From positions 21,472,683-21,536,682 of the forward strand of contig JASXTE010000002.1 in NCBI GenBank assembly GCA_030280995.1: a stretch of 64,000 nt of DNA, written 5' to 3'. This document shows, piece after piece, positions 1-64,000 of the stretch. A program made the translations under genes and the position numbers. The DNA comes from Hemileia vastatrix. Lineage: Eukaryota > Basidiomycota > Pucciniomycetes > Pucciniales > Zaghouaniaceae. The notes beneath the pieces are model-generated. The model worked only from the letters and a program-made list of their open reading frames with translations, had not been told where the DNA came from and did not search any database. Within the stretch, counting starts at the first letter, position 1, and each line of letters starts with the position of its first letter.

Positions 1-854
1 AATCATGTCTTACGCTCAACGGAGCTTGCGTTCTTATACCCAGGCATCTGTCACGCGCCACGTGACACTCGAGGCAAAAGCAGCTCATTAAATCAATAAT
101 ACAGAGGTCTAAATCCATACTCGAAGCGCAGAAAGAAATTCTCCATAGCAACTGCAACTTTCCTTTGTGTACTCACTATTCAACCACGCTAGTCTAAACT
201 CTAAATCTAAATTAGTCAATATCTCAATAGTGTGTCTCAGTCTTTTCTTCAATAAGCGACGCACAGAGCAATAGTCAATGTAGTGGTGCACTAAAAAGGT
301 TTATTAAATGTCTGTGAATTATTAAGGGGTAGTGAGCATGGACAGAATGGTTAGTGGAGGATTAAGGGGTTAACGGAGGTTAGTGAGGAGGGTCCAGGTG
401 TAGCGGATGTATTTTTAATGGTCTGTGGTGTGCAGAATAGTGGATGGGTATGAGGTCAATGCGAGGAGGAGTAAAGGATATAAAAAGGGTTGGGTTTTTG
501 GTTTGATATTCTTTAGAATTAAATTATAAAACGTATTTATAGTTAATAGTGGTAAAAGCTTTTAAGTTATATCATTATTATTGTATCTTTCTTTATTTTC
601 TCAATAATCATTTCTAAATCCTAAATCTTTGATTGTTGAGTTTCCAACCCTTGGTGAGATCTTATGAATTTTAATATTACCTTTAAATTATATTAGAATC
701 CTTCTCGAACATAACTCAAAGCAGTAGTTCTTCCTTCGAGTCATCTTTGAATCACTTCCTCAAATCATTCCTCTGTGCTTCGAAGAAGTCTCTAAACTCC
801 TCATCTCACTTACAGGAACATCCTCAACCTTGTGCGTAGGTTTTCCGGTGACAT
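1..854. other. Unassigned AT-rich sequence
   Basis: No gene is recognised here. The open frames are short and resemble no family I know, including a 60-codon minus-strand frame at 109-291. A G-rich patch at 320-500 and a pyrimidine-rich patch at 700-860 stand out in composition only. The right part may be the degraded internal or LTR-flanking sequence of the LTR that follows. Confidence 0.5.
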
Positions 855-1578
855 GAACTCTCAAAGAATAGTACGTATTTCTTAATCAAAATGATTGTTT
901 TACTCAAATAAAAGAGGTAGTTTTAAAATATTAATATAGATTATAGATTATAATTACGCTGTTGTAAATACTAAGGTTATAAAATATAGAAATAAGTGTT
1001 GTATTGTAATTGTAATAATAAAGTAAGTGATGAAGGAATGTCTTGAAAAGAACAAAGTAAGAGGCCTTTTATAGGCAAAAGATGAGGGAATAAAATATAC
1101 GGAGTTTACACCATCTACTTTAAGAGTGTGAGAAAAGGATATCAAAGAAAAGGAGTACATATATGACATAAGAAATAAATAAACTGGTACGTCAACAAGG
1201 GCATCAAATTTATTAGCAATAAAGTTTGAGTTCCTTGGACTGTCACAATTAATTACACAATAATTAATTAATTATATTACTTTCACGGGATTCCAGATCT
1301 CTCACTGAGGCAATATAATTGCTTTAAAGTTTTTTTATTATAATTTTATTATTAAATTTTATTCCCATTGACTTATACTATTGAGCACGGTGTCAGGGAG
1401 TAAAATTGTAGGGGACATTTTATTTACATTAATTATTTATACTACTTATTGTACTTAACTAGTTAATTGTAAGTAATACTTAAGTAGATAATTCATTATT
1501 AGTAAGAAGAAGGGGCGTGGCTTCAACTCAGTAAAATAATTAATTATTTTACTGGTTAAGTCTATTGCCTGGCTGACA
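855..1578 (-). repeat. Degraded LTR, copy A of a three-copy family
   Basis: On the minus strand it begins TGTCAGCCAGGC at 1578 and shares several blocks with the copies at 10516-11314 and 55423-56230. These are the palindromic ATTAATTA block with GAAGCCACGCC, the GTGCTCA block, and a TATA-like GCCTATAAAAGGCCTC at about 1060-1075. The 3' end of the LTR is not clear and no target duplication was found, so the left boundary is approximate. Confidence 0.55.
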
Positions 1579-1650
1579 CCATAAGTGTTTTTGATAATGG
1601 GTGTGTTTTTCCTTATTTGCTAATAGTATCACATTTGCACACCATATGTA

Positions 1651-2244
1651 CAGCTACATCGAAAAAGGTTGGTGCAGAAATCAAAAATTCACCCCAACTT
1701 ACCCAGCATTTTTTTAGTTTTTTTCGTCCCAACTGCCTGTCATTTGTCGGTCTCCAGCTTGTCGCAAGTGTCACTAGATGAGGATCCAGTTAACACTTGG
1801 TTTGCTTGAGTATATTCTATTACTTGATTGATCAGCCCCTGAGCTGGGTCGGTGGGGTAGGGGGGGGCTCTCAGGAAATTGCCCCACCCATTTTGCACTT
1901 TCTCATCCATATTTACATCCATTTTGTCTTCCCCCCTCCCTCCTCAAAAGTAAGTCTTCTCCCGGTTTTAGTTTTTATATTTCATTAATTTTTTCTTTTC
2001 TTTTTTCTTTATTTATTTTCTCTTCTCTTTATTTTATTTATGGTTTTTTTTTCTCAATTGCTATATTAAAGTAATGTAAGTCGTTTTTATTTCTCTTTTT
2101 ATTTTATTTTTTTATTTTGATTCATTTTTTATTTTTTTCTCCTCAGATGCCTAATCTCAATCTGATTCTCAATCCGCCCCTTTCTCCACCACCTTTCTAC
2201 AATGACAACAACAGATATGATGAAGTCATTATTAGTCAGATCCC
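1651..2244 (+). repeat. Left terminal inverted repeat of Tc1-like copy 1
   Basis: This matches the reverse complement of 5205-5801 almost base for base until the two diverge after GATCCC. It contains a pyrimidine-rich leader, a GTAAGT donor at 1950 and a CTCCTCAG acceptor at 2146 just before an ATG. Confidence 0.9.
1950..2146 (+). other. Intron-like leader segment inside the TIR
   Basis: GTAAGT at 1950 and TTTCTCCTCAG ending at 2146 frame a T-rich segment that ends at an ATG. A second, shorter version (GTAAGT at 2313, CCTCCTCAG ending at 2418) follows because the leader is tandemly repeated on this side. The mirror copy sits in the right TIR. Use as a 5' UTR intron is inferred from the splice motifs only. 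Confidence 0.5.
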
Positions 2245-2460
2245 CCCCACCAATTTTTCACTTTCTTGCCCCTATTTACATCCATTTTGTCTTCCCCCCT
2301 CTCTCCTCAAAAGTAAGTCTTCTCCCAGTTTTCTTTTTTCTTTTCTTTTCTCTTTATTTTGTTTATGGTTTTTTGACTCAATTGTTTTTTATTTTTTTTA
2401 TTTTTTTTTCCTCCTCAGATGCCTAATCTTGATCAGATTCTCTATCTGCCCCTTTCTCAA
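2245..2460 (+). repeat. Second, diverged copy of the leader next to the left TIR
   Basis: The sequence from the CCACC block through the GTAAGT-containing leader to ATGCCTAATC repeats the order seen at 1880-2200, with differences and a shorter intron-like segment. The right TIR lacks this extra copy. It lies between the TIR and the transposase start. Confidence 0.7.
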
Positions 2461-2763
2461 GGATGGTGAAATTATTGAGAATTTTACTAGAAATGTTTTT
2501 ACTAGCTCTCTTACTCAGAATTTGTTTTGAGCAAGTGGTTTATTTTAAATATAAATTGTGTGATTCCCCAAATACATATTTTTCATGTCAAAGGTTAAAA
2601 TATCACAAAATTATTTGTGATCTGAATTTTGGTTTTGACAGTTCATTTTTTTTCTTTGCACATTAATATTACTTTTATTTACTGTTTGAAACCTTCTCAT
2701 TATTCTCGTCTTCTCCTCTTGACTCTTAACATCCTCTTTACTTCTCTTCTCTGTTGTTTCGAA

Positions 2764-3879
2764 ATGGTTTATTTGAAATATGACCCTCATTTTAAAGTAG
2801 ATGTGGTAATGAGTGCATTATATGGTAATTCCTTGGATGATATAAATGAAAAATATGGCTCACAAATTCATAGGAATTCTTTATTTCGCTGGATGGCTTT
2901 ATATCAAGAGACAAAGTCTGTAATTACAAATCCTGATACCTATATGAGACAAGGACACCCCTTTACTTTGGATGAGGAACAACGTGAATGTATTCTGGAG
3001 GTGATAAATAAGAATCCTACAGTGTACCAAATGGAACTGCAAAACGCTTTGTTCGAAAATTACAATATTAGAGTGTCACAGTCCACAATTCACCAAGAGT
3101 TAATATTACGCTTGAAAATGTCTAAAAAAACATGTAGAAAAGTCCACCCCAATCAAAATAAACATTCCCGAATCAGATATATCACTTTGGTGGCTGATTT
3201 TGACCCAAAATTTTTGGTCTTTACTGGTGAGAAAATTTTTAAGTATATTTTTTGGTAGATTTAAAGTGTTTTTTTCCATTCAAGATGAGTGTGGAGTCTG
3301 CTCAGAAGGTGTTGCTCGCACAACAGCATGGGCACCTGTAGGTCAACGTACTCCACGAATCCCGCAGGCGCGAGCTACACACCGCTTCAATATTATACCA
3401 GCTGTTTCATTGTCTGGTTTAGTGGCAACAGCTATCCTAGAGCCAATGGTTTGTCGCACTCATTTTGAGTATTATTTGCAAAACATTTTGGTAAGTTGTT
3501 AAAAAATAATATTAATATTTGGTAATATACTAAAAATTAGCTTTTATTTCATTCACACAAGCTTCCAATGATGAACCCTTATCCTGGGCCTAACAGTGTC
3601 TTGATAATGGATAATGCTGCATTCCACCATGGTGGATGTATTGCAGAAATTGTTGAAGAAAGGGGATGTAAGCTGGTGTATCTACCTGCTTACTCTCCTG
3701 ACTTTAATCCTATTGAAAAGGGATTTAGTGTTTTAAAAAGTGCTTTACGCCGTGATGGAAAATTGACTGGTGGAAAAGAGGACATGGCAATTATTGATCA
3801 ATTTGTTCATTTGGTATTCACACCTTCATTGATGAAGAAGCTGTTTAGGGCTAGTGGCTACATAAATCAGACATACTAG
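2764..3879 (+). CDS. Tc1-like DD34E transposase, three exons
   Basis: This should cut and rejoin the element ends at TA sites. Predicted exons are 2764-3226, 3285-3490 and 3562-3879, giving 328 residues; the introns (58 and 71 bp) have GT-AG ends. The N-terminus has a helix-turn-helix-like region (about residues 1-70), then a linker ending KKTCRKVHPNQ. The catalytic triad is readable: Asp in FTDECG, created across the first splice junction; Asp in IMDNAAFHHGG; and Glu in SPDFNPIEK, 34 residues after the second Asp. Exon 2 has exactly the length of its homologue at 59369-59574. I chose ATG 2764 because the homologue starts at the equivalent place (MCIKYDP against MVYLKYDP). No internal stop is seen. 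Confidence 0.88.
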
Positions 3880-3990
3880 TAAATTATATTTCACTCGTGT
3901 TTATGGAAATATAGATATTTGATTTTATAACATCTTTAAATGCTATTCAGTAGAAGTTACACATTATAAACCCTTTAAGTCCCCCCTCCA

Positions 3991-5108
3991 TTAAGATGTC
4001 TTATTCCGCTTCCTTTGCAAATATAAAGGATATGTTTTGACTGCCCTGACACATGCCAAAGCATATGCTTCAGGAATACCTACCTGCATAAGACGTTCTG
4101 AAGTGAAGTCTTGTAATAAAGACCAGTGAGTAATTCGAAGTTCAGACAACCCTTCCTGCAAATCAGAATCTGATACTTTGACTCGTGCATGACATAGAAA
4201 CTCCTCCAAGGTTGATTCATCTTCAAAGGCATCATATTCAGGTGAGGATCTGATTGAAGGTGGAAGAGTGGAGGCTGCTGCTTCAGAAGTATTGACTTGG
4301 GCATGAGATTTTATTGGATGCCACTGAAAAAGGGGTGTCTTTGGCGGCACAAGGTATGTCACCTCTTTAGGATTTGTAACCTGAAAAAGAAAAGGAAAAA
4401 GATTAATAGATTAAGCATTTTGAGAAGCAAAAAAAATAGACCGTTGCACGTGCCCAATTTTGTGCCATTGAAAAGGTTAGCTCAAAATACTCTTGAGGAT
4501 TCTCTGGATTGATGCAACAGTGGGCTTCTTGCTGATGCGTGATTTCTGGACGCGGATAGTGACAATCAAGCAGCAGACGGGCCTTCTCTATGTGGGCAGC
4601 TTGTCCATGCAAACACTCAGCTGGATTGGCTTCTACTTCCTCTTCAGATGAAGAGTTTTCAAGGTCCTGGTAGGCAGACTCTCTCTGCAGAAAAGCAAAA
4701 TAAGATATTAATAAAATAAAGAGAGAAAAAAATACTCACCTGCTGAGATGGTCGGGGGTCAATTTGCTCCATGTGTAAATAAATTTTGCAATCATGAATG
4801 TTCACTTCAGCCAATTCCAAAAATTGGACAAAAACATCATTTGAATCGAGCATCTTCTTTTGATTTGCCGAAAAATCTGAGACATGTGGTATAATAGCAT
4901 ACCACAAAACAGTACCTTTTTTAACTTCCTTCTCGACATAAATTCCCATTTTTTCCGGTTCACATTCAAATATTACTGTGACAGCCTGCTTCTTGAAGTC
5001 TTCTAGATTATGATTTGAAGGATCCCAAGAAAATCGTAGCTTATCTGGCTGAGACACAACCCTACTGACTTTGATAGATACCTCGTAATTTTTCTTCCTC
5101 TTCCGCAT
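3991..5108 (-). CDS. Second transposon gene, conserved protein of unknown function
   Basis: This spliced gene converges on the transposase. Exons read from the right are 5108-4740, 4684-4442 and 4380-3991, each keeping frame, for 333 residues from the ATG at 5108. An upstream exon starting at the ATG at 5302, inside the TIR, is likely. The first intron has a good GTGAGT donor; the second donor is weak. The middle exon holds a conserved block, CCINPENPQEYFELTF, kept at 60313-61082 in the other copy. The last exon contains an acidic stretch and a helical segment (DLQEGLSELRITHWSLL to the VGIPEAYALACVRA region) resembling a SAM-like bundle, a weak impression. I cannot name a family. It could assist transposition, bind DNA or counter silencing; none is shown. 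Confidence 0.72.
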
Positions 5109-5204
5109 GTTTTCCTTCTCTTTATTCTTCTTTTTTTATCATTTTTATTTTCTTTTTTGGGTAAAAAAAAGACAAACTCAAGATTTATTGCAATTGAGGA
5201 TTGA

Positions 5205-5801
5205 GGGATCTGACTAATAATGACTTCATCATATCTGTTGTTGTCATTGTAGAAAGGTGGTGGAGAAAGGGGCGGATTGAGAATCAGATTGAGATTAGGC
5301 ATCTGAGGAGAAAAAAATAAAAAATGAATCAAAATAAAAAAATAAAATAAAAAGAGAAATAAAAACGACTTACATTACTTTAATATAGCAATTGAGAAAA
5401 AAAAACCATAAATAAAATAAAGAGAAGAGAAAATAAATAAAGAAAAAAGAAAAGAAAAAATTAATGAAATATAAAAACTAAAACCGGGAGAAGACTTACT
5501 TTTGAGGAGGGAGGGGGGAAGACAAAATGGATGTAAATATGGATGAGAAAGTGCAAAATGGGTGGGGCAATTTCCTGAGAGCCCCCCCCCCCTACCCCAC
5601 CGACCCAGCTCAGGGGCTGATCAATCAAGTAATAGAATATACTCGAGCAAACCAAGTGTCAACTAGATCCTCATCTAGTGACACTTGCGACAAGCTGGAG
5701 ACAGACAAATGACAAGCAGTTGGGACGAAAAAAACTAAAATAATGCTGGGTAAGTTGGGGTGAATTTTTGATTTCTGCACCAACCTTTTTCGATGTAGCT
5801 G
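5205..5801 (-). repeat. Right terminal inverted repeat of Tc1-like copy 1
   Basis: This is the reverse complement of 1651-2244. Read on the minus strand it gives the same leader, the GTAAGT donor and the CTCCTCAG acceptor before an ATG at 5302. From there an open frame runs towards the minus-strand gene, so the TIR probably supplies its promoter, leader and perhaps first coding exon. Confidence 0.88.
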
Positions 5802-6132
5802 TATTAATGGGTGTGCATTATGTATAAATCTAATGGATATTGTTACATACTATAAAAGTTTGAAATGTTGTGAGTATGAACTTGACATTTGAATTGAAAA
5901 AAAAAAACAAAAATGGCATCACCAGTGTGCACCTAGCACTTTCTGTTTAGTTTGTCAGTGTGTCTTTATAATGTCCCAAAAACTGCTGAACATTTTTTTG
6001 TTTTTACTTTATATTATGAATCTTAAGGTGTCTATTGGCCATGGAAAAAAATTTGAATAAATTTGAATCAGTTTTATGACAGCAGTATAAAAAATGAGGG
6101 TGACGAGGACATTTTGCCTGGCAATGTACATA

Positions 6133-6294
6133 CAGCTAATCCTGGAAGGCTTGCGGTGGTCTTGTATCCCTTCCCCCCCCCCCAAAAAAAAAAAAAAAAA
6201 AGAAAAGAAATAAAATTATGATTTTAGGTAAGCTGACCTAATCTTGTGGCGGGAATGAAAGGCAAGTCAACCGCAAGCTTTCCAGGATTAGCTG
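6133..6294. mobile_element. MITE with TA duplication, CAGCTAATCC family
   Basis: It is 162 bp, flanked by TA at 6131-6132 and 6295-6296. Ends CAGCTAATCCTGGAAGGCTT and the reverse complement of AAGCTTTCCAGGATTAGCTG match with one or two changes, followed by the shared GCGGTTG core. It is a Tc1/mariner-type non-autonomous element. A C-run then A-run at 6173-6200 is a likely length-variable site. A relative lies at 62875-63192. Confidence 0.8.
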
Positions 6295-6306
6295 TAGATC
6301 AACTGG

Positions 6307-6419
6307 CACTGTGCGAAAAACGGCGTTATTCTTTGAAGTCCGACACCCGGTTTATTTTAAATTTGCAAATTGAATGGGGTGTCATACTTCAAAAAAACTA
6401 CACCGTTTTGCACACAGTG
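6307..6419. mobile_element. Small palindromic element inside a broken MITE
   Basis: CACTGTGCGAAAAACGG at 6307 is matched by the reverse complement of CCGTTTTGCACACAGTG ending at 6419, and the repeat continues inward through GAAGT..GACACCC. The right half of a CAGCTGATC-type MITE follows it (6420-6487, ending at TA); its left half is not present. No target duplication is evident. Confidence 0.55.
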
Positions 6420-6768
6420 ACGTAAAATCTCATGGTTTTGGCGGGGGATGGGATGCAAGACAACCGCAAGCTTTCTAAGATCAGCTGTACATACAGCTAA
6501 ATACACAATATTTCCCTTATTTCTCAGTTTCTCTCACAAACTTTATGTACAGTCAAACCCGTAAACATTGAGACAAAATTGAAAATTTTCGAAAATTTAT
6601 TGATTGATAGCCCAAAAGTTGAGCCGCAGTATTTTTATTTTTTTTTGACATCTTCAATTCATGTTGTGGCAATCCTTCAATTTACACTTAGCAGTTCCCA
6701 ATCCTTCATGCCCCACGCTGGGTAAGATTGTATGAAATAAAAAAGTTTTGGCAATCGGGCTGATGATA

Positions 6769-6956
6769 CAGCTAAGTCATAAAAGCTTGCGGAATTTTTG
6801 ACGAAAAATTGAAAGTTGTTCTCACCAAAAAATGATTTGCCCATTCATAAGTGTCAGAGATCGGGGGTACTTCCTTTTGAATAAGCAAATCATTTTTTCG
6901 TGGGCGAAACTTTTATTTTTTCGCCGAAAATTCTGCAAGATTTTGTGACTTGGCTG
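6769..6956. mobile_element. MITE with TA duplication, CAGCTAAGTC family
   Basis: It is 188 bp between TA at 6767-6768 and 6957-6958. Ends CAGCTAAGTCATAAAAGCTT and, reversed, CAGCCAAGTCACAAAATCTT. Its centre is also palindromic (AAATGATTTGC and GCAAATCATTTT flank a short spacer). A diverged copy of the same family is at 57824-58014. Confidence 0.78.
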
Positions 6957-6958
6957 TA

Positions 6959-7079
6959 CAGCTATTTGGTAAAAGCTTTCTGTCTCTTTGCCTTCCACTC
7001 CCCGCCAAAAACATGAGTTTAAGCCGCTTTTGGCGGGGGATGAGGGGCGAAAAAAGAGCAAGCTTTTCCCAAATAGCTG
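6959..7079. mobile_element. MITE with TA duplication, CAGCTATTTGG family
   Basis: It is 121 bp. Ends CAGCTATTTGGTAAAAGCTT and, reversed, CAGCTATTTGGGAAAAGCTT; TA follows at 7080-7081. It shares the single TA at 6957-6958 with the preceding MITE, so one inserted at the very edge of the other. Confidence 0.78.
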
Positions 7080-7468
7080 TATGTATCTCTGTTGTTTCGC
7101 CCCTCTGCTGTCACAAAATGAATTGAAGATGTCAAAAAAATATTACAGCTTAACTTCTTGGCTGTCAATACATTTTCAAAAAATTTCATTTTTGTCTCAA
7201 TGTCTATATTCTTTCCAATTTCACACATCCTACTTATTCTTTTATCCGTCGAGCCCTTGTCCCTGATTCTCTACCAGCAATGTGAATTTACGGTAATAAA
7301 AACCACCGAAATTAGCTGGTTTCATCCGCTGTAAATATTCTCTTACGCTCATAGTAATAATATTTTATTGCTAAGCAAAAATTTATATCGATCCAGAAAG
7401 CACAACGCTCAATCCAAATATTAAATTACACTCATTTTCTTCATCTTTGAGAAACTTTTTGAGACGAT

Positions 7469-8529
7469 ATGTTAACCTTTAGAATCTTTGCTATTTTATT
7501 TGTTCTATTTAGTAATGTATTTTTTTGATTACAAAATGGAGCCTACCGCTAATAGAATTTCTCCTTGCCAGATTGGAAATCCCGTATTGCAGTGTAGGCT
7601 TACCAGATATTTTCTTAGCTAATAAATTCCTAACACCTATTTATGTGTCTTGTAGTGCTGACGGGGAAGTAACGATCGCGACAGAATACCTTCGAGTAGC
7701 CAGAGACATTGAGACTAAAATCCAATCATGCCAGCAGCTAGTCAATAGTGGAAGTGCCGTGCAGAGCGAGATCGTCCCTGAATTTACCGAACTCATCACC
7801 TTGATTAAAGTATCAATCAAGCATAAGTGTAGGCATTGTGGACATCGAATCGCTGCAGCGTGCCAAAAGGCAAGTTTCTTTTTTGGGAAGTCATACTATC
7901 ACTAACTAGATCCCATGTTTTTAGTACAAAGTTGATATGAAAGTACGCGAAGTATTCAACCAATTTCATGCCCTTGTAGTACATATTAATCGCCGACGAG
8001 AAAACCTTCAAGCTTGCATAGGTTTGTATTCCAGAACTTCATTTTAAGTGGGTGGATGAAATATTGACAATTTTCCGATCTGTGTCTTTTTTGGGTCCTT
8101 TTTGTAATTCGCGTAGATGCCGTTACAGTTAGACGAATGAAGTCTTGCTACTCTCATTTTTTGAAACATTGCCGACTTGTGCTGAACACCCAAATTGTGC
8201 AATATGTTCCGAGCGTGTTTATCTCCGCTATGAACAGTTGTGGAGTGTCTGTGAATGAATTGGTAGTTGAAGTTGATTCTATTAACATCAACGTGGTCAT
8301 CAGTGGATTAGGAATTGATCTCAGTCTAGGAATGGGTGTAGGTGGCGGAATGGCAGGTGCCGAAATAGTAGGTGGCGAAATGATGAATGGCGGATCGGTA
8401 GGTGCCGAAATAGTAGGTGGCGAAATGATGGATGGCGGATTGGTAGCTGGAGATGGAATTGGTGATGGAATTGGTGTTAGTGGCCAATGGATTGATGATG
8501 GCAATATGGTTGTTGGCATGGGTCGTTAG
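7469..8529 (+). CDS. Predicted secreted cysteine-containing protein with Gly-rich tail, four exons
   Basis: The exon model is 7469-7511, 7598-7869, 7925-8021 and 8117-8529; all junctions keep frame and give 274 residues. Exon 1 encodes a short hydrophobic start, MLTFRIFAILFVLFS, typical of a signal peptide. Intron 2 is a GC-AG intron: donor AAG|GCAAGT, a CACTAAC branch-like site at 7900 and a TTTTTAG acceptor. The mature part has nine cysteines, including a KCRHCGH cluster. Exon 4 ends in a hydrophobic then Gly/Met/Glu-rich tail with two 15-residue repeats. The layout recalls secreted proteins of rust fungi, but I cannot name a family. It is the only region here with host-gene character. Exon 1 and the tail are the least certain parts. 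Confidence 0.68.
8356..8445 (+). repeat. Two tandem 45-bp units in the coding tail
   Basis: GGTGCCGAAATAGTAGGTGG begins at 8356 and again at 8401. Each unit encodes GAEIVGGEMM followed by NGGSV or DGGLV. Unit number could vary between isolates without breaking the frame. Confidence 0.9.
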
Positions 8530-8641
8530 CAAAGTTTTATTTTAGAGTCTAATATGTCAATCATACAATCCTTAATGTTCTCCAGTTGCCTCAGCCACAA
8601 GATTCAACCACCATTAATAACTGGTTTCTTGTAATGATTTT

Positions 8642-8937
8642 ATTATTATTATTATCTTACAATCTCACCCAGCAAGGGGCATGAAGGAAAACAGCAACAC
8701 AATATAAACCAGTAAATACAAGATGAGAGGGAAACTGAGGAAAGAGACAAATGGCAATTAATAGGGGACAAATGGATACCAACAACTAGATGGGTAAAGG
8801 CGGGTTATTTGGGAATCTATGAGTTTCTACTAAGAATTTGGCCGCAGCAGCCAGAGAATTGTCTCGTCCCTCGGCAACTGGTCGCATTCTGGTCCTTCAT
8901 GGGTCATTCACTCACTTTTAAAGATCACTCACTTATC
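8642..8937 (-). mobile_element. Truncated LINE 3' end (minus strand)
   Basis: The segment from the (ATT)n tail through ACAATCTCACCCAGCAAGG is a diverged copy of the 3' end of the LINE at 8999-9714. ATGATTTT occurs at both edges (8634-8641 and 8938-8945) and may be the target duplication. Only untranslated and extreme C-terminal sequence remains. Confidence 0.55.
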
Positions 8938-8998
8938 ATGATTTTGAAAACCTGTCAAAAAATAAGAAAGAGGGAGGCCATTGATCTTCGTCTGGTTT

Positions 8999-9714
8999 TT
9001 TTTTTTTTTTTTATTTCATACAATCTCGCTCAACAAGGAGCATGAAGGGAGGTCAACCTTATACAAGTACTAAATACATGGTCATTGAGCTAATTGGAAG
9101 AGGAGACAAGCAGGCAATATGAAAGGAGCAAATAAAGAGGATTAATGGGTAAGGGATAGTGGGAGATTATTTGGAAATCTTTTAGTATCTACCAGAAACT
9201 GAGCAACTTGTTTAATAGCTGGAGAGGGAGAGAGCAGGGCCGAAGTTTTGAGGGGAACTTTGAACTTCTTAGCCACGTCAAAGAGGATTTTACGCGCATC
9301 TAGGTGGGCAGGGCAGAAGAGTAGTACATGTTCAGGTGTTTCCTTAGAATTGAGATTGCAAAGAGAGCAGAGAGGTGATTCAGACGCCTTAAACCTGAAT
9401 AAGTAATGTTTAAGTGGGGAATGGCCTGATCTGCATTGCGCAAATGCTGTGGCTAATGGGCGAGGAAGTTCAGATAGCACTTTGAACATCAGAGGAGGAT
9501 TAAACCTTCCTCTCACTTTTATGAGTGTGTCTGGAGAGGGGGAAGAGAGAAGCATGTATTTGACTTTGGTTTTTAAATATGTTTTTAGGGCAGAGGAGGA
9601 AGGTGAAGGGGAGAGAAAAGTTAGGAAGGACTCAACTGGGGATGCCATTGGGTGAGACGAGTTGGCTAGTGCATCTGCAACTTCGTTGCCCAGGATACCC
9701 CGGTGTCCTGGGCA
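8999..9714 (-). mobile_element. 5'-truncated LINE insertion with poly(A) and target duplication
   Basis: Read on the minus strand it ends in a poly(A) of about 15 bases, seen as T's from 8999. The 13-bp direct repeat CTTCGTCTGGTTT flanks it at 8986-8998 and 9715-9727, as expected for target-primed reverse transcription. The 5' end lies inside the RNase H domain. Confidence 0.85.
9142..9714 (-). pseudogene. C-terminal fragment of a non-LTR retrotransposon ORF2
   Basis: Translation starts at the truncation point with CPGHRGILGNEVADALA, the end of a ribonuclease H domain, and runs without a stop to 9142. Further on is CSLCNLNSKETPEHVLLFC, a CX2CX9HX4C zinc-knuckle-like motif usual in the C-terminus of such ORFs. 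The reverse transcriptase and endonuclease are absent, so it cannot move by itself. The open frame suggests a young insertion. Confidence 0.85.
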
Positions 9715-9727
9715 CTTCGTCTGGTTT

Positions 9728-10104
9728 ACAGCTATTCATGGGTGTTGAGTACTCTACTGCGCCGCATACATATGTATTTAGTCTAGATGCCCCCCCTCAG
9801 TATGGAAGCAATGTCAATGTCTGTCAGCCAGGATATGCTAAGAGTCCAGTAAATCTTATGTTAAATAACTTGGACATAAATGAGAAACAAAATGTAGATA
9901 AATAATATATACAAATTAAATATTATATTATATTACCATATTTTTTCACATAATTAAAATAAGAGTTATACTAATTTTATTATTATATAAATTGTATATA
10001 CATTTAAATAAACATAAATAATATATTCTATTCTATAAAAACTGGTACATTTTAATGAGTTTGATGTTTATAAATTAATAATTAATTAATTACAAATTTA
10101 TATT
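9728..10104. other. Unassigned AT-rich sequence
   Basis: A stretch of ordinary composition (9728-9900) may be the continuation of the sequence the LINE split. The remainder is very AT-rich. Nothing recognisable. Confidence 0.4.
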
Positions 10105-10304
10105 AGGGGGTATAAAAGTTAGAAATTTGAAATTATTTAAAAGGCATTTCATAACAAAAAAAGAAAGCCACAAACTTGACATTAATTTTCAGTAAATAGG
10201 TGTTTTGTGGTAACAATATGGCATATTTTATAAAATAACCATGGTTAATTTGGTTAAAAAAAGATGTATTTTGAAATGGAAGATTTCTAACTTTGATACC
10301 CCCT
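10105..10304. mobile_element. Harbinger-type MITE, copy 1
   Basis: It is 200 bp with ends AGGGGGTATAAAAGTTAGAA and, reversed, AGGGGGTATCAAAGTTAGAA, flanked by ATT at 10102-10104 and 10305-10307. It is one of five such copies here besides this one (10351-11352, 38318-38517, 56968-57166, 57304-57503 and relatives). The ends resemble the AGGGGGTGTCAG ends of the element at 49719-53465, which could mobilise it. Confidence 0.85.
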
Positions 10305-10515
10305 ATTATAAGCAGTAAATTTACCTTATAATGTAATTAATTAATTAATTAGGGGGTATCAAAGTTAGAAATTTGTAATTATTTAAAAGGTATTTCACAG
10401 CACAAAAATAAAGCCACAAGAATGACATTGATTCTCAGCAAAAAGATGTTCTGAGGGCACAAGATGGCATACCTTAAAAATAATCATGGTTGATTTGGTG
10501 GAAAAAGAGGTATTT

Positions 10516-11314
10516 TGTCAGCCAGGCTGTTAGACTTACCCAGTAAAATAATTAATTATTTACTGGGATGAAGCCACGCCTTTTTATTTTATTATTATTA
10601 TTATTATTAATCATAATATATTTACTTTAAATTTACCTGTAATAAATTAACTAATTACAAAAAAGTAAAATTAGTAAATAATTAAAATTAATATTAATTG
10701 TCCCTTATATTTTTATTTCTTAACAACGTGCTCAATGACAGGTTAAGAGAAATAAAAATTAATATTAAAATAAAAATTTAATATTGAAATAAATTTTAAT
10801 ATTAAACATAAAAATAAATCTATACAAGAAATTCAAAATACTTATTTAAAAATGACACTTACAGTAATTTTTAAATAAATCAATTTATTTCTGACATATA
10901 CAGTAAACACACATTTTAAACACCTTCTTTCTAGAACAATCTTATTATTTGAAAACATTCTTTTTCTTCTCTCATACTCCTGTATATAGGATTCTTTACC
11001 TCTGGGCTTTGTCTCTCTTTTGCCTATATAAGGCCTCCCTTTTCTGGTTGTTTTGGACATCTATTTACTAACTTATTATTTTATTACAATCATTACTACA
11101 AACAAATATTTATTACTTATTGTTTCAGTATTTACTAACACGTAATTCTAAATCATTAAATATAATAATATTTATTAATTTTTTACCTCTTTAACTTGAG
11201 TAACTTAAAAGAAAGAAAAATTATACGTACCATTGGCTTTGAAACCTTCAATACCCACCTATCACCGCTGTTGGACCTCCATTAAATCTTCTAGACCATC
11301 AGGACCCTTCAACA
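10516..11314 (+). repeat. Solo LTR, copy B
   Basis: It is 799 bp, starts TGTCAGCC and ends CAACA, with a 5-bp duplication TATTT on each side (10511-10515 and 11315-11319). No internal retrotransposon sequence is present, so it probably arose by recombination between two LTRs. Copies at 855-1578 and 55423-56230 are in the opposite orientation. Confidence 0.85.
11021..11040 (+). promoter_or_regulatory. TATA-like promoter core of the LTR
   Basis: TGCCTATATAAGGCCTCCCT is the best conserved block among the three LTR copies (CTATAAAAGGCCTC and CTATAAAAGGGCCTC in the others). Its position in the middle of the LTR fits a retrotransposon promoter. Confidence 0.5.
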
Positions 11315-11474
11315 TATTTTGAAATGGAAGATTTCTAACTTTGATACCCCCTATTAATTAGGGGGTATCAATGTTCAGGGATCCGCAACTAAATTAATTG
11401 CAGAAAATAATCAGCATACCCCAATTATCTTCTGCAATTATTTTTGCTAATAATTGGGTTATTAGACACTTTAC

Positions 11475-11855
11475 GTGTCAATGTTCACCTCTTATCCAAC
11501 ATTTTTATCCTCAATATTTCATAACCACATCTTGGACAACTTTCTGGATATCCCAGCCTTCCCGCCTTGCTGCGAACTCCTACTCTCATCCCATCCTGTC
11601 ATCTACCCTGAAAAATTCTTCATTGAAATGTCCAATCCTCTTTACCATAGACAATCTCTCTCACCAACATCTTTAATTCTGGGCCAGAACCTCCCCTATG
11701 TGGTAAGAAAGAAAATATTTTTGATCTATGAAACAAAACATTTAGCATTTTATGATTTCATAGCATATTTTGAACAGAAATGGTATGATCTTTCTCAACC
11801 TCCAGACTTGAGAGGCAGTGTTACACCTACCTTATGGGAAGTAGATGGTAAATAG
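11475..11855 (+). CDS. Hypothetical 126-codon frame in the fold-back element
   Basis: An open frame with plausible composition in its second half (LPYVVRKKIFLIYETKHLAF onward). I recognise no family. It is not in the repeated arms. It may be a captured or remnant gene piece, or chance. Confidence 0.25.
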   Translation: MSMFTSYPTFLSSIFHNHILDNFLDIPAFPPCCELLLSSHPVIYPEKFFIEMSNPLYHRQSLSPTSLILGQNLPYVVRKKIFLIYETKHLAFYDFIAYFEQKWYDLSQPPDLRGSVTPTLWEVDGK

Positions 11856-11929
11856 ATTTTCTATTTTATGTGACGAGCTACTGCTTCTAACCAGGATACT
11901 GCTGTATTATTTTTGTTTTTTCCTCCTCT

Positions 11930-12360
11930 AAAAGAGACTCCACCTCACTGCTTCACCTTTACTTGATTCCCCACCCTGCAAATCCACCTTGCTTGCCTCC
12001 CATTTACCTCCAATAGAAACCCCACTCCTCAAACTTACCTCGCTCTCCATCTCTTCATCTCCACTAGACACCCCAGAACTCCCTTTCAACTTTAATTGAT
12101 GCCCCACCCCTTAAATCTACCTCGCTTTACTCCATTTGCCTCCAATAGACACCCCACTCCTAAAACTTACCACACTCTCCATCCATTCATCTCCACTAGA
12201 CACCCCAACACACCCTTTAAATTTTTATTGATGCCTGGCCTCTCAAATCCACCTCGCTTGCCTCCCATTCGCCTCCAATAGAAACCCCAACACACCTTTT
12301 TAACCAAACTTGATGCCCCAAGAATCAAATCCATCTTTCTCCCTTCCTCATCATGCAAAA
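11930..12360 (+). repeat. Tandem repeats in left arm of the fold-back element
   Basis: A unit of about 115-120 bp recurs. It contains AAATCCACCTCGCTTGCCTC, then CTCCAATAGAAACCCCACTC, then CATCTCCACTAGACACCCC, then a TTTAATTGATGCCCCACC block. Strong strand bias (C-rich on plus). Its inverse partner is at 13200-13650. Confidence 0.8.
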
Positions 12361-13199
12361 ATTAACTCGCCACCCTCTCCATAGCCTCCAACCAAAAACT
12401 CTCCACCTTTACATCCAATATTCTCTTCTTCACTTCATCTCCACAAAAAAATGATAATCTTAAAGTATGTAATATTAAATTTATAGAGATGAATAAAGAA
12501 AATTAATACAAATAAATTAAAATAAGTTTATGATACAGACAACTGTTTTGCAATAACTGAAGTAGTCTATGGGACAAGATATATGATTTAATAGCCCAAT
12601 ATAATAAAAATGAACATTATTTGAAGAAAATAGCTAATAAATAAATAAATTATGAACCAATGAATTAAAAAATTATTATATTTCACACCATTAAGCATCT
12701 CCAAAAAGTAACTAAAAGTCTGACAAACAGTCACTTTAATTTGTACAATTATATATTTGGCAAAACCATAAATGATTGGCCTTTTTGCCAAAAATTATTT
12801 AATACTTTTTTTGCCTGTATCAGCACTTTTACGGCCCTAATTAGGGGTTTTTAGGCTTTTTTGGGTGATGCATCCAACACAAAAGATGCCACACCAGTAT
12901 ATAACGTCCACAAAAAAATGTCAAAAGGGCCAAGAGTTATCATTCATGCCATAAATAAGTAAAAAAGTAAATTTGTTCCCAAAAAATATTAGAAAATTAT
13001 TGACCTGAATCTTTTGTAAGTTTCCTGAATACAAAAATTACAGTCCTGTTACATTCAAAATTTTTGAAATATATATTTTTTCTCTATAATTATGTCTATA
13101 AGTAAAGGTTAATGTGATAATTTGTATTAATATTAACTTTTTTTATAAATCTTGATTAATGTAAACAAATTAAATATATGTTCAAGGTACTTAAGAAGC

Positions 13200-13650
13200 A
13201 CATAAGAGGGTGGCGAGCTAATTTTTGGGTGATGAGGTGTCGATTGGAGGTGAAGAGGAAGGGAGAGAGGTGGATTTGATGCTTGGGGCATCACATTTGG
13301 CTAAAAAGGTGTGTTGTGGTTTCTATTGGAGGCAAATGGGAGTAAAGCCAGGTGGATTTGAAAGGTGAGGCATCAATTAAAGTTGAAAGGGTGTGCTGGG
13401 GTGTCTAGTGGAGATGAAGGGATGGAGAGCGAGGTAAGTTTGAGGAGTGGGGTTTCTATTGCAGTTAAATGGAAGGCAAGCGAGGTGGATTTGAAAGGTG
13501 GGGCATAAATTAAAGTTGAAAGGGTGTGCTGGGGTGTCTTGTGGAGATGAAGAGATGGAGAGCGAGGTAAATTTGAGGAGTGGGGTTTCTAGTGAAGGTG
13601 GAAGGGAAGGGAGAAAGGAAGATTTGAGGTGTAGTGGAATTGGTGGGAAC
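13200..13650 (-). repeat. Inverted tandem repeats in right arm of the fold-back element
   Basis: The same unit as at 11930-12360, in reverse complement (GGGGTGTCTAGTGGAGATGA, GGAGTGGGGTTTCTA). A transcript through the element would fold into a long double strand. Confidence 0.8.
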
Positions 13651-13928
13651 ACGAGGGAAGGATAGGATCAGAAACTTATGTTAATTCACAAAAAAGGAAT
13701 AAACCATGAATGTAAAAAAGAAATGAGGGTGTGTAGATAGAAAAAAAGGTTAAGTGTTTGCCACCAAAATTAAGTAGCATAGAGTGAGGAAAGACTTAAG
13801 GATGGCATCAGGAATCATAAGTCATGTGACTTTCTTGCAAATCCATCATGGATGAGATGAGTTTGGGATCAGGAATTAGGAATGGAAATTGGGGTATAAG
13901 AGGCAGGATAATGTATTATCGTGCATTC

Positions 13929-13960
13929 CTTATCCACTAGCCCTGGGGCTAGTGGATAAG
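13929..13960. repeat. Perfect 15-bp-stem palindrome
   Basis: CTTATCCACTAGCCC, two spacer bases, then its exact reverse complement. It lies about 85 bp inside the right end of the fold-back element. Confidence 0.9.
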
Positions 13961-14047
13961 AATCTTCCACAATTAATAATGTCAGATCTGGGCAAAAAAA
14001 ATTCCTGATCCATAATTGCGGATCCCTGAACATTGATACCCCCTATT

Positions 14048-14582
14048 ATATATATTAAACAATAAAAATTATATCTCACAACCAATAATTATTGAAAGCC
14101 TTTTTGACTCACAATTGTGTCTTCAAAAGAAAATTAAACAGGTTAAACATTTTATTTAATAAAATATAAATGTTTTATTTTAATAAATTAGTGATTTTAT
14201 TAAAATAATTATTTGTTTAATTTAATAAAACTATTATACTAGTACAATTAGTTTAACTTACTTAATAAATATTGTTTTATACTATATTAACTAAGTATAT
14301 TAATTTTTGATTTCACAAATAGTTAATTTTTATTTTTCACTTAACCTGATTTTTTAATAAAATAAATAATAGTGTAACATGTTTTGAAATTACTATAGTC
14401 ACATTTTCTTGTTTTATACCAAATTAGAATCCCACTTAATCTATTACATTATTACAGGCTTCAAAGGGTGGATACATTGGGCTTTTTATTTTTGTTTTAG
14501 TAAATAGCTACATAGCAACCTTATTTTCTTTGTTACACTTAATTTTCATTTATTTTCATTTTTTTACTCTGTATATACATTA
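14048..14582. other. AT-rich stretch without recognisable features
   Basis: Mostly A/T runs with no open frame or repeat that I can place. It separates the fold-back element from the broken Harbinger copy. Confidence 0.5.
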
Positions 14583-15144
14583 TGGGGCTTCAGTTCTGGC
14601 AAATAAGCACTTATTTAAGTGCTGATTTCTAAAACAAACTAGCCCCAATACTGGTGGACTTCAAAATGAAATAAGTCACTTATTTCACTCAAATCCACAC
14701 TTTCTCAACCAAAAGTGCTGATTTGACCATAACATCCCATTTCATTGATTTGTCAGCATCATACCATTCATAAAAAGCACTCTACAGCATAACACTTTAT
14801 AGCTCAAAACATTGTACATCATTCACATTTTTATACTGTATAGGAGTCATGTCTTCATCACTCTCAAATTGTGATAAGCAATGTCAAGCAATCACTTTCA
14901 TAGCTCTTGATTTATTCTTGGACTCTTATTGTGATTCTGATTCTTATTTTGAAGAAGATTTTCCATTTTTATCAAAAATAATCAAGAAACATTACCTTCT
15001 TCCAAGAAAGCTTCAAGTACTTCATACCCCCAAGTACACCATTCAAACCCTTCTTAACCTATCTGTACCCAGTTTTAGACAGTTGTTCAGTACCTCTCAG
15101 GAACATTTTCTCAAATTTCTTGAGCTTATTCAGGACCACCCTGT
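14583..15144 (+). pseudogene. Harbinger element copy 2, 5' end and start of transposase gene
   Basis: From the degraded end GGGGCTTCAGTTCTGGCAAA it aligns through the leader and the first about 100 codons (ATG at 14849, MSSSLSNCDK) with the element at 49719-53465. The coding part has the SDSD acidic stretch and the LHTPKYTIQTLL motif. It is cut at the CACCCTGT point by a gypsy LTR; the rest of this copy was not found. Confidence 0.75.
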
Positions 15145-16210
15145 TGTAGAAAGACTCTTACAGAGTAAGCAGAATGCAAGGGAGTTGGATACACAGAAGA
15201 AAACCCTTTCCCTTTAAGTAAAATAAGATTTCACAATTAACTAAGCTAAAACCTCTATTTGATATAAAATGACTAATAATCTATTTAATATTAACGGTGT
15301 TGAGCTGTATAATAGGTGTTCTTTATAATGAGGGAAAGAAACACAACAGTGAAGCTTTATTTAAAAAACTTATTTAAATGATTGAATATTTATTTTTATG
15401 AAGCTTTTATTTTTATTTGATTTAGTTGATAAATTCAAGTCCCTGATGATGAGACTTTCATAATGGTACCCTATAAGTATATATTTATGAGTTGTTATAT
15501 AAGTTTATAAAATGTTTAGTAAAAGTGTAATATTTTTAAGGATATTACAAATTTAAATGTTATTATTCGTTGTTGTTGTTAATAGTTAAGATGTGTCTAT
15601 GATAGATGATGATGTTGTTAATTTAAAAGATGTTAGATACTGTTCTAATTTTAAAACTACTGGCTTTATATGCATATTGTGTCATGTGCTTCCTTTTTCC
15701 ATGCTGGAGCATCCCAGAGCTTGTCTGGAGATCACCAGAGTTCATACAGAGCTTTCCAGTGAATTACAGAGTTTATACAGACTTCCTGACTCAATTAGAG
15801 CCTTAAAATACAAATAAAAAATCTAGAAAATTTACAGATAGTAGAGCTACTTCTCCTTTATAATCCCAACTTTTTTTTGTAGTCTGTGTAGCCCTATTTT
15901 TCTAGTAAAAAATTATCAAAGTTAAGTAAATCATGAAAAATGAATATTAATCAAAAATACTTTATAAAATTATTTAAAATAGAAGAAAATAGTAAAAGGT
16001 TCCCAAATTTTCCTAAAGGTTCTTGAGACTCCCAAATTTATTTTCTGTACACTTTTAGACTTTTACTTGCATTTCCTGACCGTTAATCAATTGTTTAATC
16101 TTGACTTGTAATATTAATCCTTTTTAACCCTTTTAAATACTCATTCCTTTTACTATAAACCATTATAAAATTAGATTGGATTTTCCAATCTCAATAATCA
16201 GACCCATAAA
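15145..16210 (-). repeat. 3' LTR of the gypsy nest (minus orientation)
   Basis: The outer edge reads TGTAGAAAGACTCTTACAG on plus and abuts Harbinger sequence, so it is a true element end. It is collinear with 31642-32600: shared blocks include CTATAAGTATATATTTAT, the TTATATGCAT block, AGAGCTTGT and AAGGTTCTTGAGACTCC. The inner border is estimated. Confidence 0.7.
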
Positions 16211-16380
16211 TCTTATTGTTTTATAATAAAACTAGTGCCATACTAAATTTTTGACTGCCACATCCTTCCTTCAACAAAGAATATCCCCATTCTTGTAAAT
16301 TTGCATAATTGATCAATCACATATTTAACCTCTCTTCATCCTATTCAACCAACTACTTCAAATAATCCTGAAAAATTTTC

Positions 16381-16780
16381 ACTTCATTTTGTTATCAATA
16401 TCATTGTCAATATTTCATCAAAAGACCATGCTGTCACTTGTGAGCTTTGCATCAAATACCAGGTACCTTGTCTGATTTCTAACCCTTTTCTTCCTGGAAG
16501 AACTGCCTGTGATCTTTGTAGGCTTAAGAAAATCAAGTGTAATCTTCCAATTATACCTTCCAGAACTAACATTTATACTAGACCAGCTACCATTCCTGAT
16601 TTGAAAATACCTAAAAAGAGACTATCCTAGATTCCCACCTTCTTTAAAAACATAGAGGCCAAAACAGCTTCTTTTTCTAAAAATCCTAATCCTGAGCTTC
16701 CTCCTCCATATCAAGACACCAATCCTATATTTCCAGTATCACCCTTTGGCTTTTCTGAAACATTATTTCTTAAATCAAAA
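16381..16780 (+). pseudogene. Open stretch with a double CX2CX6C motif
   Basis: The plus strand encodes TCELCIKYQVPC and, 16 residues further on, CDLCRLKKIKC, each CX2CX6C with a basic run in the second. This resembles zinc-cluster repeats in some fungal retroelement and regulator proteins. No good start is seen and a stop lies about 60 codons later. It runs opposite to the gypsy genes, within the 3' part of that element. Its origin is unknown. Confidence 0.4.
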
Positions 16781-17020
16781 AGATAATCCTTTATTTAAAT
16801 TTTATTAATAAACCTCCTACTAATTCCAAATCCAACTCATATCTCTTCCAAATCTTAAACTTCCCCTAAACTGTTGAAATAACAAATACTGATGACATTG
16901 GCCAGGTTCAGAATGATTACATTAATCATTATCCTAAGTTTCATAGATATCTCTTTCTTGGTTTTGGTTATGATATGAAGTAAATATTTTTATCTTATTT
17001 TAAGGAAACCCCTAATAATA

Positions 17021-17280
17021 CACTACGCAATATAGGGGGTGGACTTGCTAGCAAGTCCCCAACCTGAACTCAGACAGAACTCAGATGGAACTCAGACTGA
17101 ACTCATACTGAACTCATACTGAACTCTAATTGAAGACCCACAAAAACTGTTCTGCTGAGTGGTGTTCATCCCTGATTGTATGGTTCCTTTGTCAATAGCT
17201 CAATGTGTGTTCAATCTGTGGTGAATTTGAGTCCAAGGTTGCGGACTTGCTAACAAGTCCGCCCCCCGTATTGCGCGGTG
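17021..17280. mobile_element. CACTA-type MITE, 260 bp
   Basis: Ends CACTACGCAATATAGGGGGT and, reversed, CACCGCGCAATACGGGGGGC continue into a shared GGACTTGCTAGCAAGTCC-like palindrome. ATA (or ATAATA) flanks both sides (17015-17020 and 17281-17286). Just inside the left end are about six near-repeats of GAACTCAGACT. The ends follow the same layout as those of the large element at 40230-54471. Confidence 0.78.
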
Positions 17281-17286
17281 ATAATA

Positions 17287-18100
17287 CCAAAGATTTAATG
17301 AAGAGAAGAATTTTAATGAAAAGCTTTGATACTGATGCTGAAAGATTTTAAAGAGATTATTTATTTTGATTGTCTTCTCTTCTCTCTAAAACCTAATACT
17401 TTAATTCTTTTTGGGTGCTGATAAATGTTGTTGTTTGGCTGATTTATTTCTTTTAATTGTCTTTAAATCGTCATGTTTGAAATAAAAGTTTAATAAACCA
17501 TACTTGCCTTGTGATGATTCCACTACTGAGAGAAAGGTTTGAATCCCTTCAGTCTCTCCTCTACCAGTCTCTACCCTTTTTCAAAGCATGAGAGAGCAGG
17601 CCTCCCTAATGAGCCAAATACTTTTGATTCAATTCCTATTGGGCTTCCCCCTGAGCAAAATACTCTTATTACATTCTTGACATAAGGTCCTCCTAGCTTC
17701 ACCTAAATAGTCTACTAAAGGAAATCACTAAATACAAATCCTATTCATCTTCTATGATTCAGCATCAAAAGACCCAAATAATTTTCCAACCCTTTAAATC
17801 ACTCCTAAATTTTATAAGAATTTACAATTTTTACCGGAATTTCTTGGCACCTTTATTTTTAGGTTTTTAAAACTCTCAATCAATAAAATTTAAAATATCC
17901 ATGTTTCTTTTATCCTAAAATAAATCTATTTAATGAAATCTTCATTCCCTAAATTTATTTTCACTGTTTCCATTAATGACTGAGCTGTCTATATGAGTGG
18001 TTAAAGGTTTGAGTACTGATGAACCGATGATAAATTATAATGAATGAATTGAATGTTCAATTTGATTAAAATTTCCTTTTAAAATACTTGAAAACCAAAT
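17287..18100. other. Gypsy 3' non-coding sequence, unassigned
   Basis: No frame or repeat is recognised. By position it is between the gypsy integrase and its 3' LTR, so probably retroelement sequence. Confidence 0.4.
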
Positions 18101-18510
18101 TTTTAATCAATTGCCAGTTTATAGTCTTGGTGGACCAAAGAGAAAGTAATTTTCAAGTTTAAGTACATGGGGGACCAATGATTGAAATTTTAATGTGTAT
18201 TTCTTGTTTAAGGTCATAGTGGACACAATCCATTTGATTTATTCCAGTTTTAGGTCATAATGGACCAAACATTCCATTGATTCCATAAAGTCCTTGACAA
18301 ATAAGATATTCATAACATTTAGGAAACATTTGTTAAAATTCAGTTTTAAGTCATGATGGACTAACAGATCCCATAGAGTTTAAAAATCTTCATAACTTCA
18401 CAGTTTAAAGTCTTGAAGAACTAAAAGATCCAAAAGCGTAAATTGAATGTCTTGAAAAAAATCTTGAAAACTAGCGAGTTCAAAGTCTTTGAGAACTAAC
18501 AGCACATCTT
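18100..18510. repeat. Irregular tandem repeats
   Basis: Variants of CAGTTTTAAGTCATGATGGA, followed by CCAA or CTAA, recur about seven times at spacings of roughly 50-80 bp. The units are strongly diverged. Confidence 0.6.
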
Positions 18511-18654
18511 GAGATAGAATCCAACAGATATTGCACTCCATTAGACCCTGTTCCCTGTGAAAACTAGTAATAAATAATATAAAAGAAATAAACTAAAACT
18601 ATAAAGAAATTTTAAAATTAAATTTTTATTTTATTATTATTATTATTATTTTTA

Positions 18655-18657
18655 TAA

Positions 18658-18687
<30 letters not shown>
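18655..18687. repeat. (AT)n microsatellite
   Basis: A run of alternating T and A of about 28 bases within AT-rich sequence. Confidence 0.95.
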
Positions 18688-18688
<1 letters not shown>

Positions 18689-18689
18689 A

Positions 18690-19600
18690 AAAACAGAAAT
18701 AAATTTGTAAAGTAAAATAAATTTGAAATATAAAATATATAATTATAAATTTGAAAATTTAAATTAAATATTAATAAAAATTATTTTAAAAGATGTCCTC
18801 CAACCATTTGATGGGACATACTCCTGACATCATAACCACATACAGGTGCACATTTCTGTAGTATACACAAGAAAAAGATTGAAAATAAACATAAATGGTT
18901 TTGGAGAATTAAAAAAAACATAATAAAAAAATAAAAATGATCACTGGGTGGGCTCTCTCCAATTTGTAAAAATGATTGGAGACCACCAGTGATCATAATT
19001 CCTGAAAAAATTAAGTTATAAAAAATTTTAAAAAATGAAAAAGAAATAAATTCCAATATAAAAAATTCAAACATAAAATTTTAAAAATCATAAATAAAAC
19101 ATAAAAAAATTTATTAAATCCGGCTTCAAATGAGAGTATTTGGTTGAAGTTAAATTGACCCAGTTCATAGTATTAGAGGACTACCTATATAAGAAAAACA
19201 AAGCCAGGATTCAACTAGGAACAGGGAAAAATTGGTAACAAAAATTGTGGGGCGATTTTGTATAGAGCAGCCAGCCCATAAATTATCTCCAAACTGGCCA
19301 ATATTAAATTTAGAAGGTTCCCTTGTGAACACTGCCACCAAAATTAAATACATCCCAAAAAAATACTTTGCCATAAAATTTTACAACATTTGAATTTAAT
19401 GATCATTAATTTAAATGATAGTTTTTAGTTTATACTCTTTTGTGGAGTAAATTTTCTTTAAAAAATAGTAAATTAATTTATCTTCATCTCAGAGGAAGTT
19501 CTTATAAACAATGTTTAGTAGTTTATCCTCATTTTGAAGTTATTCTTCATAAAAAATGGTGGGTAGTTTATCCTCATTTTAGAGTTAAACTTTAGCACAC
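18690..19600. other. Gypsy 3' region, no clear gene
   Basis: A minus-strand open frame at 18781-19074 is rich in Phe and Ile and looks like chance translation of AT-rich DNA. Nothing else is recognised. Confidence 0.4.
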
Positions 19601-19639
19601 CTAGTGCCTCTAAGGTAAAACTGCTTGACCTGGCCAGCA

Positions 19640-20828
19640 GCTACCCTTTTTTTAACACTACTCCATCCCCTTCTTCTAACACATATGAACCACCAGATAC
19701 TTGATCTTGGACTCTGTATGGTCCAATCCACCTATCAGCAAACATTCTTCCCCACTGACTCTCCAAGATCCTATTATACACCAAGACTATATTTCCAGTT
19801 TTCAAAATTTTCCTTAACCTATGAGCCAAACTCTTATCCTAATATCTAAATGACTTATTCCAAATATTCATCCTCTTTAAATATGCCTTTTATAGAGTTT
19901 CTTCTTTTTTCTCCAACTGCACCATTCATGCACATAGTAATTCTTCAGTAGTTTTGACCTTATCCCAGTCTACTCCAAGATATGATTCAGCCTCTAGATC
20001 AACTGCTAAGACATATTACTGAAAAAAACTAGTTCAAATGGTGAATATCCAGTTTTTCATTTAGAATTTATTATTTCAGAAAACAACACTAATGGTAAAT
20101 AGTGCCTCCACTATTCAGCACTTGATCCACACATTTTAAATAAAGAATCCTTTATAATTTAATGCCACCATTCTACCATTCCTTCAGCTTCAGGATAATA
20201 TGGGGTTGCTACCCTAACCTTTTATACAAATTTAAATATAGCCTCCCCAAACTCAGTCCTAAGTTCATGAACATCATCAACCATTACCAACTTCATCACT
20301 ACATACCTATATACCCAATTTTTCATCAAAAATTTTTCCGCATTCTTGAAATTCAATTTGATAAGAGTCACTGTCTCTACCAAACCAGATAAATCATCTC
20401 TGACTACAATAAGATATTTATATCTCTCCTTCTTCATATGAACAGAAACTATACTAACCACACCAAAAAGAGTGTTTTCACTGAGTGCAAGTCCAGTTTC
20501 CCTTTGGCCTTAAATAACTCCTCCTTTGAAATTCTTTGCATGACTGAACCCATTTTTTAACAGCCAGATTCATTACAGGCCACCAATATTTATCAGTAAT
20601 TTGTGTATAAGTTTCACCAACTCCTCTATGACCAAGATCTTCTTGCAGTGATTTCATAATCAGCTCTTGCCCTTTCTTTTGAGTAATAACAACTTGATGA
20701 TTTGGATACCTCCTCCTAATTAATCTTCTCCCAGAAAGATTAAATGCTGTTGAATTCCTTTTGATAGCCACCCATTCATCAGTATCACATTTGTTGGGCC
20801 TTTCTAATGTTAATAAGTATTTCACCAT
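19640..20828 (-). pseudogene. Gypsy element 1, integrase remnant
   Basis: In minus order: the zinc-binding region (around YWWPVMNLAVKKWVQSCKEFQ, with HRGVGET), a core fragment (YKYLIVVRDDLSGLVE, then NWVYRYVVMKLVMVDDVHEL), and the C-terminal piece (GPYRVQDQVSGGSYVLEE). Frameshifts and stops separate them. The order and motifs match integrases of fungal Ty3/gypsy elements that I associate with rusts. Confidence 0.8.
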
Positions 20829-21189
20829 TTTATAATAAAAACCTGTTTTTCCCCAGAAATAGTCTTGAAATCCATTAATAAAATTTCAATGGGAACTTCC
20901 CTATCTCCTAAATAACCTCCACATGAATGAGAAAATAATTATATTCCTTGACTTTGCCTATTTATCATAAAAGATTTTGAGTTTTCCACTCTTGAATCTT
21001 CCAACATTTTAACAATTTTTTTTATTCTTCAACCTTTTCAGTATCAACATCCTCATATTTTTCCAGCCTTCTTTTTATCAAACTTTTAAAAACACCCAAC
21101 CTCTCTTTGACCAAATTATCTAATTATTCAACATATACACCATTCACCAACTTACTACTATCCCACACAATGTCACCATCCTCATCCAT

Positions 21190-21983
21190 TTACACCACAT
21201 CTCCAACCTCTTTTTTACCAAATTTATCTACACCTTGATCAAACTTCCCAAGCACATAATATACCATATTTTTATTGTTTTCAAGTTTTTCCTCATGGTG
21301 GAGGTCCTCATTATCTACACTTATTAATCCTTCCAGTTTAAACTCATGGGGGAGGTAGAGAAAGTCTTCAGCACCTTTTTTACTAGCCTTGATCATAGGT
21401 ATATCTTTGTTGAATTCTTCTGAGTCAGATTCCTCTTCAGTAGGTGGTCCTCTTGAAAAGCCATCTGGAATAGTAAAAATCTTTACAGGCTTATGAACTA
21501 AATCAAAAGAAATTTTTTGAATAAAAGCTACCCATCTAGTCATGGGAAAATTTGGTAAACTAGGGGAATTATCATTTGAATTAATTATTTTGAATCAACT
21601 TTCAATTAGAATTGTTTTCCGCATAAAACATTTTGAAGCTACTTTATAAATTTTTCCAAACAACAAAGTTCCAATTTGGGTTAATCATGTATTGATTCAA
21701 CCTCAGTAAATACCACAGATTCATACCTGACTGGTATTATATAGACAGCTTTTTCCATTCAGGACAGAGCTGCCCCAGCAGAAATCTGACTTGAATCCAC
21801 TGCTAAATAAATTTGGCCTGCATCTTTCCCATAATCAAACTTATGCAGGAAAATATCTTCCCCAAAAACCTTCTGCAATCTCTCAAACACCTCTTCACAA
21901 TATTTTTCCCACTCCCAGTCAGAATCCTTCCTAGTCAACCATCTCAAAGGAGAAGCCAATGAATAAAAGTCCTTAATAAACAT
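21190..21983 (-). pseudogene. Gypsy element 1, RNase H and linker remnant
   Basis: It contains IYLAVDSSQISAGAALS from the RNase H start and, after a gap, MTRWVAFIQKISFDLVHKP followed by an acidic SDSEEF linker. Stops between the pieces show decay. It lies in order between the RT and integrase remnants. Confidence 0.78.
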
Positions 21984-21989
21984 TCTGAT

Positions 21990-22960
21990 ATATAAAAAAA
22001 TATGCCTAAAAGCCCCCTGACTTTGGTTTTATTCATGGTTCTTGGCCAGGAATAAATTTTTATCACCTTCTTCTATTACATAATCCTACCCTCTCTACAT
22101 ACCACATGACCTAGAATTTCTAAAGCTGGCACACAAAAAAAATTTGGAACCTGAAATAGTTAGACCAGCATCTTCAATCCTAAACAAATTCCTCTCTAAA
22201 ACAACAGCATATTCCCAGAAAAATTTTTTTAATCCTAGATTCTCCTTAAATACTTCATTACTTTAATCTGTTGAAGGTTCTTTTATTCCACCATAATTAA
22301 TAAATAGACCAGAATTTTGTGGATTTTTGTCTTGTAGAATCCAAGACATCTGTGCTTTATAAACAGCAAATAAATTTGTTGCTCCATGACTTAATCTTGT
22401 TAGTTGTAATTGTCCAAGTGGCATATCAAAATTTTTGAGAGGCATAGAATCTAAATGAAACTCTCTTTCATCATACCCCCCATTCTATATCTCAAATATT
22501 AACATACACTTCCTAAAAAAATCTCTACAAACTCCTCTGCACTACATGGTATTCCTGCATCATTTATTGTAAGCCTATTTAATTCTCTGAGATCTTGAAG
22601 TAACCCAAGCTTACCATTATGTTTTTAAATACATAATACTGGACTTTAAGAGCTTGATGATGAATTTTTATATAATCCAGTTCAAATTCTTTCTCTAATG
22701 ACTTTGATATAATCTTATTTTAAAATGGGGGGTATAGGAATAGGTTTCTGTTGCCATGGTTCATGACAAACAACTGAAATTTTGTAAGGCTCCCCATAAG
22801 AATGCTTTAACACACCTTTCACCTTTAAAAATTCAATGGCCTTCTCCCTCTTAACCATTATATTCAAAGAGAAATTTTTTTATTCACCTGAAAGCCAATC
22901 TCCAGGTCCAAAATTAACAACATCCAATATTTTAAAAGTAATCCTTGAATTTTCAGAAAA
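21990..22960 (-). pseudogene. Gypsy element 1, reverse transcriptase remnant
   Basis: Short frames with MPLGQLQLTRLSHGATNLFAV and NSGLFINYGGIKEP correspond to the RT palm. The catalytic motif, expected as FIDDGG in this lineage, reads FINYGG here. The upstream segment (around VVNFGPGDWLSG) is also recognisable. Many stops. Confidence 0.75.
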
Positions 22961-23749
22961 TTTCAGAAGGTTCTTGAATAAAGGACTGTCATATGGATCT
23001 CTTGATAAAGTTAGTCTTCACAAAGGCAGATTTCATTTGGCTGGAAGTGGTTCATTTTTTTATCTAATTTTATTTGCTACCTTTTTTTTATTTTGCTGCA
23101 TAAAATTTCACTTTGACTTGAGATATTTGATACATTATATTTTTGCTGTAATATAATTCATCATAAGAATTTTCTTCATCTTCATCTTCTGAATCAGAAA
23201 CAAAGTAAGTTGAAATATAATTTTTCTTTTTAATATTTTCATTATCACCCTCTTTTCCTTTGTCTAATTTAACATCTAACTTTCCATCACCTTTTATACC
23301 ATTTTCCACCATAAAATCCCCAGTAAATAAAGTTTGAAGTTTAACCTTTTGATAGAGAATAGAAATAGAACCATCACAAATATTATTTTTTTTGAATTAA
23401 TTATGCTAAGATTTTTTTTGATTTTGATGAGATAATTGCAGTTTATCCTCTTTCTGGAGCCCATAAAATAATCCACCACTAATATCACCAAAATTAGAAA
23501 AATTCACTTTCCAACTTTTATGCAACATAATACATTATATCTATCTCTTTGAACCATTTTTAAGCTGAATAGAATAATTTGATAATGATAAAAAACATAT
23601 AGAAACTTCCAACACATAATGACATTCCAAAGATATATCAGCAAAAAATATTTAATAATCTACTTGAATTATCTCCCAGTGAGCTGACCTTTTGCAATAT
23701 AGGATCTCTTCTTGAGGAGATATTGCAACATCAGAGAAATCAGCCCCTA

Positions 23750-24268
23750 CTACCCTAAAAAATGAGAGTCTTCATACTTATCTTTTTTTATAAATTTACC
23801 AAAAGCTGAACTTTTAATTTGCCTCTTCTTGGTGCACATACAACACTTACACATAGTGGTTATTCCAGGCCTTTTTTTCAAACCATTGTCTCCTGGAGGT
23901 GCCAACCACATATGAAGCTGTCTCAAATCATCTCCTGTTGTCTCTAAACTAATCCCCATTACACTCTGATAACCTATTGGGGTTTCAAAATCCATCAATA
24001 ATGGCCCACCAAGAACTTTTTTCATAGCTCCTCTAGCCACATAAAAATACACCATAGAAACAGATCCAACTACCCTTAATTTGACATGTTCATCCATCCC
24101 CATAAGTTCAGTTGCATGTCTGCCTATACCTCTTAACTTTCCACCAGTGCCAGATATAATTGGAAAGACTATAATAGTTGATTTTTCTAAAGAAATAAAT
24201 TTAATTTGAGGCCCAGAATCCACCAGGGCCTTTACCTCCTTACCATTTAACATTACCATTAAATACAC
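23750..24268 (-). pseudogene. Gypsy element 1, aspartic protease remnant
   Basis: A 172-codon frame with KALVDSGPQIKFISLEKS, the active-site region of a retropepsin (DSG), and the later GGKLRGIGRHATEL. This is the longest uninterrupted piece of the element. It should cleave the polyprotein, but its neighbours are broken. Confidence 0.78.
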
Positions 24269-24319
24269 TAGAGGAGCAGAAAAATGAGTTTCCAGCTACT
24301 CTCCAAACTTCTCCACATT

Positions 24320-26387
24320 TTAACAAATATACTCCACCTCTCCTGCAGATACCCTTCTCCTTTTCAGATGCTTCTTTCGCTTCTCTGAAAGGGAAGGACT
24401 AATTGTAAATAGTTCACCTATAGATAGAGGAATCTGGAGTTGATTCACTCTACCCAAAACTGTCTCCATAGCATTTTGTTGATGAGATACCACTGGCCTT
24501 TCATATTGTACTTTAATTTTAATAACCTTTGACCTGGGAATCTCTTGAGGACCCACATTACCATCTTCACCCCCTAATAATATCTTCATCTACCATAACC
24601 CTAGCTACATCACCAACTTCTTTGACTAAACCAGATCCATCACTGGTTCTCCTTACCCCTTCCATAGGAGTAGGACCAAAAAAAACTTGGTCTAAGAAAG
24701 ATTATATTGGTACATCTTCTCAGGAATAGGCTCACCATAAAAGTCAAATTTTCTAAAACTAGGAAGCCCCATATCTGAAGTTCCCTTCAAAATTTTATAA
24801 ATTAAGTCCTTGGTGTAAGGTTTATTCTGAATCTTCTTAATTTCAGCCTTTCCCAGTTTTACCCTAAGTTGGCTTTGGATGTTACTTTTAGCTTTAGTAG
24901 CAGCTACTCTTCTGGAAGCATCAACATCATTCTCCCCAATAATAAAGTTACCATCCACCTTTGCAACTGTTTCCAACTATAATCCACCAAATGAAGTTGT
25001 AAAAGTGGCCTTACTAACCTCCTTTTATTTTCCCTTATCTACTTCTCCACTATCATTATTACCATTCCTTATACCACCTTTCACATTTTCACCGTCATGA
25101 CTGGTTAATTATTCAAATCTTGCTCTCCTTTTAGCCATTATATTCTTTCTAACTTAATATAAAGGAGCTTGGCTTTCACTGGGTTTGATGAAAGATCCAT
25201 CAGAAAATTTGTAAATCTTTCCATCAAATTTGACTCTACCAGCCTGAAAGTCCCTATCCAAAAAATAATAATCTTCAGCTTTATGCCCCCTTTTATTAAA
25301 ATAGGAGCACACTCTAGGATCTCCATATCCACCTCTAAAACCATTTCCATTTTCATTAAAAAAATTTCCATTGCCATTATTTCCATATTTCCTCCCCTCA
25401 TAACCTCTTGATTGATAAGAAGAAGAAGTAGAAGATGAAGCCACAGGCACTCTGTGGGCCTTCTGAATTTCTTGAACAAATATTTTGAGCTGATCATTTA
25501 AGTCAGATAAATGATCCACCATTTTATAATCAACATCACCCTCAACCCTAGGAACAGGCTGACCCAACATAGCATTCTTTACTTCCTTAGCCTTGACCAT
25601 AATATCATTTTTTCAGCCAAAAATTCACTAACCTTGCTAACATATTGAGTAAAAGATTCTTGATATTTGTCCAAACCATAAATTTTAAAAATGCCTGGAT
25701 GATTTCTCTAATGACTTTTAAAGCAAGAATTTTCTGTTCCACATTCAGTAAATCCTTCATCAAGTACTTTCTAGACAGTTCCTCCAACACATCCATCCTG
25801 ATGTCCCTACTGAAAGATTACCAAAACAAATCCTTTGCCTGATTTTTATGGCCTATCTCATCCACCAGCATCAAGTATTCCACCGCTTCATCAAACTTCC
25901 TACATAATTTTTAGAAGTCCACCATAGTTGGTTCACTACCTTTGAATTACCAATCACTGAAAATCCTGTTAAGGTCCAACATAATATACCTCACTTCTCA
26001 TCTATCAACCATCTATTTTGAAAATTTCATGCAGTCCCATCTTTTATAACCGTCCATAGCAATGAACTCCATTTCCACCTCTCTTTCCACAATAAAGAAC
26101 CTAATATTCTTCACCATATCCATATGTGAAGTCCCATCAAAAGTAGAAGAAACTTCACATTGATTCAAGAGCCATTTAACTTCTTCCCCATTTAACTTGG
26201 GCCCATCCCACGTTAAAATCCTGACCAAGGCATTTACAGGAAGAGGAACACCAGATCCAGGAGCCAAAGACATCCCAAAAGTATAAGATAAACTGTTGAA
26301 ATAAGATAAGAGTTTGATAACTAAGCCTCTTTCAGGATAAGATAGTTCAAATACCAAGTAAGATTGATTAAAAGCTAGAGAATTCAA
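24320..26387 (-). pseudogene. Gypsy element 1, gag and gag-pol linker remnants
   Basis: Frames at 26013-26387 (with VRILTWDGPKLNGEEVKWLL), 25605-25796, 25154-25600 and 24692-24976 follow the order of a gag protein. A degraded zinc knuckle reads CSYFNKRGHKAEDYYFLD, in which two of the expected cysteines are replaced. Stops and shifts separate the pieces. Confidence 0.72.
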
Positions 26388-26409
26388 ACCCCAAGTTGCA
26401 TGCCACTAA

Positions 26410-26700
26410 TTTAAAAAGACTCTTACTGTTGCCTTTCTGTAAGCAGAATCTAAGGAAGTTGTATAAACAGATGAAAAAACTGTCCCTTTAAGTAAAATAT
26501 GGGCTCAAAATTAACTAAGCTAAAGCATCTAATTGATAAATAAAGATAAAATGACTATTTTATTTGGACTTTTTTATATGAAGTATTGGTTTTCTTTTTG
26601 TTGGAGAAAAGAAGTTCAACAGTAAATTTGTACTGAGAAAAGTTATTTAAATGATGAAAGTTATATTTTTCAATGAAGTTTATATTTTAATATGCCATCA
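26410..26700 (-). repeat. Partial 5' LTR of gypsy element 1
   Basis: It aligns with 31642-31930: AGACTCTTAC, GCCTTTCTGTAAGCAGAATC, CTGTCCCTTTAAGTA and ACTAAGCTAAAGCATCTA. It abuts the gag region on the left. Past about 26700 the alignment stops. Confidence 0.7.
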
Positions 26701-26779
26701 AAAGAATGGGGACATTCTTCATTGGAGGGAGGACATGGAAGACTAAAGATTAGGGCAGCACTAAGTTTGATGAAAGGAG

Positions 26780-27110
26780 GATTTTAAGAGATTATTATAA
26801 AGAATGAAAAAGCCAATTCAATTTAATATAATAATTATTTTGAAAGAAAGAGCATTATAAGTGGTTCTAAAGGATAATTTTACAAGTCAAGATTTAAAAA
26901 ATATTAAACAATCAAGAAATGTAAGTATAGGCTTAAAAGTGCATGGAAATGAAATTCAGGAGTCTCAAGAACATTTGGGAACTTTATGGGACTTTCACTA
27001 TTTTTTTTCTATTTTTAATAAGTGTATAAAGTACTTTTATTTATTTTTAATTTTTCATAATTTACTTAAGTTTTTTTGATTTTTAATTGTAACTGTAAGA
27101 GTCTTTCTAA
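26780..27110 (+). repeat. LTR fragment in opposite orientation
   Basis: The segment is the reverse complement of the inner half of the LTRs at 16010-16170 and 32370-32600 (AGGAGTCTCAAGAAC, ACAAGTCAAGATT, AAAGTAC). It ends CTGTAAGAGTCTTTCTA, the inverted form of the LTR edge, against the RNase H region of the next gypsy copy. Confidence 0.6.
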
Positions 27111-27119
27111 AAATCCTCT

Positions 27120-28333
27120 TCACATTTGGCATCCCACTCCTGATAAGGATCCTTCCTAGTCAACCATCTCAAAGGAGCTCCCAATAAAGAAAAGTCCTTG
27201 ATGAAAATTCTAAGATAAGCAAATATTCCTAAAAACCCTCTAAATTTGGTCATATTCTTGGGTCTTGGCCAGGACTAAATTTTATTAACCTTCTTCTTCA
27301 ACATAATTCTTCCCTCTCTACATTCCACATGTCCTATAATTTCCAAGGCTGGAACACAACATGAAAACTTTGAGCCAGAAATAGTTAATCCAGCCTCTTC
27401 AATCCTAAGAAAAAATTCTCTCTAAAACAACAGTATATTCCCAGATAAATTTATGTATTCCTGGATTCTCCTCAAAAACTTCATTATCTTAATCTGTTGA
27501 AGGACCTTTAATTTCACCATCAACAATAAAGATATTAAAATCTTGGGTAATTTCATCTTGAAGAATCCAAGCCATATGATCATGATAAACTGAAACCAAA
27601 TTTGTTACATCTTTAGGTAATATTGTCCACTTCAATCTTACAAGTAGAGTATCAAAATAAGTGAAAGGCCTAGAATCAGTCTTTAACTCTCTATCATCAT
27701 ATACCCCCATAATATCACCCAATCCATAACACATTCTACCAAAAAATGCCTTTACAAAACCTCCACACTAGTTGGTACACCAGCATCTTTTATTATAAAA
27801 CTATTTAATTCCATAGGATCATGAACTACCTGATATTGACTTTAGGGTTCTTGAAACAGATCACTGGACTTGAGTAACTTGTTGAGGACTTCTGATATAA
27901 TACTGATTTAATTTTTTCTCTAATGACTTCAATATAATCATCTTTAAAAGCTACAAAAATTGAAATTTTCTTTTGCTGCCATGGTTTGTGAAAGACAACA
28001 GGAAACTTTTAAGGCTCCCAATTAAATTCTTAAACATACTTCTCTCCTCCTCTAAAAAATTGATTTACTTCTAATTTTTACTATCAAATTCAACAACAAC
28101 TTCTTCTCTTTGCTTGACAACCAATCTTCAGGTCCAAAATTAACAACACCCAGTCTCTCAAAAGTGATTCTTATTGTTTCAGAGAATTCAGGAATATTCT
28201 TTACTAAAGGACAATCATGTGGATCTCTTGATAAATATGGCCTATTAAAAAGTGTATTTAACTCTTTTGTCAACAGTTCTTTAATTGGACTTACCTTGTT
28301 AGCAAACATTTTTTTTTCTGCATTGACATACAC
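27120..28333 (-). pseudogene. Gypsy element 2, RT remnant, truncated
   Basis: Frames include LVKNIPEFSETIRITFERLG, then VVNFGPEDWLSS, then CYGLGDIMGVYDDRELKTDS and FNIFIVDGEIKGPS. The catalytic pair is changed (IVDG for IDDG). The element stops in RNase H at about 27115, where the inverted LTR fragment begins; its integrase is missing. Confidence 0.78.
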
Positions 28334-29029
28334 ATTGAATTGAGGAATCAGATCTCTTCTAGATCCACCATTAAATAAATCTTAATCAGAGCTTTCTTCT
28401 TCATCAGAATCAGAAACAAAGTATTTTTAAGCATAATTTTAGTCATTGATTTTAAAAATTTTAACCCCTTTTACTTCATCTAATTTTACATCACCATACC
28501 CACCATTTTCCTCCTCAGAATCCCAAATAAATAAAGTTGGCAGTTTAACCTCTTTCTGGAATACAAAAATAAAATTATCACAAATATTATCATTTTGTGA
28601 ATGAATTATATTAAGTTTTTTTGTCGTTTTTGATGAGTTAACTTCAGTTTATCCTTTTGCTGGAGACCATAAAACATACCACCAGATATTACACCCCTTT
28701 TTTCCACCTTATTAAACAAATTAACAGTCCAATTTTTATTGAACACAATATCACCCATATTTCCTCTTGAACAGGTTTTAAAATTTTTAGAAGAATTTGA
28801 TAAAGATAACAGTCATATAGAAAAATCCATCACATTATGACATTTCAAAGAAATATAAAAAGAAAATAATTGAGGATCAAATTGAATTATCTCCAAGTGA
28901 GCTGACCTATTGCAATCCCAGATCTCTTCTTGAGGAGAGATTAAAATATTTCAGATATCAGCCCTATCTACCCTAAAAAATGGGTGTATCCAGAAAAATA
29001 ATTTTTAATCAATTCACCAGAATCTGACC

Positions 29030-29480
29030 ATTCTATTTGTCTATTCTATGTGTATACAAAACACTGACACATTTTTGTAACCCCAGGCCTTGTCTCCCAA
29101 CCTTCATCCCCAGGAGGTGCCAACCCCATATGAACACTTCTCATATCTTCACCAGTAATATCTAAACTAATACCATGACAGATTAATAGCCCCTCTTAGC
29201 TTCAAAATCCATCAAAAAAGGACCACCAAGAATGGATTTTTAAGCCCTTCCTCTCACATAAAAATTCAACTTTCCAACAGATATAAATACATATAATTTG
29301 ATATTCTCTGCTGTTCTCACCAGCTCAGTAGAATGACCTCCAATACTTCTAAGATTACCAGAAGTGCCAATCTTGATTGGAAAGCCTATTTTTTTAGCTC
29401 TTTCTAAAGAAAAAAGATTAATTTGTGACCCAGAATCCACCAGGGCCTTTGCCTCTATACCATTAAGAGTCACTAAAAAA
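29030..29480 (-). pseudogene. Gypsy element 2, protease remnant
   Basis: MTLNGIEAKALVDSGSQINL begins the retropepsin region and GNLRSIGGHSTELV follows. A shift or stop ends the frame at 29240, but homology to the first element continues to about 29030. Confidence 0.72.
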
Positions 29481-29715
29481 TATCCCAGAGAAGCAGAAAA
29501 ATGAGTTTACACCTCCTCACCAAACTTCTCCACATTTTCACACATATACTCCACCTCTCAAGCTGATACCAATCTCCTTTTCAGGTTCTTCTTCTGCTTC
29601 TTTTTAAGGGAGGACTAATTGTAAAAAATTAGCCTAAAGATAAATGAATCTGAAGTTAATTCACTATACCAAAAACTATATCCATCACATTTTTTTGACC
29701 AGCCACTACTGGCTT

Positions 29716-31505
29716 TTAGAACAGAACTTCAGTTTTAGCAACATTGACTCTGGGAAACTCTAGGGGAGCCACATCTCCATCTTCAAAAACTATTTCAACA
29801 TCTTCAAAATCAAAAACCCTAACACCATCACCCACTGGTTTCACTAATCCAGATCTATCACTGGTCCTCCTCACTCCCTGCATTTGAGAAGGACCACTTA
29901 AATTTGGTCTTAAAGAAAGATTGTAGAGATAAATCCTCCTCAGTATCCAATTCTTAATAACCAGGCATAGGTTCACCAATAAGATCCAAGTAACCCAAAC
30001 TAAGAGGCACCATATCAGCCATTCCCTTCTGCATCCTATAGATTTTTTTCTTAGAAAAACCTTTCTTCTCCACCTTTTTTTGGTTCCACCATTCGTGGAT
30101 TAGCCCCCATTTGACTTTGAATGCTACTCTTTGTTTTAGTAGTATCTTCCCTTCTAGAAGCATTCACATCATATTCAACTTCCATACAGTTAACATCCAT
30201 TCTAGAAGCCAAAAAAAACTCCAAACCACCAATATAAGTAGTAAATGTGGCCTTACTGACCTCCTTCTCTTTTCCCTTATCACTTTTTCAACCTTCATTT
30301 CCACCATTATTTTTCCCACCTTTTCAATTATCATCATCATTTTCACCCATAATATTAATCCTAACCAAAGCCAAGGGAGCCTTCCCTGCACTAGTTTTAA
30401 TGAATGATCAATAATGAAAATTATAAGCCTTTTCATCAAATTTGACTCCACCAGAATGAAAGTCCTTATCCAAAAAATAACAATCATCAGCTCTGTGCTC
30501 CCTCTTGTTATAACAAGAGCACACCTTGGGCTTTTAATAACCACCTCTAAAACCAGTTCAACCATTACCATTCTGATTTCCACTAACATTTCCAGAAAAT
30601 TCATTATTATTTCCATTAAAGCCATAAATCCTCATCTGATAACTCCTTTATTGATAAGATGAAGAAGTTAATAAGGCCACTAGTGCCCTATTGACTTTTT
30701 GAGTCTCTTAAGAAAATTTTTTAGCTACTTTGTTAAGTCAGGAAAATGATTGACCATATTGTTAAAAACCTTTCCTTCAACTATTGGAGCTGGCTTCCCT
30801 ATCTGGACTTCTTGGCTTCTTGGGCTTTTACTATAATATAATTATTTTCAGAAAAAACCTCACTAAACTTGCTAATGTACTGTGTGCAAGATTTTTGATA
30901 TTTATCAAAATCCATAAGCTTAAGATATGCCTAAATTTCCTCCTTTATGGCCTCTAGAGCAGGCAACATCTATTCTCCATTTTGTAGATCCTTCATTTAA
31001 ACTTTTCTTGACAGCTCCTTTAAGAAGTCCATCATTAAATACCTGCAAAATGATGACCAATATAAATCTTTAGCCTAATTCTCATGAGCTAACTCTTCCA
31101 CCATAAAATTAAATATTCCACAACTTCATTAAAATGTCCAAGGATTTTCTTATAATGCACCAAATAATCAGCACTACCTTTAGCTTACCACTCACTGACA
31201 ATCTTTTTCAAGTCCACCACAGTATAATTAACACCCCATCTGCCAACAATCTCTTTTGAGAACACAATCCAATCCCACTTTTTATAATTATCCATAGCCA
31301 TGACCTCTTTTATCACCTCTCTGTCCACAATAAAAACCTTAATCTGCTTCACCATATCCAAATGAGAAGCATTATCAACAGCAGAAGAAGCCTCATACCT
31401 TCTAAAAAACAATTTAACCTCTTCCCCATTTAACTTGGGCTTATCCCAAGATATAATCCTTACTGATTCCATAGTAGGAACACCAGATCCAGAAGAAGAA
31501 GACAT
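29716..31505 (-). pseudogene. Gypsy element 2, gag remnant
   Basis: It starts at an ATG at 31505 (MSSSSGSGVPTMESVRIISW) and is collinear with the first element's gag. The zinc knuckle is altered (CSCYNKREHRADDCYFLD). Several frame breaks. The gag start lies about 135 bp from the LTR edge. Confidence 0.72.
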
Positions 31506-31630
31506 CCAAAAAGTAAAAGATTAAACCATGGAAGAAAATAAGTGTTTGCATAAGTAAGCCTCTTTCAGGACAAGCAAGTCTAAGCTCCAACTAAATAGAT
31601 TATAAGCTAGAGAATTCAAACAACATTTTA

Positions 31631-31640
31631 GGTGCCACCA
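31631..31640 (-). other. Possible primer-binding site of gypsy element 2
   Basis: TGGTGGCACC on the minus strand lies directly next to the LTR end (CTCCACA then T). A tRNA primer was not identified. Confidence 0.4.
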
Positions 31641-31641
31641 A

Positions 31642-32600
31642 TGTGGAGAGACTCTTACAGTAGCCTTTCTGTAAGCAGAATCCTAAGGAGTTGGATAAAC
31701 AGAAGAAACCCCTGTCCCTTTAAGTAGAATATGGGCTCAAATCTAACTAAGCTAAAGCATCTACTTGATAAATAAAGACCTGTTGACCATTTCATTTTGA
31801 CAGTTTTGAGATGAAGTATTGGTGTTCTTATTGTTGGGGAAGAGAAATACAACAGAAAGTTGTACTGAGAAAAGTTATTTAAATGATGGAAAGTATATGT
31901 TTTTATGAGGCTTATATTTTTTTGAACAGATTTAATAAATGAGCTCCTGAAGTTGAGACCTTAACAATGATAATCTATAAGTATATATTTATAAGTTGCT
32001 GTGTATTATTTATGAAGAGTTATATTAAAGTGTTATTTTATAAGGGTATTACAAATTATAAAACTTTATGTAAAATGATGATGGTAGTTTTTATATTTAT
32101 TTTTATATAAATTTTCTCTCCCTCATAATTTTGAGTCTACAGCCCTTATATGCATAGCCAAGTCACATTCCCATTTTTCCCTTTAAAATACATCCAGAGC
32201 TTGTAGAGGGTTTTACAGAGTATCCCTGAGCTTGTACAGACTTCTGCACTAAATTGGAACCTTAAAACCTTATTGAAAAATATAAAAAAATTATAGATAA
32301 TAGGGCTACATCTAAAAAATTTAAATTAAAGTTTTTAAGCCAGAAAAACCCTATTCACCAAGCTAAAAATCATTAAATTTAAGTAATTTATCAAAATTCA
32401 AAAATAATAAAAAGTACTTTATAAAATTGTTAGAAATATAAGAAAATAATTAAAAATTCCCCAGAAATATCCAAAGGTTCTTGAGACTCCTTAATTTCTT
32501 TTCCGTGCATTCTTAAAACTATACTGGCATTTTTTGACTGTTAAATTCATTTTTTATCTTGACTCATATAATTAACCCATTTTTTGTGATATTGCCATCC
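31642..32600 (-). repeat. 5' LTR of gypsy element 2
   Basis: Its gag-proximal edge reads TGTGGAGAGACTCTTACAG on plus. It is collinear with 15145-16210 over most of its length. The far border is not defined. Confidence 0.7.
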
Positions 32601-33079
32601 AATCTTTTTCATAATATAAAGGAGATAAAAATAGATTGACCTTTCCAATATTTATAAAATCATCCAAAATTCAATTAAAACTATTTTTAAGTGCCATAAA
32701 GAACTTTACACTGCCACAGAAGAAGCCCTTTTTTTGGGTCTTTTTCAAGGAGTGGTTTTTTCTTCATGACGCTTACTACTTTGGGCCCATCATGCTCAAT
32801 GTCCAAATATGCAGTTGTTTCTTGAAATTCAGGAGATTCAAGTAATGCAGCTAAATTAAACTCTTAATTATTCTTATTAGATTCAGAAATTTTCAGACCT
32901 TGATTCTATTTATGATGCCTTCCATAGAAATAAGATTTTGTGAGGATAGAACTTATGAGCAGGAAAATTTACTAAATAAAAGGTAATAGAATTACTGTGA
33001 AGTTAAAGCTAAAAATATGATTTGGAAGTAAATTTTAAAAAAAGAGTTCTGTGGTGGAGTATATGGGTTAGGATGGAAG
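32601..33079. other. Unassigned sequence between two gypsy elements
   Basis: No recognisable frame; a 69-codon plus-strand frame at 32636-32845 looks fortuitous. It may include the decayed end of the chromovirus 3' LTR. Confidence 0.4.
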
Positions 33080-33211
33080 CAAGTTAATGTGTGGTTTATT
33101 GGGAGGATGTGGGTATTTGTAGGATGAATTATGAATATCCCCTCTTTGACCTTTCACATTGCATAGCTGCCATAGTGCTCCTCCTCCTCACCTCTCAACA
33201 AAATCCTAACA
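33080..33211 (-). repeat. 3' LTR fragment of the chromovirus
   Basis: Read on minus from 33211 it starts TGTTAGGATTTTGTTGAGAG and matches the 5' LTR start at 38578 through GAGGAGGAGCACTATGG and CTATGCA. Beyond that the match fades. Confidence 0.65.
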
Positions 33212-33224
33212 TTACCCCCTCTTT
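33212..33224 (-). other. Polypurine tract of the chromovirus
   Basis: AAAGAGGGGGTAA on the minus strand immediately precedes the LTR start TGTTAGG, the expected place for plus-strand priming. Confidence 0.6.
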
Positions 33225-33312
33225 AACCCCTTCTGCCTCCTACACTTCTTCTCAAACTCCTTCAACTTTTCCTTAGAATTTTCTAAGTTTTTCAAAGGTT
33301 CTTAGGACCTAT

Positions 33313-34000
33313 TTATAACTTCATATCCTTTCCAATGCATAAATACTGAGCCTTTCCCCTGTACACCTTCTTAGAAATGAGCTTTTCCACCTCAAACTCC
33401 TCTTCATTTTCCACCTGGATTGGTGCTGGTGGCTCCTCTGAACACCCTGGGATTGCATCTTCTTTATTCTTGGTGAAGAATAAAGTTTTGAAAACTGGAT
33501 GTTCTTGCCTCATTGAGATTGGTAGTTCAAGTTCAAAATCTGAGTTGGATACCCTGCCTTTGACTTTGAATGGCCAAAATTTCTTGGGATCTAATATAGC
33601 GCTTGGAGAAATGTGGAAAGGAAACATGAGCTTAACCAAACCTTGTCACCTAACTGTAGCGCATAATTCTGGGTCCCTTCCTTGATGTATAACATAACTT
33701 GTGAGCTTCTTCTAGTTCTTGATGTATACTTAATATTCTTTGAATCCACTCTTCCACTTCTGCGACTTGTAAGGTGGATGGGGTACCAATTGAGAATGTT
33801 GTGTGATAAACATAGTTGGCATAAAAGGGTGACATTCCTGTTGCAGCATGTGTCCAGTTATTGTATGAGAATTCAGCCAGTTTTAACATCTGCACCCAGT
33901 CATATTTCTGATAGTTAATGAAATGGTGCAAACATTTTATAATTGCCTTATTCACTATCTCAGATTGACCATCAGTATGTGGATTTCATGCTATTGAAAA
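33313..34000 (-). pseudogene. Chromovirus integrase C-terminus and chromodomain
   Basis: The frame at 33650-33955 has VQMLKLAEFSYNNWTHAATG, the end of the integrase core. The frame at 33313-33639 has the GPFKV-type region (AILDPKKFWPFKVKGRVSN) and a chromodomain start, EEEFEVEKLISKKVYRGKAQ. The chromodomain would direct insertion to marked chromatin. The copy is broken by shifts. Confidence 0.82.
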
Positions 34001-35245
34001 GATGAGCCTAATTTACAGTTTCTCATACAATTCTTTCAGAATCTTAGAGTTAAAAGTACATTCCCTATCTAATAATATGCATTCAGGTAATTCATGTAGT
34101 TTCCAGACATGTGCCACCATTAAGTTTGAAATACCCTATAATGTAACCTTAGTAGTGGTGGGGATGAAGTCCACCATCTTGGTTCAGTGGTCAACTAATG
34201 TGAGGTTAGAATTCATTCTTGAGACTTGGGTGATTCCATTATAAGATCATAGGGGAGCTCCCTCCATTGCTGTTTGGCAATGTTTTTTTTGCATTAGTGG
34301 TGTTATTGTTGGACAAGACTTGTTCCTCTTTAAAGATTTTCACACCTATACATAGTTCTGGATGTATTCTTTCTTGAAATTTCAGTAAAAATGATGATTC
34401 ACCAGCTCCACAGTCCTCAGCAGACCTCGGTGTCCTAGAATTGGAGAATCATGCCTTGATTTGACCGCCTGACTCTTGAGATCCTCATCATTTGGCACCA
34501 CTATCTTTCCATTCAAATACAGAACTCCCCCTTCTAGCTGATACTATTCCAATCCTTTCCTTACAAATAACTCCTTTGATAAAAGTGACTTCATTGAGTC
34601 CTTCACTCCTTCATTCTTTTCCTACCCTCTTTTTAACCATTTCATCAAATCCTCATCTAAAAATTCCACTTTGTCTAGGATTATACCTGCATCAAGATCC
34701 ACCTTCAACAACATCTCCCAAAAATTGTGTAGTTGTCCGGGAGCTGGGTACAAGTCAGGATGTTGTGATAGCACATCAGGTTTGCCACTTTTTTTCCCTG
34801 GCCAGAATTTAACAACAAAGCTAATTCTACTTAGCAGTTCTGCCCAGGGAGCCTGCCAGCAAGTCAGATTTCTTGTGGTCAGAAATGTTTCCAGGTTTTT
34901 ATGCTCCATGCTAATAATAATTTGTAACATGTGAGGCCCTCGTTCCAAATAATATCACATGGCACATAACACTTCTAGAAATGCAAATACTTCCTTACCA
35001 TATATTTTATAGTTTAATCTGGTGCGTAGAAGTGTTTGTTACAAATAAGATATTGGGTGAAAGACATTTTCAGCGTCATATTGAGATAATACTGCACCTA
35101 GTTCAGAATCTGAGAAGTCATATTTCAGAACAAATGGCTTAAAAAAGTCAGAGATTTCAAGAATAGGGGCTGTCAAAAAATGGCTTTCCAAGTAGATAAA
35201 TGCATCTTGTCGCCTACTTTTCCAGATAGATTTTGCTTTGTTCAT
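34000..35245 (-). pseudogene. Chromovirus integrase N-part and RNase H remnant
   Basis: It includes MNKAKSIWKSRRQDAFIYLE and PFVLKYDFSDSELGAVLSQY from the RNase H start, then FVVKFWPGKKSGKPDVLSQH, the end of the domain. The 34000-34600 part has integrase homology only in short broken frames. Confidence 0.75.
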
Positions 35246-36060
35246 TTTGAGGTCATGAAATTGTCAGAAAATGTGGCAGTAATTTTCAATAAAATTCAAG
35301 TGAAAGTTTGCAAAGCCTAGGAATGACTGGAGATCCTTACTGATGCTGGTGTTGGCTATTCTGTTACTGCATTTACTTTCTCTTAATACATATGCACCTT
35401 ATTTTTTGAAATTATCATATTAAAGTATGGGGTTCCACTCACTGAGAAGACACATTTCTTTGGCATTAACCATACCTGGGACTCCCTCAAGCGCTGAAAA
35501 TTTTCCATTTACCCATATCTCATGTTCTTCCAATGATCTGGAGTAAATAAATATTTCATCCAGGTATACTGCTACATCTATCCCTATTCTGTCTCTGAAG
35601 ATGCTGTTGGTAAAGTGTTGGAAAGTGGAAGGTGCATAACATGGACCAAATAAAATTACCAACCATTCAAAATGACTAAATTTAGTTCAGAATTACAGTT
35701 TGTGTTCATCACCTTCTTTTACACATATAGTGTGGTAACCTTCCCTGAGATTTAGATATGTAAAGATCTCTTCACCTTGAAGACTATCAATTAGCTCACT
35801 AGTAAAGGGAAGGGTTTATCTGTTATTTACCATAAGCACATTCAAACTTCTGAAATCCATGCAAAGTCTTAGTGACCCATCCTTTTTTCTTGCAAAGATA
35901 ACAGGGGAAGCCCAGGGATATTTGGATTCCCTAATAATACTATTCTTTAAATTTTCATCATCCATTTCTTATAGCACTGTTGAATCTAGGGTTGATAATG
36001 GGATTATGTGGCTAAATTGAGGGTTTGAAACTGGAATAAGATCAATGGAAAAGTTGTATG
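35246..36060 (-). pseudogene. Chromovirus reverse transcriptase remnant
   Basis: LFGPCYAPSTFQHFTNSIF followed by AVYLDEIFIYSRSLEEHE corresponds to the RT palm. The active-site YLDD reads YLDE, which should abolish activity. Stops and shifts occur on both sides. Confidence 0.78.
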
Positions 36061-36287
36061 GTCAATGAGGTGGTAGGGTCTTGACTTCTCCCTCTCCAAA
36101 CATTGGTAATAATTAACAATAAGCCTCAGGGACCATTTACTTGTAAATTTCTGTTGGCTTTGAGAACTGGACCTTGGATTCAATCTTGTAAAATATGTTG
36201 CAAGCTGTTGAGTCACATTCCAGTTCCTCTTCTTCCTCCATCACCCTCTCAGATTCCTGAAACTTGGCATCAAGAGAGAGTTTCAGC

Positions 36288-36740
36288 TTATGTGGAAAGT
36301 CTACTGATGATAATGAAACACCAAGAGACTTTCCAGGATAATACTGGGGAAAAATACTTTCTTTGAACCATCCAACTTTCTATTTTCTGCCTTTCCCCTT
36401 CTTTGTTGTACCTTCTTCTCTTTCTGGTGCACATCACCCCCATTCTGCTCCTCCCCAGTACTTTCCATTGGCATCCCATCCCCAGCCTGTTGCTTAAAAT
36501 TAAGAGGAAGAATCAGCTCTGGTGGCAAGTCAACTGATGATAGCAGCAAATCAGAAGACTCTTCAGGATGAGCCCCTGACCCCTGAGGAGTCCAGGGGGC
36601 AAATACTTTAGCGCAAGAATCCCCTTTCCTTCTCATTTGAACCTTTTTTTCTTTCCAATAAATTTGTGTGTTATATTTGTGTAGCCATGTCATCCTCAGA
36701 ACCATGTTATACTGGTATTTTAGGTTTTTTTAATATGACC
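36288..36740 (-). pseudogene. Chromovirus protease-RT linker remnant
   Basis: MVLRMTWLHKYNTQIYWKEK is the conserved end of the protease region (usually LGMPWL). A long acidic and proline-containing linker follows. The protease core towards 37000 is only partly recognisable. Confidence 0.65.
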
Positions 36741-37349
36741 TGCATTGATACTCCCTTCTGTCACACCAAATCATGAAAAACAACCATTCTCTTACTTCTT
36801 CTCCCCCACCTTGGGATCCGTCAAACATATTTAGAGGCCTATGTGGTCCAGTTTTTCTCTTTTCTTTTTATTTCTCTGTAAAACTTGTTAAAATTAAAAA
36901 AGTCTGTGGCCCCACAGTCCAGTAGGGCTTCTAAATTTGTTTTGGCATCCAGAGCCATTAAAGGCAAGTTTATTATAATGCAATTATTATTTAATTAAAG
37001 TGGCTAAAACAATGATAATTCTTCTACTAAGTCCCACTGATCTTTTTCCTCTAATTGGCTCATGGAGGGTATAACCTTAACTCCCAAGCACTTTCTTTTA
37101 CCTGTGCCTTTCCTGCACTATCCTCCATCTCACTAACCATTATTTTTTCTCTACACTCACTTTACAGATGACCACCATTCCCACATCAGAGGCACAGCCC
37201 TCTACTCATATGACTCTGGTATTCCTCATCAGATATCTTTTTTTCCCACTAGCCCCATGTGCATTTACTGCATCAATGTCCATGGCATTTAGGTCCCTGG
37301 AACAGGCCCAACTTAATGAGGCAAAGTTGTGCCACTGACAGGTGCCACT

Positions 37350-38060
37350 CTAACCATCCATCAGCTGATGTGTAAACTTATTATTGATTTGGATGGCAAG
37401 CTCCATGAGCCCTTGGAGGGAGGTAGGAGAAGGATGAATGATTAGGGTGCTCCTGATTTTTTGTGAGAGCCGATTTCTGAAGTGAAACATGAGTGCTCCT
37501 TCTCCCCAAGTTTTAACGTAGCTGGAATGGCCCCAGAATTTTGACACATACTTGGCAACAGAGTGTCTCTATTTCAACTGGTTGAGAGAGTGCTCTGAGG
37601 TTGTGGCAACATTGGAGTTTCCAAAGGCCAGTTCAAAGCTTCCCAAAACTGATGTGAATTTGTTTCCAACTTGCTGTTTCTAAGGAGCTCCTTTGTATAT
37701 GGAATTGCCCAGCATGCCACCTCATATGTGAGGTAAGAGATTGCAAACACAATTTTTGATTGCTCATCTGGGAGCTGATGACTGTTGAGCAGGACATAAA
37801 GGTTTACCATTGTTGTGTACTGATCTGCCTGGGGGCCTTTCTTTCCATCAAAAATTTCTGGGCCTAAAATTTTTGAGCTTTAACAAGAAATAATAGTTTT
37901 GTAGGCTCTGCCTTTGAATTTTCTTTGGTAGAGTCCAGTTCTGCTTCCATTGGTCTGTGGAATGAGGTCCCTTCCTCAGCTAGACATTCATGAGTCTGGA
38001 ATTTTTTTCTTGCATTGCAGCAAGGGTTTCTGCATTAGGTTAACCTGAGGAATTCATTGT
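37350..38060 (-). pseudogene. Chromovirus gag remnant
   Basis: MVNLYVLLNSHQLPDEQSKI, then FAISYLTYEVACWA and FWGHSSYVKTWGEGALMFHF match the capsid region of gag. The two frames are separated by a frame break. The presumed start is near 38060. Confidence 0.72.
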
Positions 38061-38125
38061 TCTTTAGTAGTGCAGCCATTAATATTTGAAAAAAATTTAA
38101 GACCTAAGAAGGCGCACTAATACTA

Positions 38126-38137
38126 GCTCTGACACTA
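38126..38137 (-). other. Chromovirus primer-binding site
   Basis: TAGTGTCAGAGC on the minus strand differs little from TGGTATCAGAGC, the initiator tRNA-Met primer site common in retrotransposons. It lies four bases from the LTR end. Confidence 0.65.
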
Positions 38138-38141
38138 GCCT

Positions 38142-38578
38142 TGGAAAGACTGACTATGTTGGGATTACCAACAGTGAGATGGCACTGACTATGCTGATAC
38201 AGTAGTGAGACTAAGAATTAACTGGATTACTATACAATTTGTATGATGATTAGTGCTCCACACAACTTTCCACATATAACCCTGTTATGTAATATTATCT
38301 CTTCTGCCTCTCATAATAGGGGGTATCAAAGTTAGAAATCTTCCATTTCAAAATACCTCATTTTTCCACCAAATCAACCATGACTATTTTTTAAAACATG
38401 ACATATTGTGCCCCCCAAACACCTTTTTATTGAGAGTTAATGTCAATTTTGTGGCTTTCTTTTTGTGTTGTGAAATACCTTTTAAATAATTACAAATTTC
38501 TAACTTTGATACCGCCTAATGCATAGTTCCCATAGCGCTCCTTCTCCTGACCTCTCAACTTAATTCTAACGCCCAACA
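38142..38578 (-). repeat. 5' LTR of the chromovirus, split by a MITE
   Basis: Starts TGTTGGGCGTTAG at 38578 on minus and ends TTTCCA at 38142. Without the 200-bp MITE and its duplication it is about 234 bp. Confidence 0.75.
38318..38517. mobile_element. Harbinger-type MITE, copy 3
   Basis: 200 bp, ends AGGGGGTATCAAAGTTAGAA and, reversed, AGGCGGTATCAAAGTTAGAA. AAT flanks it at 38315-38317 and 38518-38520. The surrounding LTR closes neatly when it is removed, confirming the 3-bp duplication. Confidence 0.88.
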
Positions 38579-38639
38579 ACTAAATCAACCATTTTTCATG
38601 GTGTTTTTTTGTGGTTTTTTTCAAATTAAACACACTATG

Positions 38640-39980
38640 TGTGTTTGGTAATGTTTGTAACCCCCTATTGTCAAATTTTTGAAATTTTCATAGTAAATAT
38701 TTTTGACTCAAATCTTTATCCTTATCATCACTGTGAGCTCCTTCATTATCATTTCTTGATTCATCAACTCTTTCCAGCTGAATTTTTCATCCTTCCCTAC
38801 ATCTTGTGGTTTCTGATATATTGAACTTAAAACTTGAGTCTTCTTTTTTGAAATATTTATAGTGAATTATTTATGCATTTCATTTGCATCATATTTAATT
38901 TTTCCCAAATTCCAACTTCCCTCCTTCTCACTCTATTTTCTCCTACATTTCCATCAAGGTAACTTTCATCTCCTTTTATTTCATTCCTATCTTATAAATC
39001 TTTAATTCTCTCATTAATTCACACTTAAAAAAATATAGGATTATTCTCTGAATAATTGTGGACTTTTTGAACCCCTGTTGTTGTCTTCTTCACTAACACT
39101 TCTCAAGTTTTTATACAATTTGGAGAAAAATAAATTATAATTAGAGTTAGTTTTATGCAAATCTAATGTCATTTTATTTTAAAGTTCTCCTGAAGCCTAT
39201 GTTTTCTTTACCATAAACAGCCATAAATTTGATTCAGTGGCTGCTGAGATATTTAACTTTAAATTTGAGTCTTTTTTTGAACTATTTTACTTTTTGTTTA
39301 CTTTGATATTATATTATTAGAGAATGGGGCTTCTGAAATGTGCATCTGATAATTATCTAGTTTTTTATTTTTCATTTAATTTGCTGAATATTAGATTTGG
39401 ATTAGTATGTGACACTTCTTCACTGATTTTCTCTATAACACTTGAATCAATATTTTTTCAACTTTTGTCAATTAGGTCTCACTTTCTATAATTAATTCAC
39501 ACTCCAATCTATATGGGACACTTCTTGGAATAATGGTGGACTATTTAACCTTTTTTTTGTCATTTTAACTATCACTTCTCAAATGTTTATGAAATTTTGA
39601 AAAAAAAGTCAGAATCAGTGTTAGGTTTATTCAAATCTAATGTCATTTTAACTGAAAATTCTCCTAAAGCCTACCTTTCATTTCCCACAAAAGGTTTTTA
39701 ATTATTTTCAGTTTTCTAAAAGATATTACCTTTAATGTTGAGTCTTTTATTACTTTGATCTTACATTAATAAAAAATAAAGCTTCTTAAAAAATTATATC
39801 AGGATAATTTACATATTAGTAACAGTCATTTTGAATTTCAAAAGAACATGTCAAAATTACTGATTTTACTTGAAATACTAGGGAATTTATGAAGTTATTT
39901 TTTTACAATTTTTGTTTCTATTTGGCTTGGATTTTTTTAACTTTTATCATTGTTAAATTACATTACAATAAGTGAGTATT
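38640..39980 (+). repeat. Harbinger-derived non-coding fragment, inverted
   Basis: Blocks such as TTTATGCATTTCA, CTTTCATCTCCTTT and ATTTGATTCAGTGGCTGCTG are the reverse complement of 51900-52480 in the element at 49719. A block of about 130 bp appears twice (around 39150-39280 and 39630-39750). No coding part is present. Confidence 0.6.
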
Positions 39981-40229
39981 CTATTTTTATAATATTTTAT
40001 CAATATATCCAATTTTTTTCTGTACATTATAGAATCATGTTGAGTTAAATCAACATTAATGGTTTCAGTTTTTCATCATTCTTGTGAAAATCATGAAACC
40101 ACACAGCTTCCCCTAGTTTGGTTTTATGTGATTATTTCACTCATCCTTTCTGTTCCTTTAAAATCAATCAAGACTTAAGAAATAGGGTAAGGTAAGAAAA
40201 GAATATTTTTTTCTTCTAAAATTTTAAGT

Positions 40230-40275
40230 CACCACGGGAAATCTAGGGGTGAATTGCTAGCAATCCCCTCTCTTG
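40230..40275 (+). repeat. Left TIR of the large CACTA-like element
   Basis: Begins CACCACGGGAAATC and includes AATTGCTAGCAATCC. It pairs with 54426-54471. Confidence 0.85.
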
Positions 40276-40959
40276 AAATTTAGAGTTTCCCTTAATTATG
40301 CCAGGTTTATGAATACATTATAAACATAAGTAAATTAGAGTTAGATTTACATTTATTCTCAGATTGATTATAGACAGAATATCAACTGATTCCAAATTAT
40401 GCACAAGTTGATCCTCCAGAACTTGATTTTGGTCCTCTGTTGAGCTTAAATTGAGCACAGATTTATCTAACCTAAGCTTATGCATATATAATAATTCAGG
40501 ATACTTGCTCTATTAAATTTGATAATAAAATAAAATATTGATGAATTTATATAAAAAAAAATTATTAAGTAAGATATTAAGTTATAAATTTAGGCATCAT
40601 AGGAGGGCACCTAATAGAACTTAATTATAATATGTGACACCTTAATACTTTATCACGCAGTTTTAAACATTTAAAACAAAATTTGTCATGATGGGCAATG
40701 AAATTGCTTGGACAGACACTTTCAAAATTAATACTGACCATAATACACAGGTATGAAACCTTGGCATCTATCCAATAAAAGGTTTTCCTTCTGATAAATG
40801 GATTTTTCTCAGTTACTCCCTGCTAAAAAGTGTCATTGTGAGGTTTGTCTGACCTTCAGGGGGGTAATTTGGCCACATCAAACTACTTCTATTTCCATGA
40901 TTGACCAAAACATCATCCTCATTTCCATCTAAAGAGTTGATCTCATCTGACTGTGGCTG

Positions 40960-41800
40960 ATCAAAGGGGTCCACCACAAGTTTAGCCAAAATTATGGTGA
41001 ACACTTTTTTGATGGATAGTGACTAACTGGTGCTTTCCGAAATTGTCCACCTGAAGTTAGGCTAAACTTCAGCAGGATAAATTTATTATGAATACCGAAT
41101 TAACTGAAGAATACTTTTGCCCTAGCTACTCTGAATCATAAAAGTGTCCAACAAAGGTTTAGCCATAATTCAGGTAGACACTTTTGGAAAGGAACAGTCT
41201 GATGGGTTTAATATCTATATATGGCAATAAGTATCAGTTTTTTATCAACATGGAACTAGAATTAATTTGATATGGCCAAAGTGTCCACCTGAAGTTTGGC
41301 CAAAATACAGGTGGAAATTTTTATGAAGATTACTTGATGAAATGAAGAAGACTTGCAATTACTTTCCATCATAAAATTTTCAAACTTAAGTTTATCAAAA
41401 ATTGTGGTGACACTTTTGCCGGATCCAGACATATGGGATCAACTCTCTATATGGCAATGAGAATCAATTTTCAGTAAATCATGGCATTAGAAGTAATTTG
41501 ATATGGACAAACTTTCCACCTGATTTTTGGCCAAAAATAAGTTGGAAATGTTTATGAGGAATACTAGATTAACTAAAGAAGACTTGCACCCTACTACTGT
41601 CAATCATAAAAGTGTCCACCAGAAGAATTCTCAAACTTGTGGTTGACACCTTTGTCCTGGTCCAGCCATATGGGATCAATTCTGCATATAGAAATGAGGA
41701 TTTAATTTGGTCAATCATGGTACTAGAAGTAATTTGATATAGACAAAGTGTCCAACTAAATATTGGAAAAAAATCAGTTGAAAACTTCATTTAGTTTTTT
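40960..41800. repeat. Short-period hairpin units at the array edge
   Basis: Diverged versions of the two array hairpins alternate every 100-130 bp, a unit of about 230 bp. Examples are GGTCCACCACAAGTTTAG at 40968, TGTCCACCTGAAGTT at 41046 and TGTCCACCTGAAGTTTGGCC at 41280. They may be the ancestral or decayed edge of the main array. Confidence 0.7.
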
Positions 41801-44800
41801 AAAAAATCAAATTAAGTACAATTTTATTCCTGATGATGCCCATTTTATCCAACACCTCTTCTGAGCCTTGAAAGTAGGCATTTAGCTTGAATTTTTAATT
41901 TCATATAAAATCCCTTTTATTCAACCTATTTCTTTTTATCCCTTTTTTTCTTTTAGATATCAATTAATTTTATGTAAAACAAATCATTTTCATAATTATT
42001 TAATTGTATTTAATAAAATTATTAAAGGTTTAACATCACCCTGTAAGCATTTGGCACATGTTTTTTTGCTATACTAATAAAAATAATAATATACTGGTGA
42101 CAAAAAATTGATCAAATGATAAAATATTAATAAAAAAGAAAGATCAAATACCATTGGATAAGTTTTAAAAAAATACCAATTGCACTGAAGAAGAGCTGCA
42201 CCCTAGATACTCACCATCAAAAAAGTGTCCAGCACAAGCTCGGCCGAACTTGTGCTGGACATTTTTGGTCAGGAACAGTCATATGAGATCAATTCTCGCT
42301 ATGGCAATGAAAAACATTATTTGATAAAAAACTTCACTAGAAGTAGTTTTACATAGCCAAATTTTCTACCTAGAGTTCATCCAAACCACAGGTGCACAAT
42401 TTTTTATCTTTAAAAAAAAGTCAATGTAGTACAATTTATCCCTGATGGCTCTCATTTGCTTCAACACCTCTACTGGCCTTTGATAGTAGGAATATTACTT
42501 GGATTTCTTTTTTCATATTTGATCCCTTTAACTTAATTTTTTATTCCTAATATTGCTTTTGGATATCAATTAATAATTTTTAAAATAAACCATTTTCATA
42601 TTTTTATACATTTATATAATAATATTATAAATGGCATAACATCACCTGGTATGCATTTGGCACATGAGTTTTTTCTATACTTATAAAATTAATAATATAA
42701 TGGAGACCAAAAATTAATCAAATGATATTTATGATTGAGGAGCAAAGATAAAATACCAGTAGACATGTTTGTAAGAAATACTAGATGAACTGAAGAAAAA
42801 TTCTACCCCAGCTACTCTCCATCATAAAAGTGTCCAGCACAATTTTGGCTGAACTTGTGCTGGACACTTATGGTCAGGTGCAGTGAGATGGGAGCAATTC
42901 TCTCTATGGAAATGATGATAAATTTTTGATAAACAATTACACTAGAAGTAGTTTGATATGGCAAAATTTTCATGCTGAAGTTTTGGTAAATCTCAAGTGG
43001 ATTTTTTTTTATTTTTAAAAAAAAGAAAATTTAGTGCAAGTTTAGCCCTGATTGTGCTAATTTGATTCAACATCTCTTTTTTCTGTTTATGGCAGGAATT
43101 TAACTTGGATTTTAATTTTCATCTTTGATTTCTTTTATTTTACTTTATTCTTCTCATATTGCGTTTGGATAGAAGTTTATTTTTTGTAAAATAAATCATT
43201 TTCATATTTTTTTACCTTTATTTAATAATATTATAAAAGGTGTAACATCACTCAGTATTCATTTGGCACACAAGTTATTGCTATACTGATAATATTAATA
43301 ATATAATGGTGACAAAAAATTAATCAATTGATAAATATGAGTGAGGCACAAAGATTTAATAACAGTGGACAATTTTATAAGAAATTCCAGATGATTTAAA
43401 ATGACTTGCACCCTGGCTACTCTCCATGATAAAAGTGTCCAGCACAAGTTTGGCCAAACTTGTGCTGGACACTTTTGGTTGCATGCTGTCAGATGCAATC
43501 AATTCTTTTTATGGAAATGAGACTGAATGATCACTCCATCATTGCCCTGAAAGTAGTTTTATATGGACAAATTGTCCCCCGGAAGTTTGTCCAAACCTAA
43601 GGTAGACAATTTTTTACTTTAGTAAAAAGTAAATTTGATCCATGTTAATCTATGGTGGTGCCCATTTTTTCTGAAGCCTCTACTAGCTTATGATAGCAGA
43701 AATTATACTTAATATCTTTATTTCATGTTTGATCTCTTTAATTTTAAATTTACCCTTTTATTTATCCTTTAGCTTTTAAATATCAATTTTATTTTGGTAA
43801 AACTGATAACTTTTACATTTTTTCACATTTATTAAATAATATTATTAAAGTTGTAAAATAACACAGTGTACATTCAGTACACATGTTTTTTCTATACTAA
43901 AAACATTAATAATATAATGGTGACTAAAAAATAATCAAATAATAAATATGGATGACACAGAAAGATCAAATGCCCATAGACATTTTTAAAACGAATATAA
44001 GATTAACTGAAGAAGTCTTGCACCCTAGCTACTCTCCATCATAAAAGTGTCCAGCACAAGCTGAGCTGAGCTTGTGCTGAACACTTTTGGTTGCATGCAG
44101 TCAGATGGGATAAATTTACACAATGGAAGTTAAAATGAATTTTTGCTCAATAATTGCACAAGAAGTAGTTCTATACTGCTATACTTTTCTCCTGATTTTT
44201 TTGAAAACCTCAGGTGGACACTTTTATTAATTTAAAAAAAATGAAAATATATTCCAAATCTAGAACTGGTGGTGCGATTTTGGTCTGAAAACTCAAATTT
44301 TCTTTGATGGCAGAAATTTTATTTGAATGTTTAATTTCATATTTAATCACTTTTATTTTACTTTTTTATTCCTCTTTTTGCTTTCAAATATCAATTTATT
44401 TATTGTAAAACTAATACTTTTCATATTTTTTTTACTTTTATTTAATAAGATTATTAAGGATGTAGCATCTCCCAGTATGCATTTGGCTTATAATTTTTTT
44501 CAATACTAATATTATTAATAGTATAATGGTGAAAAACAATGAATCAAATGATAAATATGAATGACACAGAAAGATCATATACAAGTGGATTTGTTTATAA
44601 GGGATACCTGATGAACTGAAGAAGACCTGCACCCTAGATACTCACCATCATATAAGTGTCCAGCATAAGTTTGGCCAAACTTGTGCTGGACACTTTTGGT
44701 TGCATGCAGTCAGATGGGACAAATTTACTCTATGGAAATGAAAATGACATTTTGCTCAATCATTGCACAATAAGTAGTTTGATATTGCCAAAATGTCCTC

Positions 44801-47800
44801 CTGATTTTTTTTCAAAATTCATCAGGACACTTTATTTGGTTTAACAAAAAAGAAAATATAGACCAAGTTTAGCCCTGGTTGTGCACATTTGATCTAACAC
44901 CTCTACTTGTTATTGATAGTGGGAATTTTCCTTAGATTTTTTTTTCTTATTATATCCCTTTTATTTTACTTTTTTATTGCTCATATTGCTTTGGATATAA
45001 ATTTTTAATTTTTAAAATAAATAATTTTCATACTCTTATACCTTTATTTAATAATATATGATTAAAGGTGGAACACCACCTGGTATGCATTTTTCACACA
45101 AGTTATTACTATAGTAATAAAGTTAATAATACAAAAAATTAATCAAATGGTAAATTTAAATGACACAGAAAGATCAAATACCAGTGGAAATGTTTATAAG
45201 AAATCTATTTTGAGTTTAAAAAAATGTCCTGTATGCCTACTCTCAATTATAAAAGTGTCCAGCACAAGTTCGGCTGAACTTGTGCTGGACACTTTTGGTT
45301 GCATGAAGTCATATGAGATAAATTCTCTCTATGGCAATGAAAATGATATTTCACTCAATTATTGAAGTAAAGAATGTTTAATATTGTAAAATTGTCCCCT
45401 GGAAGTCTGTCCAAACCTCAGCTCAAAATTTGTTAGCTATGCATAAAAGTAATTTTAGACCAAGTCTTGACCTAGGGGGCCCCAACTGTCCCAACACCAC
45501 TTCTGGCTCTTGATAGTAAAATTTTACTTGTATTTTTTATTTTGTATTTGATCCCATTTATTTTCATTTTACTTTTCTATTACTCTTTTTAATTTTAAAT
45601 ATCAATTTATTTTTTTAAAAACTAAACATATTCATATTTTTTTAACTTTATATAATAATATTATTAAAGGTGTAACATCACCAATTTTGCATTTGGCATG
45701 CAGGTTTTTGCTATACTAGAAACATTAATAATATATATGGTGAAAAAAAAATAATTATAAGATAAATATGAATGATAAAAAAATTTAAAAAACCAATAGA
45801 AATGTGAAAAACAAAAAACTGATGTACTGAGAAACACTTTCACCCTAGCTACTCTCCATCATAAAAGTGTCCAGCACAAGTTCGGCCAAACTTGTGCTGG
45901 ACACTTTTGTTCAGGTGCAGTCAGATGGGATCAATTCTCTCTGTGGAAATTAAATTAAAAAAAATGCTTAATAATTACATTAGAAGTAGTTTGGTATGGC
46001 TGAATTATCCACCTTGAGTTTTTCCAAACCTCAGGTGAAAAATTTTTTATCATTGAAAAAAGTTAAATTTTATCAAATTTAGCCCTGATGGCACCCATTT
46101 GTTTCAACACCTCTACTGGCTCTTGAAGGCAGGAATTTTCCTTGAATTTTTCTTTTTCATATTTGATCTCTTTTACTTTACTTTTTTATCACTCATGTTA
46201 CATTTGGATATTAATTTATAATTTGGAAAAAAAATCATTTTCATATTTTTTTAACATTTTTTTAATAATATTATAAAAGGTGTAATATAACATGGCATGC
46301 ATTTGGCGCACAAGTTTTTTCTATACTAATAAAATTAATAATATTCTAATGACAAAAAATTGATCATATAATAAAATATGAATAACACAGAAAGATCAAA
46401 TACCAGTTGAGATGTTTTAAAAAAATTACAGTTTCACTGAAGAAGACCTGCACCCTAGCTACTCTCTATCATAAAAGTGTCCAGCACAAGTTCTACCAAA
46501 CTTGTGCTGGACACTTTTGGTCAGGTGCAGTCAGATGGGATCAATTCTCTCTATGGCAATGAAAAAAATTATTTGATAAGAAAATTCACTAGATGTAGTT
46601 TGATATAGCTGAATTATCCACCTAGAGTTCATTCAAACCACAGGTACACAATTTTTTATCTTTAAAAAACAGTCAATTTAGTACAATTTATCCCTGATGG
46701 CTCTCATTTGCTTCAACATCTCTACTTGCCTTTGATATTAGGAATAATACATGGATTTCTTTTTTCATATTTGATCCCTTTAACTTAATTTTTTATTCCT
46801 CATATTGCTTTTGGATATCAATTAATATTTTTGAAAATAAATTATTTTAATATTTTTATAAATTTATTTAATAATATTATAAAAGGTGTAACATCACTCA
46901 GTATGCATTTGGCACATGATTTTTTGCTATACTTATATAATTAATAATATAATTAAGACAAAAAATTAATCAAACAATATGTATGAGTGAGGCAGATAGA
47001 TAAAATACCAGTAGCCATGTTTGTAAGAAATACCAGATTAACTGAAGAAAAATTCTAACCCAGCCACTCTCCATCATAGAAGTGTCCAGCACAAGTTCGG
47101 CCGAACTTGTGCTGGACACTTTTGGTCATGTGCAGTCAGATGGGATCAATTCTCTGTATGGCAACAAAAAATTTTTTTTATCAAATTTCACTAGAAGTAG
47201 TTTAGTTCAGCTGAATCATCCACCTGCTGTTCTGCCCAATATCAGGTGTATAATTTTTTATCTTTAAAGAAAAATTCACTTATTACAATTAAGCCCTGAT
47301 GGCCCCCATTTGCTTTAACACCTCTACTGGCTCTTGATAGCAGGAATTTTACTAGTATTTTTTCGTATTTGAACTCTTTGACTTTTATTTTACTCTGTTA
47401 TTCCTTTTTTTAACTTTAAATTTCTATTTAATTTTTGTAAAACTAATCCTTTCCATATTTATTTACGTCTATTTTAAAAAATTATTGAAGGTATAACTTC
47501 ACATGGTATGCATTTAGCACACAAGTTTTTGCTATACTAATAACATTAATAATATAACGGTGATGAAATATTAATTGGATGATAAATATGAAAGATACAG
47601 ACTGATCAAATACCAATAGACATGTTTATAAGAAATACAAGATGAAGGAACTGAAGAAAAATTCCACCCAAGCTACTCTCCATCATAAAAGTGTCCAGCA
47701 CAAGCTCGTCTGAACTTGTGCTGGACACTTTTGGTCACATGCAGTCAGATTGGATCAATTCTATCTATGGCAACAAAAAACATTTTTTTATTAAACTTCA

Positions 47801-49420
47801 CTACAAGTAGTTTTGTTTAGCTGAATCATCCACCTGTCATTCTTCCCAACCTCAGGTGTAAAATTTTTTATCTTTATAAAAAAGGTCACTTATTAAAATT
47901 TAGCCCTGATGGCTCCCATTTGTTTCAACACTTCTACTGGCTCTTGAGAGCAAGAATTTTACTAGTATTTTTTTTCATAATTGATCTCTTTGAGATTAAT
48001 TTTACTTTTTTATTTCTCTTTTTTTTAATATCTATTTAAATTATTGTAAAGCTAATCATTTTCATACTTTTTTATTTTTATTTAATAATATTATAAAAGG
48101 TGTTACATCACCTGGTATGCATTTTGCACATGAGTTTTTTCTATACTTATAATATTAATAATATAATAGTGACAATAAATTAATCAAATGATATATATGA
48201 GTGAGGCACAAAGATCAAGTACCAATGGACATGTTTATAAGAAATACCAGATTAACTGAAGAAAAATTCTACCCTAGCTACTCTCCGTCATAAATGTGTC
48301 CAGCACAAGTTCGGCCAAACTTGTGCTGGACACTTTTGGTCACATGCAGTCTGGTGTGATCGAATCTCTCTCAATCATTGCACTAGAAGTTGTTTGATAT
48401 GGCTAAATGGTTCTGCTGAAGTTTTGTTAAACCTCAGATTGGCACTTTTTTGTTTTTCAAAAAAGCAAATATAGTCCAAGTTTAGTGCCACTGGTGAGCG
48501 TTCACCCCAACATGTCTACTTGCTCTTGATGGCACTAATTTTATTTTAATTTTTTATTTCATATTTGCTTCCTTTAATTTTACCTTTTTATCCCTTATAT
48601 TGCTTTTGTATATCAATTTATTTTTTGTAAAACAAATCATTTTCATATTTTTTTACCTTTATTTAATAATATTATAAAAGTTGTAACATCACCCAGTATG
48701 CGTTGGGCACACAATTTTTTGCTATACTTATAATATTAATAACATAATGGTGACAAAAAATCAATCAAATAATAAATATGAGTCAGGCACAAAGATCAAA
48801 TATCAGTGGACATGTTTATAAGAAATACCAGATGAACTGAAGAAAAATTCCACCCTAGCTACTCTCCATCATAAAAGTGTCCAGCACAAGTTCGGAGGAA
48901 CTTGTGCTGGACACTTTTTGTCACATGCAGTCTGATGTGATCAATTCTCTCTATTGCAATGAAAATGAATTTTTCTTCAATAATTGCGCTAGAAGTTGTT
49001 TTATATGGCAAAATTGTCATCCTGAAGTTTTGGTAAAGCTCAAGTAGATTTTTTTTTATTTTTACAAAAAAGAAATTATAGTCCAAGTTTAGTGCCACTG
49101 GTGGGTGTTCACCCCATCATGTCTACTTGCTCTTGATGGTAGGAATTTTACTTTAATTTTTTATTTCATATTTGATCCCTTTAATTTTACCTTTTTATCC
49201 CTCATATTGCTTTTGGATATCAATTTATTTTTTGTAAAAAAAATCATTTTCATATTTTTTTACCTTTATTTAATAATATTATAAAAGGTGTAACATCACC
49301 CGGTATGCATTGGGCACACAAGTTTTTGCTATACTTATAATATTAATAACATAATGGTGACAAAAAATCAATCAAATGATAAATATGAGTGAGGCACAAA
49401 GGTCAAATACCAATCAATCA
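41801..49420. repeat. Main array: twelve ~605-bp tandem units
   Basis: Twelve copies of a long hairpin occur at about 42223, 42829, 43432, 44042, 44651, 45251, 45863, 46471, 47079, 47686, 48291 and 48872. Spacing is 600-612 bp except the last (581). Each reads AAAAGTGTCCAGCACAAGTT, then a short turn such as CGGCC, then the inverse. About 150 bp downstream most units carry a weaker second hairpin (TTGTCCACCTGAAGTTT and inverse). The rest of each unit is AT-rich and non-coding, with conserved blocks such as TGCATTTGGCACACAAG and TTAATAATATAATGGTGAC. Short open frames crossing the hairpins are by-products of the palindrome. Confidence 0.92.
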
Positions 49421-50026
49421 ATAGTTCTTTTTAATATTATAAATTTATTGATTAAATAAAATAGTAATAATGAGTTATATTTTTCATCCACAATTCCACT
49501 CTAATGATTCCCACTGCACAAAAAGGGTTCAATCAGTCCTTTCTTTACTGCTTGTGCATATATTTTATTGCCCAAAGTACTACAATTTTTTGTAGTGATT
49601 ATCCCACATCTGATTCAGGAATATTTTTGAACAATATATGTTTTTTTTACAAAAGACCTTATCATATCCAATATCCCACAAAAAATACAACCTGTTTTTG
49701 TATTAAAACCCATTAATTAGGGGGTGTCAGTTGTGGCAAATCCGCACTTACAAATCCGCACTTACATTTGACCGAATCCGCACTTAAATAAGTGTGGATT
49801 TCCAAAACACACTAGCCCCAATACTGGTGGATTTCAAAATGAAATAAGTCACTTATTTCACTCAAATCCGCACTTTCTCAACCAAAAGTGCTGATTTCAC
49901 CATCAAGTCCCATTTCAATGATTTGTCAGCATCATCCCATTCATACACAGCACTCCGCAGCATAACACTTCATAACTCAAAGCATCGTACATCACTTACA
50001 TCTTCATATCATATCATATAAGAGTT

Positions 50027-50760
50027 ATGCCTTCCTCACTTTCAAATTGTGATAAATTACATCAAGCAATGACTTTCATGGCTCTTGAACTGCTCTTGGT
50101 CTCTGATTGCGATTCTGATTCTGATCTAGAAGAAGATTTTGTCTTTTTATCAAAAATGGCCACGAAATGTTACCTTCTTCCCAGAAAGCCTCAAGTACTT
50201 CATACCCCCAAGTACACCATCCAAACACTTCTTAAACTATCTACAACCAGCTTTAGACAGCTGTTCAGGACTTCTCAGGAATGTTTCCTTAAATTGCTTG
50301 AGCTTATTCAGGATCATCCCATATTTAACAATAATTCTCAAAAAGAAAAACAACATCCTTCAATATAATTGGCCATCACACTATGTCATTTGGGTTAAAA
50401 TGGTAATGGATCTGCTTTGAAACGTTTAGAAAATGTCTTTGATTTAGGGTATGGTTCAGTTAACACTTATACCAAACAATGTATCACTGCCATCAACTCC
50501 TTGTAATCTCAACTTCTCACCTGGCCAACAAAAGAAGAGCGACTTGAATCATCTCAGGTTATGCAAGCAGAGGGCTTCCCAGGATGTATTGGTTTTGTTG
50601 ATGGTACTGCTATTCCTTTGAGCCAGAAACCTGCTCAAGGTGGAAACAATTACTTTCACATTCTTGTCAAAAATTTTCACCAAAATATTTACAAGTCAAA
50701 AAAATTCTATATCTGTTTTAAAAAATTGGCAATACTCTCCCCTGAATTTTATTGAAGCAA
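50027..50760 (+). pseudogene. Harbinger-type transposase remnant
   Basis: The first frame (ATG at 50027, MPSSLSNCDKL) has the acidic SDSDLEED region and LHTPKYTIQTLL. After frame breaks the frame at 50561 gives EGFPGCIGFVDGTAIPLSQK, the region around the first catalytic Asp of DDE_4-type transposases. Beyond 50650 it is replaced by two diverged copies of a short AT-rich repeat. The other catalytic residues were not found, so it should be inactive. Confidence 0.75.
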
Positions 50761-51890
50761 GGGGTGGGTATCACCAAAATTTTTCTAAGTCATCAATTTC
50801 ACATGTCAGATTTGAAAATTTGGCAATACCCCCCCCCTGCATTTTATTGAAGTAAGTGGTGGAAGTCATCTAAATTTAATATAATTACGTAAATTATTAA
50901 ATAAATATCTAATATATATCACTTTCCCTAGTTTAAAGTAATGACAATCCCTCAAGCCAAAATGCAGACCAAGTCTAGAAACAAAAGTTTGGGACTTTCC
51001 ACAGGTATAGGCTAGAGGAACCCCATGAAACAAATAAATGTTATCATGATTGCCATTTATACAACACAAGGTTGTGGGCCCATTATTTTAGTTGAGGAAA
51101 TTGATACATAAAAAATATTTATTAAAAATTTAAAAAAAAAATATAAAATATTCAATGACAACTCTAATCCCCATACTTTTTGGATCTAAATAAAGTTTTT
51201 TTAAATCAATTAACTTTACCTTCTTTCATTAACTTATTGATTCTTTGAATCAACTTATGACTGATTTGAAATGAGCAACCAAAATGTGTTAAATCTTGAC
51301 AGGATTCCAAACCAGGAGGAGCTTTGGTTGTTTGATGATTATCCTTAGAAGAATTCCAAATAGTTTCGATGATACCATTTACCAAACCAAAATCAATGAT
51401 GCACTGGTGGTCTGGAAAATATAACCCATGTCATTTGATTTTAGCTGGAGATGGTATTGGTTGGCCAGTAATTGGTTTGATATATGAGAATATACCAAAA
51501 GTAAGAAAATTGGTGTCCTTGGTATCGGTGTGAATTTAATTGTGAAATCCAGAATGAGTGATAATAACATTAGAAAAGAAAAGATATTTGTGGCTGATAT
51601 CTTCCCATTTGGAGTCACACCAATTCGGTATTCCAACTTTGGTTGCAATTTCATGATTTTTTTCAAATGCTTTATTACAGTGCTTTTTGAGTCAAAGAGC
51701 AAGAAAAGAGTTAAAGGAAGGTAGAGTGTCCCATAAGCAAAAATCTTCATCTTTTTGAGCTTTAGTGATATTCGTGAGCAACGAATATATCCCTATATAA
51801 TTGAAATGCCTAGATAATAATCATATAAGAGTTTCAGAATCCTTATCCTCTAAATATGCAATATAAAAATGTGAAATAAGACAAGTGAAA
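50761..51890. other. Harbinger interior, unassigned
   Basis: Minus-strand frames at 50866-51069 and 51379-51750 are open but I cannot match either to the second (Myb-like) gene of Harbinger elements. They could be its decayed remains. Confidence 0.3.
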
Positions 51891-51899
51891 TTTGGATAA

Positions 51900-52215
51900 A
51901 AGGCTCAACTTCAAAGGTCAAAATCTCAGCAACCACTGAACCTAATTCAAACCTGTTTGAGGGAAATGAAAGATATGCTTTAGTAGAATCTTCAGTTATA
52001 GGAAATGTGATTTAAATAAACCTAACCCTAATTTGTTACATAAAAAATGAAATAAAAATTTAAATTGGGAAAAAAAAGGCTCAACTTTAACGGTCAATAT
52101 CTCAGCAACCACTGAATCAAATTCAAATCTGTTTATGGGAAATGAAAGGTAGCCTTCGGGAGAATCTTCAGTAAAAAGAACATTAGATTTGAATAAACCT
52201 AACCCTAATACCGAG
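51900..52215. repeat. Tandem duplication in Harbinger non-coding region
   Basis: AGGCTCAACTTCAAAGGTCA (51901) and AGGCTCAACTTTAACGGTCA (52078) start two units of about 177 bp that share ATCTCAGCAACCACTGAA and TAAACCTAACCCTAAT. Inverted relatives lie at 39100-39760. Confidence 0.8.
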
Positions 52216-53039
52216 TCTGATTTTCAAAATTTTACAAAAACTTGAAAAGTGGTAATGAAGATGAGATCAAAAGGAGTTTTATAAGTTCACTGTTATCCAG
52301 ATAAGAGTCATACATATATTTAAGTATGAACTTTTCATAAAAGGAATGAGATATCATATAGGCATGAAAAAAAGGAGATGAAACTTACCTTGATTGAAAA
52401 GTAGGAAAAATAGAGTGAGAAAGATTGATGTTGGAATTGTGGGGAAATTGAATATGGAGTAAGTGAAATGCATAAAGAATGTGCAATGTATGTGTTTCAA
52501 TGAAATGGAGCCAAAAAAAAGTGAAATAAGGGAAAGGGGGGATAATGACCATGCCAAGGAGGGATGAAGAGTAGGGTGATGGAGCTAAAAAAGAAAGTAA
52601 AGAGGGAGAGAAAAATAAGGTTAATTATACCATTGAAATCCAAAATAACCACTTACAAAAAAAATTTAGATAAAAAAATAAAATAAACAGAAAAAAACAA
52701 AAAAAATTATAATAGTAATCAAAAAATCAAAAAAAGAATAAAGTGACTTACCTGGAGAGATGAGATGACAAAATGAATGAAACCAAATTGTTTGAGGGAT
52801 GTTGGAGGAGAATAGGAAAAGGATATGAGGGATGAATGAAAAAAAAAATCACTGACAAAATATGCGATTTCAGAAAATATGTGATTTCATGTTGAGCTGG
52901 TGAAAGAAAACCAATGAGCCATCCAAAAAAAAAAATTTCACCGTAAATTCCAAAAAAAAATGAATATGCAACAAACCAAAATACCAACCCAAGTGAATGA
53001 AGTACACAAAGAGGACATTTGGAGAGTACAAAATGGTAT

Positions 53040-53465
53040 GGGAAAGAAAGGGATGATGTGGCCAACATGTGGTTTTGAAAAAAAAATCACGAAAAAAGTG
53101 CTGATTTGAGGTCAGAACTGACACCCATAGAAAAAAGATTAAGAAGTAGAAGAAATAAGTAAAAAAGAATGTAAACATGCCTGGTCAAAATATTGAAAAT
53201 GTCAGGAAGGGGTGTGTGCCAAGGATTGATGGGTAGGTAGCGAGGAAGGTCAGTGTGTCACATGTGACAGGGATGGGGTAAGAAAGGAAGGGATGTTTTG
53301 TGGCCAAAATGTGGTTGTGAAAAAAAACGGGAAAAAAGTGCTGATTTGAGGTCATAACTGACACCCTTTTTTGAAATAAGTGACTTTTTTGCAAAATTTA
53401 AGTGCTGATTTGGTTTGAAATCCGCACTTAAGTTAAGTGCGGATTTGCCAGAACTGACACCCCCT
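53040..53465. repeat. Internal duplicate of the Harbinger right terminus
   Basis: The sequence ending AAAAAAGTGCTGATTTGAGG, then TCAGAACTGACACCC (53095-53132), recurs at 53334-53370, before the true end at 53465. The block with TGGCCAACATGTGGTTTTGA is repeated too. Confidence 0.75.
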
Positions 53466-53774
53466 ATTATTCAGAAATTGTTAAAATAATTAGATTAGAC
53501 CCTGGCACAGCTAGATCTATACCAACCAACCTAAAGTCTTTTCAATATTGAAAACAATTAAATAAAATTATGATATCATACTAAATTATGGGCACCAACC
53601 ATAATTTAGCACTTCTCATTTGCTCTGCTACAAAATGAGTGCATGTAGCATTTTTCTAACGTCAGACCGTTTTTCTTCCTTCCCTCACACTTTTAGTCCA
53701 GAATGAAAATTTAGTATGAGTTTTGGTCAAGTTGGTTTGCCAGTGTTATCTGTATGCAATATGAGTTCATATTG

Positions 53775-54175
53775 CATATTTCTATTTATGCATAAAATAT
53801 ACTCGTTAAGCATCATTTTTTTGCATTTTGCAATCATTATGCATAATTATGGATATGCATATGCATATTCATTATACAGATTTATATGCATATTAATATA
53901 TTTTATTCATATACATATATGCACCTTTTTTTTGCATATTCAATATGCATATTTTTAATGCATATTTTAATGCATATTTTTAATGCATATTTTTATGCAT
54001 ATTCAATATGCATTTTTTATGCATAATCACTATGCATATTTTTTATGCATATTTTTTATGCATATTTATTCTTCATAGTCATTATGCATACACTTTAGAT
54101 AGGCATTTCACATCAATTTTTAACATGCAATAAGTATCCACCATGCAAATTCAAATGCATATGCATCTATATCAT
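53775..54175. repeat. ATGCAT-rich block next to the CACTA right end
   Basis: About 18 ATGCAT palindromes, most as TATGCATATTT, occur in some 400 bp, irregularly spaced by T-rich sequence. The block lies 300 bp inside the right TIR. Only one such site is seen near the left end (about 40483). Confidence 0.9.
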
Positions 54176-54425
54176 ACACGCAACATATATTCAAGTTTAA
54201 TATTTGAATATTAAGGTATGCTAAGTGATGTTGTTCAACCTTTTGCCAAACCTGAGATTAACTGATGTTCAATGTGGTTCCTAAGCTCTGCTCAAGGAGG
54301 GATTGTTCTGGATTCAATCTGTGACAGTTTATTTTTTCAATGTTATTTCATCAGATTTAAAAACATATTTCTGACAGTTTCAGGATGGTTTCCCAACAGT
54401 TTCCTGACAAATTCCTGATAGTTTC

Positions 54426-54471
54426 AAATAGAGGGAACTGCTAGCAGTTCACCCCCAGATTTCCTGTGGTG
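54426..54471 (-). repeat. Right TIR of the large CACTA-like element
   Basis: Reverse complement begins CACCACAGGAAATC and contains AACTGCTAGCAGTT. Just inside are short repeats of the CTGACAGTTTC / CTGATAGTTTC type, as often found in subterminal regions of CACTA elements. Confidence 0.85.
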
Positions 54472-54474
54472 AGT

Positions 54475-54985
54475 AGACATGCAAAGTATTTGTTCAAGGA
54501 AAGTTTCCATTTTTTAATTTTAATATTGTAACTTGGCATATGAAAGCTATTTATCCACTTCACTAAATTGAGTTTTAGACTGTCATGCCATGCTTCTGTG
54601 GTATTATATCTACATTAATTTGTGACTATTTTTCTTTGATTCATTAGTGATTCATATTAATTTTCTCAAAATATGATTATTTATCTGTGTGTCTTGCTCT
54701 GAAGGACTTGTTTATTTTTGATTTACACATTTTAATTTAAATTTGGTAATCTGGTCTCCCTACTAGGATAAAATGCATGGGGGGTATAACTATTTTTTTG
54801 AATTGAGAATTTAAGAAATAAATTTAGAAAAAAAGAAACTTTTTTTAAGTTAAACATATAAATTTTTTGAGGAATATAAATTTTATATTAGACATACAGT
54901 AAATTATTTGCTTACATGGATGCATTTTAGATTACAGATATGAATTCAACAATGTACCAGATTTTCATGTTACCTAATTAATTTT
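54475..54985. other. Unassigned sequence
   Basis: AT-rich, with no frame or repeat that I can place. Confidence 0.4.
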
Positions 54986-54989
54986 TTTA

Positions 54990-56822
54990 AAAAAAACATG
55001 ACAAAGTAATGAAACATTGTTGTGCATGAAGTATATCTGGAAAACAAAAGCATTGGAAATCTTTGAATCAGAAAACAAATGCTACCTTGTATTTTGGTCA
55101 AAGTTTTTTTTTCCACCATGAGCAGGTTTCTGACTTAGTGGAATAGTTGCACCATCAAAAAAACCAATAACTCCCATGAAACACATTACTTGAACAACCT
55201 GAAATTATTCAAGTTGCTCTTTTTTGGTTGGCCAAGAAAGAAATCAGGAACGTAAGGAAAAATAACAGTGATTCTTCATTTGGTGTAGCTATTAGTTGAA
55301 CTATACCCTAAATCAAAGACATTTTCAAAAAGTTTCAAGGCAGCTCCATTACAATTGGCACCCAAAAAATAGTGTGATGGCCAATTGAATTGGAGGATCA
55401 TGTTTTTGTTTTTGAGAATTGTTGTCGGGTGGTCCTTCAAGTCTAGAAGATTTTTCAAGGAATTTCAAGGATAACAATGGTGGATTTTAGAGGATTCAAA
55501 ATGTGTACGTATTTCTCTTATCTTTTAAAGATTTTTACTCAAATAATTTAAAGAGGTAAAGGGATAATTACTATTTTATTTAAAAAGTTTAGAATTACGG
55601 CTTAATGTAAATACTAAAATGATAATAAATAGTTTTTATTTTTATGTAGTTGTAATAAGCTAAGTAAGTAAGTAAATTAGTAATGAATGAAAAGTACAAA
55701 AAGAGAGGCCCTTTTATAGGCAAAGATGTGAGAAATAAAGACACGGTGTTAACACCACCTGATACAAGGGTGTGAGAAAAAAGAAACTAAATAAAGAGTG
55801 TATGTCAAATAATAAAAAATATACTAAATAGTGTGTAGATAAAAGGTATCATTTTATTTGAAATAAAAATTAGAATCCCTTGGTCCGTCACATTTAGTAC
55901 AAAAAACATTAAATTTAAAATGGAGATTCAACAAAATCTAAATAAAGGAATTTGAAAAGTTTCTTTTTTTATATTTTTTATATTTTTTAATACTATTTTT
56001 ATTCCCTCTCATCTGTATTATTGAGCACGGTATTAAGGAGTAAAAATGTGTGTGACAATTACTTATTTTTATTAATTATTTACATTACTTATTGTACTTA
56101 GCTAGTTAGTTGTAAGTAATACATAAGTAGTTAGTAAATAATTAATTACTAATAAGGATTAAAAGGGGTGGCTTCATCTCAGTAAGATAATTAATTATTT
56201 TACTGCGTAACTCTAGTAGCCTGGCAGACAATTTTTGTGAAACATGGGGTGACCCTCAATAATCTCAAGCAATTTAAGGAAAAACTCCTAGGATGTCCTG
56301 ACTAACTGTCTAGAACTAGGAACAGGTAGGTTAAGAAGCCTCTAAATGGTGAACTAGGGGGTATGAAGTATTTTAGTGTTTATGGGAAGAAGGTGGTGTT
56401 TCCTAGCCATTTTTGATAAAAAAAAATTTTCTTCAAGATCAGAATCAGAATCATAATCAGAGTCCAAGAGCAGATCAAGAGCTTTAATGGTCATTTCTTG
56501 ATTAAATTTATCATGATTTGAGAGTGAGGAAGGAATGACTCTTTTATGGTGTAAAAATGTAAATATTGTACAATGCTTTAAGCTGTGAAGTGTCATGCTT
56601 CAGAATTCTGCATATGAATGGAATGATGCTGACAAATCAGTGAAATGGGACATTTTTGTGAAACCAACACTTTTGTTTGAGAAAGTGTAGATTTGAGTAA
56701 AATAAGTTACTTATATCACTTTTGAAATACACCAGTTTTGGGGCTAGTGTGTTTTCAAAATCTGCACTTAGACAAGTATGGATTTGGCCAAACTAAGTGC
56801 AGATTTTCGAGAGCTGAAACCC
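54990..56822 (-). pseudogene. Harbinger element copy 3, split by an LTR
   Basis: On minus, the terminus (ACAGGGTTTCAGCTCTCGAA at 56822), leader and start of the transposase (MTLHSLKHCT.. with SNHDKFNQEMTIKALDLLLD) run to 56231. After the LTR the gene resumes at 55417 (NNSQKQKH-like, then QFNWPSHYFLGANCNGAALK) and reaches GFFDGATIPLSQKPAHGGK at about 55110-55170. Shifts and stops are present. The other end was not found. Confidence 0.7.
55423..56230 (-). repeat. Solo LTR, copy C, inside Harbinger copy 3
   Basis: Read on minus it begins TGTCTGCCAGGC and ends ACCACCCGACA, about 808 bp. It shares the LTR landmarks of copies A and B (CTATAAAAGGGCCTC, GTGCTCAATA, CTTCTAGAC). Flanking ATTGT and ATTTT could be a decayed 5-bp duplication. 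Confidence 0.75.
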
Positions 56823-56967
56823 TGTAACATATTTCAAAAAATAAGACCAAATACATCTTTTTAGTTATTCCACTTATAAAAAATTAACACTTTAGTAAAT
56901 TTATTTTTTTGAAATTTCTTTTAAAAAATACTTTTAAACATTTCAGCAAATATTTAGGAGTAATATC

Positions 56968-57166
56968 AGGGGTTATTAAAGTTAGAAGTCTTCTATTACA
57001 AAACACCTCTTTTTTCCACCAAATTAACTATGATTATTTTTAATATATGACATATTGTACCCCAAAAATACTTTTTTACTAAGAGTTTATGTCAAGTTTG
57101 TGGCTTTCTTTTTGTATTGTGAAAAACCTTTTAAATAATTACAAATTTCTAATTTTGATACCCCCT
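56968..57166. mobile_element. Harbinger-type MITE, copy 4
   Basis: 199 bp, ends AGGGGTTATTAAAGTTAGAA and, reversed, AGGGGGTATCAAAATTAGAA. The flanks (ATC and ATT) no longer match. It shares the TTTTCCACCAAAT core with the other copies. Confidence 0.78.
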
Positions 57167-57303
57167 ATTGTTGAAATAAATGGCAGAAAGCATTTTGGGT
57201 ATTTCATTTTTTATCTGCCATTAATTTAATGACGGACTGGAGTACTTGATACACTTTTGGTGTAGTGTAGGTTGCAGCTAATTGAATTTAATTCTTATTT
57301 ATT

Positions 57304-57503
57304 AGGGGGTATCAAAGTTAGAAATCTTCCTTATTAAAATATCTATTTTTCCACCAAATCAACAATGATTATTTTTTCATGTATGGCATATTGCGCCCCA
57401 AAAACACCTTATAAGTGAGAAATAATTTCAACTCTGTAGCTTTATTTTTTTTTCTTTGAATACCTTTTAAATAATTACAAATTTTCTATCTTTGATACCC
57501 CCC
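57304..57503. mobile_element. Harbinger-type MITE, copy 5
   Basis: 200 bp, begins AGGGGGTATCAAAGTTAGAA; ATT flanks it at 57301-57303 and 57504-57506. The right tip carries one base change. Confidence 0.82.
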
Positions 57504-57823
57504 ATTGTGAAAATGCTGACTTTTGTGTCTGTACGTTTCAAAATTTAATTTATAATAAGGGAGGCACTTTATTATATTTTTCCCTTTAGTCTGGGAGCAG
57601 ACTTTAATGCCACTCTCAATTCAGTTTTTTTTAAAAATTTATGTATGGTCTCTCTAGTTACAAAATCAATACTTCTAAACCCAAAAAGCTTGCGGTTGAG
57701 TTGTTTCTTGTCTCCTGCCAAAATTCCTCCTCATTGCCCAAGAATAATATCTTTATACTTATCCTCTAGTCCTCTACTTGCCCATATCACTGTCTGGGAG
57801 AGATTTCTTGAAATTGAAAACTA

Positions 57824-58014
57824 CAGATAAGTTGGAAAAGCTTGCCAAATTTTTGACAAAAAATTATATCTTCTCTGACCAAAAATGATTTCTCTATTCA
57901 AAAAGGCTTGAGATGGGTTGGAGATGCACCCTTTTGAATAAGCAAATCATTTTGTGGTGAGAAAAGATTTTGATTTTTTTGTCGAACATTCCACAAGCTT
58001 TAGAGACTGGGCGG
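57824..58014. mobile_element. MITE with TA duplication, relative of 6769-6956
   Basis: 191 bp, flanked by TA at 57822-57823 and 58015-58016. Ends CAGATAAGTTGGAAAAGCTT and, reversed, CCGCCCAGTCTCTAAAGCTT. It shares the AAGCAAATCATTTT centre with the family member at 6769-6956. Confidence 0.72.
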
Positions 58015-58148
58015 TATAAGCAAATATTTGTTAAATCAACAACTATTAATTCAACTTAATCTTGTTTCTTGGTAGTGGTGAGCTAGAACCAAATAGTTAA
58101 ATCAAATATTAGACATGCTCTTAGCAACAGTACACAATTAGACTAATA

Positions 58149-58727
58149 CAGCCATATTGGCAACTCTTGGTGCAGCAAGCTAACAAAAAGGCGAGTTATG
58201 CACAGCATTATCAACTGACATAGACTGATATATCTGATATTTATTACAGATCTGTCAGTGTTCGGAGACCAGCCTACAATTGATCCACACCACCATGCTT
58301 CCGCCAGGTCTCCCCTACCCAGGTTTCCCTCCTCCCATCCACCTCATCCACTCATCTATCCTTTTGATGGTATCAACCCCTTCCTCACCATCCTCACCAT
58401 CCTCACCCCTCTCTTCGACCACTACTGGCGCCTGGTTTTCTTTTTTTTCGTCCAGTTTTCACTCCTCCCATCCACTCCATCCACTCATCTATCCTTTAGA
58501 TAATATCAGCCCCTTCCTCACCATTGTTTCCATTGTCGCCATCCTCACCATCTTCACCCCTCTCTTCCACCACTACTGGAGCCTGGTTATCTTTCATTGG
58601 TAAGTTTTTTATTTTTTATTTTTTGTCATTTGTATTTTTCCTATTTTCACTAATATTTTTTTCTGGTCTTCCCTACCCAGTTTTCACTCCTCCCATCCAC
58701 CTCATCCACTCATCTATTGTTTTGATC
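58149..58727 (+). repeat. Left TIR of Tc1-like copy 2
   Basis: It holds tandem leader units built on CACTCCTCCCATCCACCTCA, CCACTCATCTATCCTTT and CACCACTACTGGCGCCTGG. An intron-like segment (GTAAGT at 58600, CACTAAT at 58648, CTACCCAG ending at 58680) lies inside. Confidence 0.85.
58600..58680 (+). other. Intron-like leader segment inside the TIR
   Basis: 81 bp with GTAAGT donor, CACTAAT branch-like site and CCCTACCCAG acceptor. The mirror copy is in the right TIR (donor around 62229 on minus). Confidence 0.5.
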
Positions 58728-58843
58728 ACCAAACTCTTGTTGAAAGACATATTTTTTTCATTTCCTGCTCTTTTCTAATTAAGTGTATTTGTTTTTTTTA
58801 TTAATTTTTGCCTATTATATTTTTTTCTCTCAAAATTTTTAGG

Positions 58844-59943
58844 ATGTGTATTAAATATGATCCTAAATTTAAGGTGAAAGCTGTAATGGCTTCATTAGAT
58901 GGTGACTCATTAGATGAGATCAACTTGAAAAATGGCTCATTGATTAATCAAAACTCTTTACACCATTAGCTCCAGCTGTATGAAAGCACACGAGCTGTGG
59001 TGACACACCCTTCCACTTATCTCAAATGTAGACAGCCATTCAAAATTTTGGATGAACAACGTGACTTCTTGGAGAAGATTCTGGCATTTGAACCTACAAA
59101 ATATCAGTGTCAATTACAAACAGAATTGCGGGAAAAGCATGACTTAGATGTCTCTCAAACTACTATTTATGAGGAGCTTGTGGTTTGTCTTCACATGAGT
59201 AAAAAGGTGTTGAAAAAGTTTCATCCAAAGCAGGATTACAATAGAAGGATTGTTTATATGTCAGTAATTGGTGAATATGATCCATCTTTCCTTGTATTCA
59301 CAGGTAAGCTTTATTTGTTTACAAATATTTCTCAGTCTTATACTCATTAGTTTCTTCTTCAATACCAGATGAATCAGGAATATCTATGGAAGAGGTTGGC
59401 TGTGATGATGGGTGGGCAAAAGTAGGTGACCAAACAAAAAGGATTCCAAAGCCTACAAGTAAATTCAGATTCAACATAATTCCTGCTGTATCTTTATCTG
59501 GTCTAGTTGCATCTACAATTCAAACCAAAATTGTTTGTAGAGTGCATTTCGAATTTTATCTGGAAAATATCCTGGTATGTTTTTTTTTCTTACTTGGTGG
59601 TGGTATTTATGTTTGTTATTTGTTGTTTTAACAGCTTCCAATGATGTCTCATTTTCCTGGACCCAATAGTGTACTAGTGATGGACAATGCAGCCTTCCAT
59701 CATGGAGGCCAAATTTTAGAAATAGTTGAAAAATTTAAATGTCGACTAGTTTATCTACCTGCGTATTCTCCAGATCTAAACCCAATTGAAAATTCTTTCC
59801 AAGTTTTGAAATCTAACTTGCAACATTATGCACACTTATCAGGAGATCAAGGTGATGATGATATTATAAGATTATTTATTGAGATGTTCTTCACCAAAGA
59901 ATTAATGCATGGTCTTTTTAAAGCTAGTGGTTATATTGAGTGA
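58844..59943 (+). pseudogene. Tc1-like transposase with premature stop
   Basis: Exons 58844-59303, 59369-59574 and 59635-59943 correspond one to one with copy 1; introns are GT-AG. Codon 42 is TAG (58967-58969) where copy 1 has Trp, so TGG to TAG is likely. The rest is open and keeps the DD34E residues (FTDESG across the junction, VMDNAAFHHGG, SPDLNPIEN). Only this stop prevents a 324-residue product. Confidence 0.85.
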
Positions 59944-59949
59944 AATAAT

Positions 59950-60312
59950 TTATTTTAGAATATTAATGATTTTATTTATAATGTACTTTTTTACGTAATT
60001 TTCATGGGGAGAGTGGCCAGAGAAACATTGTGTGAGCACAGTGGCCTGGGCTCTGGGGAGTCTAGCCAGCGCCAGTATTTATGAAATATAATATTATATT
60101 AGATATTTAGAATTAAAATTTTTCCAACAAACTCATGATTACAACTCATCACTCATCCAAATTTGAAAATAATATGTTAAATATTTTATATTTATTCATT
60201 TCTCAGACAGTTAATAAAGTAATTAAAAAGTGGGGATCATCGTGTGTAGAAAGTTGAATAAAACTGTATGATCATAATTTACATCTTTACCTAGCCACAA
60301 CAAAGATTCAGG
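59950..60312. other. Spacer between convergent genes of copy 2
   Basis: Mostly AT-rich, with one GC-richer patch (60005-60080, TGGCCTGGGCTCTGGGGAG). It probably holds the 3' ends of both transcripts. Confidence 0.4.
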
Positions 60313-61810
60313 TTACTTACCCTTTGCACGTTTCTTGAGCTTCTGAAGCTCCTTAACATGAGCACTATATGATTTGGAGGTGCAGACACATGCTCTTGCT
60401 AGCGCATCAGGTATTCCCACCTCAATCAATTCTTGCGGAGTATAATCTACTAAATATGGCCAGTGCGTAAGTCCCAATTTCCCAAGTCCATCTTGCAGTT
60501 TAGAGTTTTCAATATTGACACATGCTTTCTTGAAGAAAGCTTCAATTGAGTTAGGGTCTTTGTCTGAAAATGATAGAGGTAATTCTGGTGAGGATGAAGC
60601 TGCTTGAGTTTTGATTTGGACTTCAAGTAAAGAAGAAAATCGTTCACTAGGGCCAGGATCAGAAGAGCATGGTTTTTTAGTAATGCTCTTGTATGCGAAT
60701 TCAGGTGAAATCAGGGGGATCAAGTAAGTCACTTCTTGAGGGTTCGCATTCTGCAAAAATAAATAAGTAAACAACTAAAAAAAGTATAAAAAATAAAATT
60801 ATATGTGAGATAACTTACCATAGCATAAGCCCAAGTTTTAGCCTTCTCAAAAGTTAGGATGAAATATTCTTGTGGATTAGCTGGGTTGATGCAACAGTGA
60901 ACAAGTTCTCCACGTGTGACATCTTTACATTTTTTATGTATTTGAAGCAGCGCCTTGACTCTTTCATAGTGTAGAGCATCCTTTTTCAAGCCCGGTGTTG
61001 GATGTAACTCATTGTTTTTATCTTCTTCTTCTGATTAATCTACTACATTAGACTGCTTCAATTGTTTTATTTGAGATCCCCTCTAAAAAAGTAAAGCAAA
61101 TAAAAAAATTAGAGGAGAGGCAAAAATAATAAATAAAAAAAGGAACAATTACTAAACTTTATTGCAGGTCTGAAATCATTGTGTTCAAGTAAGATAGAAA
61201 CTTTTCGCTTATTGAAAAAAAGTACAGCAAGATTGAGAAATTTGATAAAAATTTCTACACTATTGATTTTTTTCTTCTTCTGAATAGAGAACTCTCTACT
61301 TAGGGGGATAATTCCACACCATGAGAAACTTTTTCAATCAACTTGTTTCTGTATACATGTGGCCAAAATATTTTCTTTTTCATCCTTAATTGTTTGCATT
61401 ACACTTTGGCAAAATAAATCAAGATCATGGTTTGAAGCCTCCCAGACAAATGAGAGCTTTTCTGGCTCGGAATGTATCTTTTCTAATGTAATAGTTTGTT
61501 CTTCATCATTAGACAAACGTTTTTGGGTGATAGTTGGTTTATTCTTGTTATGCATGTAGATTGTGAACTCTATGTAAATAGTAATATGGGCTGAGAAGGA
61601 ATTATCAGATCTGGTAGGAGAGATAAGGTCCAATGTAACATGTGATACAGAATTTTCTATTCGTCCTGAAACTTCAGAAGGAGATGGAAAATCTTTTGGT
61701 CTTGATACTTCAGAAGGTGATACATTGAAGAATTCATAACTGAAGTTTTCCTCATCATTGTTGATGCGGATAATGTAGCTAGGAGGGGGGTTCACAAAGG
61801 GTAAATCCAT
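60313..61810 (-). pseudogene. Second transposon gene, copy 2, decayed
   Basis: Homologue of 3991-5108. The start (MDLPFVNPPPSYIIRINNDE at 61810) resembles the TIR-encoded start of copy 1 (NPPLSPPPFYNDNN). A TGA follows IQKQVD near 61334, a shift comes soon after, and a TAA lies in the middle exon. That exon (61082-60819) keeps CCINPANPQEYFILTF. The last exon (60750-60313) is fully open and keeps LQDGLGKLGLTHWPYLVDYT and VGIPDALARAC. Splice signals are good (GTAAGT at 60818, TTTTGCAG before 60750). Confidence 0.75.
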
Positions 61811-62098
61811 TATTTCTGTATCTAGACATAAACAAGCAAAAAATAAGTAAAAGAATGGAAAAAATGAAATAAAGGAAACAAACTTACTAAATTTTATGAT
61901 CCAGTATTGTGTTTGAGAGTCAGAGAGGTTGGCTTTATCACTGGAAGAGACAACAAAAAAGAAAAAAAATATCAGTGAAAATAGGAAAAATATGACAAAA
62001 AAGAAAAAACAAAAGCAAAGAAAGATTATCTTACCAAAGAAAGAAAACCAGGCGCCAATAGTGGGTGGAAGAGAGGGGTGAAGAAGGGGCTGATACGA

Positions 62099-62708
62099 TC
62101 AAAACGATGGATGAGTGGATAAGGTGGATGGGAGGAGTGAAAACTGGGTAGGGAAGACCGGAAAAAAATATTAGTGGAAATAGGAAAAATATGAACAACA
62201 AAAAATAAAAAATAAAAAATAAAAAACTTACCAATGAAAGAGAACCAGGCGCCAGTAGTGGTGGAAGAGAGGGGTGAGGATGGTGAGGATGGCAACAATG
62301 GCAACAATGGTGAGGAAGGGGCTGATATGATCCAAAGGATAGATGAGTGGATGGGGTGGATGGGAGGAGTGAAAACTGGACGACAAAAAAGAAAAAGAAA
62401 AAACTTTCCAATGAAAGAAAACCAGGCACCAGTAGTGGTCAAAGAGAGGGGTGAGGATGGTGAGGATGGCAAGGAAGGGGTTGATACAATCAAAAGGATA
62501 GATGAGTGGATGAGGTGGATGGGAGGAGGGAAACCTGGGTAGGGGAGACCTGGCGGCAGCATGGTGGTGTGGATCGATTGTTGACTGGTTGCCAAACACT
62601 CACAGATCTGTAATAAATGTCAGATATGTCAGTCTATGTCAGTCGATAATGCTGTGCATAACTCGCCCTTTTGTTGGCTTGCTGCACCAAGAGTTGCCAA
62701 TATGGCTG
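62099..62708 (-). repeat. Right TIR of Tc1-like copy 2
   Basis: Inverse of the left TIR, with the same leader units and intron-like segment. It is about 30 bp longer, owing to small insertions such as CATTGGAAAG. Confidence 0.85.
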
Positions 62709-62874
62709 TAATAACATTGAAATTGGTAAAGCAGAAATGTGAGGGATGCCCAGCACTATGCACAGGAGAGTGTAATAATAATGGAATCCAACACTAATAT
62801 TCATAGAATGGGAGTACAACAGCAAGACTAACATTGATGGAAAGTAGGAGCGAGTAAGAGCTACTTTCAATTTA

Positions 62875-63192
62875 CAGCTAACACTACCAACACCATTCGT
62901 TACGCCTCAAGGCGTAACAAATGCGTAACAGTTGTGTAATGGTTGCATAATAAATACATAACAATCTTTATGTCCCTTAGCAATCAATAATAATTGTTAT
63001 GTATTTGTTACACAACCGTTACGCAACCGTTACCCCGTGTGGCGTAACAGAAAAATTTGGTAGTGTAATCTTGGAAAAGTTGGGGTTGTTTTGCATCCCA
63101 TCCTCAACAAAAATCATGAATTCAGGTCAGCTGACCTATGCTTTTGGCGGAGATGAGAGGCAAGACAACCACAAGATTTCCAGGATTAGCTG
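62875..63192. mobile_element. Tc1-type MITE split by a CACTA MITE
   Basis: The halves 62875-62881 and 63066-63192 join as CAGCTAATCTTGGAAAAGTT and end AATCCTGGAAATC-like (reversed), flanked by TA at 62873-62874 and 63193-63194. About 131 bp without the insert; same family as 6133-6294. Confidence 0.78.
62882..63065. mobile_element. CACTA-type MITE, 184 bp
   Basis: Ends CACTACCAA and TTGGTAGTG, followed inward by TTACGCC inverted repeats. TAA flanks it at 62879-62881 and 63066-63068. The interior is a nearly complete palindrome built from GTAAC / GTTAC words. Confidence 0.82.
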
Positions 63193-63525
63193 TAATTGAG
63201 AGCAGAAAATATCAGGGAAAAATCAGGAAAAAAAGACAGAAAAAGAAAAAAGATTATACTGAAAGTAGCTTCAGAATCTGTTTCCTTTCCGAAACTCAAT
63301 TTATAACATCGTTTCCTTAGTACTTGCCTGTAATAATTTCTGGCTTACTCAAAATAAATTACTGTTTTGTAATTTTTGGCTTTCCAACTTTGATGCTGCT
63401 AGAAATGCAAAATAGAAAATTCTCACCAGTCTAATAAATGCGCGAATAAATCTGTTTGAGCGGTGCAGAACATGTTTGCCGTAGCCGCTTACTTTCAGAG
63501 GAAGTTGAAATTGATTTGAATTCTC

Positions 63526-63929
63526 TTACATTGCCTCCAAGATACTATGGGGACTTTCATGTTGATTATTTTCAGGATACGAATCATCCGCGCAACTAAA
63601 CCGACTGCTATTGGAAAGTTCTCTCTGAAAAAAAAATGAAAAATAAGAGTTTTCAAGCAATTTATTTTTTTATCTGTATGTGAAGGCTTCTGGTAAGAGA
63701 AATTTTGATTTAGGCTAGAAATTCATTCAAACAATAAATTTCTTAGCAACAAGTTTCAAAGAATCATTTATCACCGTTGTTTATGAAGATCAATGCAAAT
63801 TTATGTTTGTTATGATACAATTCTAAAGAAAAAATGGAATTTTTCTATGGACTTTCCGTTTTCGACAAATTAGGAAGGTGATAGACTGTTAAAATATGAA
63901 GAACTAACCTGAGAAGAATTGGTGATAGT
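63526..63929 (-). CDS. Possible 3' exons of a host gene
   Basis: On minus, TTGTTTTTAG|ACT opens a 21-bp stretch (63929-63909, TITNSSQ) that closes at CAG|GTTAGT. A strong TTTTTTTTCAG acceptor then opens 63624-63526, encoding RELSNSSRFSCADDSYPENN onward to a TAA, 32 codons. Composition is less AT-rich than the surroundings. No homology is recognised and the start would lie outside the window, so this is tentative. Confidence 0.28.
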
Positions 63930-64000
63930 CTAAAAACAATGTGAAAAGATCAGAATTTTAATCTGTAACCATTAGCTTTAAGCCTTTTTGTGCTACAATT

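Follow-up and report, generated by a model that had tools for sequence, protein, structure and literature searches.

Why would a Tc1-like transposon carry a second gene? Tc1/mariner transposons form a very common class whose transposases are textbook examples of self-sufficient cut-and-paste enzymes. The window analysed here, a stretch of 64,000 nucleotides from Hemileia vastatrix (assembly GCA_030280995.1, contig JASXTE010000002.1, positions 21,472,683 to 21,536,682), contains two elements of this kind in which a spliced gene, termed ORF2 in the following, faces the transposase. An earlier note on this DNA had inferred for it an accessory role in transposition or anti-silencing. We analysed both elements together with their relatives in the source genome.

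Anatomy of the two elements

Element 1 occupies positions 1651-5801 of the window and is bounded by TA dinucleotides on both sides (Table 1). Its terminal inverted repeats measure 594 nt per arm in an arm-to-arm alignment of 597 columns. The transposase matches DDE_3 with an E value of 7.7e-30 and 104 bits (cut-off 28.6), and 34 residues, counted by eye in the translation, separate the second D from the E, which is the spacing of Tc1 DD34E enzymes. Relatives of the transposase were also found by tblastn at 17 loci on viral contigs with 36-50% identity. ORF2 of element 1 is interrupted by two GT-AG introns of 55 and 61 nt, and since its end is only 111 nt away from the transposase end on the opposite strand, the two genes converge.

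Element 2 extends from 58149 to 62708 and is likewise bounded by TA, with inverted repeats of about 580-610 nt (612 alignment columns). The last exon of its transposase matches DDE_3 with an E value of 2e-18. The three blocks of its ORF2 are 31, 40 and 38% identical to those of element 1, in unchanged order and orientation. A tblastn search with both proteins detected no third copy in the window. One ORF gave a partial match to the fungal Zn2Cys6 family (PF00172, E 1.1e-6, 14 of 39 positions), in keeping with a fungal source.

The intervals that the earlier note had given for both elements are exact to the bounding TA dinucleotides, and its description of a plus-strand DD34E transposase and a spliced minus-strand gene of at least 333 codons was borne out by the three exons, their GT-AG introns and 333 codons plus stop; "at least" is the right wording because ORF2 may extend further 5', upstream of 5108. 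Element 2 had been described as a clearly diverged second copy. It does share the exon layout and the HCCINPxNPQEYF block, but this copy is dead, with stops in both genes.

Table 1. Positions of the features of both elements in the window (exons in brackets).
Feature	Position	Strand	Remarks
Left terminal inverted repeat, element 1	1651..2244	+	98.5% to right arm; TA at 1649-1650
Transposase, element 1, DD34E, 328 aa	2764..3879 (2764-3226, 3285-3490, 3562-3879)	+	Pfam DDE_3
ORF2, element 1, second convergent gene, 333 aa + stop	3991..5108 (5108-4740, 4684-4442, 4380-3991)	-	further 5' exon possible
Right terminal inverted repeat, element 1	5205..5801	-	mirrors left arm; leader signals ahead of ORF2; TA at 5802-5803
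Left terminal inverted repeat, element 2	58149..58735	+	88.9% to right arm; TA at 58147-58148
Transposase, element 2	58850..59943	+	stop codon in first exon; 46-55% to element 1
ORF2, element 2, three exons	60313..61558	-	stop codons in or beside first two exons
Right terminal inverted repeat, element 2	62097..62708	-	internal tandem repeats; TA at 62709-62710

In element 1, each arm contains a splice donor (gtaagt) as well as an acceptor (cag ahead of an ATG); in the left arm the donor lies at 1950 and the ATG at 2147. A leader donor is also present within both arms of element 2. As each gene is preceded by one of the repeats, the mirrored arms would supply one and the same promoter and leader to transposase and ORF2, which is the simplest reading of the leader signals. 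The arrangement of each arm in front of one gene also means that the gene pair may explain the length of the repeats.

Distribution in the genome

The source assembly of the window (748 Mb, 791 contigs) was searched with the last exons of both genes, and the best 150 of 675 candidates for ORF2 and the best 150 of 1034 for the transposase were scored; a partner missing among the matches listed is no proof that it is absent. At least 86 of the 150 best ORF2 matches had a convergent transposase within 6 kb, and the other orientation did not occur among the matches listed. Pairing among these matches was seen for 48 of 54 loci with an ORF2 identity of 80% or more, 9 of 13 at 60-80%, 5 of 13 at 45-60% and 24 of 70 below. 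Conversely, at least 84 of the 150 best transposase matches were paired with ORF2, including 55 of the 58 listed at 70% identity or more.

In the 30 nearest ORF2 loci, element 1 itself counted, ORF2 without exception converges on the transposase end. A search for the ORF2-side repeat tip, allowing up to 6 mismatches per 40 positions, located it in 22 of these copies at a similar distance from ORF2. The tip is followed by TA in all 21 visible flanks, which are 21 different ones; the 22nd tip lies at the edge of its stretch. TA-bounded ends in different flanks imply that both genes moved jointly in many separate events. The splice sites of the transposase are preserved in most of the near copies, and the donor GT of ORF2 is retained in all 30 copies at intron 2 and in 29 at intron 1, the remaining copy having a gap there.

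A scarcely credible alternative would be that ORF2 belongs to a host gene family next to which transposons merely insert. Even if 64 of the 150 best ORF2 matches lack a transposase among the matches listed, the invariable convergence in the nearest copies and the similar distance to a repeat tip in 22 of them, in different flanks, are at odds with it, and three loci unpaired among the matches listed (L045, L048, L049) do contain transposase exons.

Both genes together thus belong to a family of DNA transposons that is Tc1-like by its DD34E transposase and its TA target, which is duplicated at both ends of both window elements and, in the nearest copies, at every ORF2-side end that is visible. 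The family is an autonomous two-gene one with inverted repeats of about 0.6 kb. It departs from the single ORF of Tc1 elements, the second gene being present in 30 of 30 nearest copies. A single ORF is a usual and non-defining trait of Tc1, to which exceptions exist in ciliates.

Among the 30 near copies, the transposase is uninterrupted by stops or gaps in 17, ORF2 in 9 and both genes in 7. The more frequent interruption of ORF2 (21 versus 13 copies) would fit a self-regulator, i.e. a repressor or copy-number control that limits the transposase, and a separate gene under a mirrored promoter could titrate the enzyme. We consider this role improbable, as long-term purifying selection on a pure repressor is, by reasoning only, harder to explain per single copy.

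Diverged copies with and without ORF2

To the near copies we added ten picked ORF2 loci of 35-74% identity whose last exon is free of internal stops, so that the sample leans to intact loci. All ten match the full set of three exons of ORF2 from element 1 or element 2, and eight contain convergent transposase exons, in L048 only part of one exon. TA-flanked long repeats surround both genes in L050, L051, L052 and L053, and also in L073 from the reverse sample described below. In L054 and L055, a transposase is absent within about 9 kb. A motif scan that had no chance control showed sequences resembling repeat ends at the ORF2 side of both loci, which in L054 comprise the initial 20 bases of the tip of element 2; both loci therefore look like broken elements.

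The reverse sample consisted of seven transposase matches without a listed ORF2 partner (six of the 31 at 60% identity or more and one at 57%) and of 3 kb of sequence next to each of two relatives of the 57% match, giving nine loci in total. ORF2 exons are present in five of them (L068, L071, L073, L081 and, with the last exon only in the 3 kb examined, L080), and L072 holds remnants. No ORF2 was found in the 3.2 kb examined around L069 or in the roughly 9 kb around either L070 or L074. L069 comprises a partial transposase and adjoins an apparent nested element. In L073, both genes lie inside one repeat pair (532 nt, 91.5%, TA) and are separated by about 4.9 kb, which we take for an insert.

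L074 matches its relatives only as far as the ORF2 end, and three of these relatives, L057, L081 and L080 (last exon, 3 kb examined), have ORF2; the loss thus looks specific to this copy. A separate ancestral clade of transposases devoid of ORF2 was rejected: L074 is sister to L057 and further related to L080 and L081, L070 groups with L072 and its remnants, and L073 has its ORF2 further out.

Selection and shared history

ORF2 is under purifying selection between subfamilies, with a dN/dS of 0.14-0.19 in five pairs at a dS of 1.0-1.8. The values (95% bootstrap) are 0.17 (0.11-0.25), 0.19 (0.13-0.27) and 0.15 (0.08-0.25) for element 1 against L048, L049 and L068, three comparisons that share element 1 and are hence non-independent, and 0.19 (0.12-0.30) for L052-L056, all at a dS of 1.0-1.3; L055-L071 gave 0.14 (0.00-0.24) at a dS of 1.8. 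The wrong-frame control for the pairs at a dS of 1.0-1.3 amounted to 1.41-1.55; this and the preserved donor GTs rule out ORF2 as a chance frame. In the three subfamily pairs with enough codons, the dN/dS of the transposase was 0.11, 0.21 and 0.14.

Six more distant, saturated pairs gave 0.14-0.26 for the transposase; for ORF2, four of them gave 0.35-0.44 and the other two 0.17 and 0.19, so that ORF2 tends to evolve faster. Values were high at short range: five close pairs (dS under 0.25) gave 0.54-0.79 for ORF2 and, in three pairs, 0.77-1.67 for the transposase. Among the near copies, two decayed ones (L032 and L046) left out, singleton changes had a dN/dS of 1.02 in ORF2 and 1.15 in the transposase, and shared changes 0.90 and 0.63, respectively. 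Such values in near copies and close pairs are as expected from decay after insertion.

The history of ORF2 is largely shared with that of the transposase. Distances of the two genes across 12 loci correlate with a Mantel r of 0.88, which none of 5000 permutations reached. In the trees of both genes, element 2 groups with L052, L056 and L053, L050 pairs with L051, and element 1 joins L049 and L068; the position of L071 differs between them, and deep nodes, including those of L057 and L073, are weak.

A host gene captured by the element and carried along without function would agree with the absence of a Pfam family and with copies in which ORF2 is missing or broken. We regard such a passenger as highly improbable given the low dN/dS in the five subfamily pairs, the exon order unchanged in diverged loci, the correlated gene histories and, for L074, a loss that its relatives do not share. 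On the basis of joint mobility, selection and correlated history, ORF2 was rejected both as a host gene and as a passenger. The claim of the earlier note that the second gene has stayed with the transposon over time thus holds, with convergence in all 30 near and in 8 of 10 diverged loci. Scattered host genes and a dN/dS near 1 across copies had been named there as grounds for doubt; neither applies in the source genome, where ORF2 adjoins a convergent transposase in the nearest copies and high values were found among near copies and in close pairs.

Sequence and fold of ORF2

ORF2 has no match in Pfam at E values up to 1, and our searches turned up no sequence relative. In the Pfam search it thus shows neither a tyrosine recombinase nor a zinc-finger/kinase domain, the accessory types of Tec and TBE elements, nor a TET/JBP dioxygenase. 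The predicted model of the last exon comprises five helices, and its structural neighbours include both SAM and HhH chains; as a weak prediction, this region may be SAM/HhH-like. Twelve aligned last-exon rows, scanned singly against Pfam, gave no SAM match at E values up to 1, and the profile of the alignment found four PDB sequences at E values up to 10, none of them a SAM chain.

Discussion

ORF2 very probably codes for an accessory protein on which the element depends over evolutionary time. The best overall explanation, to which we assign a probability of about 0.6, is a two-gene transposon whose arms share a promoter and whose second product is a transposition co-factor. ORF2 would be expressed and its protein nuclear; it may self-associate and could help the transposase to pair two long and distant repeats, the step at which we suppose it to act. 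The fuller version, in which a nuclear co-factor with an N-terminal alpha/beta and a C-terminal SAM/HhH-like domain acts in this way, is put forward tentatively and falls a little short of even odds.

The main rival to a co-factor is a protein that would counter silencing by binding to the repeats of its own element and lifting methylation or heterochromatin imposed by the host. VANC of the Arabidopsis VANDAL elements, which acts in this manner, is a precedent. In rusts and other fungi, transposons from different superfamilies than this one contain TET/JBP dioxygenases that have been proposed to serve the escape from silencing (PMC12730594). ORF2 also evolves faster than the transposase in four of the six distant pairs, as would suit a protein engaged in an arms race. 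Still, we consider this role rather unlikely: the lack of a Pfam family means that ORF2 has no known dioxygenase, methyl-reader or DNA-binding domain, and between neighbouring subfamilies its constraint is about equal to that of the transposase.

Close parallels to the two-gene element come from ciliates. The statement of the earlier note that the transposase is normally the only gene of Tc1/mariner elements holds as a general rule (PMC12242761), to which Tec, TBE, Sardine, Thon and Anchois are known exceptions, and as recently as 2025 the accessory proteins of TBE were called surprising (PMC12242761). Tec elements of Euplotes resemble the present family in being Tc1/mariner elements with a DD34E transposase, repeats of about 700 bp and several genes, one of them in the complement (PMC7325037), but they are ciliate elements with three ORFs and a site-specific recombinase, for which ORF2 has no Pfam counterpart. 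TBE elements of Oxytricha also carry accessory ORFs beside a Tc1/mariner transposase, all under purifying selection with a dN/dS of 0.1-0.3 and, much as here, constrained though most copies are interrupted (PMC4724952). They differ in having three genes and repeats of about 80 bp (PMC7325037) and a zinc-finger/kinase protein (PMC12242761), no such domain being found in ORF2. Sardine, Thon and Anchois of Paramecium combine an IS630/Tc1-type transposase with hypothetical ORFs, and repeats are similarly long in Sardine (425 bp) and Thon (about 700 bp); however, Sardine and Thon are described with DD35E, a tyrosine recombinase and palindromic repeats, and the repeats of Anchois are short (PMC3464196).

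In fungi, KDZ, hAT, Harbinger, IS3EU, EnSpm, ESTA and Helitron elements have been reported with an accessory TET/JBP or alpha-kinase gene, partly in opposite orientation (PMC12730594). These belong to other superfamilies, and ORF2 matches neither domain in Pfam; PMC12730594 mentions neither Tc1 nor mariner. Minos-type elements are Tc1 family members with repeats of several hundred bp, but the passages of PMC7325037 that treat Minos name no second gene for it. Tc1-Mariner elements are present in rust genomes (PMC12210899), and our searches of the open literature showed no accessory gene in a fungal one. With more reserve than for the co-factor itself, we suggest that ORF2 could represent a new protein family that is the obligate or near-obligate, ancestral partner of a whole clade of fungal Tc1-like transposases. 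This would be the first Tc1/mariner system beyond the ciliates to have two components, its mirrored long repeats serving as twin promoters.

In conclusion, a second, unrelated gene travels with a Tc1-like transposase and bears the marks of selection to stay working. Pairing of long repeats, escape from silencing and self-control are candidate reasons for such a helper, and a genome in which diverged two-gene Tc1 lineages are numerous, and in which one lineage or more includes copies uninterrupted in both genes, makes the need for it testable.

Splice donor and arms of the two-gene element

Element 1, a two-gene Tc1-like transposon, carries a second gene (ORF2) with a GTCTAT donor at intron 2, which is found in no other of the 30 nearest genome copies of the family; the remaining copies have GTCTGT (24) or GTCAGT (5). 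Because element 1 stands alone among these copies in this donor, its intron 2 may be spliced more weakly than in the rest of the family. Between the left arm of element 1 and the transposase, the leader, the intron and the beginning of the exon are repeated in tandem as a diverged second copy (78-90%). An arm of the same element also contains a short frame (MPNLNLILNPPLSPPPFY...) similar to a frame at the equivalent position in L068, a related stretch of the genome; it could perhaps represent an additional 5' coding exon of ORF2. Inside the arms of element 2, the diverged and broken relative, a Pro/Ser-rich stretch with a donor occurs in tandem copies, about three of them on the right arm side.

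Features in the window
Feature	Position
Tandem leader/intron/exon-start copy, element 1	2245-2458
Intron 2 donor of ORF2, element 1	4441-4436
Arm frame, element 1	5302-5200
Retroelement pieces	9142-9735; 23750-24295
ORF MSSSLSNCDK...	14774-15217
Zn2Cys6 ORF	16313-16630
ORF MPSSLSNCDK...	49976-50368
Pro/Ser-rich copies, element 2	58307-58726; 62036-62550

Other features and related elements

The retroelement pieces gave weak Pfam matches, to zf-RVT and to aspartyl protease, each below the curated cut-off. One further ORF encodes a partial fungal Zn2Cys6 cluster that exceeds the Pfam cut-off. The MSSSLSNCDK and MPSSLSNCDK ORFs resemble each other and may, in look, be reminiscent of the N-terminus of HARBI1-type proteins; the latter had no Pfam match in a scan at 0.01.

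Among the related stretches, L073 with L079 (968-10643) has a second inverted-repeat pair (175 nt, 98%) external to the two-gene element's own repeats, and the two genes of the L073 element lie ~4.9 kb apart. Trees of the two genes place L071 in conflicting positions, its transposase with element 1 and its ORF2 on the element 2 side; since the genes group differently, an exchange between elements is possible.
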